Assembly: GCA_023143095.1 (NCBI GenBank)
Contig: JAGLIF010000002.1
Coordinates: 62,001-126,000, forward strand
Reading direction: 5' to 3'
DNA from: Candidatus Altimarinota bacterium
GTDB taxonomy: Bacteria > Patescibacteriota > Gracilibacteria > UBA4473
DNA: 64,000 nt
How positions within the stretch are numbered: the first letter of the stretch is position 1; the number at the start of each line of letters is the position of its first letter. A program made the translations under genes and the position numbers. Below the pieces are notes generated by a model. The model was not told the DNA's origin and searched no databases. It saw nothing but the letters and a program-made list of their open reading frames with translations. Shown here one piece after another: positions 1 to 64,000 of this stretch.

Positions 1-1
1 G

Positions 2-1018
2 GTACAGGAGCGAAAGAAAGGAAACCATTCGCCTATCTCAGAAAAATTGGATGTAGAAATTCGTCGAATTTTAAAAGAAAAAAAACAAGCAGTTATTTTT
101 TTGAATAAACGAGGTTTTTCAGGTTCTACGATGTGTAAGGAGTGTGGGCATGCGTTTGAATGTCCAAACTGTTCGGTCAATATGAAGGTGCATCGAAAAG
201 TTGGATCTAGAGGCAGAGATGGGATGGCGAAGTTTATTTGTCATTTTTGTGGACATTTAGAAAAGTTTCCAGAGATTTGTCCAAAGTGTTCAACAAAAAG
301 TTTTGAATTTCGTGGTTGGGGAACACAAAAAATGGAAGAAGTGCTTAAAGAGGTTTATCCAAAAGTTCGGATTTTGCGTGCGGATGCTGATACGATTACA
401 AAGCGATATGATTTTGAGAATTGTATTCAGAAATTTTATCACCATGAGGCGGATATCCTTTTGGGAACTCAAATGATTGCTAAGGGATTGGATTTTGAAA
501 AAGTTGAATTAGTTGGCATTATTTTGGCGGATGTGGGGTTAAATCTACCTGATTTTCGTGCAGAAGAGCGGGTTTTTCAACTTTTGACTCAAGTATCTGG
601 ACGAGCGGGTAGGAGAGAAAATCGAGGAAAGATTTTGATTCAAACTTATAATAGAGAAGAAAAGCTTTTTGAGTTTGTAAAAAATCATGATACTAAAGGG
701 TTTGTAGATTGGCAGAATGATATTCGAAAAAAAACGAATATGCCGCCGTTTACAAATTTGGCGAAGATTACTTTCTCTGATATTAAAAAGGAAACGGCTT
801 TTTTTAACGCTAAAAAGTTTTTTACTCTTTGTCAGAAAGAGTGTGATTTAGATACACAAGTCACTTTTGCTCCTGCTTTTTTTCCTCGAATGTATGGGAA
901 ATATCATTTTCATGTTTTTGTAAAAATGAATGATTTGGGAAATTTACGGGATTTTTTACAAAAAAGAGCTTTAGATATTTCTGGGAAGATTGATTTAAAA
1001 CCAACAAGTCTTTTATAA
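2..1018 (+). CDS. priA: Primosomal protein N' (PriA helicase), 5' truncated by window edge
   Basis: PriA is the superfamily 2 DNA helicase that restarts stalled forks by loading the primosome. The open frame runs from base 2, so the N-terminal DNA-binding part and helicase motifs I-III lie outside the window. The remaining 338 residues hold the zinc module as four CxxC pairs (bases 134-145, 161-172, 240-251, 279-290), the helicase motif GTQMIAKGLDF (about 463-495) and SGRAGR (about 597-614), followed by the C-terminal domain with PPFTNLAKI. The TTG at 47 is an internal codon and not a start. No gene downstream is clearly co-functional; the next start is 60 bases away. Confidence is high from motif order. 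Confidence 0.95.
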   Translation, partial: VQERKKGNHSPISEKLDVEIRRILKEKKQAVIFLNKRGFSGSTMCKECGHAFECPNCSVNMKVHRKVGSRGRDGMAKFICHFCGHLEKFPEICPKCSTKSFEFRGWGTQKMEEVLKEVYPKVRILRADADTITKRYDFENCIQKFYHHEADILLGTQMIAKGLDFEKVELVGIILADVGLNLPDFRAEERVFQLLTQVSGRAGRRENRGKILIQTYNREEKLFEFVKNHDTKGFVDWQNDIRKKTNMPPFTNLAKITFSDIKKETAFFNAKKFFTLCQKECDLDTQVTFAPAFFPRMYGKYHFHVFVKMNDLGNLRDFLQKRALDISGKIDLKPTSLL

Positions 1019-1077
1019 AATTGAAAAATATTTCTAAATCGCTTTAATGAATTATGAATGCATTGATAAAAATAAAA

Positions 1078-2484
1078 ATGAAAAAATTATTAAACATAGT
1101 TGTCATTATCGTTATTGGAGCTTTTTTTGTGGGATGTAAGGATAAATATCCTGAAGGAGTGGAATCTAAAGCGATTGTATTGAAAATTTGGACAACCGAG
1201 GAAGAAGGTTATTTTAAGGCATTGGGAAGGGAGTTCCTATCTGCACTTCAAGATTCAAGAGTGAGCGTGAAAGTGGTGAAATTTATAGATGATGAAGAGT
1301 TACATCGATTTTTGCTTGATAAAATGGCAGAAGGGAGTGGACCAGATATTATTTATACGAAAGGAGATTGGATAGCACGAAATACGAAGAAGTTAGTGCC
1401 GAGAGAAAATGATGAAAGTTTTACGGTAGAATTGTTTAAAAATGCATTTGTACGGGCATCTCATGATACACTTTTAGTGGAGGATAAAATTTGGGGTGTT
1501 CCATTTGGAGTTGATTCTCTTGCTCTTTTTTATAATGAAGAGCATATCGCAGAGAGATTGCCAGATCGAAATATGCCTGGAAGAACTTGGAAAGAAATTC
1601 AGGAAGATTCAGAGTTTTTAAGTAAAACTGACAATTCTTTTGGACGGTTTGCTTCTTCTGCAATAGCTATGGGACGATTTGATAATATTTTTTATGGGTT
1701 TGAAATTCTGGAAAATATTATGTTTCAAATGGGTACAGAGTTTTTTACAGAAGATGGAACTCAAACGCTTTTTGCAAAAACAATGGCAAGTGGTTCTTTT
1801 GGACAGCGAGAAAACATTGGAGAAGAAGCTCTTAAATTTTTTATGAGTTTTGCTGATGAGCGATTTAAACATTATTCTTGGAGTGAGTTTTTAGTGGAGT
1901 TTGATTCAGATTTAAAAAACTTTGAAACATTTTTAACTGGGGATGTTTCTATGGTTTTTGGTTATTCTACAGATTTTCAAAAAATAGAAGCTTGGCAAGC
2001 GAGTTTGAAAAAGGCTGGGAAACGATCTATTTCAAAGAAAAACATAAGAGTAACCTATTTTCCTCAAGTAGAAAATCCTAAGGAGGGAGGTTCACAAAAG
2101 GTTATAGGGAAAGTTTATGCATTAGCGGTACCAAGGGGGACAGGAAATGATGATTTTGCTTGGCGGTTTTTGAAATTTGCTGTTCGAAAAGAAAATATGC
2201 AGAGTTTTTTTAAGGAAACAAAATTGCCAACAGCTCGGCTAGATTTAATTAGAGAACAAGAAACAGAGCCACATATTGGTATTTTTGTTCGACAAGCAAA
2301 ATTTGCAGAAGCAAATAATTTTCCTTTTTCAAAGGATGAATTTAAAGAACATTTAACTGATTTAGTTTTTCAAATAAACGAAGGAAAAAAAATCTATAAA
2401 AAAGGATTGGAATCCATAGCAGAACAAATAGATGCTCGGCTTAAAAATTTTTTCAGTCGAGAAAAAGAATTAAATAAGAAATGA
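1078..2484 (+). CDS. Extracellular solute-binding lipoprotein (family 1, ABC-type)
   Basis: This is the periplasmic/exported substrate-binding component type used by ABC sugar importers. I choose the ATG at 1078 over the upstream ATG at 1054 because it gives a compact lipoprotein signal: charged MKK, a hydrophobic run, and lipobox FVGC with the lipidated cysteine at residue 20. The mature protein (about 450 residues, normal for the family) has the pattern of family 1 binding proteins, including IWTTEEEGYF near the start, PDIIYTKGDW around residue 95 and WGVPFGVDSLALFYN around residue 140. The substrate cannot be read from the sequence. No ABC permease or ATPase is adjacent; the gene overlaps the following membrane-protein gene by 4 bases (ATGA), so the two are probably co-translated. 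Confidence 0.82.
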   Translation: MKKLLNIVVIIVIGAFFVGCKDKYPEGVESKAIVLKIWTTEEEGYFKALGREFLSALQDSRVSVKVVKFIDDEELHRFLLDKMAEGSGPDIIYTKGDWIARNTKKLVPRENDESFTVELFKNAFVRASHDTLLVEDKIWGVPFGVDSLALFYNEEHIAERLPDRNMPGRTWKEIQEDSEFLSKTDNSFGRFASSAIAMGRFDNIFYGFEILENIMFQMGTEFFTEDGTQTLFAKTMASGSFGQRENIGEEALKFFMSFADERFKHYSWSEFLVEFDSDLKNFETFLTGDVSMVFGYSTDFQKIEAWQASLKKAGKRSISKKNIRVTYFPQVENPKEGGSQKVIGKVYALAVPRGTGNDDFAWRFLKFAVRKENMQSFFKETKLPTARLDLIREQETEPHIGIFVRQAKFAEANNFPFSKDEFKEHLTDLVFQINEGKKIYKKGLESIAEQIDARLKNFFSREKELNKK

Positions 2485-3572
2485 TGAATATTCCCTCGTT
2501 TTTATCTCGAGAAAAAACCGGGCTTTTTTTTGAGGTATTTGGTATTTGTTTCTTCTTGCTTTTGTTTTGGCTTCCTTTTGGTTTTTTTTTAGGAGGGGAT
2601 GCATATTTTTTGGGAAAATATGATGCATCATTAGAAGTAATCTTTCCATATGGAGGGCTTGGGATATTATTTGTTTTTTTAGGTAAATTTTTATCTGGGA
2701 CATCTCAGAAACTTTTACAAAAACAGATTTTGTTTATTCTATTTTTCTTAGCCGTTTTTGGAATATCTGCTAATTTTTCACTTAAACCTGAAGTTTCTAT
2801 TTTGTTTTTGATTTTATGGACAATCGGTTTTTTTTCGGCAAGTTTTGGGAATAGTTTTTTTATTGAAAAACCGTGGCAACAGAAAGTTTTTCTTTTGGGA
2901 ATTACTCTTGGGTATTTTTTTACAAAAATAGTTCCTGAATGGGATATATCAGGGGAACTTTTAGGTATTGGTGCTTTGATTCTTTCAATATTTTTGAGTT
3001 TTTCTTATGCTTTTAGAGGAAGACGATTTATGATTTTATTTTTATTTTGGGTGATTTTTGAAAGTCAAAATTTAGGAATTATATTGTTTACTATTTTTCT
3101 TTGGATGTGTGCGAGTATTTGGTTGCCTAAATATAGGAAAATTGAGCGAGAAAGATCAATTGTATCGCCATTAATTCTTTTGGTGGGGTTAACTATTTAT
3201 GGTTTTTATCAGCAGGTTTTTGATACTTCTTATTCTAGGGTTTTTCTACCTATTTTTGAGCAAGGACTTAGTTTTATTTTTGGGTTTGGCGAAGGACAAT
3301 TTTTAATAGCTCTTCAAAATTTTTCTTCTGTTTTTCTCATTCCAGAAAAAATGCAAATACCGCAGTGGGGGATTATCACTTTCTTTTTTGAGAAAGGTGC
3401 ATCAGGTATTTTATTGATTTTATTTCTTTGTGCAAATGCGGTTGCTTTTCAAGGAAGAAACAAAATGTTTCCTGCTTTTTTGTTTTTCTGTTTTTGGATG
3501 ATTGTTCCAGATTTTTTATCTTCAGAAAATGGAATTTTATTAAGTTTAGTTTTTCTATTCGCTAAAAAATAG
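2481..3572 (+). CDS. Polytopic membrane protein, function unknown
   Basis: 363 residues, almost entirely hydrophobic, with roughly ten predicted transmembrane stretches separated by short loops; the only clearly polar loops are around residues 60-75 and 210-225. It starts inside the stop codon of the lipoprotein gene (ATGA overlap), so the two form an operon. A GFGEGQF-like loop near residue 265 faintly recalls O-antigen ligase/Wzy-type proteins, which carry a similar G-x-G-x-x-F loop, but I do not see enough to assign that family. It is not an ABC permease by any motif I can find (no EAA loop). It ends 4 bases before the 3' end of the convergent gene. Confidence 0.6.
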   Translation: MMNIPSFLSREKTGLFFEVFGICFFLLLFWLPFGFFLGGDAYFLGKYDASLEVIFPYGGLGILFVFLGKFLSGTSQKLLQKQILFILFFLAVFGISANFSLKPEVSILFLILWTIGFFSASFGNSFFIEKPWQQKVFLLGITLGYFFTKIVPEWDISGELLGIGALILSIFLSFSYAFRGRRFMILFLFWVIFESQNLGIILFTIFLWMCASIWLPKYRKIERERSIVSPLILLVGLTIYGFYQQVFDTSYSRVFLPIFEQGLSFIFGFGEGQFLIALQNFSSVFLIPEKMQIPQWGIITFFFEKGASGILLILFLCANAVAFQGRNKMFPAFLFFCFWMIVPDFLSSENGILLSLVFLFAKK

Positions 3573-3575
3573 TGA

Positions 3576-4682
3576 CTACTTTTTGAAACTTCGGAAAACA
3601 AGAAATCCTAAAAATCCTGCACTGATAGTAAATACAATCCATAATAGATAGTCTTGGTTTTCTGTCCATCTTCCTTCTTTATCATCACAAACATCGCCTA
3701 TACTATCTTGATCGGAATCTAGTTGATCTGGGTTGTATTTAAATGGGCAGTTGTCTTTGTTTGAATAAATATTATCAAGATCTGGATCCTCGCAAAAATC
3801 ACCTCGACCATTTTTGTCTTTATCCATATTTTCTGGATCAATAAATTTAGGACACAAGTCTTCAGAATCGTTTATGCCATCTCCATCAAAATCAGGATTG
3901 AATTTTGGGTTTTTTTGAGAGAAAGGTAGAGTGAAAACGGGTGTTTTGGTGTCTGTATGAAGTGGTTGTTGTTCTTTTGAATAATAATTTTTTTGACCAA
4001 AATGAGAATTGCTTAGTAATGTATAATTTTTGTTTTCTTCTGCAAAAAATATTAATTCATCCTTTTTTTCAATTTCTTTTTGACCCAATATTTCAATTTC
4101 AGTGAGTCTTAAGAAATGAGGTGTTTTGTATGAAATTTCAAGTCCAGTAAGTGAAACAGTTGGAAATGGGATGCGATGGGAAAAAGATATATTGCTAACA
4201 ATATTAACCCATTCATTGTTTTTGAATAAACCTCGAACAGAAACTTTTTGTGGAGCAATGATACCATCGTCAACATGCACAATAATACCGGAAACATCTG
4301 TTTGTTCTTTAAATTTTAAAACTATTTTTTTCTTCAAATCTTTTTCGGGATGAAATGCGAGTTTTGTCGAGAAATTACCATCTATGAGATTTCTTCCTTG
4401 TCCTTCAAAAGAAGAAGAAACTTTAGAAACCATTACATTTTGTTTCTTTGTTTTTTCATAACTCCGAACCCATTTATGTGGTAACAAGTTTCCTTTTTCA
4501 TCTAAAAGAATAGTTTGATTACCAAAGTATTCTTTAGTTTCAAATTTAACTACTTTAGGGGTAATGATGCCTGAAACACTAAATTTAACTTGTTTTTCAA
4601 ATCGTGAAAAATCTTGAGGTTCTTCTGCAAAAGTGGTTAAGGAAAAGAAAAAAAAACCAAAAACGAAGTAAATTTTTTTCAT
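3576..4682 (-). CDS. Exported surface protein with discoidin-like and thrombospondin type 3 domains
   Basis: 368 residues. Residues 1-19 form a signal peptide ending near TFA. Residues about 95-200 resemble a discoidin/F5-8C-type carbohydrate-binding beta sandwich (NLIDGNFSTKLAF, then LTEIEILG at its end). Residues about 263-337 are calcium-binding thrombospondin type 3 repeats, with aspartate-rich motifs such as DFDGDGINDSEDLCP, DKDKNGRGDFCEDPD and LDSDQDSIGDVCDD. A C-terminal transmembrane helix (about 345-365) with a KK tail anchors it. Inferred role: calcium-stabilised surface adhesin or cell-wall-facing protein. It is convergent with the upstream membrane-protein gene and separated by 16 bases from the next minus-strand gene, the likely operon leader. 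Confidence 0.75.
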   Translation of the reverse strand: MKKIYFVFGFFFFSLTTFAEEPQDFSRFEKQVKFSVSGIITPKVVKFETKEYFGNQTILLDEKGNLLPHKWVRSYEKTKKQNVMVSKVSSSFEGQGRNLIDGNFSTKLAFHPEKDLKKKIVLKFKEQTDVSGIIVHVDDGIIAPQKVSVRGLFKNNEWVNIVSNISFSHRIPFPTVSLTGLEISYKTPHFLRLTEIEILGQKEIEKKDELIFFAEENKNYTLLSNSHFGQKNYYSKEQQPLHTDTKTPVFTLPFSQKNPKFNPDFDGDGINDSEDLCPKFIDPENMDKDKNGRGDFCEDPDLDNIYSNKDNCPFKYNPDQLDSDQDSIGDVCDDKEGRWTENQDYLLWIVFTISAGFLGFLVFRSFKK

Positions 4683-4698
4683 GATTTTAACAGTAAAT

Positions 4699-6774
4699 TT
4701 ATTGGGGTTTATTTGTTTTTATATTTTTTTGATAAAGGAAAGAGATACCTAAAAGTGCTATTCCTAGGACAAAGAAAGCAATGAATCGTACCCAAGTTTC
4801 CCATTGCCAGATATCTGTTAAATAAAGTTTTGTAATAAGGAAACAAAAAGTACCGATTCCAAAATATCGAAAATGTGGCCAATCTTTTGAATTACCCAAA
4901 AGGAAAAGAAGACCTCCCCAAACAATCCAAAGAAGTGTTCGCATCGGTTCCTCAAGTATATTTATTCCGAGTTGAAAAACACTAAAGGTTGAAATACTGA
5001 GGATAAAAATGGTAGCAATTTTTTTTGTATTTTTAGCGATATCTATTGAGGTGTCTTTTATAAAGAAAGAAGTCAGAACGGTAAAGTTTCCAGCTAAAAC
5101 AATGACAAGGGATAACCAATTTGAAAGGTCTTTCACACATTCGTTATTCCAAAGAACGATATTTAGAATACCCATAAAAATAAGACTCATAATTGGTCCT
5201 GTAAGATTTTTTACTTTTAAAATAGAAAATGCTAAAAGACTTCCCCAAATGGAAGGAATAATGAAAATCAAAAATTCATAGTTACTGGATAGTTCTGGAT
5301 GCAAGAATTCAAAAATCCAAAAAAAGATAAGAAAAGAGGAGAAAATAATAGAAAAAAGTCCCCAAATTTTATCTGCTATGTTTTTTGGATTTCCAATAGA
5401 ATATATAAGACTTCCAATAAGAATGAATGTCATAAAAGTAGATTCCCCAAAGTTATTAATATCGAAAAAGAAAGGAATTGCTAAAAGGATGGAAAGTTTT
5501 CCAAATATTTCAAATACTTTTTGTGAAATAGATTTTCCTGCAAAACAGAAAAGAATTCCTTCAAGTGTTAAAAGTAGTGTTAGTATGAGGTTGTTTTCAC
5601 TTCCAATTTCCCAGATAGTGGCAAAAATAATTGAAAGAAGCGTGGCTCCAATCGAAAGGTTTTTAAAAATTGAAAGTTTTTGGCTTTTGAAAAATTCAGC
5701 AAGTCCGAAAAATAAAAAACCTTGGAATAAAACAAAGAAACCAAGATGTTCCCACGCTTGTGTTTCGAAAATAAAACTGGCAAGCATATTTGCACTAAAG
5801 ATAGAAAAAATAAAAAGCAATATTTCAAAAATCATAGCGCCAGAAATTTCAGAAGTTTTTTTAATTGTTTTTGTTTTAAGTTGTCGATAAAAACTTCCAC
5901 TTCCAAAAAGAATATGTAATCCAAAAATAAAAGCTAAAAATACTAGTGGAGAATCTTTGAGTAATTCTTGATCGAGTATTCCGATTTCAAAACCAAGAAC
6001 ACCTAGAAATAAAATACCCAAAATTTCTGACCATTTTTTTTGAGTAGAAATTATGAATCCAGCAATGGATAAGATGACAAGAAAAGTTAACAATCCAATA
6101 GCATTTGGTTCAGGTGATTTTACTAAAATAGGAGAAATGAGACCACCTATAATAGAAAAATTACCAAGTAGTCGAGAATTATTTTTAAGTGAGAGAACTA
6201 GACCTGTTGCTACTTCTAGACTGTACGCTAGTAGACTTTGTTCGGGAGTTAGGAATCCGTAAACATTTCGAGCTATAAAAGTAGTGATCAATAAACCAGC
6301 GATTCCAGCAGAAAGAATAACTGGAGAAAATTTTGGATATTTGGGACGGATAAATTCACCTGTCCCGAGAAGGATTAGTGAGAATAAAATCCCAATGGCA
6401 ATTCGTCCGCTAGGACCAACCCATCCATGAGAAAAAGTCCAAAGAGTAAAAAAACCAATAGCACAAACAATCGAGATAATTCCTAAAACAGCGAAAAACT
6501 TTCTTCCTAAAAAATCTTCAAGATGAAAGTCAGACTCTTTTTTCTGTTCTGTAGAATATTTTTTTGCAACTACAGTTTTTTGTGTAGGTAGAGATGTTTC
6601 TTCCCATGGAAAGTTATCACTTGATTTTTTTTCTATATTAGAAGTAGTTTTAATTTTATTTGTTGTTTTTGATAACAAAAAGGATATTTTCGTTTCTAAC
6701 TTCATAAGTTTATTTCCAAGACTATATATCCAGATAAAAAGACCAACGAAACCGAGAAAAATTAAAATTTCCAT
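4699..6774 (-). CDS. DUF2339-family multi-spanning membrane protein
   Basis: 691 residues. After an N-terminal helix and a charged, probably coiled segment (residues 1-90), the rest is a long series of about 18-20 transmembrane helices. The stretch beginning FLGRKFFAVLGIISIVCAIG, followed by the helix ending GEFIRPKYP and the SAGIAGLL and LGNFSIIGGLISP segments, is the usual pattern of the DUF2339 family. The biochemical role of this family is unknown; it occurs in many bacteria as a large envelope protein. It sits between the TSP3 protein and the H1-like membrane protein on the same strand, with short gaps, so co-transcription is plausible. A 170-aa antisense frame inside it is not considered a gene. 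Confidence 0.78.
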   Translation of the reverse strand: MEILIFLGFVGLFIWIYSLGNKLMKLETKISFLLSKTTNKIKTTSNIEKKSSDNFPWEETSLPTQKTVVAKKYSTEQKKESDFHLEDFLGRKFFAVLGIISIVCAIGFFTLWTFSHGWVGPSGRIAIGILFSLILLGTGEFIRPKYPKFSPVILSAGIAGLLITTFIARNVYGFLTPEQSLLAYSLEVATGLVLSLKNNSRLLGNFSIIGGLISPILVKSPEPNAIGLLTFLVILSIAGFIISTQKKWSEILGILFLGVLGFEIGILDQELLKDSPLVFLAFIFGLHILFGSGSFYRQLKTKTIKKTSEISGAMIFEILLFIFSIFSANMLASFIFETQAWEHLGFFVLFQGFLFFGLAEFFKSQKLSIFKNLSIGATLLSIIFATIWEIGSENNLILTLLLTLEGILFCFAGKSISQKVFEIFGKLSILLAIPFFFDINNFGESTFMTFILIGSLIYSIGNPKNIADKIWGLFSIIFSSFLIFFWIFEFLHPELSSNYEFLIFIIPSIWGSLLAFSILKVKNLTGPIMSLIFMGILNIVLWNNECVKDLSNWLSLVIVLAGNFTVLTSFFIKDTSIDIAKNTKKIATIFILSISTFSVFQLGINILEEPMRTLLWIVWGGLLFLLGNSKDWPHFRYFGIGTFCFLITKLYLTDIWQWETWVRFIAFFVLGIALLGISFLYQKNIKTNKPQ

Positions 6775-6803
6775 GAAAAAAAGGTTATTAATTTCTTAAT
6801 TGT

Positions 6804-7331
6804 CTATTTTTTAACTATCTTTTTGACTAATTTTTTGTGATTCACTTTTTTCTTTACGGTTGTAGTTATTTTTTTTACGACTTTTTTAGGAGTGGCTTTT
6901 TTTGTGACTATTTTTTTAGTTGTTTTCTTAGGAGTAGCCTTTTTTACGGCTGCATTTTTAGTTACTTTATTAGGAGAAGTTTTTTTTGCGACTACTTTTT
7001 TAGTTGTTTTCTTAGGAATAGCTTTTTTTACTGAAACTTTCTTAGCAACAATTTTTTTAGTTTCCATTTTTGTCACAGTTTTTTTCATAGGAGCAGCTTT
7101 AGTAGCGTTATTAACTGGAACATGTTGTTCGATGTTATTTGCAAAGACAACAAGAAAATGAAACAAAAACAAGTTTCCAGCCATCATGACTATATTTAAA
7201 ACCAAGAGAAAATTAGTAATATTTCCTTCAAAGTATGGAGTGAAAAACAAGAGAAGAAAAGAAAGAATAAGTCCCATTCCAATTCCAATTGCTGCGAGTA
7301 CTGCCGATGATTTGATTTTTTGCATTTGCAT
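6804..7331 (-). CDS. Membrane-anchored lysine-rich histone H1-like protein
   Basis: 175 residues in two parts. Residues about 10-68 form two transmembrane helices separated by a short loop (FEGNITN). From about residue 78 to the end the protein is almost only K, A, T, V and P, with repeating PKKTTKK, KKATPKK and VAKK blocks spaced by about 10-14 residues, like the tails of eukaryotic H1 and bacterial Hc1/AlgP-type proteins. Such tails bind DNA or other polyanions nonspecifically. Inferred role: tethering nucleoid or a polyanion to the membrane. The low-complexity tail cannot show homology by itself. It is the first gene of a minus-strand group with the DUF2339 gene 30 bases downstream. Confidence 0.65.
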   Translation of the reverse strand: MQMQKIKSSAVLAAIGIGMGLILSFLLLFFTPYFEGNITNFLLVLNIVMMAGNLFLFHFLVVFANNIEQHVPVNNATKAAPMKKTVTKMETKKIVAKKVSVKKAIPKKTTKKVVAKKTSPNKVTKNAAVKKATPKKTTKKIVTKKATPKKVVKKITTTVKKKVNHKKLVKKIVKK

Positions 7332-7358
7332 TTTATGTTTTATATTTTATGTTTTATA
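7331..7358. repeat. Tandem 14-bp repeat
   Basis: Two exact copies of TTTTATGTTTTATA lie directly upstream of the H1-like gene, at its start codon. They may be simple slippage in AT-rich DNA or part of the promoter region. Confidence 0.5.
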
Positions 7359-7424
7359 TTGGTTCAAAGTTTACAGGGATTTTTCAAAACCCCAAATTTT
7401 ATTTTAGATTTCTTTAGAAATTCT

Positions 7425-8309
7425 TCATTTTGTGAAAAGTGTTGGGTTTCCTTTTAAGAGTTCAGAAATAGATAGTTCTTTCTTTCCAGCGAGTTGAGCT
7501 TTTCTTACATAAAGAATAGAATTGTTGTCGCAGGGAAGAGGGAAAAGATTTTCTTCTTTTTGAAGTGAAACATCAGTAAGCTTAAGAGCACCTTTTATTG
7601 TTTGCATGAAAATTCCTGGCCAAGGAGTAAAGGCGAGAAATTTTTGATAGATACTTTGGGCTGTATCTTTTTTTGGGAAAATTTCGGCATCGGTCTTTGT
7701 GAATTTAGTACAAAAGGTAGCACAAGCGATTTTTTGAGGTGTGGGAGATAAGGTTTTTGAGAAATATTTTTCGAGGAAAGCTGGAAAGATTTCGGCTGTT
7801 TTTTCTGAGAAGTTATTCCAGATTTCGGAAGTTTTTAGTCCTTTAATGTTAAATGATTTTTGTAATAGAATGTCTCCAGAATCAAGTTCTGATGCCATAA
7901 TTTGCCATGTAATTCCAGAAGTTTTTTCTCCTGCTAAAATAGCTGATTGTACTGGACTGGCTCCTCGGAACGCAGGGAGAAGAGAGAAATGAACATTGAT
8001 AAATTTTTTTGTTTCCAAAATTTCTGATGGAAAAATCATTCCAAAGGCAATAACAATGCCTAAGTCAAAATCTTGTGTTTGATATAATTTAATGAGTTCA
8101 TCTTTATTTGGAATTTCAAAAACTTTAAGTCCCAATTGTTGAGCTGCAATTTTTATTGCACAGGGAGTGAGTATTTGTTTGCGTCCTACTTTTGAGTCAG
8201 GAAAAACACCAACACCAATAATTTTATAATCACTTAGTTCAGAAATTTTTTTTAAACTATGGATAGCAATCTTTGGTGTTCCGAAAAAGAAGATTTTCTT
8301 TTTTGTCAT
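7425..8309 (-). CDS. fmt: Methionyl-tRNA formyltransferase
   Basis: Transfers the formyl group of 10-formyltetrahydrofolate to initiator Met-tRNA. 294 residues, slightly shorter than the usual 310-320. The N-terminal formyltransferase fold has FFGTP at residues 8-12 and the catalytic triad equivalents N105 and H107 (in NVHFSLLPAFRGASPVQ) and D143 (in ELDSGDIL). The C-terminal domain is compact and contains the FTPWPGIF motif typical of Fmt. The family normally has NxHASLLP; here the residue after H is F. The gene is alone, divergent from yggS. Other one-carbon genes in the window are folC and purU. Confidence 0.93.
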   Translation of the reverse strand: MTKKKIFFFGTPKIAIHSLKKISELSDYKIIGVGVFPDSKVGRKQILTPCAIKIAAQQLGLKVFEIPNKDELIKLYQTQDFDLGIVIAFGMIFPSEILETKKFINVHFSLLPAFRGASPVQSAILAGEKTSGITWQIMASELDSGDILLQKSFNIKGLKTSEIWNNFSEKTAEIFPAFLEKYFSKTLSPTPQKIACATFCTKFTKTDAEIFPKKDTAQSIYQKFLAFTPWPGIFMQTIKGALKLTDVSLQKEENLFPLPCDNNSILYVRKAQLAGKKELSISELLKGNPTLFTK

Positions 8310-8506
8310 TTTTATTTTAAAATTCCTCTTAGTGAAAGACTATCAAAAAAAGATTGTTCGACAAAACTTTTCTCAAAATTTTAATAAAAACTATCCATTA
8401 AGACCTAGTAGTTTGAGGGTTGGTAAATGAAATGTAATTTTTATTTTTTTATGATAAGCTTTGTCTAGATATTTTTATTATTTATTTTGTAGGAAGTTAA
8501 ATAAGT

Positions 8507-9139
8507 ATGATGGTATTAAACCAATCGGTTTTTGAAAAAGTTAGAAAGGCAGGTTGCAAAATTTTAGTGGTAACTAAATATTGGAACGAAATAGAAACAA
8601 AAGAAATTTTAAATTTTTGTGAGGAAAATTATGCAGATATCTTTTTTGGACTTGGGGAAAATAGAATTGAGAATTTGGAACGAAAGCGGTTACCAAGAGA
8701 GAAGATACATTTTATAGGTAATATTCAGTCGAAAAAGATTACAAAGATTGTGAAACATTCTTCTACGGTACATAGTTTGGAGAGTTTGAAACATGCTGAA
8801 CTTTTTAATAAAACAATGGAAAATCAATTTCGGGGAGATCGGTTGAAAGTTTTTTTACAGATAAAATTAGATTCAACAAAAGAATTAGGAATTTTGCCAG
8901 AAGATTTAGATAAGGTTCTTGGTGTGGTTAAATCGTTTAAAAATTTAGAAGTGGTTGGGATTTCGGGGATGGGAAATTTTTCGTTGGATGGTAAGAAGGA
9001 AGAGTTTTTGTTACTGAAAAAATTGAGAGACCAATATCTACCAATGGGAAAAATATCAGCTGGGACCAGCCATGATTTTGAAATAGCTTTGGAACAGGGG
9101 ATTTGTGTGGTGCGTGTAGGGCGGAGTATAGTAGAATAA
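8507..9139 (+). CDS. YggS/PROSC-family PLP homeostasis protein
   Basis: PLP-binding fold-type III barrel protein that controls pyridoxal phosphate levels; no enzymatic activity is known for the family. 210 residues, a little short. The PLP-binding lysine is K24 in LVVTKYW (family LVAVSK). HFIGNIQSKK (family HFIGHLQxNK) and the C-terminal phosphate-binding SAGTSHDFEIAL...VRVGRSI are all present. A GGAAG-like ribosome site (GGAAG) lies 11 bases before ATG 8507; an ATG three bases later would give nearly the same protein. nadK follows after 55 bases on the same strand. Confidence 0.85.
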   Translation: MMVLNQSVFEKVRKAGCKILVVTKYWNEIETKEILNFCEENYADIFFGLGENRIENLERKRLPREKIHFIGNIQSKKITKIVKHSSTVHSLESLKHAELFNKTMENQFRGDRLKVFLQIKLDSTKELGILPEDLDKVLGVVKSFKNLEVVGISGMGNFSLDGKKEEFLLLKKLRDQYLPMGKISAGTSHDFEIALEQGICVVRVGRSIVE

Positions 9140-9194
9140 TATGAATATATTAAAAAAACTAGTTATTTTGAAAAAATGTGTAAAAATATGAGCG

Positions 9195-10097
9195 ATGAAA
9201 AAAGTAGATAAAAAAATTCAATCTGTGGCAATTTATTGTCATACGAAACCTGATAAAGAAAAGGTTGAGACTGCATTTATGAGGGACATGTTACGGTTTT
9301 TTTACGCTCAAGGCGTAAAAAATATACATGGAGATATTCGTACGGTATCGATGCTTCAAAACACGATTTCGAAAATAAATGATGAAGATCGGTATGATCT
9401 CAAGATTGGAATTGGAGGAGATGGAACTTTATTGAAAATGATTCGCACACTTCAGAAAAATGATGGACTTTTCTTAGGGATTAATTTTGGAACATTGGGT
9501 TTTTTATCAGAATTAACGCCGAACAATGCTATAGAGGGACTTGAAAAAGTTTTTAAGGGTGAATTTCATATTGATGATCGTATGTTGCTCAAAAGTTTTG
9601 TTTATCGTAAAAATGATAGAGGAAAGAAAGAGAAAATTTTTCGGACATATGCTCTTAACGAGATTGTTTTTGGGCATGGAGGGTTAGCACGCCTTACGAA
9701 TTTTAATGTGAAAGTGAGTCGAAGAGTTCTTTCAACTTACAGAAGCGATGGAGTTATTTTTTGTACACCGACAGGCTCGACAGCTTATTCAATGAGTGCG
9801 GGAGGACCAATTATTTCCCCACAGATTCCTGCGATATTGATTACACCGGTGGCGCCGCATACGCTTTCTCATCGTCCAATTATATTACCAGGAAATGAGA
9901 TTATTCATTTAAAATTTGATGCGCGAGTAGATGCAATTGCTTTGACGATTGATGGACAGATTCACTTTTCTTTAAAATCAACGGATGAAGTTTCTATCCA
10001 AAAAGCGACACGGAGTGCACAATTTATTCGAATGAAAGAATCTCATTATTTCAGAACTCTTCGAAATAAGTTGGGGTGGGGGAATATGACAATCTGA
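9195..10097 (+). CDS. nadK: NAD kinase
   Basis: Phosphorylates NAD to NADP in the cytoplasm. 300 residues, family-typical. The GGDGT motif is at 74-78, the NAD-binding GINFGTLGF at 95-103, the NE motif at about 155, and the conserved SDGVIFCTPTGSTAYSMSAGG at about 184-203 contains the second substrate-binding loop (the run is split here only for description: SDGV, TPTGSTAYS, AGGP). It ends in TGA. A likely bidirectional terminator separates it from the convergent ppa gene. Confidence 0.95.
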   Translation: MKKVDKKIQSVAIYCHTKPDKEKVETAFMRDMLRFFYAQGVKNIHGDIRTVSMLQNTISKINDEDRYDLKIGIGGDGTLLKMIRTLQKNDGLFLGINFGTLGFLSELTPNNAIEGLEKVFKGEFHIDDRMLLKSFVYRKNDRGKKEKIFRTYALNEIVFGHGGLARLTNFNVKVSRRVLSTYRSDGVIFCTPTGSTAYSMSAGGPIISPQIPAILITPVAPHTLSHRPIILPGNEIIHLKFDARVDAIALTIDGQIHFSLKSTDEVSIQKATRSAQFIRMKESHYFRTLRNKLGWGNMTI

Positions 10098-10109
10098 TTT
10101 TCGAACATT

Positions 10110-10143
10110 AAAAAAAATCAATCGGAAAAGATTAATTTTTTTT
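10110..10143. terminator. Probable bidirectional terminator between nadK and ppa
   Basis: AATCAATC and GATTAATT arms (one mismatch) with a GGAAAA loop are flanked by an A run on the left and a T run on the right, as expected for a hairpin that works on both strands between convergent genes. Confidence 0.5.
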
Positions 10144-10161
10144 AGAGATTTATTATTTCAT

Positions 10162-10698
10162 TTATCGAGCGTGATTTTTCTGATATTCATTTGAACAATC
10201 TTTCAAGAAGTCAAGAGCCATATTTTTGCCTTTTGTTCCGAGTAATTTTACTTCTTTTCCGTCTTCTCTTCCTTTGTAGTTTTCTAAAAACCACTCTAGA
10301 TTTTTTATAATTTCTTTATCAAGGTCAGTAATATCTTCACAATGTGAATAATCAGAAAGTCCTGTTGGAACGGCAATGATTTTGTGATCAAGTTCTCCAG
10401 AATCGTCCATTTCGATGATACCGAGAACTCGTACTGGCACTACTACACCAGGTGTGAATTTTTCTGTAGAAACCACGATGACATCCATTGGATCTTTGTC
10501 AAAACGATTCCAAGTTTGTGGAAAGAATCCATAATTTTGAGGGTAATCAATAGGTGTTCGAAATATTCTGTCCACCATCATACAGCCATGTTTTTCAGAG
10601 TACTCATATTTTACTCGAGAGTTTTTTGGAATTTCAATAACTGCATGAAAAACATTTTTTTCGGATTCAAGAGGAAGATCATAAAATAGATTTGTCAT
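10162..10698 (-). CDS. ppa: Inorganic pyrophosphatase (family I)
   Basis: Hydrolyses pyrophosphate from biosynthetic reactions. 178 residues, the usual size for the soluble family I enzyme. Active-site elements are visible: the FHAVIEIPKNSRVKYEY start, DRIFRTPIDYPQNYGFFP in the middle, and the metal-binding signature DKDPMDVIVV, where the second position is K rather than the usual G/S/N. The last part, HCEDITDLD and the LEWFLENYKG segment, also fits. It lies 25 bases downstream of pgk on the same strand, so pgk-ppa is probably one transcript. Confidence 0.95.
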   Translation of the reverse strand: MTNLFYDLPLESEKNVFHAVIEIPKNSRVKYEYSEKHGCMMVDRIFRTPIDYPQNYGFFPQTWNRFDKDPMDVIVVSTEKFTPGVVVPVRVLGIIEMDDSGELDHKIIAVPTGLSDYSHCEDITDLDKEIIKNLEWFLENYKGREDGKEVKLLGTKGKNMALDFLKDCSNEYQKNHAR

Positions 10699-10722
10699 TT
10701 TTTTTATTAATTAGTTTATAGT

Positions 10723-11889
10723 TTAATTATTTGTTGAGAGGGCTTCTATACCTGGTAAATCTTTGCCTTCCAAGAATTTTAACATGGCTCCACCACCGGT
10801 AGAGACATGAGAAAAAGCTGATTTATCCACGCCGAAAGTTTTGAGAGCTTCCAAAGTATCTCCACCGCCAAGAATGGTTTTGGCAGATTTTTGAGAGGCT
10901 ATGATTTTTAAAATTTCTCGAGTTCCCATTTCAAAAAGGGTTTTTTCAAAACATCCCATCGGACCATTCCAAATGATAATTTTACTGTGTTGTAATATTT
11001 CACAGTAGCTTTTAACAGAATGCATTCCAATATCAAGAATTTTCATTTTTCCGATAACATCTTCAATTGGAACATCAACTTTTTCAATCGCGTTTATTTC
11101 ATCAGCACATATAACATCCATTGGCAAATGAAATCCTGTGTTATGTTTTTCTGCTAGTTCTAAAATATCTCGTGCAGTATTCAATTCGCTTTCTTCATAA
11201 AAGCTTTTGCCGACATTAAAGCCTTGAGCTGCTAAAAAAGTATTTGCCAGAGCGCCTCCAATTAAAATATTATCAGCTGTTTTACAGAAATGATGAAGTA
11301 CTCCAATTTTAGTTTCGATTTTTACTCCACCAATGATAACTGATAAACCTTCCATTTTTTCTGATTGGAGAAAAGGCGATAGATTTTCGACTTCTTTTTG
11401 AACTAAAAATCCTGGGTAAGCGGGAAGAAAACTAGCCAATCCAATGACACTGGCGTGTGGACGGTGGGAAACTGCGAAGCCATCATTTACAAAAAGATCT
11501 GCTTTTATTTTCAATAATTTTTGAATAAAGACTGGATCATTTTTCTTTTCTCCTGGATGAAATCGTACATTTTCATGTAATTGAATTTTAGAGTTGCCTG
11601 GTGTGAAATCTTTTCGGAATTCAACTTTTTGTTTCAAAAGTTTTTCTAGATCAGGAAGTATCACTTTTAGTGAAAAGTTTTTATCAAACACACCTTTTGG
11701 TCGTCCTAAATGAGAAAGAATATGAATACGCTTAGCGCCTTTTTTGAGTAAAAATTTAAGAGTTGGAATTGATTCAACAATTCGTGTGTTTTCAGAAACT
11801 TTTCCATTTTCTATTGGAACATTAAAATCAACTCTTACAACGATAATTTTATTTTTTAAATCTGCCGATTCCAAGTTTTTAATTTTCAT
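10723..11889 (-). CDS. pgk: Phosphoglycerate kinase
   Basis: Glycolytic enzyme making ATP from 1,3-bisphosphoglycerate. 388 residues, normal. RVDFNVPIENG near residue 20, HLGRPKG near 60, ENVRFHPGE near 112, GGVKIETK near 190, NGPMGCFE near 317 and the nucleotide-binding GGGDTLEAL and STGGGAMLKFLEG near the end are all present. The usual NDAFGTAHRAHAS block reads NDGFAVSHRPHAS. It is divergent from gatB and probably leads a two-gene transcript with ppa. It is the only core glycolytic gene in the window. Confidence 0.96.
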   Translation of the reverse strand: MKIKNLESADLKNKIIVVRVDFNVPIENGKVSENTRIVESIPTLKFLLKKGAKRIHILSHLGRPKGVFDKNFSLKVILPDLEKLLKQKVEFRKDFTPGNSKIQLHENVRFHPGEKKNDPVFIQKLLKIKADLFVNDGFAVSHRPHASVIGLASFLPAYPGFLVQKEVENLSPFLQSEKMEGLSVIIGGVKIETKIGVLHHFCKTADNILIGGALANTFLAAQGFNVGKSFYEESELNTARDILELAEKHNTGFHLPMDVICADEINAIEKVDVPIEDVIGKMKILDIGMHSVKSYCEILQHSKIIIWNGPMGCFEKTLFEMGTREILKIIASQKSAKTILGGGDTLEALKTFGVDKSAFSHVSTGGGAMLKFLEGKDLPGIEALSTNN

Positions 11890-12044
11890 TTAAATGATAG
11901 AATAAATGCAATTCCGTCGGATTTTAGTAAGTTGAAGATAAGGAGTCAAAGAAAATTTGGAAAAACATTTTTTTTTTGCTTATCGGTGTTTCCTTTAAAA
12001 AAAAATTGTGTAGAATCATTCTGATTTTTTGAAAGTAAGATTTT

Positions 12045-13463
12045 ATGGAATTAGAAACAGTTATCGGTCTCGAAATACATGTGCAGTTAAATACAAAAAC
12101 AAAGCTTTTTTGTAATTGTGACAATGATGCCTTTGGAGCAAAACCCAATAGTAGAGTTTGTCCTGTTTGTATGGGTTTTCCAGGAATGTTGCCTGTGCTC
12201 AATAAAGAAGCTTTAGAAAAAGGAGCGTTGATTGGGGCGGCTTTAGGATGCGAAATTAAGTCGTTTTCTAAATTTGATCGAAAAAATTATTTTTATCCAG
12301 ATTTACCAAATGGTTTTCAAATTTCTCAATTTGATCAGCCGATTACAGAAAAAGGTAAATTGGAAATAGAAGTAGATGGTGTAATTAAAAAAATAGGTAT
12401 TACGCGAGCACATCTTGAAAATGATGCGGGGAAACTAACTCATGAATCAGATGGAACACTTTGCGATTATAATCGAGCAGGGACTCCTTTGTTAGAAATT
12501 GTGACAGATCCAGACTTGAGAAGTCCAGAGGAAGCTCAGATTCTTGCTAAAGAAATTCAAAAGATTGTACGATTTGTTCATGCTTCTGATGCAGATATGG
12601 AAAAAGGAATGATGAGGTTTGATGCTTCTATATCTTTGCGTCCAAGGGGATCGAAAAAATTTTATTCGCGAACGGAAATTAAAAATTTAAATTCATTTAG
12701 TTCTTTGTTGAAAGCTTTGAAATATGAATTGAAAAGACAAAAGAAGCTTTGGGAAACTGATCAGGTTTCTACGAGTGAAACAACGGTAGGATGGCTTGAT
12801 GAAAAACAACAAACACAGCTTCTTCGAGAAAAAGAATCAGCGAATGATTATCGTTATTTTCCAGAGCCAGATTTGCCTCCAGTGACTTTTTCTCAAGAAG
12901 AAATCAAGAAGATTAAAGAACTTATTCCAGAATTGCCGTTGGCAAAATATCATCGATATCAGTCGGAATATGGAATTTCGGCACAAGATGCGTTGAAATT
13001 ATCGGAAAGTGAAAAGCTTTATGTTTTTTTTGAAAAATCGGCGGATTTGTCAGGAAATCCTAAAAAAGTAGCAGGACTTATTTTATCGGTAGTTTTAGCC
13101 GATTCTCAGTGGGAAGTTTCAAAGATCACACCAGAGCATCTTTCTGATGTTATTAATTTGCAGGAAATAGGAAAAATTTCTTCTTCGGCGGCGAAAGAAA
13201 TTGTTATTGAAGCTATGGAAACGGGGGAAGCAGTGGAAGATATAATAGAGACTAAAGGATTAGAGCAAAAATCAGATAGTGAAGAAATTGAAAGTTGGGT
13301 GGACGAAGTTATAGCTCAAAATCCACAAGTAGTGGATGCAATCTGTTTTGGAGGGAAACCGAAAATGATACAATTTCTTATGGGGAAAGTAATGCAAAAG
13401 ACAAAGGGACAAGCCAATCCACCAATGGTAATGCAAACCTTAAAGGAGAAATTAAAAGTTTAA
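12045..13463 (+). CDS. gatB: Aspartyl/glutamyl-tRNA amidotransferase subunit B
   Basis: GatB activates and amidates Glu-tRNA(Gln) or Asp-tRNA(Asn) in complex with GatA and GatC. 472 residues, typical. ETVIGLEIHVQLNTKTKLFC opens the protein; CNCDNDAFG and the SRVCPVCMGFPGMLPVLN block carry the zinc cysteines; FYPDLPNGFQISQ (usually PKGYQ), DYNRAGTPLLEIVTDPD and the C-terminal GatB/YqeY domain are all there. Neither gatA nor gatC is next to it, so the complex is encoded at separate loci. A 79-aa frame overlapping the 3' end is a shadow. Confidence 0.96.
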   Translation: MELETVIGLEIHVQLNTKTKLFCNCDNDAFGAKPNSRVCPVCMGFPGMLPVLNKEALEKGALIGAALGCEIKSFSKFDRKNYFYPDLPNGFQISQFDQPITEKGKLEIEVDGVIKKIGITRAHLENDAGKLTHESDGTLCDYNRAGTPLLEIVTDPDLRSPEEAQILAKEIQKIVRFVHASDADMEKGMMRFDASISLRPRGSKKFYSRTEIKNLNSFSSLLKALKYELKRQKKLWETDQVSTSETTVGWLDEKQQTQLLREKESANDYRYFPEPDLPPVTFSQEEIKKIKELIPELPLAKYHRYQSEYGISAQDALKLSESEKLYVFFEKSADLSGNPKKVAGLILSVVLADSQWEVSKITPEHLSDVINLQEIGKISSSAAKEIVIEAMETGEAVEDIIETKGLEQKSDSEEIESWVDEVIAQNPQVVDAICFGGKPKMIQFLMGKVMQKTKGQANPPMVMQTLKEKLKV

Positions 13464-13588
13464 TAAATTCGTATTTGTACTCATATTTGTGTAGTTGTGT
13501 ATTCATTTGTAAAAACAAAGGAGTAATGTGTTAGAAATGAGGTAGAATGAGGAAGAAAGCTCAGTTTATTTGTCATATCCAAGAAATA

Positions 13589-13618
13589 TTAGATTTTTAT
13601 GGAAAAATTTGCTATAAT
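13589..13618 (+). promoter_or_regulatory. Promoter for the small membrane protein at 13646
   Basis: A perfect TATAAT (13613-13618) lies 27 bases before ATG 13646; TTAGAT at 13589-13594 is a weak -35 with an 18-base spacer. The position argues that the upstream in-frame ATG at 13547 is not the start. Confidence 0.55.
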
Positions 13619-13645
13619 CAACGGGATAGGATAAAAAGTTTTAGA

Positions 13646-13879
13646 ATGAATTTTTTAATAGAAAACGCCTCCGAACTTTTAAGGCTGGCTGGAGCTTTAG
13701 CATTGATGGGTGTTTTTATTTTGTGTTTGTACTTAGCCCGAATGGTTTATTTGGCTTCACAAGTATTAAGAAAAGCGAACGATTTAGCCGATCTATTTAT
13801 CACATATATACAGAAACCAATTTCAATGATTATTAAGGCAGAGAAGTTGATTTCAGGTATTTTGAATCGATTTAAGTAG
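13646..13879 (+). CDS. Small single-pass membrane protein, function unknown
   Basis: 77 residues from ATG 13646. An in-frame ATG at 13547 exists but lies upstream of a perfect TATAAT box, so the shorter form is preferred. Residues about 10-32 form one transmembrane helix (ALALMGVFILCLYLARMVYL), followed by an amphipathic, moderately basic tail (KANDLADLF, then IMIKAEKLISGILNRFK-like end). No recognised domain. Size and layout resemble small envelope or secretion accessory proteins, but nothing decides a role. It stands alone between gatB and the RelB-like gene. Confidence 0.5.
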   Translation: MNFLIENASELLRLAGALALMGVFILCLYLARMVYLASQVLRKANDLADLFITYIQKPISMIIKAEKLISGILNRFK

Positions 13880-13966
13880 ATATTATCAGTTAGGCTTTTG
13901 TGTCAAAATAGTTTTTTGGAAGTGTATATCAGAATAGTTTGGAGTATCTTTTTTTATTTGTTTTAG

Positions 13967-13995
13967 TTGACTTTGTCATGACATTTAAATAAAAG
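13967..13995 (+). promoter_or_regulatory. Promoter with palindromic operator upstream of the RelB-like gene
   Basis: TTGACT (13967-13972) and TAAAAG (13990-13995) are 17 bases apart. The perfect 10-bp palindrome TGTCATGACA (13974-13983) sits in the spacer, where a ribbon-helix-helix repressor would block polymerase. Autoregulation is inferred. Confidence 0.45.
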
Positions 13996-14021
13996 GGGGC
14001 TAAGCACTTAATATAAATATT

Positions 14022-14306
14022 ATGTCACATATTCAGATTCGAATATCAGAAGAAGAAAAAAAAGCTGTTCAAGAGGCGTTTAAGAAGATGGGAATGACTA
14101 TGTCTTCCGGTATAAAGATTTTTTTGCATCGAGTGGCGGCTGAAAAAAAAATGCCTTTTGAGATTTTGATGACAACTTTGCCAAAAGTGAAAAAAGAAAT
14201 TAAAAAGAAATGTGAAGTTATACAAAAAAAGTGTGAAAATAAGAATTTGAAATCATCAGAAAATTTTAAAAAATGGAATCTTCTCGAAAAGCACAAGATT
14301 GGTTAA
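14022..14306 (+). CDS. RelB/DinJ-family antitoxin-like protein, no toxin adjacent
   Basis: 94 residues. The N-terminal half fits the RelB/DinJ ribbon-helix-helix pattern: HIQIRISEEEKKAV as the DNA-binding strand and helix, then MGMTMSSGIKIFLHRVAAEK and MPFEI, matching the family pattern (lGltmSxAixiFLxxv...iPFe). The C-terminal half is a lysine-rich, probably disordered tail where a partner toxin would normally bind. No RelE/YafQ-type toxin follows; instead folC starts inside this gene (34-base overlap, different frame). It could be an orphan antitoxin, a solitary transcription factor, or its toxin may be elsewhere. A palindrome in the promoter supports autoregulation. Confidence 0.75.
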   Translation: MSHIQIRISEEEKKAVQEAFKKMGMTMSSGIKIFLHRVAAEKKMPFEILMTTLPKVKKEIKKKCEVIQKKCENKNLKSSENFKKWNLLEKHKIG

Positions 14307-15454
14307 ATAATTTAAAAACAGAGGCTCAATTTTTTAGAGAAGGGAAGTCTCCTTCTTTAGAGATTGTTGAAAAACTTTTGGATGCATTTGGGCGTCCAGA
14401 TCTTTTTTTTGATTGGAGAATTGTTGTTGGAGGTACTGCAGGGAAGGGGAGTACTTGTGCTTATATAGAAGAGACTCTTTTGGATAATGGAAAAAAGGTT
14501 GCTGTTTTGAGTTCTCCAGAAATACAGGTTGTAACTGAACGGATTAGAATTAACGGAAAGCTGATTGATTTAGAATCTTTTGGAAAGGTTGTTTTTCAGG
14601 TAATGATGATGGCAGAAAAATTGAAGATAAGACCTACCTATTATGAAGTGATTACTTTGGCTGGAATTGTGGCGGCAAAAGAATCTGGTTGTGAGATTTT
14701 TGTGGCAGAAGTTGGGATGGGTGGAAGACTTGATGCAGTTAATGCTTTAAAGGGAAAAAGAATTGCTGTTTTAACTTTTGTAGGAGAGGATCATTTGGAG
14801 TTTTTTAATTATTCTGTTGAGAAATTAGCGGAAGAAAAGGCGGGTATTTTTACAAAAAACTCTGTTTTAAATTTATCTTTTGAACAAAAGTATTGTTCAA
14901 TATTAGAAAAAAATGCATTTGGAAAAATTGTTTATGTAAAAGGAATAAAAGAAAAGTTGAATAAGAAAATTGCGCGAAAAGCTTGTGAGAAGATTTTAGG
15001 ATGTAGTGATTTTGTAATGACACAGAGAAAGTTGCCTTGTCGGTGGGAAAAATTTATAACTGCGGATGGTTTTCAAGTTTTTTTGGAAGGGGCTCATTCC
15101 TATCCCAGGTTTGAATATATTTTACCAAAATTAAAAAAGATTCATGGAAAAAAGGTTGTCATTTTTGCTATGACGAAAAATCATGATCCAGAAAGTTTTA
15201 ATATTCTTTTAGATTTTTTTCATGAGGTTATTTTTACACAAGTACAAGGGAAAAGAGTTTTTTGGGATAAAAAAGAATTAAGTAGTAAATTAAAAAGAGG
15301 GATTTTAGCGGATACTCCACAAGAGGCTTTAATAAAAGCAAAAGAGATTTCCAATAAAATAGTTGTTTTAGGGAGTTTTTATTTGTGTGGAGCGATTAGA
15401 GAAAATTTTTATCCAAGCGAATTAATTGAAAAGAATCAAAGTGAATTTTTTTGA
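14273..15454 (+). CDS. folC: Folylpolyglutamate synthase / Mur ligase family (FolC)
   Basis: Adds glutamate to folates (or glutamate-like ligation in the Mur ligase superfamily). 393 residues. The P loop is GGTAGKGSTC near residue 53 (FolC usually GTNGKGS), followed by SSPEIQVVTERIRINGKLI, YEVITLAGIVAA, VAEVGMGGRLDAVNAL (strongly FolC-like), GEDHLEFF (usually GxDHxxxLG), PCRWEKF (usually PGRxE) and LEGAHSYP (usually DGAHNP). The several motif changes make substrate shift possible. It overlaps the RelB-like gene by 34 bases, suggesting translational coupling. Its last codons (EFF, stop TGA) fall inside a copy of the dispersed repeat. Confidence 0.85.
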   Translation: MESSRKAQDWLNNLKTEAQFFREGKSPSLEIVEKLLDAFGRPDLFFDWRIVVGGTAGKGSTCAYIEETLLDNGKKVAVLSSPEIQVVTERIRINGKLIDLESFGKVVFQVMMMAEKLKIRPTYYEVITLAGIVAAKESGCEIFVAEVGMGGRLDAVNALKGKRIAVLTFVGEDHLEFFNYSVEKLAEEKAGIFTKNSVLNLSFEQKYCSILEKNAFGKIVYVKGIKEKLNKKIARKACEKILGCSDFVMTQRKLPCRWEKFITADGFQVFLEGAHSYPRFEYILPKLKKIHGKKVVIFAMTKNHDPESFNILLDFFHEVIFTQVQGKRVFWDKKELSSKLKRGILADTPQEALIKAKEISNKIVVLGSFYLCGAIRENFYPSELIEKNQSEFF

Positions 15455-15483
15455 TACGAGTTTATTTATCAGAGATTCCTTAA
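15443..15483 (-). repeat. Dispersed repeat, end copy at the folC 3' end
   Basis: Reads TTAAGGAATCTCTGATAAAT on the minus strand and continues similarly to the copy at 60312-60357. It includes the folC stop codon. Confidence 0.6.
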
Positions 15484-15535
15484 AGAAAAGTGAATAAATA
15501 ATTTGATAGAAAGAAACAAAATAGATAGTTTTTTC

Positions 15536-15600
15536 TAAGGAAATATTGAAAAAAATAAAAATGATAGTATTTTGCACAAAAAAATAATTTTTTAGAAATT
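15536..15600 (+). repeat. Dispersed repeat, left half
   Basis: TAAGGAAATATTGAAAAAAA start followed by the internal core TTTTGCACAAAAAAATAA, also seen at 19410-19514. It ends just before the purU start codon. Confidence 0.6.
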
Positions 15601-15610
15601 TAATTTTAAA

Positions 15611-16465
15611 ATGAATTTTTCTAGAGCATGTCTTTTATTCTCTTGTCCTGATCGATCTGGTATTATAGCAGAAGTGGCGCGTTTTTTTAGTGATAGAAAT
15701 ATCAATATTTTAACGCTAGAACAACATTCAGAAGATGAATTCTTTTTTGTCAGAATTGAATGGGATAATATAGAAAATATTTTTTCAGATACTGAATTTG
15801 AAAAAGCATTTTCCTCCGTTACAAAGAAGTTTGGAGGGCAATTTAGAATGCATTTTTTTTCTCAAAAACAAACATTGGGACTTTTTGTCTCGAAAGAACC
15901 GCATGCTTTACTTGAAATATTGGCAAAATATGAAATGAACGAATTTCCAAATTTAGAAATTTCTTTTTTGGTAAGTAATGATAAGAATAGCGAGGTTTTT
16001 GCAACTCGTTATGGGATTCCATTTTTTTATATCTCAACGAATAACAGAGCATCTTTTGATTATGAAGAAGAGCAATTAAAAGTAATTAAAAAATTTAATC
16101 CACAGTATATTGGATTGGCTCGTTATATGAAAATTCTAAGTGCCGATTTTATTGAGAAAGCAAGTTGTCCAATTATAAACATACATCATTCTTTTCTTCC
16201 TGCTTTTGTTGGTGCAAATCCATATGAAATGGCTTATACAAAGGGTGTTAAGTTAGTAGGAGCTACATCACATTTTGTGATTCCAGAATTGGATCAAGGG
16301 CCTATTATTGATCAGGATGTAACGAGAGTTTTATCAGGGGATTCAGTGGAAAAGTTTAAATGTATGGGTAGAGATACCGAGAAAAGAGTATTTGCTCAGG
16401 CATTGAAAAAAGTGCTGGAACATAAAGTAATAGTGTACAAAGGGAGAACTATTATTTTTGAATAA
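15611..16465 (+). CDS. purU: Formyltetrahydrofolate deformylase
   Basis: Hydrolyses 10-formyl-THF to formate and THF, balancing one-carbon pools. 284 residues, as expected. Residues about 6-80 are an ACT domain (CPDRSGIIAEVARFF). The C-terminal formyltransferase-type domain has catalytic N190 and H192 in NIHHSFLPAFVGANPY, the family hallmark, and D228 in ELDQGPIIDQDV, followed by GRDTEKRVFAQAL. The ACT domain distinguishes it from PurN. It is preceded by a repeat-rich 157-base gap and followed convergently by the RNase H gene. Functionally it connects with fmt and folC in this window. Confidence 0.93.
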   Translation: MNFSRACLLFSCPDRSGIIAEVARFFSDRNINILTLEQHSEDEFFFVRIEWDNIENIFSDTEFEKAFSSVTKKFGGQFRMHFFSQKQTLGLFVSKEPHALLEILAKYEMNEFPNLEISFLVSNDKNSEVFATRYGIPFFYISTNNRASFDYEEEQLKVIKKFNPQYIGLARYMKILSADFIEKASCPIINIHHSFLPAFVGANPYEMAYTKGVKLVGATSHFVIPELDQGPIIDQDVTRVLSGDSVEKFKCMGRDTEKRVFAQALKKVLEHKVIVYKGRTIIFE

Positions 16466-16502
16466 CGAAAATTTATTAAGTAAACTCGTAACAAAAGAGA
16501 AT

Positions 16503-16952
16503 TTATTGTCGATCCATATACTCATTGGCAACAGCATCGGCAGCTTTATTTTTTTCTCTAGGAATGTGTTGGAATTTTATTTCTTGAAATTGTTCAGCTA
16601 ACATATTCGCCTTTTCATTCAAAGGTTTTATGTTTATGTTTTTTACCTTCCAGTTGCCCTTCATTTGTTCTATAGCTAGTTTGGAATCCATGAGGATTTT
16701 GAGGTGTGTAATTCCTAATTCAAGTGCTTTTTGCAATCCCAAAATGAGACTGGTGTATTCAGCAAAATTATTTGTTTGAATGCCGCAAAAGCCACCTCCA
16801 CGAGAAATTTCTTTGTTGTTTTTGTTAAAAATAACAAATCCAGCGCCAGCTATACCTGGATTTCCACGACTGCCGCCATCACACATGAGTAAGGCGTTCT
16901 TTTCTTTTTTAGTAGTAAAGGACTTATCAATTTTAGCAAAAAGAGTATTCAT
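16503..16952 (-). CDS. Ribonuclease HI-family protein
   Basis: RNase H fold enzyme that cuts RNA in RNA-DNA hybrids. 149 residues. The metal-binding carboxylates are D25 (CDGGSRGNPG), E65 (TNNFAEY), D89 (MDSKLAIEQMKG) and D139 (NKAADAVAN). The DGGSRGNPG and HIPREKNKAADAVAN motifs place it in the bacterial/archaeal RNase HI subgroup often named RnhA-like/Sto0908-type, lacking the basic protrusion of E. coli RNase HI. The first 17 residues are a short non-domain extension. It lies 26 bases upstream of the PAP2 gene's... opposite end, i.e. the PAP2 gene follows on its 3' side only after proS order is considered; both are on the minus strand. Confidence 0.88.
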   Translation of the reverse strand: MNTLFAKIDKSFTTKKEKNALLMCDGGSRGNPGIAGAGFVIFNKNNKEISRGGGFCGIQTNNFAEYTSLILGLQKALELGITHLKILMDSKLAIEQMKGNWKVKNINIKPLNEKANMLAEQFQEIKFQHIPREKNKAADAVANEYMDRQ

Positions 16953-16978
16953 TTTTGAGATAAAAATTAATTAAAAGA

Positions 16979-17010
16979 TTATTTTTTTGTTTTTTTTAGA
17001 GATTCCTTAA
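16979..17010 (-). repeat. Dispersed repeat copy inside the PAP2 gene 3' end
   Basis: On the minus strand TTAAGGAATCTCTAAAAAAA continues into the stop codon. It encodes the last residues (ESLKKTKK) of the PAP2 protein and resembles the copy at 52884-52915. Confidence 0.6.
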
Positions 17011-17614
17011 AAGAAGATAGATGAAAAATAATGAGTGTTCCTAATAAGATTCCAGCTAGAATGTCACTTAAGTAGTGCATATGAAGATAGATGCGAGAAA
17101 AGGAAATAGAAAGGAGTCCAAAAATACAGCCACTTAAAAAAAGCTTTTTTTTACGCTGGGATTTGATTTTTGAAGCAAAAGAAAGATAAATTCCAAGAAA
17201 GAAGAGTGTTGAGATTGTTGCGTGTCCGCTAGGAAAACTGAAAGTGGTACTTTCAAGTAAATGATCAATTGGACGAGGTCGGGCAATAAGTATTTTTAGA
17301 ATACTTTTCAATCCCACACCTAAAATAAGACTTATACCTAAAAATAAAATTTCATTTCTTTTTTTGTTTTGCCATAAAAATAGAGTGAACAGAGTAAACC
17401 AAAGGACGAAAATTTTAAAATCAAAAATTCGTGTCCAAAGAGTTAAAATTTGAGTAAGTAGTGGAGTATGAATTAAGTTTACTTTTTGGTTTATCAATTG
17501 GTCTAGATTAGGGATGAGTGTTGTAAACTGATATAAATAAAAAATAACCAACAATCCAAAGAATATAAAAATATGCAAATTTCGAATATGGTGATTATTT
17601 ATTTTTTTAAACAT
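16979..17614 (-). CDS. PAP2-family membrane phosphatase
   Basis: Integral membrane phosphatase of the PAP2/undecaprenyl-pyrophosphate phosphatase type. 211 residues, about six transmembrane helices. The three phosphatase motifs are visible: KILIARPRP (C1, KxxxxxxRP), PSGHA (C2) and SRIYLHMHYLSD (C3, SRxxxxxHxxxD). A role in recycling lipid carrier pyrophosphate is possible, as in cell-wall synthesis, but the family also dephosphorylates other lipids. The C terminus (ESLKKTKK) is encoded by a copy of the dispersed repeat, which also gives the stop codon. It follows proS by 7 bases on the same strand and is probably co-transcribed with it. Confidence 0.9.
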   Translation of the reverse strand: MFKKINNHHIRNLHIFIFFGLLVIFYLYQFTTLIPNLDQLINQKVNLIHTPLLTQILTLWTRIFDFKIFVLWFTLFTLFLWQNKKRNEILFLGISLILGVGLKSILKILIARPRPIDHLLESTTFSFPSGHATISTLFFLGIYLSFASKIKSQRKKKLFLSGCIFGLLSISFSRIYLHMHYLSDILAGILLGTLIIFHLSSFKESLKKTKK

Positions 17615-17621
17615 AAAGAAC

Positions 17622-19322
17622 TTAAAGAGTGGTAATAAAATTTAACAAATTATCTATTTTGATTTTTTGCATTTCACCACTTTTTCGATCTGTGACTTCA
17701 ACGAAAGAGTCTTCAAGAGATTTTTCCGAGAGAAGAACTCTTGTTGGAATTCCAAAGAGTTCATGATCTTTAAATTTTTGTCCGGGACCAATTTTTTTAT
17801 TTCGACGATCATCATAAAAAACTTCAACATTCGCGGTTTGAAGTTTTTGGTAGAGTTTTTCCGCTTTTGTATAGACTTCATCTTTTTTCCCAATAGCAGC
17901 AAGATAAATCTGAAAAGGAGCGACGCTTTTTGGCCAAATCAAACCCTTTTCATCTGCGAAAAGTTCAGCAAGAATTCCCATGATTCGAGAAACACCAATT
18001 CCATAGCAACCCATGATAACAGATTTTTCTTTTCCAGATTCATCAACAACCTTAAAATTAAAAGCATCTGTAAATTTTGTGGAAAGTGGGAAAATATTTC
18101 CAACTTCTACAGCTTTTTTAATTTCCAATGGATTATTATTGAGTGATTTAAAGTTTTTTGTTGGAACTGCAAAATTGCCCCAAGTATCAATGGTAAAATC
18201 TCGCTCTAAATTTGCATTAAGATAATCTTTTTGAAATTCATTGGCACCAGTATTTAAATTTTTTACCGTTTTCAAGCTTTCATCTCCATAAATTATATTC
18301 AGACCTTTTGGTTTATTAATTGGAGAAATAAAACCTTTAATCAAGTTGTTTTCTTTGAGTTGTGTTTCGTTTGCTGGATGAATTTTTTCTTCAACAAGAT
18401 CTTGTAACAGAATCTCGTTTACTTCCAAGTCTCCTCGAATACAAGCGCCAATAAGTTGATTTGATTCTGTAGAGAAAACAATTGTTTTGAGCACTTGCCA
18501 AGATGGAATATTATAAAAATCAACACTTTCTTGAATAGAATTATTTCGAGTAGTCTCAACAGTTTGAAGATCTTTTAATGAATCTTTTGAGTTTTTATCA
18601 TCAGGAATTCCTTGAGCAATTTCCTTATTAAAGGCTTCTTTTGTAACAGAATCAATGAAAATTTCATCCTCTCCAATTTCTGAAAGGGTTTGAAATTCAT
18701 GTGAGAATTTAGAAAAATCGCCACCAGAAGCAGCAACATAAATGGTTATATCACCAATACCCAATCGTTCAAAAATATGTTTATACGCTTTTCGTTGTAT
18801 TTCATAATAAGCTTCAAAGTCTTCTTGAGAAGTATGAAAGGAATATGCGTCTTTCATTAAAAATTCTCTTCCACGAAGTAATCCTGATTTTGCTCTTGGT
18901 TCTTTTCGGAATTTTGATTGTATTTGATAAACACAAACAGGAAAATCTTTATGAGAACGACAAAATTGCTGAACAAGCGGAGTTACAAGGTCTTCATGAG
19001 TAGGGGCGAGAGCAATCTCTTTATTCTCGCTCAATTCCATTTTATATAAAACATCTACAGTGTCCCATCGTCCAGTTTTTTCCCAATTTTCTTTTGGGGA
19101 GAGTGCTGGCATGAGGATTTCTTGTGCGCCAATATTGTCCATTTCTTCTCGAACAATATTAGATATTTTACGCAAAACTCGTAATCCCATAGGAAGAAAA
19201 GAGTAAACGCCAGCCATTTCCTTTTTTATGAATCCGGCACGAATAAGTAGTTGAGCATTTTTAGCATTTTCATTGGTTGGAGTTTCTTTCGATGTTTTGA
19301 CGAATAATTTAGAGTATTTCAT
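17622..19322 (-). CDS. proS: Prolyl-tRNA synthetase
   Basis: Class II synthetase charging tRNA-Pro. 566 residues, the length of the bacterial type with an editing insertion. Motif 2 region FRKEPRAKSGLLRGREFLMKDAYSF-like block (split: KFRKEPRAKSGLLRG, REFLMKDAYSF), TGRWDTVDVLYKM, APTHEDLVTPLV, the YbaK-like insertion around residues 220-390, and motif 3 GCYGIGVSRIMGILAEL are all present, as is the C-terminal anticodon-binding domain (APFQIYLAAIG, RVLLSEK). A dispersed repeat copy lies in the region just upstream of its start. PAP2 follows 7 bases after the stop. Confidence 0.96.
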   Translation of the reverse strand: MKYSKLFVKTSKETPTNENAKNAQLLIRAGFIKKEMAGVYSFLPMGLRVLRKISNIVREEMDNIGAQEILMPALSPKENWEKTGRWDTVDVLYKMELSENKEIALAPTHEDLVTPLVQQFCRSHKDFPVCVYQIQSKFRKEPRAKSGLLRGREFLMKDAYSFHTSQEDFEAYYEIQRKAYKHIFERLGIGDITIYVAASGGDFSKFSHEFQTLSEIGEDEIFIDSVTKEAFNKEIAQGIPDDKNSKDSLKDLQTVETTRNNSIQESVDFYNIPSWQVLKTIVFSTESNQLIGACIRGDLEVNEILLQDLVEEKIHPANETQLKENNLIKGFISPINKPKGLNIIYGDESLKTVKNLNTGANEFQKDYLNANLERDFTIDTWGNFAVPTKNFKSLNNNPLEIKKAVEVGNIFPLSTKFTDAFNFKVVDESGKEKSVIMGCYGIGVSRIMGILAELFADEKGLIWPKSVAPFQIYLAAIGKKDEVYTKAEKLYQKLQTANVEVFYDDRRNKKIGPGQKFKDHELFGIPTRVLLSEKSLEDSFVEVTDRKSGEMQKIKIDNLLNFITTL

Positions 19323-19334
19323 ATTTTTTCAGTT

Positions 19335-19380
19335 TTAAGGAACCTTTGATAAATAAATTTTAACTAAAAATAACTCTTTT
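19335..19380 (+). repeat. Dispersed repeat copy upstream of proS
   Basis: TTAAGGAACCTTTGATAAAT start; the stretch AAAAATAACTCTTTT at its far end is shared with the minus-strand copy at 60312-60357. Confidence 0.55.
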
Positions 19381-19409
19381 TCCAAATAATATATTTTTTC
19401 TTCAATTAA

Positions 19410-19514
19410 TTAAGAAAACATTGAAAAAAACAAGGATGATAAAACAAAAGCTCTCTTTTGCACAAAAAAATAATAAATTTTATGGAAATAAAGTTATTTA
19501 TCAGAGTCTCCTTA
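19410..19514 (+). repeat. Complete copy of the dispersed inverted-end element (105 bp)
   Basis: Left end TTAAGAAAACATTGAAAAAA; core TTTTGCACAAAAAAATAA; right part GGAAATAAAGTTATTTATCA then GAGTCTCCTTA. The two ends are imperfect inverted repeats. It has no coding capacity, which fits a MITE-like or other noncoding element. Confidence 0.65.
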
Positions 19515-19549
19515 TGTCTTTGGAATCCTATAAGATTTTCAAGAAAAAA

Positions 19550-20710
19550 CTATTTTATTTTTCTGAAACCATCAAATTGTGCGGCATCTTCGTTATCAAA
19601 ACATTTTTCTTCTTTTAGGTTTTTGTACCAGTGGGAGGCTGGTGTATGATAGGTTTTTACTGGATTTTTTTTTGAGCCAGAAATATTACCCTTGATTCGA
19701 CAATTCTCATCAAACTTTAAGGTCTTTTTGTTGGAATTGCGCTGTTGATTGAGAATCTCTTTGGTACAATTAATCCATGCACCATTAGGATTTTTGTAAA
19801 CTTTTTTTTGTAAAGCGGTGAATTCTTTTTTATAGTGATTATCTTTTGTAGACCAAGAGTTTTTTGCAAAACCTTGGATTATCATTTCTTTGTTGATAAA
19901 GGTTTTTGGAGTATCAGCTTTTGGGGAAAGGAAAACATAGCGTAGAAGCTTTCGATTTTCATCGAGTTGGGAGCGATCTCTTATTAAATGAATTTTTTTC
20001 TTTAAGATTAAAGTTTCTAAATGGTTTTTAGAAGCTTCACCAAAACAAGCAAATCCATTTCGATTATCTGTTGGAAGTGGGGTGTCTATTCCAATCAAAC
20101 TTACTTTAAGATTATTTTCTAGTTGGAAGCTTTTTCCAGAAAAGACTTTCTTCACTTTTCCTACGGAAATGTTAGCGAGAAAAGGGGCATATTTCTTTTG
20201 GAAAGAACGACTAATACTATATTTTTTACTATTTTGTATACCACAAAATCCCCAGATTCCTTTTTTTTCTTTTTGAGCAATTATTTCAGCTTTTTTATAT
20301 TTTGAAACGAATTTTTCTTCTATTTTTGGGTTTTTAAATCTTCCCATTCCGTTTTTGAGCATAAATTCTGTTAGATATTGTCCGTTTTCGAATTTTATAT
20401 GTTTTGGTAAAATACCATAGAAAGAAAGGTTTTTCTTTTCCCATATTTTTATGTTTTTGTTTTCAAGTAAAAGTTTTAAAAGTCGAAAAGTTGGTCTAGA
20501 AAAACATTGATCAGTCTTTCGGTTGTCGAATATATCAGGTGCATCAATTCCCCAAATTTTAATTTTTCTTCCATCGAAAAGTAATAGATATTCATTATTA
20601 ATAATTCGATCAACTTTGACTTCTCTCCACTTGTGTTTGTCGTTCGTAATAGCAAAAGTATCAATATGTAATGACAAAGTAATTACAAAGAAGATGAGAT
20701 ATTTTTTCAT
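19550..20710 (-). CDS. Exported protein with two staphylococcal-nuclease-like domains
   Basis: 386 residues. Signal peptide 1-20 (ending TFA). Two SNase-like OB-fold domains: about 30-155 (GRKIKIWGIDAPDIF) and about 180-315 (LKVSLIGIDTP, GEASKNHLETLI, DENRKLLRYVFL). The C-terminal block CRIKGNISGSKK, TYHTPASHWY and CFDNEDAAQFDGFR matches the tail found on many bacterial SNase proteins. Against SNase R35/E43/R87, domain 1 appears to have K, D and I, and domain 2 appears to have S, L and R, so neither has the full set; both may be binding modules. Alone on its strand, divergent from tig, with a repeat on each side. Activity is uncertain. Confidence 0.8.
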   Translation of the reverse strand: MKKYLIFFVITLSLHIDTFAITNDKHKWREVKVDRIINNEYLLLFDGRKIKIWGIDAPDIFDNRKTDQCFSRPTFRLLKLLLENKNIKIWEKKNLSFYGILPKHIKFENGQYLTEFMLKNGMGRFKNPKIEEKFVSKYKKAEIIAQKEKKGIWGFCGIQNSKKYSISRSFQKKYAPFLANISVGKVKKVFSGKSFQLENNLKVSLIGIDTPLPTDNRNGFACFGEASKNHLETLILKKKIHLIRDRSQLDENRKLLRYVFLSPKADTPKTFINKEMIIQGFAKNSWSTKDNHYKKEFTALQKKVYKNPNGAWINCTKEILNQQRNSNKKTLKFDENCRIKGNISGSKKNPVKTYHTPASHWYKNLKEEKCFDNEDAAQFDGFRKIK

Positions 20711-20718
20711 GAATTTTA

Positions 20719-20761
20719 TTAAGAAAATATTGATAAATAAAGTAGTGATAAAAAAATCAAG
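20719..20761 (+). repeat. Dispersed repeat copy between SNase gene and tig
   Basis: TTAAGAAAATATTGATAAAT start, then GTAGTGATAAAAAAATCAAG, which closely matches the copy at 63578-63616. Confidence 0.6.
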
Positions 20762-20894
20762 TATATTAAGGTTTTTGGATGGTTATTTGTAAATGTTTGA
20801 ATTTAATAAATGCTTAATTTTTAAAAAAATTGTAAAAAAATATTTTCTTCGTATTATTTGGTCAGTTTTAAATTTTAATTTTACCTTTGATTTA

Positions 20895-22142
20895 ATGGCA
20901 AACTATAAAAAGATTTCGGATTCAAGAGTTCAGTTTGTACTCACTATTGAAAAAAGTGATTTAGATAAAGCTCAGGCGCTTGTTATAAAAGAAGCAAGAA
21001 AGACTTTTACAACTAAAGGATTTCGAAAAGGACATGCTCCAAAAGAATTGGTTATGTCTAATTTGGGACACAAAAGGATTGCGTTTGAATCACTCAATAA
21101 AGCCATTGATCAATCATATAAAGAATTCATTATAAAAGAGCATTTAGCGGTTATTTCAGCACCAGAAGCAGAGTTTCCTAAAAAACAGGATTTGCCAATG
21201 ACGGTTACATTTAAGGTAGAAGTTTTTCCAAGTGTTACTTTGGGAAGTTATGAGAAACTGAAAATTAAAAAGCCAGAGGTAAAAATAGAAGAGAAAGAAG
21301 TAGATGAAGTTCTTAAAACCATTTGTGCACAAATGCAAAAAGGGGATAGTGTTAAGAGAAAAGCTAAAAAAGAAGATTTGGTTGAAGTTGATTTTGCTGG
21401 GAAAGGAAAGGGTGGCGAAGTTTTACCAAATACAGAGGGGAAAAATCATAAGTTCCGTTTAGGTATGGGACAATTCTTAGAAGATTTAGAGAAAGCTTTT
21501 GTTGGAATGTTGCCTGGAGAGGAGAAGACAGGAGTTAAGGTGAAATTCCCATCGAATTATGGATCAAAGGACTTTGCGGGGAAGACTGTGCCATTTGATA
21601 TAAAGCTTCATGGTGTTTTTGAAATAAATCCTCAGAATTTAACTGAGGAGGAAATTGAACAAGTTTCAGGAAAAAAACAATCGTTTGAAGATTTGCGAGC
21701 ACAGATAAAAACGACAGTAAAATTGAATAAGGAACAGGAAAAGCATAAGAAATCAATGAATGAGTACAATGAAAAGTTGGTAAAGGTTGTAGAAGTAGAT
21801 TTACCAAAAAGTTGGATTGAGAAAGAGGTTCAGATTCGGTTTAATCAATTTGCTCAAAATCCTCAATACAAAGCTGATCCAGATGCTTTTTGGAAAAGAA
21901 TGGGAAAAAAAGAGGATGATCTTAAAAAAGAGTTTGCCAAAGATAGTGAAGCTAATTTAAAAGTTTTTTTGGGTCTTTCTGAAATTGTAAAACAGGAAAA
22001 GATTGAACTTAATAAAGATGAGATGAAAGACCTTATGATGCAAGTAGAAGCATCATCTAAGGATGGTAATCACGGAGAGGAGGTTCAGAAAATGGTTTTG
22101 AATTCTAAGATTGATAAATATTTGCGAAGCTTGATGAATTAG
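20895..22142 (+). CDS. tig: Trigger factor (ribosome-associated chaperone)
   Basis: Ribosome-bound folding chaperone with peptidyl-prolyl isomerase activity. I use ATG 20895 (MANYKK), giving 415 residues; the longer frame from 20793 adds 34 hydrophobic/basic residues not found in the family. The N-terminal ribosome-binding domain has GFRKGHAPKELV (family signature GFRxGxxP). The middle FKBP domain runs from DLVEVDFAGKGKGGE through LGMGQFLEDLEKAFVGM and LPGEE, followed by a helical C-terminal arm domain. It is followed after 28 bases by a small membrane protein. Confidence 0.93.
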   Translation: MANYKKISDSRVQFVLTIEKSDLDKAQALVIKEARKTFTTKGFRKGHAPKELVMSNLGHKRIAFESLNKAIDQSYKEFIIKEHLAVISAPEAEFPKKQDLPMTVTFKVEVFPSVTLGSYEKLKIKKPEVKIEEKEVDEVLKTICAQMQKGDSVKRKAKKEDLVEVDFAGKGKGGEVLPNTEGKNHKFRLGMGQFLEDLEKAFVGMLPGEEKTGVKVKFPSNYGSKDFAGKTVPFDIKLHGVFEINPQNLTEEEIEQVSGKKQSFEDLRAQIKTTVKLNKEQEKHKKSMNEYNEKLVKVVEVDLPKSWIEKEVQIRFNQFAQNPQYKADPDAFWKRMGKKEDDLKKEFAKDSEANLKVFLGLSEIVKQEKIELNKDEMKDLMMQVEASSKDGNHGEEVQKMVLNSKIDKYLRSLMN

Positions 22143-22170
22143 TGTACAATAAAAGAGTAAATAAAAACAA

Positions 22171-22410
22171 ATGCGAAAAATTTATATTGGATTTTCGGTG
22201 TTTACATTTCTGCTAGGTGTTATTATTGCTTTTGAGAATATCTCTATTCCAGCTATGGGAATGATGATTTTTTTCGATACTATTAATGGAAGTTTATTTT
22301 TTCCTTTAGTTTTTATTATGATGGTTGGATTTGTTTCAGGAGTATTTCTTGGATTGGCTATTGTTACAAAATCGAATAAAGGTGAAGGTTCTGATAATTT
22401 TGATCTTTAA
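22171..22410 (+). CDS. Small two-helix membrane protein (LapA-like?)
   Basis: 79 residues with two transmembrane helices (about 4-22 and 40-65), an asparagine-containing turn (AFENISIPAMGMMIFF) between them, and a short acidic tail ending NFDL. The layout (helix, FaxEN-type turn, helix with GxxxG) resembles LapA/DUF1049 proteins, an assignment I hold only weakly. It lies 28 bases after tig on the same strand. A hairpin terminator follows at 22466. Confidence 0.5.
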   Translation: MRKIYIGFSVFTFLLGVIIAFENISIPAMGMMIFFDTINGSLFFPLVFIMMVGFVSGVFLGLAIVTKSNKGEGSDNFDL

Positions 22411-22652
22411 TGATTGTTTAGAATAATTTTTTATCAGTAGTTGAAATCGTATAATGTGTTCCTATAAAACGGCAATTTGTGTATTAATGCTGTTTTTGTT
22501 TTCATGTTTTTATGAGTACTAAATTTGATCAGTGTTATAAAAAAGAACAATATTTAGGTTCAATTGATATAAAAAAAGAGTTCATGTTTCTTTTTTTTAG
22601 TCAGTTTAATTGGTTGTTTGTAAGGGATTGTGTATCTTTATGAAAAAAAGTT
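22411..22652. other. Gene-free stretch
   Basis: About 300 bases lie between the LapA-like gene and the winged-helix gene. They hold a terminator hairpin (22466-22502), AT-rich sequence without a credible gene, and the promoter of the next gene at 22653-22681. A 22-codon frame starting at 22454 was rejected. Confidence 0.6.
22466..22502 (+). terminator. Hairpin terminator downstream of the tig group
   Basis: AAAACGGCA and TGCTGTTTT arms (one G-T pair) with a 13-base loop and a T-rich run. Confidence 0.55.
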
Positions 22653-22681
22653 TTGACATTTGTCTTTGAATCGAATACATT
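22653..22681 (+). promoter_or_regulatory. Promoter of the winged-helix regulator
   Basis: Perfect TTGACA (22653-22658), 17-base spacer, TACATT (22676-22681). TATACT just downstream is an alternative -10 but is too far from this -35. Confidence 0.55.
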
Positions 22682-22711
22682 TTTTATACTGATAGATTTT
22701 GAATACAAATA

Positions 22712-23290
22712 ATGCTCAAAAAGATTTTTGGTTCCGGGGCTCGTGTTAAACTTTTTAAGCAATTTCTTTTAAATCAGAATGATGAATTTTTTATTCGAGA
22801 ACTGACTCGTATTTTGGATGAGCAAATAAATTCGCTTAGGCGGGAATTGGAAAATTTGGAGAGAATAGGTCTTCTGAAATCAAAAGAACGAAATCGCAAA
22901 AAATATTATCAGATAAATCCACATTTTTCACTTTTACCAGAATTGACCTCTATTATTCGTAAGACAGATGAAAGTAATCAGTTGCTTTTGAAAAACCTTT
23001 CTAAATTGGGAGATATTGATCTTTTAATTTTAAATGGACAGTTTATGAATAATGAAAATGAGTTAGATTTGTTTTTGGTGGGAACAATTGAATCAAGTAG
23101 GCTAGAAGTATTTTTGGAAGAAATGTTTCCAAAGAAAGATATTAAGTATGGAATAATGACTCGTGAAGATTTCTTATATCGAATTACGCTAAAAGATAAG
23201 TTTGTGCAGACGCTTCTGGCGGATAAAAATAGCTTGATTTTAAAGAATAAATTAAAAAAAGACACAGGTGTATTGATAAAAGGGTTATAA
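22712..23290 (+). CDS. Winged-helix regulator with nucleotidyltransferase-like C-terminal domain
   Basis: 192 residues. Residues 1-80 are a winged helix of ArsR-like type: FGSGARVKLFKQFLLN, then FIRELTRILDEQINSLRREL as recognition region and KERNRKKYYQIN as wing. Residues about 100-180 resemble a minimal nucleotidyltransferase fold (DLLILNGQFMNNENELDLFLVG, then YGIMTREDFLYR), but the usual GxS-DxD active site is not intact, so it probably binds rather than transfers. I associate this architecture with CPR genomes; its ligand and targets are unknown. It has its own promoter. The stop TAA lies inside a copy of the dispersed repeat. rplS starts about 115 bases later. Confidence 0.75.
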   Translation: MLKKIFGSGARVKLFKQFLLNQNDEFFIRELTRILDEQINSLRRELENLERIGLLKSKERNRKKYYQINPHFSLLPELTSIIRKTDESNQLLLKNLSKLGDIDLLILNGQFMNNENELDLFLVGTIESSRLEVFLEEMFPKKDIKYGIMTREDFLYRITLKDKFVQTLLADKNSLILKNKLKKDTGVLIKGL

Positions 23291-23350
23291 GGAAATACTG
23301 AAAAAAACAAAAATAAAAAAAGAAGAGACTCATTTTGTACAAAAAAATTT
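23288..23350 (+). repeat. Dispersed repeat, left half, at regulator gene 3' end
   Basis: TAAGGAAATACTGAAAAAAA start and the core ATTTTGTACAAAAAAATTT. The first TAA is the stop codon of the winged-helix gene. Confidence 0.65.
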
Positions 23351-23406
23351 GCGTTCATATTTTTTGTTTCTATACTCTCGTGGCTTTTTAAACTAAGTTT
23401 TTATTG

Positions 23407-23868
23407 ATGTCAGATTTAGCACAAACTTTCGGAAATCAGTTTTGTAAGGAAAAAGTTCCAGAATTACGATCTGGTTATTTGGTGAAAGTTCATCAAAAGA
23501 TTAAAGAAGGAAACAAGGAGCGAATTCAGGTTTTTCAGGGAACTGTTACAAAGACAAATGCGGGACATGGTGTAAACGATACTTTTACTGTACGAAAAAT
23601 TTCAGAAGGGGTTGGTGTTGAAAAGATTTTTCCAATTCATTCTCCCTCTATTGTAAAAATTGAAGTATTACGAGCTCATAAGGTTCGGAGAGCAAACTTG
23701 AGATATTTACGAGAGTTGAGTGGAAAGGCGTTAAGAATGAAAGAAATTCCACTAAAATTGAAAGAAAAGTTTTTTGCTAAGCAAGAGAAGAAAGTAACTT
23801 TGGAGACTAAAGAAGAAGTAGTAGAAATGGTTTCTCCAGAAGTTAGCGAAGAAGTGGAAAAAAAATAG
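23407..23868 (+). CDS. rplS: Ribosomal protein bL19
   Basis: Large-subunit protein at the 30S-50S interface. 153 residues from ATG 23407 (the TTG three bases earlier is less likely). The L19 core covers residues about 20-105, with [38 protein letters not shown] and [22 protein letters not shown] all characteristic. The C-terminal extension of about 40 residues, rich in K and E, goes beyond the usual 115-residue form. It is convergent with secA, with only 17 bases between stops. Confidence 0.95.
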
Positions 23869-23885
23869 AAGAAAGAATTTTTTTA

Positions 23886-26531
23886 TTAGAGTTTTTTTCC
23901 GTGACACTGTTTGAATTTTTTTCCAGAACCACATGGACATTTTTCATTTCGTCCAATGTTGGCATATTTTTCACCGAGTTTTTCAGCGGCAATAGATCGT
24001 CCAGGAGAATCTGATTCATAAACTTTAGAAACACTCTTGACACCAAATTCTCCAGTGTTTTCAAGTGATTGAGTAATTTTATCAGAGTTTGTTTCCATTT
24101 CGGAAAAATCAGTTTCTTCTAATTCAATGTTTTGAGTAAATTCAACACGGAAAAGATTAGAGATGCTTGTCATTCGTACATTCTGAAGAAGTCTTGAAAA
24201 CATACGAAAGGCTTCTGCTTTATATTCCATGATAGGATCTTTTTGTGCGTAACCAGAAAGAGCTACCCGATCACGAAGATGCGTCATTTGATCTATGTGT
24301 TCAAGCCACAATTGATCAATTGATCGAAGAATAATGTGTTTAGATATTTCATCTACTTGATCTTCGGGGTATTCTTTTCGTTTTTTATCCCAAGCTTTTA
24401 GTAGGTAATTTTGTACACTTTCGATCATTTCCTTGCGATGATGAAAAGCTTTTAATTCGTCCAAAGAAAGAGGATTTTTCGGGGAAATATGTATAGCATT
24501 TATAGATTCAAATGTTTCGAGGATGTCCCATGAAGCATCAAATTCAGGGCTTGAACAGTGTATTTCTATAATTTGTGCAACCAGTGCTTGAATCATAATT
24601 TCAACATCATCTAAAATTTTTTCAGATCCTAATAATTTTCGTCGTTGTGTATAAATTTTTTCTCGATGGATATTCATGACATCGTCGTATTGAACAACAT
24701 GTTTTCGAGAATCGAAATGAAAACCTTCTATTTTTTTTTGGGCATTTTCAACGGATCTAGAAATCATTTTATTTTCGATAGATTCTTCTTCAGGAAGACC
24801 TAATCGTTCCATGAGAGAGGACATTCGTTCTCCACCAAAACGGCGCATAAGATCATCGGTCATGGCGATATAAAATTGAGATAATCCCATATCTCCTTGT
24901 CGTCCAGATCTTCCTCGTAATTGGTTATCGATTCGTCGGGATTCATGGCGTTCTGTTCCTAGTATTGCTAGTCCACCTAGATTTTTAACTTCTTTTCCTA
25001 ATTTGATATCTGTTCCTCGTCCGGCCATATTGGTAGCAATTGTTACTGCGCCTTTTTGTCCAGCAGCAGAAATAATTTCGGCTTCACGCTCATGTTGTTT
25101 AGCATTTAGCACATTATGAGAAATGTTGTATTTTGAAAGTTCTTGCGATAGAAATTCTGATTTATCAATATTAATTGTTCCGATTAAAACTGGTTGGCCT
25201 TGTTTATTTAATTTTTTTACTTCTTTAATTAACGCTTTAAATTTACCAGACTCATTTTTGAAAATTTTATCAGGTAAATCCATTCGTTGAATCGGCTGGT
25301 TTGTTGGAATAACAATTGTGTCGAGTTTATAAATTTTAGCAAATTCTTCGGCTTCTGTTTCAGCAGTTCCTGTCATACCTGCTAGTTTTTCATACAATCG
25401 GAAATAATTTTGAAAGGTGATGGTAGCGAGTGTTTTTGATTCTCGTTGAATAGTTACATTTTCTTTAGCTTCAAGTGCTTGATGTAGACCGTCTGAAAAT
25501 CTTCGTCCAGTCATAAGTCGTCCTGTAAATTCATCCACAATAATAACTTGATTATCTCGTACTACATAATCTTGGTCATTTATCATAATAGCCTGTGCTT
25601 TCAGCGCATTTTCAATATGATGTACTTCTTCAAATCCAGATTCGGTAAAAATATTTCCCACTCCTAGTATTGATTCGATATTTTTAACTCCTTTTTCAGA
25701 CAAGATGACTTGTTTGGATTTAAAATCAATATTGTAGTCTTCATTTTCTTTTAAGTTTGGAATAAGTTGTGCATATGTAGTATATTTTTCTGTAGATTCT
25801 TCTGCTGGTGCAGAAATGATCAATGGAGTTCGAGCTTCATCGATCAAAATAGAATCGACTTCATCAACGATAGCAAAATGAAGAGTTCTTTGAACGATTT
25901 GATTCTTGTTTTGAGCCATATTGTCTCGTAAGTAATCAAATCCAAATTCGTTATTTGTTCCATAAGTAACATCTGAGTTGTAAGCTGTTTTGCGTTCGTC
26001 TGGTGTTTTTTCATTAATTACTACGCCAACAGAGATTCCACAAAATTCATATAGAGGTGTCATCCATTCAGCATCTCGATTGGCTAAGTAGTCATTAACT
26101 GTAACGACATGTACGCCTCTTGATGTCAGTGCATTTAAGATAACAGGGAGGGTGCAAACCAATGTTTTTCCTTCTCCTGTTTTCATTTCTGAAATATTGT
26201 TTTGGTGTAAGACAGCTCCTCCGATAAGTTGGACATCGTAGGGGATCATGATCCATTCTTCTTCTTTTCCGCATACTTTGAATTTTTTTCCACAAAGTCT
26301 GCGGCACGCATTTTTTACACCAGCAAAAACTTCAATCATTTTTTCATCTACTTTTTCATGATGTTCGCTCAAAAAATCTTTCCATTCGGAAAATTTTGCT
26401 TGGAGTTCTTTGTCAGAAAGTTCTTGAAATTTAATTTCAAGATTATTTATATGGGGGAGTAGTTTTCGAATATTAGAAATTTGTTTTTCATTATGGCTTC
26501 CGAAGAGCTTATCAATAAGTTTTTGAATCAT
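23886..26531 (-). CDS. secA: Protein translocase ATPase SecA
   Basis: Motor ATPase that drives preproteins through SecYEG. 881 residues, full length. Walker A is EMKTGEGKTLV near residue 95; VDEVDSILIDEARTPLIIS near 210 carries the DEAD-like Walker B; the preprotein-binding domain, GRGTDIKLG, GTERHESRRIDNQLRGRSGRQGD-type motor block (split: GTERHESRRIDNQL, RGRSGRQGD) and helical scaffold follow. The C-terminal SEC-C zinc motif is intact (NEKCPCGSGKKFKQCHG). It is needed by the many exported proteins seen in this window. Confidence 0.97.
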   Translation of the reverse strand: MIQKLIDKLFGSHNEKQISNIRKLLPHINNLEIKFQELSDKELQAKFSEWKDFLSEHHEKVDEKMIEVFAGVKNACRRLCGKKFKVCGKEEEWIMIPYDVQLIGGAVLHQNNISEMKTGEGKTLVCTLPVILNALTSRGVHVVTVNDYLANRDAEWMTPLYEFCGISVGVVINEKTPDERKTAYNSDVTYGTNNEFGFDYLRDNMAQNKNQIVQRTLHFAIVDEVDSILIDEARTPLIISAPAEESTEKYTTYAQLIPNLKENEDYNIDFKSKQVILSEKGVKNIESILGVGNIFTESGFEEVHHIENALKAQAIMINDQDYVVRDNQVIIVDEFTGRLMTGRRFSDGLHQALEAKENVTIQRESKTLATITFQNYFRLYEKLAGMTGTAETEAEEFAKIYKLDTIVIPTNQPIQRMDLPDKIFKNESGKFKALIKEVKKLNKQGQPVLIGTINIDKSEFLSQELSKYNISHNVLNAKQHEREAEIISAAGQKGAVTIATNMAGRGTDIKLGKEVKNLGGLAILGTERHESRRIDNQLRGRSGRQGDMGLSQFYIAMTDDLMRRFGGERMSSLMERLGLPEEESIENKMISRSVENAQKKIEGFHFDSRKHVVQYDDVMNIHREKIYTQRRKLLGSEKILDDVEIMIQALVAQIIEIHCSSPEFDASWDILETFESINAIHISPKNPLSLDELKAFHHRKEMIESVQNYLLKAWDKKRKEYPEDQVDEISKHIILRSIDQLWLEHIDQMTHLRDRVALSGYAQKDPIMEYKAEAFRMFSRLLQNVRMTSISNLFRVEFTQNIELEETDFSEMETNSDKITQSLENTGEFGVKSVSKVYESDSPGRSIAAEKLGEKYANIGRNEKCPCGSGKKFKQCHGKKL

Positions 26532-26709
26532 TTTTTCAAAATAGTTTACTAGTTAAATCTAGCGTATTATAGGAAAAAAAAGGAAAAGGGAAATAGATTT
26601 GACAATATTGAAAACAATGTAGAGTGAGAATGAGAAGTAGAAAAATAAAATTTGAATTGGCAAAATCTTAAAGGTTAATATATTTGTGTCATTTAAGGGA
26701 ATAAAAAGT

Positions 26710-28077
26710 ATGAAGGACTTACCAGAACTTTTGATGCCAGCAGGGGATATAGGTAAAGCTTATACTGCTTTTCGTTATGGGGCAGATGCGATTTATTGTG
26801 GAGTGCCTATGTTTTCACTTCGGACAAGAGAAAATACTTTTACAGAGAAAAATTTGGAAGAAATCGTTGAATATGCACATAAAAATAAAAAAAAAGTTTA
26901 CATAACAACGAATGCTTTTCCACATCAATATACCATTCCTTTGTATGAGAAACATTTTAAGTTGCTTGAAAAAATTAAACCAGATGGGATTATTTTTGCA
27001 GATTTGGGAGTTCTTAGTTTAGCGAATGAATTTGCTCCGAGTGTTTCTAAGCATTTATCGGTACAGACATCCACAGTGAATATTCCAGCGATTAAGTTTT
27101 GGAAAAAGTTGGGTGTTGATAGGATTATTCTTGCACGGGAGATGGCGATTCGAGAAGTGGCGGAGATTGCTACACAGGTTTCTGATATGGAATTAGAATA
27201 TTTTGTACATGGGGCAGTTTGCATGGCTTATTCTGGAAGATGTTTATTGTCGAATTTTACGGGAGGAAGAGATGCAAATAGAGGTGTTTGTAATCATACT
27301 TGTCGATGGAACTATCGAGTTTGTGATGAAGAAGGAAGAAATATAGATGTTGCTAACCATTATCAAAGTCCAAAAGAGGATTCAAATTTAGAGAAAGCAG
27401 AAACAAAATCAATTCGATCATTTGAAAGGAGAGAATTTATAGAAGAAGAGGAGCGAGTGGGTCAGATTCTTCCTGTAGAAGAAGATTTTCATGGAACGCA
27501 TATCATGAGTTCTAGAGATATGTGTATGATTGAGTATTTAGATGAAGTGATTAAGGCAGGTGTTTGTTCCTTGAAAGTAGAAGGGAGAAATAAAACTGCT
27601 TATTATTGTGCTACAATTGCTCGAGCATATAGAACAGCTCTTGATAATTTTGCGGTTGGGAAAGGGTTTGATAAATCCCTATTGGAGGAAATGAATGCAA
27701 CAGCCAATAGGGGATTTTTTCCTGGATTTTTGCATGGAAAACCACAGTCAGGTTCTATTCAATATGAAGCGAATCGGTCACTTTCTCAAAAGGAATTTTG
27801 TGGAGTGGTTGTGGAGTGGAAAGACGGACGAGTGGAAATAGAGGTAAAGAATCGAATTTTGGAAGGGACAGAAATAGAATTTGTTATGCCACAGATAAAA
27901 GATGATTTTATAATCAAGGCAGAGAAAATGAAGTTTGGTAAAATTTCTGTTTCTATTTTACATGGAGGGAATGATAAAGAAAAAGCTTATTTAAAATGTG
28001 AGAGAGAAGTGTCTAAAGGAATTTTTATTCGGCAAAAGACACAAAACGAGGGGCAATTAGGAAATATTAATAAATAA
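26710..28077 (+). CDS. Peptidase U32 family protein (YegQ/TrhP-like)
   Basis: U32-family members such as TrhP and RlhA are needed for RNA hydroxylation; others were first called collagenases. I choose ATG 26710, preceded by AAGGGA at good distance, over a GTG at 26686; this gives 455 residues. ELLMPAGDIGKAYTAFRYGA is the typical start; the U32 signature ELEYFVHGAVCMAYSGRCLL, followed by CNHTCRWNY, provides the cysteine set. SLKVEGRNKTAYYCATI and the C-terminal beta domain follow. An insertion of about 50 charged residues lies around residues 215-265. The family position suggests tRNA U34 5-hydroxylation (TrhP type), not tested here. It is divergent from secA. Confidence 0.88.
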   Translation: MKDLPELLMPAGDIGKAYTAFRYGADAIYCGVPMFSLRTRENTFTEKNLEEIVEYAHKNKKKVYITTNAFPHQYTIPLYEKHFKLLEKIKPDGIIFADLGVLSLANEFAPSVSKHLSVQTSTVNIPAIKFWKKLGVDRIILAREMAIREVAEIATQVSDMELEYFVHGAVCMAYSGRCLLSNFTGGRDANRGVCNHTCRWNYRVCDEEGRNIDVANHYQSPKEDSNLEKAETKSIRSFERREFIEEEERVGQILPVEEDFHGTHIMSSRDMCMIEYLDEVIKAGVCSLKVEGRNKTAYYCATIARAYRTALDNFAVGKGFDKSLLEEMNATANRGFFPGFLHGKPQSGSIQYEANRSLSQKEFCGVVVEWKDGRVEIEVKNRILEGTEIEFVMPQIKDDFIIKAEKMKFGKISVSILHGGNDKEKAYLKCEREVSKGIFIRQKTQNEGQLGNINK

Positions 28078-28117
28078 AATTGTATTTCTATTTCCTTATT
28101 TTTTTTGTTAATTTGTT

Positions 28118-28146
28118 TTGATTTTTCTATAAATCTATGATATAAT
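28118..28146 (+). promoter_or_regulatory. Promoter of the pilT pair
   Basis: TTGATT (28118-28123), 17-base spacer and perfect TATAAT (28141-28146), 30 bases before the first pilT start. Confidence 0.7.
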
Positions 28147-28176
28147 GCTCTGATTTAGTTTAAAAATAAAAACAAA

Positions 28177-29250
28177 ATGGATTTTGAAAAAGTTATCGAA
28201 TACGCTTTACAAAAGGGAGTTTCAGATATTCATCTATCTCCAAAGGTTTCAGTTTTTCTTCGAAGAAATGGAAAGATGGAGCCGGTAGGAAAAGTTCTTT
28301 CTAATGAAGAGATTAAAAAAATTATGGAGCAAATTTTGACAAAAAAACAAAGAGAACAATTGGAAAGAAAAAAACAAATCGATTTTTTGTATAAATCACC
28401 TCATAATCATCGATTAAGAGGAAATGCTTTTTATTGCAATGAAGGACTTGCTTTGTCTTTTCGGGTAATACAACATGAAATTCCAGTTTTTGCAAAATTA
28501 GGATTTCCTGAATTTGTTCGAGATACAGTGATGAAGGCTCGACAGGGGTTGGTTTTGATCGTTGGACCAACAGGACAAGGAAAATCAACAACTTTGGCAT
28601 CTATTTTACAAGAGCGTTCACGAAATTTGACTGAACATATTTTGATGATAGAAGATCCAATTGAATATTTGATTCCATCAAGCAAAAGTATTGTTCAACA
28701 AAGAGAGCTTAATAGAGATGTACAATCTTTTGAAGAGGGGATTCATGGAGCGATGCGAGAAGATCCAGATGTGTTAATGATTGGTGAATTACGAGATTCT
28801 GAAACTATGGCAGCTGCTTTGACTATGGCAGAAACTGGACATTTGGTTTTTGCGACATTGCATACGAATAATGCTATACAGACGATTACAAGAATTTTAG
28901 ATAGCTTTTCATTGGAACAAAAACCACAAATTCGAAGTCAATTGGCTAGTAATTTGTCGCTGGTGATTTCACAACGATTGATTCCAACTATTGAGAAAGG
29001 AAATAGAATTTTGGCTTTTGAAGTTTTAACCATGAATTATGCGATAGCTAATTATATTCGATTAGATAAAACTTTTCAAATTCCAAATGTAATACAGACA
29101 GACTCTTCTGGTAACATGATTCAGTTTGAACAATCTTTAGTGAATTTGGTAATGGCTGAAAAGATCACAAAAGAAATAGCGGAAGAATATGCACAAGATA
29201 AAGATCAAGTGAAATCATTATTTGAGTTAAATGGAATAGGGAATCAATAG
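28177..29250 (+). CDS. pilT: PilT-type pilus retraction ATPase, copy 1
   Basis: Hexameric ATPase that depolymerises type IV pili for twitching. 357 residues, the length of PilT. The N-terminal PAS-like domain begins with GVSDIHLSPKVSVFLRRNGKM; Walker A is GPTGQGKST (130-138); the Asp box EDPIEYLI follows; Walker B is DPDVLMIGELRD (about 197-208); the His box TGHLVFATLHT is intact. The C-terminal AIRNLIRE motif of PilT is degenerate (YAIANYIRLDKTFQ). It is followed by a paralogue after 51 bases, both probably from the promoter at 28118. No pilin or PilB is in the window. Confidence 0.92.
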   Translation: MDFEKVIEYALQKGVSDIHLSPKVSVFLRRNGKMEPVGKVLSNEEIKKIMEQILTKKQREQLERKKQIDFLYKSPHNHRLRGNAFYCNEGLALSFRVIQHEIPVFAKLGFPEFVRDTVMKARQGLVLIVGPTGQGKSTTLASILQERSRNLTEHILMIEDPIEYLIPSSKSIVQQRELNRDVQSFEEGIHGAMREDPDVLMIGELRDSETMAAALTMAETGHLVFATLHTNNAIQTITRILDSFSLEQKPQIRSQLASNLSLVISQRLIPTIEKGNRILAFEVLTMNYAIANYIRLDKTFQIPNVIQTDSSGNMIQFEQSLVNLVMAEKITKEIAEEYAQDKDQVKSLFELNGIGNQ

Positions 29251-29301
29251 CTTTAAGTATTATTGAATTATTTTCTTTGAAGTTGTTTATTTAAGAAAAA
29301 A

Positions 29302-30396
29302 ATGGATTTAGAAAAAATTTTAATTTACGCTATAGAAAAAGAGGCTTCTGATATTCATATTTCTTCAAATTTACCCGTGTTTTTTCGAATAAATGGGAAG
29401 ATGTTGCCATTTGGAGAAAATCTTTTAGCTGGATATATATATAATTTATCGTTGAAAATTTTGACGCAAAAACAGCAGTCGGAATTAGATGAAAATCGAA
29501 ATATAGATTTTGTTTATACCTCTAAGACAAAAAATCGTTTCAGAGGGAATGCTTATTATACGAGAGAAGGACTATGTATTTCTCTTCGGATGATTTTGGA
29601 AAATATTCCCCGATTTGAAACTTTGGGGTTGCCTAAAATTGTATTGGAGCGAGTTATGAGGAGAAATCAAGGACTTATTTTAGTTGTTGGACCAACAGGA
29701 CAGGGAAAATCTACCACTTTGGCATCTCTTTTGAGACATCGAAGTGAATATTTTTCAGAACATATTATTACATTAGAAGATCCTATTGAGTTTATTATAA
29801 AGTCACAAAAGAGTGTTGTGCATCAGCGAAATAGAGGGCGAGATGTAAAAAGTTTTAATTTGGGATTAAAGTCTGCACTTCGAGAAGATCCAGATGTATT
29901 AATGGTAGGAGAAATGAGAGATTTAGAGACTATTTCACTTGCCTTAACAGCAGCGGAAACGGGACATCTTGTTTTTTCAACTCTACATACAAAAAATGCA
30001 CCAGAAACAATTGATAGAATTATTGATGTTTTTCCAAGTGATCAGCAATCACAAATTCGAACTCAGTTGGCTTCAACATTAGAAATGGTGATATCACAAA
30101 GACTTTTGCCAACATTAAATGGAAAACGTATTTTGGCTTATGAAATATTAGTTTCAAACTATGCGATTAAGAATCACATTCGACAAGGGAGTACTCATCA
30201 GATTTCAAATGCGATGCAAACGGATAATACTGGGAGAATGGTATTGTTTGATCAGTGTTTAGCGAGTCTGGTTTTGAAAGGTGAAATTTCACTAAAAACT
30301 GCTTTGCAAAACGCTGTATCGGAAGAACAAGTGAAATATATTTTGGAGTTGAGAAGTAATGAGTCGGGTAAACCAATCGAATTAGAATTACATTAA
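29302..30396 (+). CDS. PilT/PilU-type pilus retraction ATPase, copy 2
   Basis: 364 residues, paralogue of the preceding gene. EASDIHISSNLPVFFRINGKM starts the N domain in split form (EASDIHIS, FFRINGKM); Walker A GPTGQGKST (130-138), Asp box LEDPIEF, Walker B DPDVLMVGEMRD and His box TGHLVFSTLHT are all conserved, so it should be an active ATPase. The pair resembles the pilT-pilU arrangement of proteobacteria, where the second ATPase assists retraction. The stop TAA lies in the first bases of a complete dispersed element. Same operon as copy 1. Confidence 0.9.
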   Translation: MDLEKILIYAIEKEASDIHISSNLPVFFRINGKMLPFGENLLAGYIYNLSLKILTQKQQSELDENRNIDFVYTSKTKNRFRGNAYYTREGLCISLRMILENIPRFETLGLPKIVLERVMRRNQGLILVVGPTGQGKSTTLASLLRHRSEYFSEHIITLEDPIEFIIKSQKSVVHQRNRGRDVKSFNLGLKSALREDPDVLMVGEMRDLETISLALTAAETGHLVFSTLHTKNAPETIDRIIDVFPSDQQSQIRTQLASTLEMVISQRLLPTLNGKRILAYEILVSNYAIKNHIRQGSTHQISNAMQTDNTGRMVLFDQCLASLVLKGEISLKTALQNAVSEEQVKYILELRSNESGKPIELELH

Positions 30397-30502
30397 GAAA
30401 ACACTAATAAATAAACTTGTTGTTTTCGAATTCGAATTCTTATTCTCAAGTTAATAAGAAATTCATTTTTTTTTATATGAGTTTATATCAGTGTTTTTAT
30501 AA
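30393..30502 (+). repeat. Complete copy of the dispersed inverted-end element (110 bp)
   Basis: Left end TTAAGAAAACACTAATAAAT; right end GTTTATATCAGTGTTTTTAT. The interior holds the palindrome TTCGAATTCGAA and differs from the 19410 copy. The stop codon of the second pilT gene overlaps its left end. Confidence 0.6.
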
Positions 30503-30596
30503 AAATAAAAAATATAAAAAAATAAATTGCGTTATTTGGGAAATGATTTTAATATCGCAACGATTTTTATTTTAACCTATTAAAAAAAAAGAAAAA

Positions 30597-31223
30597 ATGA
30601 CAAGAATATTAATTGTTTTCGCACTGATTTTAGGAGCCCTTTTTTGGTTGTTTAATGATGAAGAAGTATCAATGGATAATAAGGTGGTGGCAGAAGAGAA
30701 GGAAGAAGTTGTAGTAGAAGATGAGGGTGAAGAAGTGGAGGAAGAAGAGAAGGAAGAAGTTGTAGCGGAAGATGAGGGTGAAGAAGTGGAGGAAGAAGTT
30801 GTAGCAGAAGATGAGAGTGAAGAAGTGGAGGAGGAAGTTATAGCAGAGGAGAAGAGTGAAGAAAGCACTACTCTTTCAACTCCAGTTGTTGCTCCAGTAG
30901 TAAAGACAACGGAAAATTCGCCAGTTGTGATAAAAACTGTTTATTCGAATAAAATAACGGATACTAAAGTGTTTTTGTATGAATGGGGGATTGATCTATC
31001 TTCTAAAGAAATGCCTACAGGAAAAGTTGTTTTCACTGTGGTTAACAATGGGAAATTTACTCACGGATTTGTAATTAATGGAGTACAGAATTATGGAAAA
31101 GTTTTGCCTGGATCAATTCAAGAATTTACAGCTTATTTAAATCCTGGATCTTTTGAAATATATTCAGATCGACGGGATGATTATGAAAAAGGTATGCGAG
31201 AAACTTTTGTTATAACACGGTAA
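30597..31223 (+). CDS. Anchored acidic-repeat protein with cupredoxin-like domain
   Basis: 208 residues. Residues 4-20 form an N-terminal hydrophobic anchor or signal (ILIVFALILGALFWLF). Residues about 25-90 are an extreme acidic repeat (EVVAEDEGEEVEE units). Residues about 110-208 resemble a cupredoxin beta sandwich: KVFLYEWGIDLS, FTVVNNGKFTHGFVING, YGKVLPGSIQEFTAYLNPGSFEIYSD in parts (LPGS, NPGSFEIY) and GMRETFVI. The histidine of the first metal loop (FTHGF) and the methionine (KGM) are present, but the expected cysteine loop reads SDRRDD, so copper binding is doubtful. Own transcription is likely after the repeat region; a strong terminator follows. Confidence 0.65.
   Translation: MTRILIVFALILGALFWLFNDEEVSMDNKVVAEEKEEVVVEDEGEEVEEEEKEEVVAEDEGEEVEEEVVAEDESEEVEEEVIAEEKSEESTTLSTPVVAPVVKTTENSPVVIKTVYSNKITDTKVFLYEWGIDLSSKEMPTGKVVFTVVNNGKFTHGFVINGVQNYGKVLPGSIQEFTAYLNPGSFEIYSDRRDDYEKGMRETFVITR
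30705..30866 (+). repeat. In-frame tandem repeat, 39-bp unit
   Basis: Three full units start at 30705, 30756 and 30795 and a partial one at 30834; each encodes EVV(V/A)EDE(G/S)EEVEE. A 12-base insertion (encoding EEKE) follows unit 1. Copy number may vary between strains. Confidence 0.8.
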
Positions 31224-31240
31224 ATCAAAAGAGAAAGAAG

Positions 31241-31268
31241 TCCTCAAGATATCTTGAGGATTTTTTTT
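31241..31268. terminator. Strong hairpin terminator between convergent genes
   Basis: Perfect palindrome TCCTCAAGATATCTTGAGGA followed by eight T; it ends at the stop codon of the minus-strand gene. Confidence 0.85.
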
Positions 31269-32352
31269 AGTATTTTTTGGAAAGTCCAAAATAAATACTA
31301 GTACCTAAAATAAAGACGGCTAAAAGAATTGTAAAAGGAAAAGATTTTTTTGTTTTTTCAGCAGGACCAGATTGTGGTAGTATAGATTCTTCTGGGAGAG
31401 GTTTTTCAATAATTTCATCTGTATCGCTAAATACTTCTTCCTCTAGTTCTGGCATATTGGTTTCATCTTCTTGATCAAGGATCTGAGTTGGAGCATGAGA
31501 TTCTTCTGTACTAGCAGGGATAAGGAAGGGGCTATCAGTTATCTCTTCAGAGTCTTCATAAGTTGTATCCTCAATGGGAAATTCGGAGGATTCATAATCC
31601 ACTTCTCCTTCAGGTTCAGGAGTCTCTACGCTTGGATATGGGGAATCTTCAACAAGTTCAACGAGATCTGTTGGAGTATTTTCAGAAAGAATAGGTGAAG
31701 GATTTTCATCAAGAAGACTGAAAATACCAGTTGTGGTGATGACAGCAGAAAAAATTTTTACATCCGATTCTTTTGTATTTTCAATTTTTCCACCAATTCG
31801 AATCCATTGATCCTCTCCTTCTTCATCTTCTCCCAAATACTGCCAGAGGGTAGGTAATCCTATTTGATCTTCTTCTTTTATTTGATGAAAAACTCGAACT
31901 CCTTCTGTTCGTTCAAAAGCATTAGGATCTGTGTGTTCCAATCGAATAATTTGTTTTGGACGAAGGAGTGAGAATTTATTAACAAAAGTTACATCGGTAT
32001 TACTATCGACTAGTAATTCAAAAGAAAGGATTTCAGTCATTCTTCCTCGAGGTTTTTTTGTGGGAATATCAATTATTTGTGGTGGTAGTATTTCTCCTTC
32101 AAAAGGTTGTTTGTCCTCAGAATTAGAAATATAAGTATCTTTTATAAATTCCAAAAAAACAGTTCCTTTATCATCTGTCAGAATTCCAGTTTCAACAACT
32201 TTTCCTGCTACGATAGGGAGTGATTCTTCTGCACGAAGTGGTTCATTTGCAAAACCAGTCTCTGTCCAAGATGGTAGAACCAACTGGGTGGATATAAATA
32301 AAACTACAAATTTTAAAAAATTTTTCACGAGTAAATTCTCCTTTGAAAGCAA
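31267..32352 (-). CDS. Exported acidic surface protein with LPxSG-type sortase signal
   Basis: 361 residues. An N-terminal hydrophobic segment (about 10-30) serves as signal peptide, though the charged start MLSKENLLVKN makes the exact start uncertain. Residues about 40-215 form a beta-rich domain with no recognised family (GKVVETGILTDDKGTVFLEF, VTFVNKFSLL, WIRIGGKIEN). Residues about 215-320 are a proline/glutamate-rich acidic spacer. The C terminus is LPQSGP (325-330), then a transmembrane helix and a KKY tail, the three-part layout of a sortase cell-wall sorting signal. A sortase gene lies at 52078. The surface role is inferred. Confidence 0.7.
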   Translation of the reverse strand: MLSKENLLVKNFLKFVVLFISTQLVLPSWTETGFANEPLRAEESLPIVAGKVVETGILTDDKGTVFLEFIKDTYISNSEDKQPFEGEILPPQIIDIPTKKPRGRMTEILSFELLVDSNTDVTFVNKFSLLRPKQIIRLEHTDPNAFERTEGVRVFHQIKEEDQIGLPTLWQYLGEDEEGEDQWIRIGGKIENTKESDVKIFSAVITTTGIFSLLDENPSPILSENTPTDLVELVEDSPYPSVETPEPEGEVDYESSEFPIEDTTYEDSEEITDSPFLIPASTEESHAPTQILDQEDETNMPELEEEVFSDTDEIIEKPLPEESILPQSGPAEKTKKSFPFTILLAVFILGTSIYFGLSKKY

Positions 32353-32444
32353 AAAAAAATCAAATTTTAAAGTGAGTGTGAAATAAAAATAGGTTTCTTA
32401 AGGATATGTCTTTAGACTTTTACAGAGATTCTTTCAAAAAAATT

Positions 32445-32472
32445 TTGACACCTCACGAATCCTTTCTAAAAT
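32445..32472 (+). promoter_or_regulatory. Promoter for tRNA-Asp
   Basis: Perfect TTGACA (32445-32450), 16-base spacer and TAAAAT (32467-32472), about 57 bases before the tRNA. Confidence 0.55.
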
Positions 32473-32528
32473 CCATTAGCTCTTTTGGGGAAAAGTATAG
32501 ATTGTGACAAATTTACTTGTTATCAAAA

Positions 32529-32605
32529 GGGGTCGTAGCTCAACTGGTTAGAGCACCTGCCTGTCACGCAGGAGGTTGCGGGTTCGAGTCCCGTCGGTCC
32601 CGCCA
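32529..32605 (+). tRNA. tRNA-Asp (anticodon GTC)
   Basis: A 77-base cloverleaf with encoded CCA. Acceptor GGGGTCG pairs with CGGTCCC (two G-T pairs), the D arm contains AGCTCAACTGGTTAGAGC, anticodon stem CCTGC/GCAGG frames loop CTGTCAC with GTC, and the T arm has GGTTCGAGTCC. The structure is complete. Confidence 0.97.
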
Positions 32606-32727
32606 TTTTGGAAGATTTTGTTATAAATATTGAATATACTTTGTGTGTTGGAAAATACAGTTATATACATTGTAAAACTTTTTTTGATATGAAAGGCTAT
32701 AATAAAATAAATATTGTTGTCATTCAA

Positions 32728-32780
32728 TAAGGAAAAAGTTTTTTTGTATAAAAAATATATGTTTTGTACCAAAAATATAT
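32728..32780 (+). repeat. Possible dispersed repeat relic upstream of the giant gene
   Basis: TAAGGAAAAAG start and TTTTGTACCAAAAATAT core resemble the left half of the element (ATTTTGTACAAAAAAATTT at 23288), but the middle is diverged. Confidence 0.35.
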
Positions 32781-32790
32781 ATATTGAGAA

Positions 32791-35700
32791 ATGAAGAAGT
32801 TCTATTTTTTGTTTCTTAAATTTAAATTTATGAAAATCACATTTCAGTACAAGTTCATCGAGAGACTGTTTTTTTCTCTTGGAGGTTGTTTTTTTTTAGC
32901 AACCATTTTGTTATTTTCTCCTACTACTTATGCTGCTAATGGTGTAAATGTTATGCCAGTTAATATGGGTGGTATGGATGTGTATTTATCCGATACAACT
33001 GCAACGGCTCTTTTGCAAATAGATCTTTTTGATGAAGGTGGAGGAACACTTAACACAATTCAAGTTAATTTGGACAAAGATACTGGATGGCAAATGTTTG
33101 TTCCAACCAGTGATTTGGCTTTATTATCTGGAGACGCTAATGCGGGAATATCACTTTGGAAAGATAATGGAGATGGAAGTTTTGGTGCTGGGGATATACT
33201 TGTTGGAACTCAACCAACTGATTGGCCTTCTAGTCAAATTCAGGATTGCATGGAAACTTGGTTACTGATTTTTTCTAATATAGGGGTGCCAATTTCTACT
33301 AGTGCGACTTCTATGACAACTTTGTTTGTTGTTGGAAAAGCTGCTGTAGTAGATCAAACTCCAATTCATTCGTTTGGACCGCGAATTCCAATGGGTGGAA
33401 TTCAAACGAGTGGAGGATCTATTGGAAATTTTCCTTCAAATTGTGATATGCCGTTTTCTCCAGTTTGGCTGGGGCCTGTTGGAAGTGGTGGTGGTGGAAT
33501 GATGGGATCACCGCTTGCTATTTCTGAAATTCAAACAGCAGGAGGAATTGCTACTGACGAATTTATTGAATTGTATAGTCGTGATATGGAAGACTTTCTC
33601 ATGAGTGAAGAACCTCGGTTTACAATTGTTTATGAAGCGTGGAATAGTGGAAACTCTGAAGAAGAATTGCAAATAAAGGCTAATTGGGATGCTTCATTTG
33701 AAATAATAACAGGAACGATTCCAATAAATGGATTTTATTTATTAAAAAATGCAGGATATGACGGAGGAACTGTTGCGGATGCAACATACTCATTTTCGTT
33801 ATCAGAAAGTGGGGGATTTGTAGGTCTTTTTGAAGGTGAACAATTGGTTGATATGGTGGGATATGGAAATGCCACTGCTAATTTGGCTGAAGGTGGACAA
33901 GTTGCTCCAGCACCTTCTGCAAATGGTTCAATTGAAAGAAAAGCTTTTCCTGATTCAACGGCATCAAAAATGACAGGAACGGGGATTCATTCAAGCATGG
34001 GAAATGGAGAAGACTCACAAAATAATGGAATGGATTTTATTATTCGAACAACATCTGATCCTCAAAACACAGCTTCACAACCAGAATCAATGGGAGGAAT
34101 GGGTATGGGAAGTTTGATTCTTTTGAATGAAGTTTTTTACAATACAGATACGGGTCTTGGATGGATTGAAATTTTTAATCAAAGTGTAGGACCTGTAAAT
34201 CTTTCAGAGGGAACTGGCTGGAATATTAGTTCAAATGGAAAAACATATAGTTTTCCTGCAAGTGCAACTCTCTCTGCTGGTGCGTATGGGATTGTTTATT
34301 GGAATAAAACGGGAGATGATATTCTAACTAGCACTTTTTATACTGACGCAACTGTGGATACAGACATGGCAACCTTTGGAGGGGAAGTTGTTCTCAAAGA
34401 TGGGGCTGGAAATATTGTTGATTATGTGCAATATGGAGGAACTGGATTCACAAATGAATCAGCAGCTAATTCGGCAGGGGAATGGATGATTGGAGATAAA
34501 GTTCAATCAACACTTTATGGACAATCAATGGGGCGTCGTATGAATGATCCTGATTATAATTTTAGTGGTGATTGGCAAGTTTATAGTTCTCCAAGTCCTT
34601 TTATTCCAAATATGGGAGGAGATTCTACGGTTCCTACTGCTGTTTCAGAAGTAACTTTAATAGATAACGATACTGTTGCAAATAGCGGATTGAATGGTAA
34701 CGATTTAACGATTACTTGGACACCAGCTTCAACTATTGATCCTACTTTTGATAAATATGATATTTATATTTTACCAGAAGGAATTGCCCTTGATGATACT
34801 TCTCATTCACCAATAGATAGTATTTTTGGTGGGCAATATCAGTATAATTCAGAAGGGACGCGACTTTCGACTATATCTTATGCAGGAGCTCCATTTATTA
34901 CACACGACAGTGCTGATAATCTTCTTGATACAGGGAGTTATGTAACTTACATCGTAGGAGTTGATTTTGCAGGAAATAGTTCAGGAAGTGCAATGTCTTC
35001 TCCCTCAAGTTTAACTGCAGAAATTTATGATGCAGGAAGTGATGATCAAGGTCCTTTTATTATGCATATGGGAGTTTGGAACGCAAAAGCAGATGTTGCG
35101 ATGAATTTAATTGTACGAGCTGTTGATGATAGAGAAATTGATGCAACCAATCCTCTTCAAGTAGTGTATGATGTGAATGCTAGTGGTTCATGGACTGTTG
35201 CCGATTGTTCATTTCTTGATGCTGATTTTTATAATTGTCAGATTCCTTCACAAACCGCTGGAGCACAGGTGAGTTATTATTTGAAAGCAAAAGATGCAGC
35301 CACAACACCGAATTATTCTTATTTTTCAGCATCGCCTACTTCGGATATGAGTGGAATTGAAGATAATGTAAAAACGACTCCATTTGTAATTGAAATGCTT
35401 ACTTCTGTGGGAAATTATGATGATGATGGAACTGCTGTTGACTTGTCGGGAACAATTTATAAACCAGATGGAACGGCATTTCCTGATGATCAGTGGCCAA
35501 AAGTTTTTATTGAAGGAACTGCTACAGGAGTTATTACACCAAATAATGCTACAGGAATTTTCAATTTTCCAGATAATACACTTTTAGCAGGATCACAAAA
35601 TATGGTGATTTTTAAAGAAGGATACATGGACATGATGATAAATGTCTTTAAGGGAGACAGTGTTGATACTTACATGAACGAAGGAACGATGAATATGACT

Positions 35701-38700
35701 GGAGGAGGAGATAAACCATTTGTTACATGGACTGCTCCTGGACCTGGTATGATGGGAACACCAACTGATATTTTTTGTACTGGAGATTGTACTTCTTTTG
35801 GAATGGGTGAAATGCCAATTATTATTGGGTTTGATAAAACAATGAATGCTAATACCATCAATGATCAAGATGCATCAAATGCTGGATCAAATATTTATCT
35901 AACTACGAATGGACAAGATCGAATTGCTGGAAAGGTGCGATATGATGCTAGTATGAATGAAGCGATATTTTATGCGACAACACATAATTCTCTCAGTCCA
36001 GGAACATTTTATAATATTGTTGTGACCCAAGGGGTAACTGATATGGAAGGAAATCCGATTTTTGGAGATGGAGTTGGTGGGGCATTTGTAACTGGATTTA
36101 GTACAATGATGGATAATACTGATATGTGGGGAAGTGGAGGAGATGATTTTACAACTTTTGGTGGTGGAGGAATGATGATGCCACCATATGTAGTGGGTAC
36201 AATTCCTGCTTCAGGATCATTTGATATTCCGCTTAATAGTTCTGTAACAGTAGAATTTTCAGAACCAATGGATTCTAGTTCTATTAATTCAACAAATATA
36301 AAACTTTATCCAATTACAAACGAAGCAAATTGGACGATCGGAACATCAATTCCAGCAACTGTAACACTTGATCAGGCAACTCAGCGAATTGCAACTATTA
36401 CTCCAATAGATCCGCTTGTTGCCAATGTAAGTAATAATGGACGATATATAGTTCGTGTGATGGGGGCTGTAAAAAGCTCCATGGGTATTTGGATGATGAA
36501 TCCATCGATTTGTGGAGAAACTAATCCAGATATCTGTCTTGCAACACAAATGACTTATGAATCTGATTTCCAAGTATCAGGAATATCTGACAATATTGAT
36601 CCAACAATACAAGGAACATATCCGAAAAATAATGATACCAATGTTAATGTCGGATTACCATTTATTGATATTGGATTTAGTGAAGGAATGTCATCAGGAA
36701 CTATTACAGCTCAAAATATTACGCTAACATCAGGATCGACAGCTGTTTCTGGAAATGTGAAATATGATGCTATGAACAAAATGGCAAAATTTATTCCAAA
36801 TAATGCTCTTAGTGCGAATACTCAATATACGCTAACTATAGGAACAAATGTTGAAGATTTGGCTGGTAGAACACTTGCTTCTGCATACTTGGCAAACTTC
36901 ACAACAGGAGCTTCTGATACAGTTTCTCCAGAAGTAATGTATGCAAATGGAGATGATTATTCTTTGGCTGTTAGTTTTTCAGAGCCGATGAATGTTGCTC
37001 TACAAACAGATACAAATCGATGGGATTCATCTGTTTTGAATCCTGCTAATTACTATATAAATGGACTTGATAGCGAAGGGAGTTGGGCGGATAATCTTGG
37101 ATTAGTGGATCCGTACAATAATGGTGGGGGAAATCAATTGTCTGGTATTTCTGGACTTAATTTTACTTATGATGAAGGAACAATGACAGTGATTATTGAG
37201 GGATTTGCTTTTAGTGTAGATACTCCAGCTTTTCAAATATTTATTGATAATGTAAAAGATAAATCAGGGAATATTCTTACAGATACTGGGAATAGATCTG
37301 CTTCGGGGACACATAAGAATGCAGCTCGTGGACCACTGCTCAATAGTACTGAAACATTTGGATTACTTGGTCCTGGAGGTGGACCAGGAATAATGGGAGG
37401 TGGTGAAATGGGTCCCATAATGGATATGGATTCAATGGGAATGATGATGGCAGGGGCTTTTCCAATGAATGCAATGGCTGGTCAAACCAGTATGTATTTT
37501 GTTGATATTCCAACTACTAAGTCTATTCCTACAGGAGGAAAAATTCGACTTACTTTTCCTGCTGGATTTGATGTATCTGGTGCTGAAAAAGATATTTTTT
37601 CTCCAGTTAATAGCGATATTAATGAATGGAACGCTGGAACAATTACAATTACTTCAGTGACAGGAATACAAGCGTCTCGAACGATTGATATCATTACAGG
37701 AGGGGAAGCAACACAAGTTAATGATTTTCTTCATATGGATATTCAGGGTATTGTAAATTCTTCTATTCCAAAAGATTTTCAAACTTCAGGATATACAATT
37801 GATATTAAAACTTTCACAGCGGATGGAGCTTTATTAGAAACAATTTCTACGATGCCACTTTTTATTAATGAAGGGGGTTTACGAACGATTTCAGGAACGA
37901 TAACAGCTGCAGGAGCAACGACTGGAACGATGGAAGTGTATCTTGGATCACCAATGACTGGACCAATGGAAAGAACAGTAGATTTTGCCGCGCTTGGAAA
38001 TGGAACAGCAGCGTATTCATTTACAAATCTTCCAGATGGGGATTATCACATTTTTACCGAGCCATTTGTAACTTTAAATTCTATAAATTATGTGGGAAGA
38101 CAAATGCCAGAGCCGATTTGGGTTTCAGGGGGAGATTCAATTGGTAATGACTTTACTCTTTTAGCAGAAAATGTGGGAGCTAATGCAACAATTACAGTTA
38201 CTTTAACAGGAGATTTTAGTTCTGGAGGAATAGATGATAATATTGATATTTTTGCAAGTTCACCAAAGGGGTTTCGTGTAAAAACTGTGAATCCAAATGG
38301 AGATGATTCAGCTGGAGGTGATACTTCATTGGATACTGTTCAAGGTAATTATGTCACAAAATACAATCTTTTTCTTCCTGAAGGAGATTGGCATATTGGG
38401 ATTGGTCCAGCGATGCCAAAAGGAGCAATGATGGGTCCGCCAAAAATGCCTGATTGGATGCCACCAATGCCAGTAAAGTATAAAAGTATTGGTTCGGGAA
38501 CAGGAGAAGTTAGTGTTTCTATTTCTGGACAGGAGGTATCCAGAACTATTACTGGAATTGTACAAAATGATTCAGGAGTTGGTATTGCTGATGCAGAAGT
38601 ATATGCTTATCAACCAACAGGGGGATTTGGTGGATCAAATGCTAGAACAGCGGCAGATGGAACTTTTGTTTTGAAAATTCCGGTGCTTGGAACTTATGTA

Positions 38701-41700
38701 GTAGGAGCTTTTAAATCTGGATTACCAAATGGACAAGAACAAACTGTCAATGTACAAAATGATGTAACAGGAATAGTGTTTAAAATAAAAAAACCTGGAC
38801 AAACTATTTCTGGTAAAGTGCTCAATGCTCAATCACAACCAATTGCCTATGCTCCAGTTTGGGCATATCAAACGACAGGTTGGGGACATTCTAATACTAT
38901 GACTGATGCGACTGGTAACTATATCTTGTATGTTGATGATGGAACATGGAGTGTAGAAACAGATGCTCCTGGGGTAGGTTGGATGCAGTATGAAAGAGTA
39001 ATTACTATTAATAATGCTAGTGCTTCAAATATTAATCTCAAACCAGCCTCGGATACCACTTGGCGGACTATTTCTGGAACAGTGGGAATTGATACTGATG
39101 GAGCATATTCAACGGTTGAGACACCGTTTGCTAATATGCCAATAAGGGCTACAAAATATGATGCTACTGGAAATTATCTCGGATATGAATATGGAGGAAT
39201 GACAGATTCTTCTGGTAATTATAGTTTAAATGTAATTTCAGGTATTTACCGTGTGGATATTTGGAATCCAGATTATGGAGAACAAGGAATTAATAACCAA
39301 AATAATAATAATATACTTAACGAGCCTGCTGATGATTCATATACAAACAATCCAGCGAATGTTAATGCTTCTTCTGGAGATGTGAATAATGCTGATATTA
39401 TTATCGTAAATAGTGGTCTACGCACAATTACTTTACAATTTACTAATGGACAGGCGGATCAAGAAGGATTTGTGAGTGTTGAAGGAGTAACTTTTGATGG
39501 AAATAATGTTCCGACTCCAACTGGATTTCACAGGTCATTCCATGTGGGGGATTTGTCAGCTAGTACAACAATGAGATTAGGATCTGGAGATTATCTTTTC
39601 TTTTTGCAGGTTCCAACACTTGGGGAGTTAATTCCTATTGCTGATGATGGAACACTTGGAATGGATCCAATAAAGAAAGATATTGTAGTGGGTGGAATAG
39701 ATAGAACTGTTCAATTTACTTTGCCGGATGTAACTAATAGTGATGATGTCATTATCATAAATGGTACAATTAGCGGACCAACTGCAAACCAAAGTAATGC
39801 TTGGGTCTGGATTGGGAATCCCCAAACAGGATTTCACGCGGGTGTAGAATCAAATACGGTAACTGGAGCTTACTCAATTAAAGTACCAAAACTTTTATCG
39901 GGAAACTACTTTGTGGGATCAGATAAACCAAGTTTTGCTGCTGGTGAGCCAGTATCTATTACAGGAACGGTAGATACAATTGTGGATTTCACACTTACAA
40001 CATTGGATAAAACCATTTCAGGTGTTCTCTATGCTGATGCAAATAGCAATGGGTCTTATGATAGCGGAGAGGAAGTGCCAAATGGACGAGTTTTTGCTGA
40101 AACTAGCAATGGACTTAAGTCGTATGGTCCAGTTGATGGTACTGGAGCATATTCTATCAATGTAACATCTGGAACATGGAAAGTCTTTGGATTTGGAGAC
40201 GGATATATTCAAACGAAATATCCTGATGAGCTTGTGGTTGCTGGGTTGAGTTTAACGGGCAAGAATATCTCACTTTCTAGTGATGCTAATTGGAATAATG
40301 TACAAACTGCAAAACCAATTACACCAGCACAGGGTGGAAAAATTTCCGATACAGGACAAGCAACTGATGGAACGGCTTCTGGAACTGGGATGGAGCTCAC
40401 TTTTCCTCCAAATGCGTTGGGAAGTTCAAGTTCAAGTGGGAATGTAACTACAAAAAGGACAAATTCTGTTACAGGAACGAGTAGCATGGATCCGCTTACA
40501 GGAAAAGCGATTGAAATTACTGCAAAAGACAATTCTGGTCAGCCGATTACGAATTTGAGTAACTATGTTGATTTGGAAATGGTAATTTATAAAAAAGAAA
40601 TAGAAAACGATGGAATGCAAAATTTCAATAAACTTAAATCTATGAAAATTGGATATTGGGATGAAACCACCAATTCTTGGATTTATCTTGAGACAACAAG
40701 AAAAGCATACTATAAAGATACTGCTGATACTCAATGGACAATGTATAACGGAGATGGAATTGTTTCTGGATATGTAAAATTTATTACGGATGCACTTGTT
40801 GGTACTACTCCAACATTTGTAGAAGGTGTTGATTATGATGATTACAAATTTGTACTGAAAGCAAAGACAAATCATTTCACTGTTTTTGCTCCAGGTACTG
40901 CTCCAGATGGAGTAGTTCCTTCTGCTCCTACTGGATTAATTCAATCTTCTGGAAATGGAACAAATGTTGGACTTAGTTGGAATGCGGTAACAACAAATGT
41001 TGATGCTTCTGTGATTACTGATCTCTATGGATATGCTGTTTATAGATCTATTGATGGAACAACTTATTCGCAAGTAAATACTTCAAATATTCCAGCAGGA
41101 ACTGAAACATATACAGATAGTACAACTACTGCTTGGACTAGTTATTATTACAAAATTACAGCTGGAGATGATGATAATCTTGAATCGGCATATTCTACTA
41201 ATATTCAAAGTTGTTCTAACAAATCTGTAAGCAACGGAACGGTTGCTGGTAATTGTACAATTACTTGTAATTCAGGATATGTTTTAAGCGGGAAAAGTTG
41301 TCTTTCTTCTGGAGGGGGTAGTGTTGGAGGAGGAGGTGGTGGAGGGGTTTCAATGTATAGAACTTACAATACAATTCCTTCTTATACATTATCAAATAAG
41401 GAATCAATTCGTAAATTGGATTTGGTAGAACCAATAAATCTTATTTTTTCTGGAGGAGTATTTACTCGACCAGTTCAATTAAAAAATCTTTATACAGGAA
41501 CTGTTGTTGAATTTAGCAAAGGAACGGTTGTTAAAAATGATGAAGGAAATGTTTTTAATAATATTATTATTATTCCAAAACCATTAGTTCAAACTCAAAT
41601 TCCAGTACTTCCTGAAGGTTTATCAATGATTAAAGGTTTTAAATTAGGATCTGTTGAAGATGAACCTCTTAGTTTTTCCAAAGCGTTTACACTTAAAATT

Positions 41701-42528
41701 CCAATTAATAAAAAAGTTGTAAAATCTCAAAATATTAAAGTAATTACCTATGATAAAACAACTCAAAAATACAAGTTAGCTGGAGATGGTGGTATTTTTG
41801 ATGATAAATTGATTACTGTTGAAACAGATCATATGTCTTACTTTGTAGTTGTAGATACAGGTGGAAAAAATTTAGATTTTTTATTGGAAACTGCGGACAA
41901 AACTGTTTTAGAAACTAGTGAAGAAATATCTGACACACTTATCTCGATAATTGAACGCAAAGTTCCAACTTTTGTTTCAGAACCAGCAATGGAATTTAAA
42001 GATATTAAAGGACATTGGGCAGAAACTTATATTAGTGATATGCGAAGACGAGGGGTTGTTCAAGGAAAAAAAGAAGGTCAATATGAACCAGATTCAGGGC
42101 TTTCAAGAGCAGAATTAATGAAAATTGTAATTAATGCCTTTGGAATCCCACTTGATGAAGTGAATGTAAAACCATTTCCTGATGTTAGTCTTCAAAAATG
42201 GTATACTCCTTTTATTTCTACTGCGAAAAAATACGGGATTATAAATGGTTATCCAAACGGATTTTTTAAACCAAATAATCCAATTTCTCGAGTAGAAGCT
42301 TTGAAAGTTATAATCAATACAGCTGGACAGAAAATGGAAAGTGAAGGTCTAAATAATCCATTTTTCGATATTCCAGAAAATGCTTGGTATACTTCATATG
42401 TTAAGTTTGCAAATAGAAGGGGGCTGCTTGATCCAGTAAGAAAAGGTCATTTCTTGCCAGCTAAAACAATTACTCGTGGAGAAATTTCGAAAGTAATTGT
42501 GAAACTTTGGCGAATAATGCAAGACTAA
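32791..42528 (+). CDS. Giant multi-domain SLH surface protein (3245 aa)
   Basis: Signal peptide within residues 15-49 (FFLATILLFSPTTYAA); start at 32791 or ATG 32833. Domains in order, rough positions: lamin-tail-like at about 240-400 (AISEIQTAGG) and 440-600 (LILLNEVFYN); fibronectin-type segment from about 610; SbsA-type Ig-like (Big_5) units at about 975, 1127, 1270 and 1379 (PASGSFDIPLNSSVTVEFSE); five or more carboxypeptidase-regulatory-like units at about 1700-2480 (RTISGTV, TDSSGNY); a ZU5-like segment near 2513; fibronectin type III at about 2708-2800; Gly linker at 2842; three SLH domains at about 3068-3245. SLH domains bind secondary cell-wall polymer, so this is anchored at its C terminus. 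Met/Gly-rich linkers separate modules. No frameshift; likely adhesin or S-layer component. Confidence 0.88.
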   Translation: MKKFYFLFLKFKFMKITFQYKFIERLFFSLGGCFFLATILLFSPTTYAANGVNVMPVNMGGMDVYLSDTTATALLQIDLFDEGGGTLNTIQVNLDKDTGWQMFVPTSDLALLSGDANAGISLWKDNGDGSFGAGDILVGTQPTDWPSSQIQDCMETWLLIFSNIGVPISTSATSMTTLFVVGKAAVVDQTPIHSFGPRIPMGGIQTSGGSIGNFPSNCDMPFSPVWLGPVGSGGGGMMGSPLAISEIQTAGGIATDEFIELYSRDMEDFLMSEEPRFTIVYEAWNSGNSEEELQIKANWDASFEIITGTIPINGFYLLKNAGYDGGTVADATYSFSLSESGGFVGLFEGEQLVDMVGYGNATANLAEGGQVAPAPSANGSIERKAFPDSTASKMTGTGIHSSMGNGEDSQNNGMDFIIRTTSDPQNTASQPESMGGMGMGSLILLNEVFYNTDTGLGWIEIFNQSVGPVNLSEGTGWNISSNGKTYSFPASATLSAGAYGIVYWNKTGDDILTSTFYTDATVDTDMATFGGEVVLKDGAGNIVDYVQYGGTGFTNESAANSAGEWMIGDKVQSTLYGQSMGRRMNDPDYNFSGDWQVYSSPSPFIPNMGGDSTVPTAVSEVTLIDNDTVANSGLNGNDLTITWTPASTIDPTFDKYDIYILPEGIALDDTSHSPIDSIFGGQYQYNSEGTRLSTISYAGAPFITHDSADNLLDTGSYVTYIVGVDFAGNSSGSAMSSPSSLTAEIYDAGSDDQGPFIMHMGVWNAKADVAMNLIVRAVDDREIDATNPLQVVYDVNASGSWTVADCSFLDADFYNCQIPSQTAGAQVSYYLKAKDAATTPNYSYFSASPTSDMSGIEDNVKTTPFVIEMLTSVGNYDDDGTAVDLSGTIYKPDGTAFPDDQWPKVFIEGTATGVITPNNATGIFNFPDNTLLAGSQNMVIFKEGYMDMMINVFKGDSVDTYMNEGTMNMTGGGDKPFVTWTAPGPGMMGTPTDIFCTGDCTSFGMGEMPIIIGFDKTMNANTINDQDASNAGSNIYLTTNGQDRIAGKVRYDASMNEAIFYATTHNSLSPGTFYNIVVTQGVTDMEGNPIFGDGVGGAFVTGFSTMMDNTDMWGSGGDDFTTFGGGGMMMPPYVVGTIPASGSFDIPLNSSVTVEFSEPMDSSSINSTNIKLYPITNEANWTIGTSIPATVTLDQATQRIATITPIDPLVANVSNNGRYIVRVMGAVKSSMGIWMMNPSICGETNPDICLATQMTYESDFQVSGISDNIDPTIQGTYPKNNDTNVNVGLPFIDIGFSEGMSSGTITAQNITLTSGSTAVSGNVKYDAMNKMAKFIPNNALSANTQYTLTIGTNVEDLAGRTLASAYLANFTTGASDTVSPEVMYANGDDYSLAVSFSEPMNVALQTDTNRWDSSVLNPANYYINGLDSEGSWADNLGLVDPYNNGGGNQLSGISGLNFTYDEGTMTVIIEGFAFSVDTPAFQIFIDNVKDKSGNILTDTGNRSASGTHKNAARGPLLNSTETFGLLGPGGGPGIMGGGEMGPIMDMDSMGMMMAGAFPMNAMAGQTSMYFVDIPTTKSIPTGGKIRLTFPAGFDVSGAEKDIFSPVNSDINEWNAGTITITSVTGIQASRTIDIITGGEATQVNDFLHMDIQGIVNSSIPKDFQTSGYTIDIKTFTADGALLETISTMPLFINEGGLRTISGTITAAGATTGTMEVYLGSPMTGPMERTVDFAALGNGTAAYSFTNLPDGDYHIFTEPFVTLNSINYVGRQMPEPIWVSGGDSIGNDFTLLAENVGANATITVTLTGDFSSGGIDDNIDIFASSPKGFRVKTVNPNGDDSAGGDTSLDTVQGNYVTKYNLFLPEGDWHIGIGPAMPKGAMMGPPKMPDWMPPMPVKYKSIGSGTGEVSVSISGQEVSRTITGIVQNDSGVGIADAEVYAYQPTGGFGGSNARTAADGTFVLKIPVLGTYVVGAFKSGLPNGQEQTVNVQNDVTGIVFKIKKPGQTISGKVLNAQSQPIAYAPVWAYQTTGWGHSNTMTDATGNYILYVDDGTWSVETDAPGVGWMQYERVITINNASASNINLKPASDTTWRTISGTVGIDTDGAYSTVETPFANMPIRATKYDATGNYLGYEYGGMTDSSGNYSLNVISGIYRVDIWNPDYGEQGINNQNNNNILNEPADDSYTNNPANVNASSGDVNNADIIIVNSGLRTITLQFTNGQADQEGFVSVEGVTFDGNNVPTPTGFHRSFHVGDLSASTTMRLGSGDYLFFLQVPTLGELIPIADDGTLGMDPIKKDIVVGGIDRTVQFTLPDVTNSDDVIIINGTISGPTANQSNAWVWIGNPQTGFHAGVESNTVTGAYSIKVPKLLSGNYFVGSDKPSFAAGEPVSITGTVDTIVDFTLTTLDKTISGVLYADANSNGSYDSGEEVPNGRVFAETSNGLKSYGPVDGTGAYSINVTSGTWKVFGFGDGYIQTKYPDELVVAGLSLTGKNISLSSDANWNNVQTAKPITPAQGGKISDTGQATDGTASGTGMELTFPPNALGSSSSSGNVTTKRTNSVTGTSSMDPLTGKAIEITAKDNSGQPITNLSNYVDLEMVIYKKEIENDGMQNFNKLKSMKIGYWDETTNSWIYLETTRKAYYKDTADTQWTMYNGDGIVSGYVKFITDALVGTTPTFVEGVDYDDYKFVLKAKTNHFTVFAPGTAPDGVVPSAPTGLIQSSGNGTNVGLSWNAVTTNVDASVITDLYGYAVYRSIDGTTYSQVNTSNIPAGTETYTDSTTTAWTSYYYKITAGDDDNLESAYSTNIQSCSNKSVSNGTVAGNCTITCNSGYVLSGKSCLSSGGGSVGGGGGGGVSMYRTYNTIPSYTLSNKESIRKLDLVEPINLIFSGGVFTRPVQLKNLYTGTVVEFSKGTVVKNDEGNVFNNIIIIPKPLVQTQIPVLPEGLSMIKGFKLGSVEDEPLSFSKAFTLKIPINKKVVKSQNIKVITYDKTTQKYKLAGDGGIFDDKLITVETDHMSYFVVVDTGGKNLDFLLETADKTVLETSEEISDTLISIIERKVPTFVSEPAMEFKDIKGHWAETYISDMRRRGVVQGKKEGQYEPDSGLSRAELMKIVINAFGIPLDEVNVKPFPDVSLQKWYTPFISTAKKYGIINGYPNGFFKPNNPISRVEALKVIINTAGQKMESEGLNNPFFDIPENAWYTSYVKFANRRGLLDPVRKGHFLPAKTITRGEISKVIVKLWRIMQD

Positions 42529-42534
42529 TAAAAT

Positions 42535-42572
42535 AAAAGATAACCTAGGATTAGTGTTCTAGGTTATCTTTT
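42535..42572. terminator. Strong bidirectional terminator
   Basis: Perfect 14-bp arms AAAAGATAACCTAG and CTAGGTTATCTTTT with a 10-base loop. It separates the giant gene from the convergent serC. Confidence 0.88.
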
Positions 42573-42589
42573 GTTAGTTTATTCAGAAT

Positions 42590-43684
42590 CTACTTTATGT
42601 GAAAAGCCTTTTTTAAAACACTAGAAAGCAGTTTAATATCTTCTATTGTGATGGCAGGGAAATTACAGATACGAAATGTGGTTGGTTTTAGTTTTCCATA
42701 TCCAGTTCCCATATGAATATTGTTTTCTTTGCATACTTGGTGGATTTTTGCGACAGTGGCTTCGTCTGATTTTGCACAAACGAGCGAAATAGAAGAGTCA
42801 TTTCGGTTCTTTATAAATGTCGTTATATTAGGCAGGGAATCTAGTAATTCATAGATTTTTGCAATTTTGATTCGAGTTTCTTTTTCCATTGTTGGTAAAC
42901 CGCCTTTATCTATAAATCGTTGAGTTTGTTGTCCCAATAGATAAATATTTAAAACATTTGGGGTGGCAATGGTGTTATAGTTTTTGAGCATTTTATTGAC
43001 ATTTTTTTCTATGCCAAATGCACCTATTGGATTAATGCCTTGTTGGTGTAAATCTCTGGATTTTTCCCATACTTTTTGGTTAACGACCATTATCCCAAGA
43101 CCTGCGGGAAGTCCAAAACATTTTTGAACTGACCAAAGCCAGATATCGGCTTGTTTGATATCAATATCGATAACTCCCATGATGGAGGTGGCGTCAACGG
43201 CTATGAATTTTTCGGGATATTTTTTTCGGATATTTTTAATATCTTCAGGTGAAACCATACATCCTGTACTGCTTTCGCATTGAGTAATTGTGATGAGTTC
43301 TGCTTCGTTTGGAACATCTTCTGTGTAGTCGTTTTTTGTTCCCCAAACAGCTTTTTGGTAGAGTGGTTTTTTGTGTAGATCTTTTGCAAGTTTGATAAAG
43401 TATTCTGAGAAATTACCATTGGTGAAATGGAAAGAAGTTTCTTTTACTGTACTTCTAATAGCTAGTTCCATTGCTTCGATGGCAGAACCTAGAAATAAAA
43501 CATGCCAGTGTCTTGGAATTTTTAAGAATGTCTTTAAGTTTTCTACTGCGAGTTGGCTGATGGAACAAAATTCAGGACTTCGGTGACTGATTTCTAAGAT
43601 TTTGGTGTCGATGGCGTTTGTAATGTCTTTTTTGACTTCTGGACATATTTTTGAGGGACCGGGTGTAAAGGTTAAATCAAACAT
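42590..43684 (-). CDS. serC: Phosphoserine aminotransferase-like class V aminotransferase
   Basis: Converts 3-phosphohydroxypyruvate to phosphoserine. 364 residues. TFTPGPSKICPEV begins the protein; HRSPEF and LFLGSAIEAMELAI follow; VDATSIMGVIDID contains the PLP-contacting aspartate and WSVQKCFGLPAG the Schiff-base lysine (K188). The C-terminal small domain is present. The fold alone also fits serine-pyruvate or alanine-glyoxylate aminotransferases; the assignment to SerC rests on being the third gene after serB and serA. The gap to serA is 25 bases. Confidence 0.88.
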   Translation of the reverse strand: MFDLTFTPGPSKICPEVKKDITNAIDTKILEISHRSPEFCSISQLAVENLKTFLKIPRHWHVLFLGSAIEAMELAIRSTVKETSFHFTNGNFSEYFIKLAKDLHKKPLYQKAVWGTKNDYTEDVPNEAELITITQCESSTGCMVSPEDIKNIRKKYPEKFIAVDATSIMGVIDIDIKQADIWLWSVQKCFGLPAGLGIMVVNQKVWEKSRDLHQQGINPIGAFGIEKNVNKMLKNYNTIATPNVLNIYLLGQQTQRFIDKGGLPTMEKETRIKIAKIYELLDSLPNITTFIKNRNDSSISLVCAKSDEATVAKIHQVCKENNIHMGTGYGKLKPTTFRICNFPAITIEDIKLLSSVLKKAFHIK

Positions 43685-43709
43685 GGTTTCATTAAAAAAA
43701 GAATTCTTT

Positions 43710-44954
43710 TTAGAAAAGTTCTCTAGCTCGAATAGTTCCTGGGATGTTCTTTAATTTTTTAAGAAGATTATCGTTCCCTGTGGCAACTGTTTCTGTATCG
43801 AAAACTACATATCCGATTTGATCGTTGGTTTGTAAATATTGTCCAATAACATTAATTCCGACTTTTAAAAAGAGTTCATTGATTGATTTCATCACGCCAG
43901 GTTTGTTTTCATGAATATGTAAGTATCGATTATGACTTTTATCTAGAATTGGAAGGCTTACTTTTGGAAAATTTACTGTTGAGTCTGTGTTTCCAAGATT
44001 ACTGTAATCGATTAATTTATGTGCTGTGTTGATTCCGATGTTTTCTTGAGCTTCAATGGTTGATCCGCCTATATGAGGAGATAAAATTACATTATCTAAA
44101 TTTTGAAGCGGTGATTCGAATTTTTCTTCTTTTGATTTTGGTTCTTTTGGGAATACATCGATAGCTGCTCCCAGAAGGTGTTTGGATTTTAGCGCGTCAG
44201 CCAAAGCTTCAATATCAACTACGGTACCTCTTGAAGCATTGATAAGATGACTTCCTTTTTTCATTTGTCTGATTTCTTTATATCCAAACATGTTTTGGGT
44301 CTGTTTTGTGTTGGGAACATGAAGTGTGATGAAATCACTTTTGTTTAGCAATTCTTTGATTGTTTTTATAGATTGTGCGTTTCCAAGAGAGAGTTTTCGC
44401 TCGATGTCATAGTATAAAACTTTCATTCCCATGGCTTCTGCTAAGATACCAGTTTGTGATCCAATGTGTCCGTATCCAATAATTCCAACGGTTTTTCCTC
44501 GAACTTCAAATGCATTATGGGAGTTTTTGAGCCATTCACCTTTATGAGCGGCTGTGCTGCGGTGTGGAATTCCTCGTATAAGCATAATCATTTCTCCTAT
44601 AACGAGTTCAGCAACGGAACGGGTGTTTGAGTAGGGGGAATTGAAAACAGGAATGCCGAGTGATTTTGCTATTTCTAGATTGACTTGATTGGTTCCAATA
44701 CAAAAACATCCGATGGCGATTAGTTTTTTAGCGACTTTAAGTACTTTTTCGTTGATTTGTGTTCGAGATCGGATCCCGATGAAGTGGTATTTTGGAATAA
44801 TTTTTAAAAGTTCTGCTTCTGGGAGTGCGTGTGTGTAATAGTCAATTTGTGTATATCCATCATCATTGAAGGCTTCAATCGATTTTTTGTGTACTCCTTC
44901 CAGTAATAAAATTTTTACTTTTGATTTTTCGAGAGAAAATGTTTTGGTGCTCAT
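43710..44954 (-). CDS. serA: D-3-phosphoglycerate dehydrogenase with ACT domain
   Basis: First committed step of serine synthesis: 3-phosphoglycerate to phosphohydroxypyruvate. 414 residues, the length of E. coli-type SerA. NAD-binding GYGHIG at about 160-165; RSRTQINEKVL and GTNQVNL form the substrate part; the catalytic Arg lies in NASRGTVVD, the Glu a little after, and His in LSPHIGGSTIEAQ. The C-terminal ACT domain (about 338-414, NKPGVMKSINELFLKVGINV) is where serine binds in relatives to give feedback inhibition. Its start overlaps the serB stop by 4 bases, so translation is coupled. Gene order is serB-serA-serC. Confidence 0.95.
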   Translation of the reverse strand: MSTKTFSLEKSKVKILLLEGVHKKSIEAFNDDGYTQIDYYTHALPEAELLKIIPKYHFIGIRSRTQINEKVLKVAKKLIAIGCFCIGTNQVNLEIAKSLGIPVFNSPYSNTRSVAELVIGEMIMLIRGIPHRSTAAHKGEWLKNSHNAFEVRGKTVGIIGYGHIGSQTGILAEAMGMKVLYYDIERKLSLGNAQSIKTIKELLNKSDFITLHVPNTKQTQNMFGYKEIRQMKKGSHLINASRGTVVDIEALADALKSKHLLGAAIDVFPKEPKSKEEKFESPLQNLDNVILSPHIGGSTIEAQENIGINTAHKLIDYSNLGNTDSTVNFPKVSLPILDKSHNRYLHIHENKPGVMKSINELFLKVGINVIGQYLQTNDQIGYVVFDTETVATGNDNLLKKLKNIPGTIRARELF

Positions 44955-45823
44955 GATAAAAGTTTTTTTAAGAATTGATTGAATTCGTTGATTTTTGTAA
45001 AGAAATAAGGAGTTCCGTTTTGAACAAGTTGGCGTTGTGCGTAAACACTAAATCCGATGAATAAATCAGCGACTCCTTGTGTCAAAACTTCTAAATCGCT
45101 GGCACCATCGCCAATCATGATAATGTCACCTTGGAGCATTCCAGAACTTCGAAGAGCTTGGATGAGTTTTGGTTTTCCGCCGTTTTGACATAATGGATTT
45201 TCGGTCATAAATCCAGTAACATACCCGTTTTTATTAAATATAAATTGGTTTGCAAAAATTTGTGATGTCGGAATTTTAGTGGATTGAGATAGAGAGACCA
45301 CCCATTCTGAAAATCCTCCAGAGATAATAAAAACGGATTGGCCTTTTTTTTGAAGATCATGAATGCATTTTTGCATTTCAATTTCAATTGATGGACATTG
45401 GTTAAGATAATTTTGAATATCGTTTTTATGTAGTTTTGCGAAATTGAGTCTTTGATTGAGTGATTCACTAAGTGTTATTTTTCCTTCCATTCCTTTTCGG
45501 CAAATGTCTTCAATATATTTTATTTTTTTGTCTTTTTTTGGATCATTTTTGAGTGTAAGTTTGAGGATTTCATCCAGAGTTTCGTGTGGAAAAAGAGTCG
45601 AATCAAAATCGAAGATGAAAGTATTGTATTTATGATTAAGTTTCGGTTTTTTACACTTTTTTAAAAAAACGATAAGGTCGTTTTTTTTGTATCGTCGATG
45701 TTTATTTCCACTGTCTCGTATTGCAGGTAAAATTCCTTGATGATCCCATCTTCGGAGAGTGATAATAGATTTTCCGAGGAAGTATGCAGCTTCTGCTGGA
45801 GAAAGTAATTTTTCTTTATTCAC
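44951..45823 (-). CDS. serB: MerR-type HTH fused to phosphoserine phosphatase
   Basis: 290 residues, GTG start. Residues 7-55 are a MerR/excisionase-type winged HTH (LSPAEAAYFLGKSIITLRRW, HRRYKKNDLIVFLKK). Residues about 66-290 are a HAD phosphatase of SerB type: motif I FDFDST (nucleophile D72, acid D74), KGMEGKITLSESLNQRL, motif II SGGFSEW (S168), K217/K219, motif III GDGASDLEVL (238-247). SerB normally lacks a DNA-binding domain; here it replaces the ACT-type N terminus. All catalytic motifs are intact, so it should dephosphorylate phosphoserine. First gene of serB-serA-serC; a 17-bp inverted repeat and promoter lie immediately upstream. Inferred: enzyme and autorepressor in one. No MerR dimerisation helix is seen; the phosphatase part might dimerise. 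Confidence 0.88.
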   Translation of the reverse strand: MNKEKLLSPAEAAYFLGKSIITLRRWDHQGILPAIRDSGNKHRRYKKNDLIVFLKKCKKPKLNHKYNTFIFDFDSTLFPHETLDEILKLTLKNDPKKDKKIKYIEDICRKGMEGKITLSESLNQRLNFAKLHKNDIQNYLNQCPSIEIEMQKCIHDLQKKGQSVFIISGGFSEWVVSLSQSTKIPTSQIFANQFIFNKNGYVTGFMTENPLCQNGGKPKLIQALRSSGMLQGDIIMIGDGASDLEVLTQGVADLFIGFSVYAQRQLVQNGTPYFFTKINEFNQFLKKLLS

Positions 45824-45825
45824 AT

Positions 45826-45873
45826 TTCAAATCTTATCATTTTTGTTTTCCGTGTCAAATGATAAGGTTTGAA
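45826..45873. promoter_or_regulatory. 17-bp inverted repeat, candidate operator of serB-serA-serC
   Basis: Arms TTCAAATCTTATCATTT (45826-45842) and AAATGATAAGGTTTGAA (45857-45873) match with one mismatch and are separated by 14 bases. The repeat begins 3 bases from the serB start codon. It overlaps both candidate promoters. It would also fold as an RNA hairpin in the leader, so attenuation or start-site masking is an alternative. Confidence 0.7.
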
Positions 45874-45886
45874 TTAATTATCTCAA
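45859..45886 (-). promoter_or_regulatory. Promoter of the serine operon
   Basis: On the minus strand TTGAGA (45881-45886), 16-base spacer, TATCAT (45859-45864); the -10 lies in one arm of the inverted repeat. A second candidate, TTGACA (45853-45858), 16 bases, TAAGAT (45831-45836), would give a nearly leaderless mRNA. Confidence 0.55.
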
Positions 45887-45960
45887 AATTCTTTTTGGTA
45901 GAGGACTATCAAAAAAACGGTCTTTTTTTCATAATAACAAGGAAGACAAAATATTGTAGA

Positions 45961-45979
45961 TCCCGTTTCAATAACGGGA
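45961..45979 (-). terminator. Hairpin between SLH gene and serine operon
   Basis: TCCCGTT and AACGGGA arms with a 5-base loop, downstream of the minus-strand SLH gene. The T run after it is weak, so termination efficiency is uncertain. Confidence 0.4.
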
Positions 45980-45998
45980 AGACAATTTATTTATTAGT

Positions 45999-47159
45999 TT
46001 AATTTCGAATTTCTAAATCAACACCTCCAAACGGAAAGAAACCTACTTTTTTATCTGTATTTGCTGAAATCCATTCAGGAAGATAAAGAACAAATCGAGA
46101 AGAATTTCCTTTTATCCCCTTACCAGAAAGGTTAATTTTAAAGTGAATTTCTTTTTTTTCTCCTACTTTAATTGTATATATTTCATCAAAAGGAATTTTA
46201 ATAATATCATTATCGATAAGAATTTTTTGAGAAACCATAGTTCCATCAATTTCTACCCAGGCATAAAGAAAGTCACTATACAGACCATTGCCGATTCTTC
46301 GGATTTGAAGTTCAGATATTTTCACTGGATTTTTATCGGCTTTAAAAGAAAGTTTTAAGGCACTTACTTCTTGTTGAGCACTAGAGACTGGAATAATTTT
46401 CAGTCCACCAGAAATTTTAGCAATATTGAGAGTCCCTGGATTTTGAGCCATCTGTGGGACAGGAGAATCAGAATTTTCTTCTGTATAAATAAAGGTCTCT
46501 GTTGTTTGAGTTGTTTCTTTTTCTGGGATATTTGTTTCATCAGTATCAATAGAGGAAAGAGTATCTTTTAGTTCGTAAGAAGAAAATTTCCCTGTTTTTT
46601 TCATAAAACGGAAAATTTGTTCTACAATTTCAGAACGAGAGGGGTGATGATTAGGAGTAAAGGAATCATCGTCTGTATTATAAGGAAAGAGTGATTTATT
46701 TTTAAGCACCCGAGTAAATTTGTCGTACCAATTTTTGTCTGTATCTTCTTCAGAAGAGTTGAATCCAAAAGCATTACTAAGAATTTTCGCTGTTTCTGCT
46801 CTATTGATTTTACTTCCTGGACGGAAGGTGCCATCTGGATACCCAGAAAGCCATCCATGGTATTTAGCTGTTTCAGTGTATGAAAAAAACCAATCATCCG
46901 TTTCAATATCTGAAAAGCTAGAATTAAGAGGGATGTATTTTTGAGCGTTTGTAGCAGTTACTAAAATTTTACAAAATTCTGCTCGATTAATTTCATTATC
47001 TGGTCGAAAAGTACCATCTGCATTTCCAGAAATAATATTTCGTTCCACTAATTTTTTTATGGAAAAGGTTGCCCATTTTGGGATTTGTTCTTCATCAGAA
47101 AAATAAGCACTTACTGGATGAATAAAGAGCAAACATAGGAAAAGTGAGATTTTTTTCAT
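45999..47159 (-). CDS. SLH-domain surface protein (386 aa)
   Basis: Signal peptide at residues 1-18 (LLFIHPVSA). Three SLH domains in the N-terminal half: about 25-78 (RNIISGNADGTFRPDNEINR), 82-140 (GWLSGYPDGTFRPGSKINR) and 140-195 (the third is degenerate, FPYNTDDDSFTPNHHPSR). A threonine/glutamate-rich spacer (about 200-235) leads to a C-terminal beta-rich domain (about 245-386) resembling other bacterial surface beta modules but without a family I can name. SLH domains bind cell-wall polymer, here at the N terminus, opposite to the giant protein. It ends 140 bases from the serine operon. Confidence 0.85.
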   Translation of the reverse strand: MKKISLFLCLLFIHPVSAYFSDEEQIPKWATFSIKKLVERNIISGNADGTFRPDNEINRAEFCKILVTATNAQKYIPLNSSFSDIETDDWFFSYTETAKYHGWLSGYPDGTFRPGSKINRAETAKILSNAFGFNSSEEDTDKNWYDKFTRVLKNKSLFPYNTDDDSFTPNHHPSRSEIVEQIFRFMKKTGKFSSYELKDTLSSIDTDETNIPEKETTQTTETFIYTEENSDSPVPQMAQNPGTLNIAKISGGLKIIPVSSAQQEVSALKLSFKADKNPVKISELQIRRIGNGLYSDFLYAWVEIDGTMVSQKILIDNDIIKIPFDEIYTIKVGEKKEIHFKINLSGKGIKGNSSRFVLYLPEWISANTDKKVGFFPFGGVDLEIRN

Positions 47160-47331
47160 TTTTTTATTTTTATAAAGTTCTGATTTAATTGTGTGTGATT
47201 TTTATAAAAATGACAATTTTTTTACATATATAAATTTTTTCTCGGTAAGATTTTTTTTATTAAATTTACCACAATATCTCGTATAGTAAGTGTGGGGATA
47301 TTTACTTATCGGTATTTTTTTATAAAGAAAC

Positions 47332-47880
47332 CTATTCGTTAGAACTTCCAGGAATGATGTTTTCAATCGCAGCCCATTTAGATTTAGTTTCTTCAGGAAC
47401 AATAATTGTTACTTGATCACCAACTTTTGCTCGAAAGAAAGTAACGGATGCATATAAAACATTATAGGTTTTTGAGTCGACTAAGATTTGATATTGAGAA
47501 CCATCTAAAACCAGATGTCCAACAATAAGCTTTCTGGCACAGAGTTCAATTTGTTTATAAACAAAGGCTCCATTTTCAGCAATAGTGAGTTTGAGTTTGT
47601 CACCTTCAATAAGTTTTGATTTAGAAGCATAGTTGGCAGGTACAGGATAAATAATGCCTTCACCATCAATCATATTTTGACCATCGAAAATACCTTCAAT
47701 AATACCAGTTTTTTCTTGGATTGAATTTAAAGTGGTTTCTTGTGCTAAGTTTTTTGCTTTATTTGTTTCGGCACCAATCTTTTTAGCGAGTTTTTCAGAC
47801 CATTTTTGAGCGGCAGAAATGGAGGTTTGGGCAGATTCAATTGATTCGTGGATTTTGAGAATGAGTTCTTTTTCGTTCAT
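47332..47880 (-). CDS. Conserved-looking hypothetical cytoplasmic protein
   Basis: 182 residues, no signal peptide. Residues 1-60 are helical and probably coiled (IESAQTSISAAQKWSEKLAKK). Residues about 60-115 form a beta domain (IIEGIFDGQNMIDGEGIIYPVPANYASKS in parts: IFDGQNMIDG, YPVPANYASKSKL, DKLKLTIAENGAFVYKQIEL), and about 115-172 a second beta segment (RAKVGDQVTIIVP). I recognise no family; the GDxV(T/K)I-type loop is generic. The gene is alone on its strand, divergent from the small gene at 48020. Confidence 0.55.
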   Translation of the reverse strand: MNEKELILKIHESIESAQTSISAAQKWSEKLAKKIGAETNKAKNLAQETTLNSIQEKTGIIEGIFDGQNMIDGEGIIYPVPANYASKSKLIEGDKLKLTIAENGAFVYKQIELCARKLIVGHLVLDGSQYQILVDSKTYNVLYASVTFFRAKVGDQVTIIVPEETKSKWAAIENIIPGSSNE

Positions 47881-47994
47881 AAATTATTTTTGTTTTGATT
47901 TCATTAGTTTCTTTTCGGAAAAACCAATTCACCAATTCTACCATAAAAAAAATATATTTTCAAACCTTTTTGGCTTTAAATTTTTGCTTTTAAG

Positions 47995-48000
47995 TATAAT
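47995..48000 (+). promoter_or_regulatory. -10 box upstream of the 56-aa protein and Dsb gene
   Basis: Perfect TATAAT 20 bases before ATG 48020. No good -35 at 17 bases; TTGGCT at 47970 would need a 19-base spacer. Confidence 0.4.
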
Positions 48001-48019
48001 TTTTATAAGCTCTTTATCG

Positions 48020-48190
48020 ATGATAAAAATTGTTGTTGCTCTCGGAGTTTTTTGTTCTGGTCTTTTCGCAGGAGGATTTGGAAGTGTTCTTTTTGGACAG
48101 AAGAATATTGAAATAGATCCGTTAGAGATAGTTCAAAGTGCAAGGCAAAATCAGTTAGCATCTGCGGGTAGTGGGTCTTGTGGTAATTAA
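48020..48190 (+). CDS. Small membrane protein with C-terminal cysteine
   Basis: 56 residues from ATG 48020; a longer frame from 47819 is rejected because it overlaps the divergent gene and runs upstream of a TATAAT box. Residues 2-25 are a transmembrane helix or uncleaved signal (VVALGVFCSGLFAGGFGSVLF), then a short soluble tail of about 30 residues ending SGSCGN. It sits 16 bases before the Dsb-like gene and probably shares its transcript. Role unknown; a redox substrate or partner of the Dsb-like protein is one idea because of the lone tail cysteine. Confidence 0.5.
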   Translation: MIKIVVALGVFCSGLFAGGFGSVLFGQKNIEIDPLEIVQSARQNQLASAGSGSCGN

Positions 48191-48206
48191 TTAATTTTTT
48201 ATTAAA

Positions 48207-49346
48207 ATGTCGAAAAAAATATTGGAACAACTAACGAAAAAAAAATATTCAGAAAAAGAGAAATCTATTTCGCTCATAGTGATTATTATATTTTTGACAG
48301 GGGCACTGATTGGTAGTTTTTATAAAAATGTTTTAGTAAGTAGTGTTTTTGCGGAAAATAAAAAAATTATTCAATCTGGAGGAAATACATATGTATCTGT
48401 AAAAAATTTAACAGAAGACTTTTTAGTGGAATTAGATAAATCACAAGAATTTGTTGTTTATAGTGGAAAGACTTGGATTCCAGTAGATGGAAGTCCGATT
48501 GAGACTTTGGTTGTAAACGATGTAACTTGTAGTTCTTGTATTACCACGCAGGAGATAATGTCGTTGCGTCAGAATATCACACCAGCACTTTTGGTGCGAA
48601 CGGTTGATATAAATTCTGCAGAAGGAAAAGAATTGATTGAAAAATTTGAAATAAAAACGATTCCTAAATTTATATTAGGAGCGGGGATTGAGAACTTTAA
48701 AGCAAAAGATGGTTCTTTTTTTGTGAAAAATGTAAAAGAAGTTTTAATACAGAAAGATAATCTTTATCTTGTTGATTCAGCTAAAGTTGGTTTTAGTCCT
48801 AAAAAGTTTTTGGAATTACCTACTTTTGTAGATATGGATACAGAACCACGAAATGGAAGAGGAAAGGTTCGTGTTGTTGAATTTACAGATTTTCAGTGTC
48901 CTTATTCAAAAAGACTTCATGATCAAAACAAAGATTTAATTGCAAGACTTGTGGCAGAAGGAAAAATAGAACATATTTTGAAAGATTTTCCATTGGGGTT
49001 TCATCAGGAATCACCAGCTGCACATCAAGCTGCAAATTGTGTGTTAAAATTAGGAGGAGATCGTAAATATTGGGAAATGCAAGATAAGATTTTTGTTACG
49101 CAAAATGAATGGTCTGGGAAAGGCGAAATGGCTTTGATACATTTTACTACACTAGCGAAATCTTTAGGAGAGGATATACAAGAGTGTATGAATGATGAAT
49201 CTATCAAAGCAGAAATTGTTGGTGATTTAGCGGAGGGACAACAATATGGGGTAAGAGGAACACCAGCACTTTTTATAGGAACGAGTATTATGCCAGGAGC
49301 AATTGGTCCAGATGTTTTGGAAGCATCTGTAGAGGCACAATTATAA
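48207..49346 (+). CDS. Membrane-anchored two-domain thioredoxin/DsbA-like protein
   Basis: 379 residues. TM helix at 21-40, then a short variable region. Domain 1 (about 95-190) is thioredoxin-like with C108-S-S-C111 and the cis-Pro loop TIPKF at about 151. Domain 2 (about 205-375) is DsbA/DsbG-like (VVEFTDFQCPYSKRLHDQ) with C231-P-Y-S234 and the cis-Pro loop VRGTPALFIG. The usual second active-site cysteine of domain 2 is serine. Family members oxidise or isomerise disulfides outside the membrane; the SS-C/S pair suggests relay or isomerase-like activity. It probably works on cysteine-containing exported proteins. Position after the 56-aa protein suggests one operon. Confidence 0.85.
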   Translation: MSKKILEQLTKKKYSEKEKSISLIVIIIFLTGALIGSFYKNVLVSSVFAENKKIIQSGGNTYVSVKNLTEDFLVELDKSQEFVVYSGKTWIPVDGSPIETLVVNDVTCSSCITTQEIMSLRQNITPALLVRTVDINSAEGKELIEKFEIKTIPKFILGAGIENFKAKDGSFFVKNVKEVLIQKDNLYLVDSAKVGFSPKKFLELPTFVDMDTEPRNGRGKVRVVEFTDFQCPYSKRLHDQNKDLIARLVAEGKIEHILKDFPLGFHQESPAAHQAANCVLKLGGDRKYWEMQDKIFVTQNEWSGKGEMALIHFTTLAKSLGEDIQECMNDESIKAEIVGDLAEGQQYGVRGTPALFIGTSIMPGAIGPDVLEASVEAQL

Positions 49347-49531
49347 AGAAAATTATTCCATACATTATTTTTTCTAGTTCAACTTAAGAACACAAAAATA
49401 AATTTCTGCGAAATCAAGAATGCGTGTTAGGACTAGAGTATAATTAATATTTTACAGGGTCTTCTTCGAATCTTTTGTTTTTTTTTATCATTTGTTTAAA
49501 ATTTGCTTGTATTTTTTAATTTTCAAATTCT

Positions 49532-50902
49532 ATGTTGGTAACTATGGATAAAATTGTTGGATGGTCAAAACGCAAGGGATTTATATTTCCTGGTTCTGAA
49601 ATATATGGCGGTTTTGGAAATTCTTATACATATGGTCCTTATGGATCGGAATTGAAAAATAATATAAAAGCTTATTGGTGGAAACGGTTCATACATGAAA
49701 GGGAAGATATGACGGGAATTGATGGGGACATAATTCTTCATCCGCGAACTTGGGAAGCATCAGGACATGTTGAAGGATTTAATGATCAACAGGTAGATTG
49801 TAAGGAGTGTAAGACACGAATGCGAGCGGATCACCTAGTAGAAGATGCATTGGGTGTGGATTGTGAAGGTTTGCCAGATGAGGAAGTTTCAAAACTTATT
49901 AAAGATAATAATATAAAATGTTCAAAGTGTGGATCTGAAAATCTTACAGAAGTACGAAAATTCAATCTCATGTTTCAGACACAGATGGCAAAAGTAGGGG
50001 AGAATTCAACGGCTTATCTTCGTCCAGAAACAGCACAGGCTATATTCTTAGAATTTAAAAATGTGTTGGATTCTACGCGTTTAAAATTTCCTTTTGGGAT
50101 TGGGCAGATTGGAAAAGCTTTTCGAAATGAAATAACACCTGGAAACTTTATTTTTAGACGGTTGGAGTTTGAACAGATGGAAATAGAATATTTTATTAGA
50201 GAAGAAGATTGGGAAGAATTGTTTGTTATGTGGCAAAAAGAAATGAAAGCTTGGTGTGATGAGATTGGGTTGAGTCGAGATAAATGTCATGATCTTGAAC
50301 ACGATAAAGAAAAATTATCACATTATTCTAAACGAACAGTTGATATTGAATATGATTTTCCATTTGGAAAGAAAGAATTATATGGATTGGCGTATCGAAC
50401 AAATTTTGATTTATCACAGCATGAGAAATTTTCAGGTAAGAAACTGCGATATAGAGATTCTGAAACGAATGAAGAATTTGTACCGCATGTATTAGAACCT
50501 ACTTTTGGGGTGGATCGGACGGTTTTAGCGGTGATTTGTGATGCTTATAATGAAGAATCTTTGGAAGATGGGACATCAAGAGTTGTTTTAAAATTTGTTC
50601 CAAAACTTGCTCCAGTGAAAGTGGCGGTGTTGCCTTTGATGAAAAAGGACGGATTACCGAAAAAAGCACAAGAAGTATTTAAAAAAGTAAAAGTTTTTGG
50701 AAATTGTGAGATGGATATTTCTGGGACAATTGGGAAACGATATCGACGACAAGATGAAGTAGGAACACCCGTATGTGTAACTATCGATTATGACACACTT
50801 GAGGATGAATCAGTAACAATCCGAGATCGGGATACCATGGAACAAAAAAGAGTGAAGATTTCAGAACTATTGAATATATTGGGAGAAAGTTATTTTAATT
50901 AG
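49532..50902 (+). CDS. glyS: Glycyl-tRNA synthetase (single-chain, alpha2 type)
   Basis: Charges tRNA-Gly. 456 residues, the single-chain class II form (not the alpha2beta2 form). KRKGFIFPGSEIYGG and SYTYGPYGSELKNN start the catalytic core; CKECKTRMRADHL and CSKCGSENLTE form a zinc-binding insertion; FRNEITPGNFIFRRLEFEQME is motif 2 (quoted in parts: FRNEITPGNF, RRLEFEQME); GVDRTVLAVI is motif 3; a C-terminal anticodon-binding domain follows. The start MLVTM has a second ATG four codons later. Not adjacent to other tRNA synthesis genes except trpS downstream. Confidence 0.96.
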   Translation: MLVTMDKIVGWSKRKGFIFPGSEIYGGFGNSYTYGPYGSELKNNIKAYWWKRFIHEREDMTGIDGDIILHPRTWEASGHVEGFNDQQVDCKECKTRMRADHLVEDALGVDCEGLPDEEVSKLIKDNNIKCSKCGSENLTEVRKFNLMFQTQMAKVGENSTAYLRPETAQAIFLEFKNVLDSTRLKFPFGIGQIGKAFRNEITPGNFIFRRLEFEQMEIEYFIREEDWEELFVMWQKEMKAWCDEIGLSRDKCHDLEHDKEKLSHYSKRTVDIEYDFPFGKKELYGLAYRTNFDLSQHEKFSGKKLRYRDSETNEEFVPHVLEPTFGVDRTVLAVICDAYNEESLEDGTSRVVLKFVPKLAPVKVAVLPLMKKDGLPKKAQEVFKKVKVFGNCEMDISGTIGKRYRRQDEVGTPVCVTIDYDTLEDESVTIRDRDTMEQKRVKISELLNILGESYFN

Positions 50903-50967
50903 GAAAATAGATTCCAGTTTTTGCATGAATGAGTGGATAGGTGGTAAGAATGAGGATAGAGAGATAG

Positions 50968-50986
50968 GTTTATTAGTGTTTTCTTA
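50968..50986 (-). repeat. Dispersed repeat end upstream of trpS
   Basis: On the minus strand TTAAGAAAACACTAATAAA, identical to the left end of the complete copy at 30393 over these bases. Confidence 0.6.
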
Positions 50987-50996
50987 AAAAACAATT

Positions 50997-51983
50997 ATGG
51001 CACGAATATTAACGGGATTGCAATCGAGTGGAGATCCACATATAGGCAACTATTTTGGGATGATAAAACCAGCTTTAAAATTGCAGGATATGGGGAAACA
51101 TGAGTGTTTTTATTTTATTGCGGATTTGCATAGCTTTACTTCCAATAAAGATGGGAAACTTTTTGCACAAAATCAAAAAAATTGTGTTTTGGATTGGCTA
51201 GCTTTGGGTATTGATCCGGAAAAGTCGGTTTTTTATCGTCAGTCTGACATTCGGGCACATACGGAGATGATGTGGTACTTGTTGTGTTTTACTCCGATGG
51301 GATTACTGGAGCGAGCACATTCTTTTAAAGACAAGAAAGCGAATGGAATGGAGACGAATGTGGGTCTTTTTACCTATCCGATGCTTATGACAGCTGATAT
51401 TTTGCTCTATGATGCAGAGATTATTCCTGTTGGGAAAGACCAAAAACAACATGTAGAAATGGCGCGAGATATAGCTCAAAAAATGAATCATCATTTTAAT
51501 TCGGAATTGTTTGTGCTGCCAGAACCACAGATTGAAGAGCTTGTGCAAACGATTGAGGGGGTGGATGGACAGAAAATGTCTAAGTCTTATGGAAATACAA
51601 TTCCGATTTTTGGAACAGAGAAAGAAATAAAAAAGAAGGTGATGTCGATTCAGACGCAAACTGTGAAGCTTGGTGATCCTATTGACCCAGCGCTTTGTAG
51701 AGTTTTCGCTTTTCATAAACTTTTTGAAAATCCAAATTTAGTGAAGTTAGAAAATCAATATCGAAATGGAGAAATTGGTTTTGGAGATAGCAAAAAACAA
51801 TTATTTGAATTAATTTGGGAATATTTTGCATCTGCTCGTGCAAGGCGTAAAAAATTAGAAAAAGATGATGCTGAAATAGAAAAGATACTTCGAAAAGGGG
51901 CAGAAAAGGCTTTTTGTATAGCGGAAATGAAACTCGAAAAAATTCGAAAGAAGTTTGGGTTAGAAGGAAAACATCTGATTTAA
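50997..51983 (+). CDS. trpS: Tryptophanyl-tRNA synthetase
   Basis: Class I synthetase charging tRNA-Trp. 328 residues, normal. The HIGH-like motif is PHIGNYFGMI near residue 17, YFIADLHSFT and MTADILLYDAEIIPVGKDQKQH in parts (TADILLY, VGKDQKQH) follow, and the KMSKS motif is intact (GQKMSKSYGNTI). The C terminus is short and basic. A copy of the dispersed repeat end lies directly before it. It precedes the sortase gene by 94 bases. Confidence 0.96.
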   Translation: MARILTGLQSSGDPHIGNYFGMIKPALKLQDMGKHECFYFIADLHSFTSNKDGKLFAQNQKNCVLDWLALGIDPEKSVFYRQSDIRAHTEMMWYLLCFTPMGLLERAHSFKDKKANGMETNVGLFTYPMLMTADILLYDAEIIPVGKDQKQHVEMARDIAQKMNHHFNSELFVLPEPQIEELVQTIEGVDGQKMSKSYGNTIPIFGTEKEIKKKVMSIQTQTVKLGDPIDPALCRVFAFHKLFENPNLVKLENQYRNGEIGFGDSKKQLFELIWEYFASARARRKKLEKDDAEIEKILRKGAEKAFCIAEMKLEKIRKKFGLEGKHLI

Positions 51984-52023
51984 TAAAAAAAAACAAAATC
52001 AGTTTATAGGCAACTCTACTCGA

Positions 52024-52052
52024 TTGAGTAAAGGATTATTTTATGATACAAT
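52024..52052 (+). promoter_or_regulatory. Promoter of the sortase gene
   Basis: TTGAGT (52024-52029), 17-base spacer, TACAAT (52047-52052). The TTG at 52024, which could look like a start codon, is the -35 box. Confidence 0.55.
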
Positions 52053-52077
52053 GCTCGGATTTTTTGTTTTATTTAAA

Positions 52078-52863
52078 ATGTCTGAGTTTAAATTTGAGAA
52101 TTTGGAGAAGAAAAATCCTTTATGGAAGGATATTTTTATGTTTTGTTTGACAGTGGTAGGTGTTTGGGGAGGTACACATCTGATTTTAAATTATGATGCA
52201 TATGCACAAATAGTTGGGTTTGAATACAAAACACTTCAGACTTCGGTTATTTCTGATCTTGAAAAAATGCGCAAGATAGAAGTTACTGCGAAACAACCAG
52301 AAGAGACAAAAACAGTTGAATTAAAAAAAGTAAAACGATCAGAAGTTTCATTTAAAATAAAGAAATTAAAAGAAAAAAATTATGCAAAACAGGTTTTTAA
52401 AAATATGCCAGTATATCCTTCAGACAATAGACTTTATATTCCACGGATTTGGAAAAATGTTCCATTGATAGCTGTTCCAAATCACAAAAATTGGAAACAA
52501 TTGGAAAAGAATATACAGAATGGATTACAAAAAGGAGTAGTAATTCATCCTATTTCAAAAGATCCAGGTAATTTTGGAAACTTTTTTGTTACTGGACATT
52601 CTTCTTATTATGCATGGGATAATGGACGATTTAAAGATGTTTTTGCCCTTTTACATGAAGTAAAAGTAGGGGATTTGGTGGAGGTTTATTGGGAAGGAAA
52701 AAAATATGAATACAAAATACGAGAATCAAAAGTGGTTTCTCCAACAGAGGTTTCGGTACTCAATCAACCAAAGGATCGGGCAATTCTAACATTGATGACT
52801 TGTACGCCCGTAGGGATGAATACCAATAGATTGATTTTGATTGGAGACTTGAAAAATAATTAG
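52078..52863 (+). CDS. Sortase (class E/D-like transpeptidase)
   Basis: Cysteine transpeptidase that attaches LPxTG-type proteins to the envelope. ATG 52078 (MSEFKFEN) gives 261 residues; an upstream TTG lies in the promoter. One TM helix (about 20-40) anchors it, a charged linker follows, and the catalytic domain covers about 115-261. The histidine is H174 in TGHSSYY, the cysteine C242 in LMTCTPVG and the arginine R251 in NRLIL. The TCTPVGxxxxRL pattern is close to class D/E. A candidate substrate ending LPQSGP is at 31267. No other sortase-like gene is seen. Stop is convergent with a neighbour, 20 bases apart. Confidence 0.92.
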   Translation: MSEFKFENLEKKNPLWKDIFMFCLTVVGVWGGTHLILNYDAYAQIVGFEYKTLQTSVISDLEKMRKIEVTAKQPEETKTVELKKVKRSEVSFKIKKLKEKNYAKQVFKNMPVYPSDNRLYIPRIWKNVPLIAVPNHKNWKQLEKNIQNGLQKGVVIHPISKDPGNFGNFFVTGHSSYYAWDNGRFKDVFALLHEVKVGDLVEVYWEGKKYEYKIRESKVVSPTEVSVLNQPKDRAILTLMTCTPVGMNTNRLILIGDLKNN

Positions 52864-52883
52864 TCTAAAATTTTATTGAAAGA

Positions 52884-52915
52884 TTATTTTTTGTTTTTTT
52901 TCAGTATTTCCTTAA
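52884..52915 (-). repeat. Dispersed repeat at the 3' end of the unknown 180-aa gene
   Basis: On the minus strand TTAAGGAAATACTGAAAAAA leads into the stop codon; it encodes the C-terminal KEILKKNKK. Confidence 0.65.
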
Positions 52916-53426
52916 GAGCAGTCTTAAGATTAGGGAAGCGTTTCCAGCCACGAAGTCTACCTTTTTTTGTTAAGATACCCTGTATCCATTGATTTTTGCT
53001 TTCTATAAAATAAAAATCTTGAACGCATAAAACTTTTTCTGGAGAGAGTGCACAAAAAATTTCTTTTTCTGGATTTTCTAAAAATTCCATTTCAAAGTTT
53101 TGAGGGAGAAAAAAATCAAAATCATCGTGTCCCAGTATTTCTTCTACAAAAATTTGAAGATTTTTATCGATGGAGGTATCGGGTAGTTCCAATGAAAAAA
53201 GTTGAAGATTTTCAATAGCAACAGTCTCAGCTTCTTCCAGAAAATCCAAAATGAATGGTCCAGCAACTCTTTCCCATAAATTTCGCTCTTCATCGTCGAA
53301 TTTTTTATCACACCATTCATAAACATTAACTTCGAATTTATCATTGGAGAGTTGTAAAATAAGAGCTTTATTATTGAAATTTCGAGAAACAATTTGTCGA
53401 ACTTCGTTGTTTTGAGTATTTTTCAT
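52884..53426 (-). CDS. Hypothetical acidic protein, function unknown
   Basis: 180 residues, no signal peptide or TM helix, acidic overall (many E and D). Alternating hydrophobic/acidic pattern suggests a mixed alpha/beta soluble domain (NKALILQLSNDKFEVNVYEW, FILDFLEEAETVAIENLQLF in parts: ILQLSNDKFEV, FLEEAETVAIENL). I recognise no family. The ending, RGWKRFPNLKTALKEILKKNKK in parts (RGWKRFPNL, KEILKKNKK), is made partly by a dispersed-repeat copy. It is convergent with the sortase gene and divergent from the next gene. Cytoplasmic role is only inferred. Confidence 0.5.
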   Translation of the reverse strand: MKNTQNNEVRQIVSRNFNNKALILQLSNDKFEVNVYEWCDKKFDDEERNLWERVAGPFILDFLEEAETVAIENLQLFSLELPDTSIDKNLQIFVEEILGHDDFDFFLPQNFEMEFLENPEKEIFCALSPEKVLCVQDFYFIESKNQWIQGILTKKGRLRGWKRFPNLKTALKEILKKNKK

Positions 53427-53545
53427 GGATGAATTTTAACAAAAAATTGTTTTTTTCCAAATAATTCATTTTATCTGTTGTTATCACTATAGATGTTAAT
53501 TAATTTGATGATAAATAGTAATTATTTTTTGAGTCCAATTCGTAT

Positions 53546-53574
53546 TTGTAAAAAAGCTTTTTTTATGGTATAAT
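53546..53574 (+). promoter_or_regulatory. Promoter of the 169-aa membrane protein
   Basis: TTGTAA (53546-53551), 17-base spacer, perfect TATAAT (53569-53574). The -10 overlaps an in-frame ATG at 53573, which therefore is not the start. Confidence 0.65.
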
Positions 53575-53596
53575 GAGCGGATATATTGATAAAAAA

Positions 53597-54106
53597 ATGG
53601 AAGAAAATATAAAACCACAAAAATTGATATTTAATCCAGGTGCTGAAATTTTTTCTTGGATGGCACACGATTATCATCCACACAATAGAGGAATAGTTTG
53701 GTATATTATCTTTTGTACGATTATTTTTGGAAGTGCATTTTGGTCACTTTTTATTTTCAAAGATTGGATAATGTCGTTGGTTTTTTTTCTAGTTGCGGCA
53801 GTTTATTTTTTGGTACACAGAAATGGTGAAGAAAATCATATTGTTCGTATTTTTGAAAATGGACTGTTGATTGATGATAGGCAGTTTTATAATTGGAAGC
53901 AGTTTTCAGGGTTTTGGTTTTTGTATGACGAAACTATTTCTGTAGTCAATTTTCAGATAGTCAAAAAAGATCGGAAAATAGCTTTACAATTGGGTGATTT
54001 GGACGCTGAGACAGTTCGTAATGAACTGAAACAAGTTGAGTTAATTGAATTGAAAGATAAAACGGAACCATTATTGGATCTTTGGATTCGTGGATTAAAA
54101 TTATAA
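53597..54106 (+). CDS. Two-helix membrane protein, possible operon leader
   Basis: 169 residues from ATG 53597; the ATG at 53573 lies within the -10 box. Two TM helices around residues 36-82 (VWYIIFCTIIFGSAFW, IMSLVFFLVAAVYFLV) are followed by a soluble beta-rich C-terminal domain (HIVRIFENGLLIDDRQFYNW, FWFLYDETISVV, ALQLGD). This layout resembles PH-domain-like membrane proteins (DUF5673/YdbT-like) that occur next to secretion genes; I do not claim the family. The next gene starts 12 bases after its stop, so it probably forms an operon with the 721-aa and VirB6-like genes. Confidence 0.55.
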   Translation: MEENIKPQKLIFNPGAEIFSWMAHDYHPHNRGIVWYIIFCTIIFGSAFWSLFIFKDWIMSLVFFLVAAVYFLVHRNGEENHIVRIFENGLLIDDRQFYNWKQFSGFWFLYDETISVVNFQIVKKDRKIALQLGDLDAETVRNELKQVELIELKDKTEPLLDLWIRGLKL

Positions 54107-54118
54107 AAAAATCCTAAA

Positions 54119-56284
54119 ATGGGGAATAAGTTTGAAAAACCGAAGGGAACAGCTGCAGATGCGGTGGAAGCTTTGGAGAGTCTTAGAATAGAGACGAGTG
54201 GTGCTTTGCAGAATGAGGGAGAAGTTATTGAATTTCAAAATAAATTAAAGACTATTGAAAATCTTTCGGAAGATTTATCAAAGTTATTTCATGAAAAAAT
54301 AGCAGAGCATGCGAGTATGGACATAACGGCACTAAAGGTATTGGCACAAAAAAATCCAGAGAAATTTGTTGAAATTGCTCCGAGTATTATGAAAAGGGTG
54401 CAAAATGATTCGGTTATCAAATCCAAGATTGCAGAATGTGAATCTATAAATCCAGGGATGGGTGCGATGGTTTCTAATTATTTTGCGGGAGTTGGAGATT
54501 ATTTGGAAAGTAAGGCTACATTGATAAAGTCGCGTGTAGCTGATTATGCGAAAGATGTGGTTAACGATTTTTCAGAAATTAAGAAAGAGGATGTCACTGC
54601 TATTGATTACCAAAATGCTTTAACTGTAGGATCTTTGACTGCTTTTTGGCCGTTTATTTATGAAGGAGATTTTAGTACAACATTCAAAACATTTGGTTTT
54701 GCGGCAGCAGTAGGAGCAAATTCAGCGGTAGCAAAGGCAGCATTGAAAACTATAAATGCTGGTTTAGAGGGGGTTGGTTATATTTCAGCAGAGGTACTTA
54801 CGCTATGTACTGATTTTTCACATAGCGTGGCTTCTGGAGATCTTTTGGGATTAAATGAAAAGCAACGACAAGAGGCGATGGAAGTATTTGAAACAATAGA
54901 AGCTGGGATACAACATTTTCCACCGAGAATGAAAGGTATTTGGCAGAAAGTTTTGGTAGAGAAAAATGGGAAAAAAGCCGAAACGGGGAAAGAAATAAAT
55001 GATGATGATATTAGTTACGCGGCATATTTTGCTGTTCGTTCTTTGAGTGAGAGTATGGGGCAGTTGGAATTTCTTCAGTTTAATCTTGATGTGAAAAAGG
55101 GGAAACTAGAAGCTTCTACATTTAGACGATATTTGTTGACGACTTCGTCAGGAGGTTTGGTTGCTTTCTTTAGAGGACATCCTGCCTATGCGGCAAAATT
55201 CGATAAACAGCTTGAAATTGCAAAAGGGGAGTTAGAAGCAGGAACGATTAAAACATTCACTGCAGAAGAGTTAGAGAATAATCCAAATCTTTTTCGTTTT
55301 GCAACACCGCCGAATGTATCACAAGAGAAATTACGAGGTATTGCGGGAGATTTTAAACTCGGAGCGTCTGGAATGCTTGTTAAATATTTAATGATAGCTT
55401 GGGGGATATCTTTTGCTGCAGCAAAAATTATTGGTGCAGGGTCATGGATATTTGGTGAAGGAAGAAAGTCAGATGTACCAGAATTAAAAAATAAAACAAT
55501 TTTAGAAGGAGAAAAAACATTATCGAGTGTTTTAAAAAAAGATTATTCACTTGAAAATTGGAAGATAGCTGTAGGTGCATTAGGAAGTATTGGGTTTTTG
55601 AAAAAGACATTTCTTTTTAGTAACGAAAATGAAGTTAAAAAATTAAAAAATATTAAAGATAAAGAAGCGATTTTTAATGCCATAAAGAGTAAAGGCGAAA
55701 ATAATTGGGTAGTTCCTACGACGCTTACAGGATTTAGAGATAAACAAAATGAACTTTGGGCAACAATAGGAACAGTTGGAAAAAATGCACGAGTCAAACT
55801 ACCATTAGGAAAGTTTAAAACAGGATTAGATAGTGATAGTGATAAAAAAGAATTATTAAAAGATAATATAGGACAAGCGTATCTTAATTTAAACGATTTA
55901 ATTGAAATGTATAAGGAATTAGAAAAAAATGGTAAAACTTCTTTATCAGATTTTTCAACTGATATGTCCTTGTGGAAAATTCTTAAAAATCCAATAAAGT
56001 TTTCTTGGCGTAATGCTAAAAATATATCAAGAGAAAGTAGAAAGAACATAAAAGATATAGCTGTTCGTATAAGAAGTCGTTTCAAGTCTGGTTCTAAGCG
56101 TAATTTTATAAAAAATGGATGGAATGGACCTCAAGGATTTATGCTTGGTAATATGCAGGTTTTAGGCGTTCCAAAATTTATGTTGGGAAATTTAAAAAAA
56201 ACATCAAAAGCTCAACGAGCTTCAGCAGTACTTACAATGGCGAAAGAGGTTAGAGATCTATATGGGAAAAGAACAAAAAGTTAA
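54119..56284 (+). CDS. Unknown 721-aa protein preceding the VirB6-like gene
   Basis: No family recognised. Residues 1-130 are helical and charged, without a signal peptide; a weakly hydrophobic alanine-rich stretch lies at about 175-235 (SLTAFWPFIYEGDF, FGFAAAVGANSAVAKAAL), helical segments with a hydrophobic patch at about 410-450 (MLVKYLMIAWGISFAAAKII), and a basic C terminus from about 640 (RESRKNIKDIAVRIRSRFKS). The alternation of helical soluble parts with short membrane-like patches suggests a peripheral or partly embedded protein. It is 12 bases after the membrane protein and 125-150 bases before the VirB6-like gene, so joint function is plausible but unproven. No coiled-coil toxin or nuclease motif seen. 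Confidence 0.5.
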   Translation: MGNKFEKPKGTAADAVEALESLRIETSGALQNEGEVIEFQNKLKTIENLSEDLSKLFHEKIAEHASMDITALKVLAQKNPEKFVEIAPSIMKRVQNDSVIKSKIAECESINPGMGAMVSNYFAGVGDYLESKATLIKSRVADYAKDVVNDFSEIKKEDVTAIDYQNALTVGSLTAFWPFIYEGDFSTTFKTFGFAAAVGANSAVAKAALKTINAGLEGVGYISAEVLTLCTDFSHSVASGDLLGLNEKQRQEAMEVFETIEAGIQHFPPRMKGIWQKVLVEKNGKKAETGKEINDDDISYAAYFAVRSLSESMGQLEFLQFNLDVKKGKLEASTFRRYLLTTSSGGLVAFFRGHPAYAAKFDKQLEIAKGELEAGTIKTFTAEELENNPNLFRFATPPNVSQEKLRGIAGDFKLGASGMLVKYLMIAWGISFAAAKIIGAGSWIFGEGRKSDVPELKNKTILEGEKTLSSVLKKDYSLENWKIAVGALGSIGFLKKTFLFSNENEVKKLKNIKDKEAIFNAIKSKGENNWVVPTTLTGFRDKQNELWATIGTVGKNARVKLPLGKFKTGLDSDSDKKELLKDNIGQAYLNLNDLIEMYKELEKNGKTSLSDFSTDMSLWKILKNPIKFSWRNAKNISRESRKNIKDIAVRIRSRFKSGSKRNFIKNGWNGPQGFMLGNMQVLGVPKFMLGNLKKTSKAQRASAVLTMAKEVRDLYGKRTKS

Positions 56285-56329
56285 GAAGATATTATTTATT
56301 GAAAATGCTGTAGGTTTCTACTTTTTTTC

Positions 56330-56358
56330 TTGAAATTTTACCTGTTTTATGGTATAAT
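56330..56358 (+). promoter_or_regulatory. Promoter of the VirB6-like gene
   Basis: TTGAAA (56330-56335), 17-base spacer, perfect TATAAT (56353-56358). Confidence 0.7.
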
Positions 56359-56382
56359 CGAAAGATTATTTAATTCAGAATA

Positions 56383-56430
56383 AAATAATCAATTTTATAG
56401 AAATAAAGTTGTTTACCAAACTTTGCTTAA
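56383..56430 (-). repeat. Dispersed element, right half, before the VirB6-like start
   Basis: GAAATAAAGTTGTTTACCAA aligns with GGAAATAAAGTTATTTATCA of the 19410 copy, and the flanking AATCAATTTTATAG matches as well. It ends with CTTAA, next to ATG 56433. Confidence 0.65.
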
Positions 56431-56432
56431 AA

Positions 56433-58505
56433 ATGTTAAAATTGCTAAAGGTTAGAAATATTGTTTACATACTTGTAGTTTTAGTTGGTGTAGGAATCTT
56501 TGATCCGTATGCTTTATCTTTTGCTGCAGGAGACGATGTTTTACAAGATATCGCAGCAGTGTTATCAGTAATTATAAAACTAGTGACATTTTTTGCTCTT
56601 TTGATTATGAGTTGGGGAGGAGAATTATTAGGAACGAGTTTTTTGACAAGTGAGGAAGCATTGGCGGGGATACGACCGATTTGGATTTTTATTCGAAATA
56701 TTACCAATATTGGTTTTGTTCTTGTGTTGCTTTATTTGGCTTTTGCTAATCTTTTTTCTTTTGGAGAAGGGAATTGGACGATTAAAGATAAACTTCCCAA
56801 AATTATTTTTTCGCTTGTAGCGATTAACTTTTCTCTTTTGGCATTTCGAGTGGTGCTAGATGCGGTAAATGTTGGAACTGTTGCAATCTTGTCTATTGCA
56901 GATGAGGCGATAAAGGAAAAAGGAGGGGGTCTTGATGTAGAGGATCTTTTGAACAGGTCTACAGATAAAAAAGGAAAAACTTGTACATCAGGGCCTGATT
57001 GTAAAAGTTTTATGGAACAAATGAATGAGCTGATGTGTAGTAATGGATCAGAGGAAAACTGTTTTTTTAAACTGGTTATTCCTAAAGAAAAGGCATTACC
57101 GACCACAAGTAATCTACTACTATCTTTTGGTGTTTATTTTCAACATATAGAACAATTGCCAGCGTTGGCAGCAGATCTCAAGGATGTGACAGGAGTGATT
57201 GATAGTGTTCTTTTTTCTACTGTTATGGCGTTAGCATATATTGTTGCGTTGATTGCAGTTTTTATTGCATTATTAGTTCGTATTGTAGCCTTATGGTTCT
57301 TTATGGTATTTTCACCATTCTTAGTGGCTGCAGGCATCATGGGGTTTGGAGGTGGAAGTAGTGAGCTGATGACTAAGCTTGTGACTTACATAATTATGCC
57401 ACTCAAGATTGCAGCAGCATTTTCAATAAGTTTTATTATGATTGCGGTATTAATTGATTTTGAACCCAGTTCATCAATGAATTTTATTAAAGTTGGACCA
57501 TCGTTGGCTCAATTTGCTGGAAACAACATGTTTGGAATACTTTGGAAAATATTAACGGTTGTTATTTTTTGGACAGTAGCATTTAAAGCACTTGAAGGAA
57601 CTGATATTGAAGGGATTACTAATCAAATTAAAGATGGTGCGGCAGGTGCAGGGAAGTTTCTTACAAAAGCCGCAACGGTGGATCGACAAATTCTCAAAAT
57701 GCCAGGATCATCAGAAAAAGTTTCGCTTACTAGTTTGGGGAAATTACCAGCTGCTATAGAAACATTTGTTGAAGCGAAGAATGTAGCGGGTTATCAGCAA
57801 ATGCAAAGTGCTTTAAAATTGACAAGTCTTTCCAAAGAAATGGCGAAAGTGGTACAAGAGCTTAAATCAAAGAAAGCAGGTGATTTTTCAACTCAAGGTA
57901 ATGTTGCTACTTATTTGAAAGACACAGTCGGTTTAGGGGAATCGCGTAAGTCAGAAATGGTTGCACCGATAGTAGAAATGTTGGAAACATCTGGTCGGTT
58001 TGATACAGGTTTTGACAAATTAAAAACAAGATTGACAAACGCTAGCGGTGATCCGGCAGTAGAAGCAGCTTATATAGAGTTTTTTAAGAATAATAAATAT
58101 GCGGAGGGACAGAAGGAAGATTTCTATAAAAATTGGGGAGGAGATAGAAAGGAAAAGGATGATAAAGAATCAAAAGGTAAATTTGATGTTCTTATTACTA
58201 ATGATAATGGTAAGGATATAGCAGTTATTAATCAAGGTGGTGGTCATGAGGTGATAATAAATTTATACGATGCTCAAAAAGAAGGTGATTTAAAGAAAAG
58301 AATGAAAATACTACAGGATGAAATTAATACTAAAGTTAATGGAGATAGTGATACCAGAGATTCTTTGATAGCAGAACAAAAAGATGTTCTCGAAAAAGCT
58401 GGTTTTGATAAGACAAAATATGAGATAAAGGTTGATGGAACAGGAAGCGGTGTTGAAGTAGTAGCTATTCCTCAATCATCAACTCCTGCGACGGAAACTC
58501 CATAA
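56433..58505 (+). CDS. VirB6/TrbL-like polytopic membrane protein
   Basis: 690 residues from ATG 56433 (a TTG at 56409 lies in the repeat). Signal-like first helix (NIVYILVVLVGVGIF), then about seven to eight TM helices up to residue 410 with the pattern of VirB6/TrbL: IRPIWIFIRNITNIGFVLVLLYLAF in parts (FIRNITNIGFVL, LLYLAFAN), LVAINFSLLAFRVVLDAVN in parts, and ALWFFMVFSPFLVAAGI. Cysteines CTSGPDC and CSNGSEENC lie in an extracytoplasmic loop (about 185-215). The C-terminal half (about 415-690) is soluble and ends with an acidic/threonine-rich tail. VirB6 forms the inner-membrane part of type IV secretion; in CPR such genes occur without full conjugation systems. No VirB4 is in the window. 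Confidence 0.78.
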   Translation: MLKLLKVRNIVYILVVLVGVGIFDPYALSFAAGDDVLQDIAAVLSVIIKLVTFFALLIMSWGGELLGTSFLTSEEALAGIRPIWIFIRNITNIGFVLVLLYLAFANLFSFGEGNWTIKDKLPKIIFSLVAINFSLLAFRVVLDAVNVGTVAILSIADEAIKEKGGGLDVEDLLNRSTDKKGKTCTSGPDCKSFMEQMNELMCSNGSEENCFFKLVIPKEKALPTTSNLLLSFGVYFQHIEQLPALAADLKDVTGVIDSVLFSTVMALAYIVALIAVFIALLVRIVALWFFMVFSPFLVAAGIMGFGGGSSELMTKLVTYIIMPLKIAAAFSISFIMIAVLIDFEPSSSMNFIKVGPSLAQFAGNNMFGILWKILTVVIFWTVAFKALEGTDIEGITNQIKDGAAGAGKFLTKAATVDRQILKMPGSSEKVSLTSLGKLPAAIETFVEAKNVAGYQQMQSALKLTSLSKEMAKVVQELKSKKAGDFSTQGNVATYLKDTVGLGESRKSEMVAPIVEMLETSGRFDTGFDKLKTRLTNASGDPAVEAAYIEFFKNNKYAEGQKEDFYKNWGGDRKEKDDKESKGKFDVLITNDNGKDIAVINQGGGHEVIINLYDAQKEGDLKKRMKILQDEINTKVNGDSDTRDSLIAEQKDVLEKAGFDKTKYEIKVDGTGSGVEVVAIPQSSTPATETP

Positions 58506-58516
58506 TAAGTAGCTAC

Positions 58517-58577
58517 TATAGGAAACACTGATAAAAACGAAAAGGAAAAAACAAGAGATCCATTTCGTATAGAAATC
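58517..58577 (+). repeat. Dispersed repeat, left half, after the VirB6-like gene
   Basis: TATAGGAAACACTGATAAAA start and the core CATTTCGTATAGAAATC, diverged from CATTTTGTACAAAAAAAT. Confidence 0.55.
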
Positions 58578-58588
58578 TTTTTATCATC

Positions 58589-58622
58589 AAGTCTGGACTT
58601 TCAATGTCCAGGCTTTTATTTT
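58589..58622 (+). terminator. Hairpin terminator between VirB6-like gene and recX
   Basis: AAGTCTGGAC and GTCCAGGCTT arms (one G-T pair), 7-base loop, then TTATTTTTT. An in-frame ATG at 58604 lies in its loop. Confidence 0.8.
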
Positions 58623-58648
58623 TTCTCAGATTTTTTATACTGCGTTTG

Positions 58649-59122
58649 ATGCGACAAAAGTTTTCTCCTCGAAGCTATGGACTCAAGGTTCTTTCACGCC
58701 GGGAACATTCATGTGCTGAATTTAAAGAAAAGCTCAAAAAGAAGTTTCCAGAAGAAAAGATAAAAATTGAGGAAATTATTATTGAATTTATTGAAAAAAG
58801 TTGGCTTTCGGAAAAAAGGTTTTGTGAAGCGTTTACGCGTGATCAAATATTGAAAAAGTCTGGACCGCAAAAGATTTTTCAGAAGTTATTACAAAAAGGT
58901 GTTGAGAGAGATATTGCAAAGGAAAGTGTAAATAAAGTTTTTCCTCAAATCGATCAGGCTTCTGTTGCTGAAAAATTAGCCGAAAAGAAATATAAGGAAG
59001 TGCGAAAACGAAGAAAAGATGACAGCGAATTTGAAGTGCAGCAAAAAGTGTTACAGTTTCTCATTGGTCGGGGATTTGATTTTGATATGTCAAAGAACGC
59101 AGTAAGGTCAATCTCTAAATAG
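58649..59122 (+). CDS. recX: RecX-family regulator of RecA
   Basis: RecX binds RecA filaments and limits recombination. I choose ATG 58649 (157 residues); the frame extends to an ATG at 58604 but that lies in a terminator hairpin. SYGLKVLSRREHSCAEFKEKL is the typical RecX N terminus (helical repeat 1), EFIEKSWLSEKRFCEAFTRDQI repeat 2 (in parts: WLSEKRFCEAF), GPQKIFQKLLQKGV the linker, and VQQKVLQFLIGRGFDFDM the last repeat. No recA is adjacent; the next gene, tgt, starts 6 bases later, so the two are one transcription unit. Confidence 0.9.
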   Translation: MRQKFSPRSYGLKVLSRREHSCAEFKEKLKKKFPEEKIKIEEIIIEFIEKSWLSEKRFCEAFTRDQILKKSGPQKIFQKLLQKGVERDIAKESVNKVFPQIDQASVAEKLAEKKYKEVRKRRKDDSEFEVQQKVLQFLIGRGFDFDMSKNAVRSISK

Positions 59123-59128
59123 AAAATA

Positions 59129-60307
59129 ATGAATAATTTAAAACTAGAGAAAGTTTCCGGAGCTGCTCGTGCGGGTGTTTTGAAAACCAGAAGAGGGGAG
59201 ATAAAAACACCTGTTTTCATGCCAGTTGCTACTCGCGGGGCGATCAAGGGGGGAGTTTCGTTTGAGGAGATGGAGAATCTTGGGGCACAGATTGTGTTGG
59301 GTAATACTTATCATTTGTTTCTTCGACCAGGGGATGAACTGATTCAGAAAAATTTTGGAGATTTACATACTTTTATGCATTGGAATAAATCAATATTGAC
59401 AGATTCAGGAGGGTTCCAAGTGTTTTCAATTAAAAATAAAAAGATAACGGATGATGGTGTTTTCTTTAATTCTCATATTGATGGAAAACGGTTTTTTCTT
59501 GATGCGGAAAAATCTATTCAAATTCAGTTAAATTTAGGGGCAGATATTTTAATGGTTTTTGATGAATGTCCGCCAAGTAAAATTGCTAATCCAACAGGTT
59601 TGTCGTCAGAAAAGTTAGAAAGAAAATTATTTTTTAAGGTTTTACGAGCAGTAGAAAAAACAACTGATTGGGCAAGGAAAAGTAAAGACCATTTTGAAAA
59701 ATCTTTTGCCTCAAAAATTTCACCAAAAGAGCGTCCTCAACTTTTTGGAATTATCCAGGGAGGATGTTTTTCGGAGTTGAGACAAAAATCTTTAAAAGAA
59801 ATAACGGCGATGGATTTTGATGGGTTTGCATTAGGAGGATTAGCTGTAGGGGAATCGGCAATAGAAATGTATAAAGTTTTGGATGAAATGTGTCCAATGA
59901 TGCCAGAAGAAAAGCCGCGGTATTTGATGGGGGTGGGAACACCAGAAAATCTAATTGAGGCAGTGAGTCGTGGAATTGATATGTTTGATTGCGTATTGCC
60001 AGCGAGGAATGCTAGGCATGGAACGATTTATACATGGACGGGAAAGATAAGAATTGCTAATGCGAGATATAAAGAAGATAAAAAAGTTTTGAATGAGGCT
60101 TGCGGGTGTGTGGTTTGTGCAGACAAAAAACTTTCCAGAGCTTATCTTCATCATTTGTTTACAGTAGGAGAAGATTTAGCAAAAAAATACCTGACGATTC
60201 ATAATTTATATTTTTATCAGGATTTGATGCGAACGATGCGAGCAAAAATTCTAACCAATGAATTTGAAAATTGGAAAGATGAAGTTATAAAAAAACTCTC
60301 AGTTTAA
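59129..60307 (+). CDS. tgt: tRNA-guanine transglycosylase (queuine/preQ1)
   Basis: Exchanges guanine 34 for preQ1 in tRNAs for Asp, Asn, His and Tyr. 392 residues, slightly longer than typical. VLGNTYHLFLRPGDELI, D92 in LTDSGGFQVFS, QGGCFSELR, FALGGLAVGE, and the catalytic aspartate D287 in FDCVLPARNARHG (usually PTRN) fit Tgt. The zinc site is C325, C327 and C330 (CGCVVC) with His in YLHHLF. It follows recX by 6 bases. The window's tRNA-Asp (GTC anticodon) is a possible substrate. No queuosine synthesis gene (queA, queC-F) is nearby. Confidence 0.96.
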   Translation: MNNLKLEKVSGAARAGVLKTRRGEIKTPVFMPVATRGAIKGGVSFEEMENLGAQIVLGNTYHLFLRPGDELIQKNFGDLHTFMHWNKSILTDSGGFQVFSIKNKKITDDGVFFNSHIDGKRFFLDAEKSIQIQLNLGADILMVFDECPPSKIANPTGLSSEKLERKLFFKVLRAVEKTTDWARKSKDHFEKSFASKISPKERPQLFGIIQGGCFSELRQKSLKEITAMDFDGFALGGLAVGESAIEMYKVLDEMCPMMPEEKPRYLMGVGTPENLIEAVSRGIDMFDCVLPARNARHGTIYTWTGKIRIANARYKEDKKVLNEACGCVVCADKKLSRAYLHHLFTVGEDLAKKYLTIHNLYFYQDLMRTMRAKILTNEFENWKDEVIKKLSV

Positions 60308-60311
60308 AAAA

Positions 60312-60357
60312 GAAAAGAGTTATTTTTGTTAGAGCTTATTTTTCAGTGATTCCTTAA
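60312..60357 (-). repeat. Dispersed repeat copy after tgt
   Basis: On the minus strand TTAAGGAATCACTGAAAAAT starts it, then AAAAATAACTCTTTT at the far end, as at 19335-19380. Confidence 0.65.
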
Positions 60358-60362
60358 CATGT

Positions 60363-60521
60363 CTAGAAGAATCCCCAGTCACCAAAGAGAATATTGGTTT
60401 GTATTTCCAATGCAAATTCTCTGGAGATGTATCCAAGAACCATAAAAAGAAGAAGAAGTGTTCCAGCAATGGCTAAATCTAGGAACAGATTTTTTACGGT
60501 AAGGACACAGTCTTTTTTCAT
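60363..60521 (-). CDS. Very small single-pass membrane protein
   Basis: 52 residues, too short for usual gene callers. Starts MKKDCVLTVKN, with one TM helix (LFLDLAIAGTLLLLFMVLGYI in parts: LAIAGTLLLLFMVLGYI) and a short tail ending ILFGDWGFF. It lies 130 bases after ribB on the same strand and 5 bases from the repeat after tgt. Positive-inside rule puts the N terminus in the cytoplasm. No function can be read; coding is supported mainly by the well-formed helix and a purine-rich stretch before ATG. Confidence 0.4.
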   Translation of the reverse strand: MKKDCVLTVKNLFLDLAIAGTLLLLFMVLGYISREFALEIQTNILFGDWGFF

Positions 60522-60651
60522 TTTTTTTTGTAGGAGTTAATTATTTTTTTTAAGGAACATTCTAATACAAAGAAAAAAAGAAGTCAAATAAAAAGGAAGT
60601 TATTAATGACAGGATTCTTGTATATATAAAAATGGTGATGGAGAATGAATT

Positions 60652-61269
60652 CTAAATTTGAATTCTTGGTGTAAGTTCTTTTTTCAGAATTTTCAAATTT
60701 GTCATTGGCATATTAAATTTTTCTGCCAAAACCTTTACTTCTCTAATAGTTGCTTTATGACCTTCTTTATTAATAATTTCACAGATCACAACCGCTGGAA
60801 TCTTATGTGTTTTTTGTGCAAGTAGTACGGCAGCTTCGGTATGTCCAAATCGTTTTTCGGTGTCTTGTTCCGCTCGGAGAGGAAAAGAGTGACCAGGTAT
60901 GACAAGATCAGATTTGGTAGAAAGTGGGTTGGCCAAAACTGAAATAGTTTTCGCTCGATCAAAAGCAGAGACGCCTGTGGTCACACCTTCTTTGGCATCT
61001 ACAGAAATACAAAAATTGGTTCCATGAGGATTTTCATTATTTTCCACCATCAATGGAAGTTTTAATCTATCTAAAAGAACTCCATCACAAGCGGTGCAGA
61101 TCATGCCTCGACCATGTTCAAGGAGGAAATTAATTTTTTTTGGGGTGATATTTTCTGCTAAAACAAAAAAATCACCTTCTACTTCTCGGTCTTCATCAAA
61201 AACAATAATAAATTCGCCTTTAGAAAAAGAATTTAATATTTGAGAAAAGTCATTATAAGAAAAATTCAT
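60652..61269 (-). CDS. ribB: 3,4-dihydroxy-2-butanone-4-phosphate synthase
   Basis: Makes the four-carbon unit of riboflavin from ribulose 5-phosphate. 205 residues, the stand-alone RibB length with no fused GTP cyclohydrolase II. EDREVEGDFFVLAENI holds the metal/substrate acidic loop (family EDREnEGDl), ISVDAKEGVTTGVSAFDRAKTI the second loop (in parts: SVDAKEGVTTGVSAFDRA), and GHTEAAVLLA the histidine-glutamate site. Overlaps ribH by 4 bases and is translated after it. RibA, RibD and RibE are not in the window. Confidence 0.95.
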   Translation of the reverse strand: MNFSYNDFSQILNSFSKGEFIIVFDEDREVEGDFFVLAENITPKKINFLLEHGRGMICTACDGVLLDRLKLPLMVENNENPHGTNFCISVDAKEGVTTGVSAFDRAKTISVLANPLSTKSDLVIPGHSFPLRAEQDTEKRFGHTEAAVLLAQKTHKIPAVVICEIINKEGHKATIREVKVLAEKFNMPMTNLKILKKELTPRIQI

Positions 61270-61661
61270 TTTTTTAATATATGGATCATTTCGATGGCTG
61301 TTTGCGCATAACTTTTTCCTAGTTCTCGTCGTTCCCAGGCGGATTCAAAATCTGAGCAAGCGAGAACGCCATGAATAACTGGTATTTTTTCATCTAGAGC
61401 GACTCGAGAAAGTCCTTCTGTGCAAGATTTGAGGACAATTTCATAGTGATCAGTTCCTCCTTTTATGACGCATCCTAAAGCTATTACTGCTTTAAATTTA
61501 TTTGTTAGTAGTGAGTTTTGTATGGTAATAGGAAGTTCAACTGCTCCAGGAACCTTTATTATTTGAAAGGGGATTTTTGCTTTTTCCAAAACTTCAATTG
61601 CTGATTTTTCAAGCGGTTGGGTTATCTTTGCATTAAATTGAGCGGTAACAATAAGGATCAT
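61266..61661 (-). CDS. ribH: 6,7-dimethyl-8-ribityllumazine synthase
   Basis: Joins the RibB product with the pyrimidine intermediate of riboflavin synthesis. 131 residues, short compared with about 150. VTAQFNAKIT carries the aromatic stacking region, VPGAVELPI the phosphate contact, ALGCVIKGGTDHYEIV the family loop (usually GxVIxGeTxHxd/y with catalytic His), and GVLACSDFESAWER the C-terminal part. The ATGA overlap with ribB is 4 bases. No FMN riboswitch precedes it; the upstream gene is only 20 bases away. Confidence 0.92.
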   Translation of the reverse strand: MILIVTAQFNAKITQPLEKSAIEVLEKAKIPFQIIKVPGAVELPITIQNSLLTNKFKAVIALGCVIKGGTDHYEIVLKSCTEGLSRVALDEKIPVIHGVLACSDFESAWERRELGKSYAQTAIEMIHILKK

Positions 61662-61681
61662 GGATTTAAGAATAGTTTATT

Positions 61682-62077
61682 TTATTTTTTTCTTATCAAT
61701 CTTATTGAAAAAGGAATTTTTGTTAGAATCTTTTTTCCAAACCAAACTTCTAAAAAATATTCGCCTTCCTCTTCAAACTTGGTGTTGATAAAATCATTTA
61801 AGAAATTTATTTCCGTTACTTTTTTCAATTTTTTTATTTCACGAGGACTTGCTTCAATTTTACTAATAACTTCATTTGTGTCTTTTTTTAAAATTTGAGC
61901 CTTGAAATTTTGTATTTCATCAGTGAAAAGACTAACTGCAAAAGTCATTTTTGGATAAGCAAACGGTAAAACCTTGGTATTAATATTTTTAAAAATACCA
62001 ATAATGTTTAGCTTTTCATCTTTTGAAAAGAAAGCCATATCACATAGATGTGCAAAATTAACTTCAATCATATTCAT
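61682..62077 (-). CDS. Hypothetical protein (DUF6941-like?)
   Basis: 131 residues, soluble. FAHLCDMAFFSKDEKLNIIG, followed by IFKNINTKVLPFAYPKMTFAVSLF (in parts: IFKNINTKVLP, FAYPKMTFAVSL), resembles small beta-rich proteins such as DUF6941 in which a leading LaD/CD segment and GkxnxiGxFd motif recur; this is a weak assignment. The remainder is an alternating beta pattern ending GEYFLEVWFGKKI. It lies between atpB-type and rib genes at 20-30 base gaps on the same strand, so all may be transcribed together although no functional link is evident. Confidence 0.5.
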   Translation of the reverse strand: MNMIEVNFAHLCDMAFFSKDEKLNIIGIFKNINTKVLPFAYPKMTFAVSLFTDEIQNFKAQILKKDTNEVISKIEASPREIKKLKKVTEINFLNDFINTKFEEEGEYFLEVWFGKKILTKIPFSIRLIRKK

Positions 62078-62097
62078 GATTTATGATAATGCGTTTT

Positions 62098-62124
62098 GCT
62101 TATTTTTCAATGATTCTTTTTTTT
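62098..62124 (-). repeat. Dispersed repeat end at the 3' end of the V-ATPase B gene
   Basis: On the minus strand GAATCATTGAAAAATAAGC matches 18 of 19 bases of the tgt-side copy (GAATCACTGAAAAATAAGC). The stop TGA falls within it. Confidence 0.6.
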
Positions 62125-63489
62125 ATCTGGATGATATTTTTCAATAGTAGCTGTATTGATTCGTTTTAGTTCGGTAATAGGGAATGGTCGTAACAGTTCC
62201 CATCCAAGATCAAGTGATTCAATAATATTTCGATTAGAATTAAAGCCCTGTCCTACAAAGTCTTTTTCGAATTTTTCCGCAAAGGCAAGATATGTTTTAT
62301 CAATATCAGATAGAGAACTTTCTCCAAGTACAACTGCGAGTTCTCGAACATCTTTACCTCGTGCGTAGCAGGCAAAAAGTTGATCTTTCAATTTTGAATG
62401 ATCTTCTCGTGTTTTACCTTCTCCCATTCCTGCTCCTGCGAGACGAGAAAGGGATTTGAGTACATCTACTGGAGGGGCAATTTGTTTTTGGTGCAAAGAT
62501 CGATCTAATACAAACTGTCCTTCAGTAATATAACCTGTTAAATCTGGAATAGGATGTGTGATGTCGTCTTCTGGCATGGAAAGAATTGGCATTTGCGTAA
62601 CTGAACCATTTTTTCCTTTGATTCGTCCAGCTCGTTCGTAAATTGTAGAAAGGTCTGTATAAAGATATCCAGGATATCCACGACGCCCTGGAACTTCTTT
62701 ACGAGCAGCTGATACTTCTCGAAGGGCTTCAGCGTAGTTGGTCATATCTGTTAAAATAACTAGTACATGTTTTTCTTTTTCAAAAGCCAAATATTCAGCA
62801 TAAGAAAGTGCCATTCGAGGAACGGCAATTCGTTCTACTACTGGATCTGCCGCAGTATTGATGAAAAGAGTTGCATTTTCAATTGCACCTGTTCGTTCAA
62901 ATTCTTTTTGGAAGAACATTGCTTCCTCAAAAGTAACCCCCATAGCTCCAAAAACTACAGCAAATTCTGAACCGTCAGTTACTTTTGCATTTCTGGCGAT
63001 TTGTACTGCAAGTTCTGCGTGTGGTAATCCTGAACCAGAAAAGATTGGTAATTTTTGTCCTCGTACTAAAGTATTCATTACATCAATGGTAGAAACTCCA
63101 GTTTGAATAAAATCAGAAGGGAAATTTCGAGAATAAGGATTAATAGATGCACCAGAAATATCAACATGTTTTTCAGCCAAAATTTCAGCTCCACCATCAA
63201 GTGGTTTTCCAGCTCCATTAAAGATTCGTCCAAGCATGTTGGTAGAAACTCCTAAAGTAGCAATCTTTCCAAGAAATTTTGCTTTAAGTCCTTTAATTGA
63301 AAGACCTTGAGTTGATTCAAACATTTGAACCATGGCTCGATTACCATTTACTTCCAAGACTTTTCCCATTTTTGTTAATCCTTTGCTGGTAATGATCTCT
63401 ACGAGCTCTTCGTATTTAACCCCCTCTACACCATCGACGACTAAAATAGGTCCAGCGATTGATTCGATATTTTCGTATGCTTTCTGCAT
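62107..63489 (-). CDS. ntpB: V/A-type ATP synthase subunit B
   Basis: Non-catalytic subunit of the V/A-type rotary ATPase head. I use ATG 63489 ([13 protein letters not shown]), 460 residues; the 21 extra codons upstream do not resemble the family. [19 protein letters not shown] (in parts), [36 protein letters not shown] (in parts: [19 protein letters not shown]), [15 protein letters not shown] and [11 protein letters not shown] are typical of B. No Walker A lysine loop is expected or seen (GSGLPHA). Subunit A and the other V-ATPase subunits are absent from the window on either side. The first of a minus-strand series that continues with rib genes. The gene ends in a dispersed repeat copy. 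Confidence 0.9.
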
Positions 63490-63577
63490 TTTTAAAAGAA
63501 TATTACTAAGTAAAAATCGGCGAGATTTTAAAAACAATTTGATATATGTCAAAGGTTTTAATTATTTATTTTATAGA

Positions 63578-63616
63578 GGTAGTTTTGATAAATAAATTAG
63601 TATTAAAAAAATTAAG
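63578..63616 (+). repeat. Dispersed repeat relic upstream of atpB-type gene and ssb
   Basis: TTGATAAATAAATTAGTATT then AAAAAAATTAAG matches the 20719 copy after its first dozen bases. Confidence 0.5.
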
Positions 63617-63699
63617 ATTTGATTAAATTTAAACTTTTAAAAAAAAATTTTATAATTAAAATATGTTGTGAAAGTGTATATTTTTTAATTAAAGAAAAG

Positions 63700-64000
63700 A
63701 TGAATTCATTAAACAAAGCACAAGTCATTGGGAACATAACGCGGGATCCAGAATTAAAACAAATTCCTTCTGGACAGTCGGTTTGCACTATTGGTGTTGC
63801 TACAAATCGTTATTGGACTGATAGTTCTGGAGATAAAAAAGAAGAGGTTGAGTTTCATAATATTGTTTGTTGGGGAAAATTAGCAGAAATTTGTGCAGAA
63901 TATCTCAAAAAAGGATCAAAGGTATTTTTTGAAGGACGGCTTCAAACGAGAAATTGGGAAGATGATTCTGGTTCAAAACATTATCGAACAGAAATTGTTG
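63700..64000 (+). CDS. ssb: Single-stranded DNA-binding protein, 3' truncated by window edge
   Basis: SSB coats single-stranded DNA in replication and repair. The first 100 residues are present. MNSLNKAQVIGNITRDPELK is the typical start, with SVCTIGVATNRYW, EFHNIVCWGKLAEICAEYLKKG (in parts: FHNIVCWGKLAE) and KVFFEGRLQTRNWED forming the OB-fold core. The C-terminal acidic tail, which recruits partners, lies beyond the window. ATG at 63700; TATAAT at 63651-63656 may be its -10. It is divergent from the V-ATPase B gene. Confidence 0.95.
   Translation, partial: MNSLNKAQVIGNITRDPELKQIPSGQSVCTIGVATNRYWTDSSGDKKEEVEFHNIVCWGKLAEICAEYLKKGSKVFFEGRLQTRNWEDDSGSKHYRTEIV

Follow-up and report, generated by a model that had tools for sequence, protein, structure and literature searches.

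A phosphoserine phosphatase fused to a winged helix-turn-helix domain, with a conserved candidate operator before its own serine operon

The first gene of a serB-serA-serC operon in the window (the whole stretch of 64,000 nucleotides analyzed here) encodes a phosphoserine phosphatase domain joined to an N-terminal winged helix-turn-helix (HTH) domain, and an inverted repeat lies directly before its start codon. We consider it likely that the product is a bifunctional, autoregulating phosphoserine phosphatase, a “trigger enzyme” that holds its own operon down by predicted binding to this candidate operator. The co-occurrence of fusion and candidate operator in three divergent genomes makes one-protein autoregulation well supported at the level of sequence comparison.

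Architecture of the fusion protein and its operon

The fusion gene heads the operon and overlaps serA by 4 bases (Table 1); this order and overlap, proposed in the first-pass annotation, match the coordinates of the open reading frames. Pfam assigned residues 6–57 of the fusion to HTH_17 (31.9 bits, cutoff 27), residues 9–45 to MerR (30.7 bits, cutoff 28.2), and residues 70–247 to HAD (44.4 bits, cutoff 27). A PDB sequence search matched residues 61–280 to human PSP and a Francisella PSP-like protein, with E-values from 3e-26 to 3e-30. The fusion scored 82.4 bits with TIGR01488 (cutoff 45) and 99.7 bits with the serB equivalog TIGR00338, which is below the cutoff of 144.15 and leaves it outside the curated SerB definition. 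We thus regard the phosphatase domain as a divergent SerB, whose identity rests on operon context and the best structural match and not on curated family membership.

Table 1. Coordinates in the window of the operon, the fusion domains, and the candidate control elements
Feature	Position	Strand	Remarks
HTH-SerB fusion gene	44951..45823	-	290 aa, GTG start
MerR/BldC-type winged HTH domain	45653..45808	-	residues 6-57; Pfam, AF2, Foldseek
Phosphoserine phosphatase (HAD-IB) domain	44954..45628	-	residues 66-290; catalytic residues intact
Candidate operator, promoter-distal arm	45857..45873	.	core half-site 45859-45871, CAAACCTTATCAT on - strand
Candidate operator, start-proximal arm	45826..45842	.	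core half-site 45828-45840, ATGATAAGATTTG on - strand
Putative sigma-70 promoter TTGACA-16-TAAGAT	45831..45858	-	consensus match only
serA, phosphoglycerate dehydrogenase with ACT-like domain	43710..44954	-	NF008759, 628 bits
serC-like class V aminotransferase, operon end	42590..43684	-	ORF list and profile matches

Catalytic positions were transferred through the PDB-search alignment from the residues that we take to be catalytic in human PSP. The corresponding Asp-72, Asp-74, Ser-75, Glu-81, Arg-109, Ser-168, Lys-217, Asp-239, and Asp-243 are invariant in an alignment of all three known fusions. The catalytic motifs and HAD-IB fold of SerB are present in the fusion, and phosphoserine hydrolysis is the predicted activity. 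The full-length AF2 model, built on a three-row alignment, had a mean pLDDT of 76.6, and in a Foldseek search of this model the phosphatase domain was closest to human PSP (6hyy; TM 0.86 by target length).

The HTH domain, modeled by AF2 from an alignment consisting mostly of relatives from ATPase-like proteins, reached a pLDDT of 80.6. Its best fold matches in Foldseek were the BldC-DNA complexes 6ama and 6amk, with further matches to HiNmlR, RacA, and SoxR, placing the modeled domain closer to BldC than to classical MerR. Both the dimerization coiled coil and the effector domain that follow the HTH in MerR are absent, and about 10 residues link the HTH to the phosphatase domain. The recognition-helix region reads SIITLRRWD in the window fusion, and SI[IV]TLRRWD is common to all three fusions. 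Together, the Pfam matches and intact catalytic residues uphold the first-pass reading of a MerR-type HTH and a complete SerB HAD domain in one chain.

At the far end of the operon, a 26-nt inverted repeat (42523–42584) lies between serC and a convergent gene for a 3245-aa surface protein and is probably a terminator common to both. As judged by eye, the product of the latter gene (32791–42528, + strand) looks secreted, contains many repeated domains, and has SLH-like repeats at its C terminus.

Fusions in other genomes

Recurrence of the fusion in relatives, which the first-pass annotation had named as a check on its proposal, was found twice: a search of 353 genomes of the class returned two more full-length fusions. 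One (G005, locus L002), taken as Ca. Gracilibacteria HE327_NSB042, belongs to another genus of the same family as the window genome, and the other (G188, locus L008), taken as Ca. Peribacteria RIFOXYB1_FULL_54_35, belongs to a different family. They share 39 and 37% identity, respectively, with the window fusion, and both genes lie directly before serA, which is followed by serC. Maximum-likelihood analysis grouped the three fused phosphatase domains in one clade (support 100/99), for which a single origin is the simplest reading. About 1.5–1.9 changes per site separate its members, so that a short site conserved among them is not recently shared DNA.

Outside this clade, all SerB domains found in 380 genomes sampled evenly from the phylum and two other classes were HTH-less, and viral and plasmid collections yielded no relative of the fusion. 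A contig scan with a single protein as the query gave no match; with an alignment as the query, it returned the two fusions already known. The three fusions all come from draft or metagenome-assembled genomes; a gene-calling artifact or chimeric assembly is ruled out by the two independent homologous fusions. TGA is recoded in part of this bacterial group. Recoding was rejected for the window genome because the 3245-codon open reading frame in the window contains no in-frame TGA. A SerB-like frame in another genome (L029, G038) carries eight in-frame TGA codons, the pattern expected if TGA encodes glycine, as it does in part of the group. Outside the class of the window genome, three loci (L038, L040, and L041 in G497, G389, and G370) encode SerB and SerA together in a single 624-aa frame, apparently another fusion within the serine pathway.

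A dyad encloses the putative promoter before serB

The inverted repeat, whose coordinates in the first-pass annotation were confirmed (Table 1), has 17-nt arms that are 94% complementary and a 14-nt loop, and it lies directly before the GTG start. It was unmatched in 1000 dinucleotide shuffles and is among the best inverted repeats of the 64-kb window when arm length and identity are taken together. The layout is CAAACCTTATCAT-N18-ATGATAAGATTTG, with the proximal core beginning 17 nt before the GTG; half-site centers are about 29 bp apart, which is wider than in MerR dyads. The putative promoter, with a TG preceding its -10, sits inside the dyad. The first-pass annotation had placed the dyad over both of its promoter candidates. 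This was correct for the second (45858–45831), which is fully covered; of the first, only the -10 is covered, and the -35 (45886–45881) lies outside. Judging from promoter spacing, transcription would start at about the GTG, in which case the message would be leaderless.

The half-site ATGATnAGTTT, which across the fusions can also be written ATGATnAG(A/T)TTT, occurs at the same place in all three fusion genomes, with cores 17–18 bp apart and the proximal core beginning 16–17 nt before the start codon. The layout is GAAAACTGATCAT-N18-ATGATAAGTTTTG in G188 (proximal core 16 nt before GTG) and AAAAACTAATCAT-N17-ATGAGTAGTTTTT in G005 (17 nt before ATG). Both dyads were scored with the half-sites of the window alone. 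The G188 dyad matched at 22 of 26 positions, its gap being 18 bp, and none of 2000 shuffles was as good at any place; the G005 dyad, with a gap of 17 bp, matched at 19 of 26, which 35 of 2000 shuffles equaled or exceeded at any place. When scoring was confined to the expected position relative to the start codon, shuffles as good numbered 0 of 5000 for G188 and 2 of 5000 for G005, whose site is the weaker one when taken alone. In G188, where the local GC content is 52%, little of the spacer that separates serB from the preceding gene lies outside the candidate operator. A chance palindrome is ruled out by the shuffles together with this conservation.

An HTH-less serB occurs in many other genomes, and no dyad above shuffle level was found at any of 21 such unfused genes. 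Eleven of these lie directly before serA and provide a natural control for the fused operon; the unfused serB operons within the same family likewise had no dyad. The palindrome that the first-pass annotation had suggested looking for upstream in relatives is thus present in both fusion-bearing relatives and at 0 of 21 unfused loci. The feedback loop that it proposed is borne out in part: this distribution supports autoregulation, and control by a ligand is a plausible proposal.

A consensus of the window and G188 sites, with up to three mismatches allowed, matched a single site in the window genome. A wider regulon in the same genome was rejected, as no second site was found within three mismatches. 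The G005 site is also unique within G005. Across the 353 class genomes, three sites had two mismatches or fewer, namely those before serB in the window and in G188, which match partly by construction because the pattern is the consensus of both, and one before ftsE in G346. This last site (L063:1501–1540), where an ftsE-like gene begins, is a perfect dyad with the layout AAACTGATCAT-N18-ATGATCAGTTT; G346 carries no SerB fusion, and we regard the site as chance or unexplained. Sites with exactly three mismatches numbered 15 across the class, and a reversed control pattern gave 9 at three or fewer; such scattered sites are what chance predicts.

Relatives of the HTH domain on ATPase-like proteins

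HTH_17 domains of the same type occur elsewhere in the class (L018–L031) joined to a C-terminal part that we call ATPase-like from its motifs, Pfam giving the HTH alone. At least one such gene is followed by a DUF4325-like gene, with a borderline score. Upstream of 15 such HTH genes, a 10-bp periodicity stood out (z = 10.0), and periods of 20–21 were also raised. Directly before the start codons of HTH-ATPase-like genes we noticed tandem 10-bp direct repeats with units like TAGATTTACC, for example upstream of 1495 in L031 and upstream of 311 (- strand) in L024. These look like autoregulatory operators in the style of BldC, which binds direct repeats (PMC5859096), and HTH domains of this type may commonly regulate their own genes through repeats at the start. 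The SerB fusion may use an inverted pair in place of direct repeats.

Proposed mechanism and alternatives

In the mechanism that we propose, the phosphatase domain would make serine and also bring the N-terminal winged HTHs into pairs. The paired HTHs would bind the two half-sites of the dyad that encloses the putative serB-serA-serC promoter, and the bound protein would block RNA polymerase and so limit the output of the operon. Occupancy of the active site by phosphoserine or serine would act as the switch, with the phosphatase as the sensor; by analogy with enzymes of the PutA type, either compound is a plausible signal for DNA binding. We favor repression because one half-site is placed immediately ahead of the -35 and the other over the -10/start, where binding should exclude RNA polymerase. 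Lacking the MerR coiled coil, the HTH has to be paired by the phosphatase domain or by the DNA. A bulky bridge would be compatible with the 17–18 bp between cores, although this spacing is no proof of it. Points that weigh against the mechanism are the small number of fusions (three), the weaker site of G005, the half-site spacing wider than in MerR dyads, the dyad before ftsE in G346, and a promoter that is a consensus match only.

The phosphatase domain could instead be mainly a sensor with little catalysis, in the manner of the kinase-like domain of BzdR, operator binding being retained and another phosphatase making the serine. The divergent, subcutoff SerB score points this way, as do two changes beside the active site in G188 (SNG for SGG and FCG for FAN). 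However, none of the three fusions has lost a catalytic residue, the gene heads serB-serA-serC, and a fusion-based query found no second SerB in the window genome or in G188, and we regard this alternative as unlikely.

The protein might also bind the dyad as a MerR-like activator that untwists the promoter, given that its HTH belongs to the MerR superfamily, whose MerR proteins bind promoter dyads. MerR-activated promoters have a spacing of 19–20 bp, whereas the spacing here is about 16–17 bp; instead of falling between the hexamers, the half-sites cover the -10/start and border the -35. The missing dimerization coiled coil and a fold closer to BldC likewise make untwisting an improbable mechanism, and we judge activation of this kind quite unlikely.

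A further possibility is that the palindrome forms an RNA hairpin in the leader, as an attenuator or a translational control, and that the HTH has another role. As RNA, the window dyad folds well (z = -5.0) and the dyads of the other two fusions fold less well (z = -1.8 and -2.8), and some arm changes are symmetric. Yet the loop of the hairpin would be long, a U-run is missing, there is no ribosome-binding site for the hairpin to mask, and a transcript from the best promoter, inside the dyad, would miss one arm. Sequence, spacing, and position of the dyad are kept beyond what mere pairing needs, and the dyad appears only where the HTH is present. We therefore hold a hairpin to be very improbable. 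Least probable of all is that some other regulator uses the dyad, the HTH being a passive accessory, a reading left some room by the predicted nature of protein-dyad binding but opposed by the HTH being the feature that divides the three fused loci with a dyad from the 21 unfused loci without one.

Beyond autoregulation itself, we suggest tentatively, at slightly under an even chance, that an active phosphatase senses the occupancy of its own active site and, through one dedicated operator, adjusts how strongly the entire serine pathway is transcribed. On the same reading and with the same reserve, this complete enzyme-feedback unit would occur together with its operon among small-genomed Patescibacteria. 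If SerB is its own operator-binding regulator, it would suit reduced genomes as a compact solution and would illustrate cleanly how an enzyme can recruit a DNA-binding domain and keep its catalytic residues. The idea is easy to test, since the protein and its candidate site are defined, and so are natural controls that lack the fusion.

Comparison with known systems

Control of the serine pathway is usually described as feedback through ACT-domain enzymes together with separate regulators. In the open-access literature that we searched, we found no description of a DNA-binding SerB combining an HTH and a phosphoserine phosphatase. In classical SerB with N-terminal ACT domains, such as mycobacterial SerB2, the same catalytic domain carries an N-terminal regulatory domain, but there it is an amino acid–binding ACT domain and not a DNA-binding HTH.

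Two marks of a trigger enzyme are found in the fusion: enzyme and DNA-binding domain share one chain, and a conserved candidate site lies at a gene of its own pathway. It resembles PutA, BirA, and NadR of E. coli, each of which is a metabolic enzyme whose DNA-binding domain targets genes of the enzyme's own pathway, and differs from them in having a HAD phosphoserine phosphatase and another HTH type; the ligand switch is proposed here by analogy with PutA-type enzymes (PMC8249747). DNA binding by PutA is limited to its own putA-putP spacer (PMC8249747). BzdR joins an HTH to a shikimate kinase–like domain that has lost its activity, whereas the catalytic residues of the fusion are intact and its candidate target is the operon of the enzyme's own pathway. 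The closest fold to its winged HTH is that of Streptomyces BldC (6ama and 6amk), which also has no MerR coiled coil. BldC is a free protein of 68 residues that binds in a head-to-tail arrangement to direct repeats of 9 bp (PMC5859096), whereas the winged HTH described here is fused to an enzyme and faces an inverted-repeat site with 17–18 bp between its cores.
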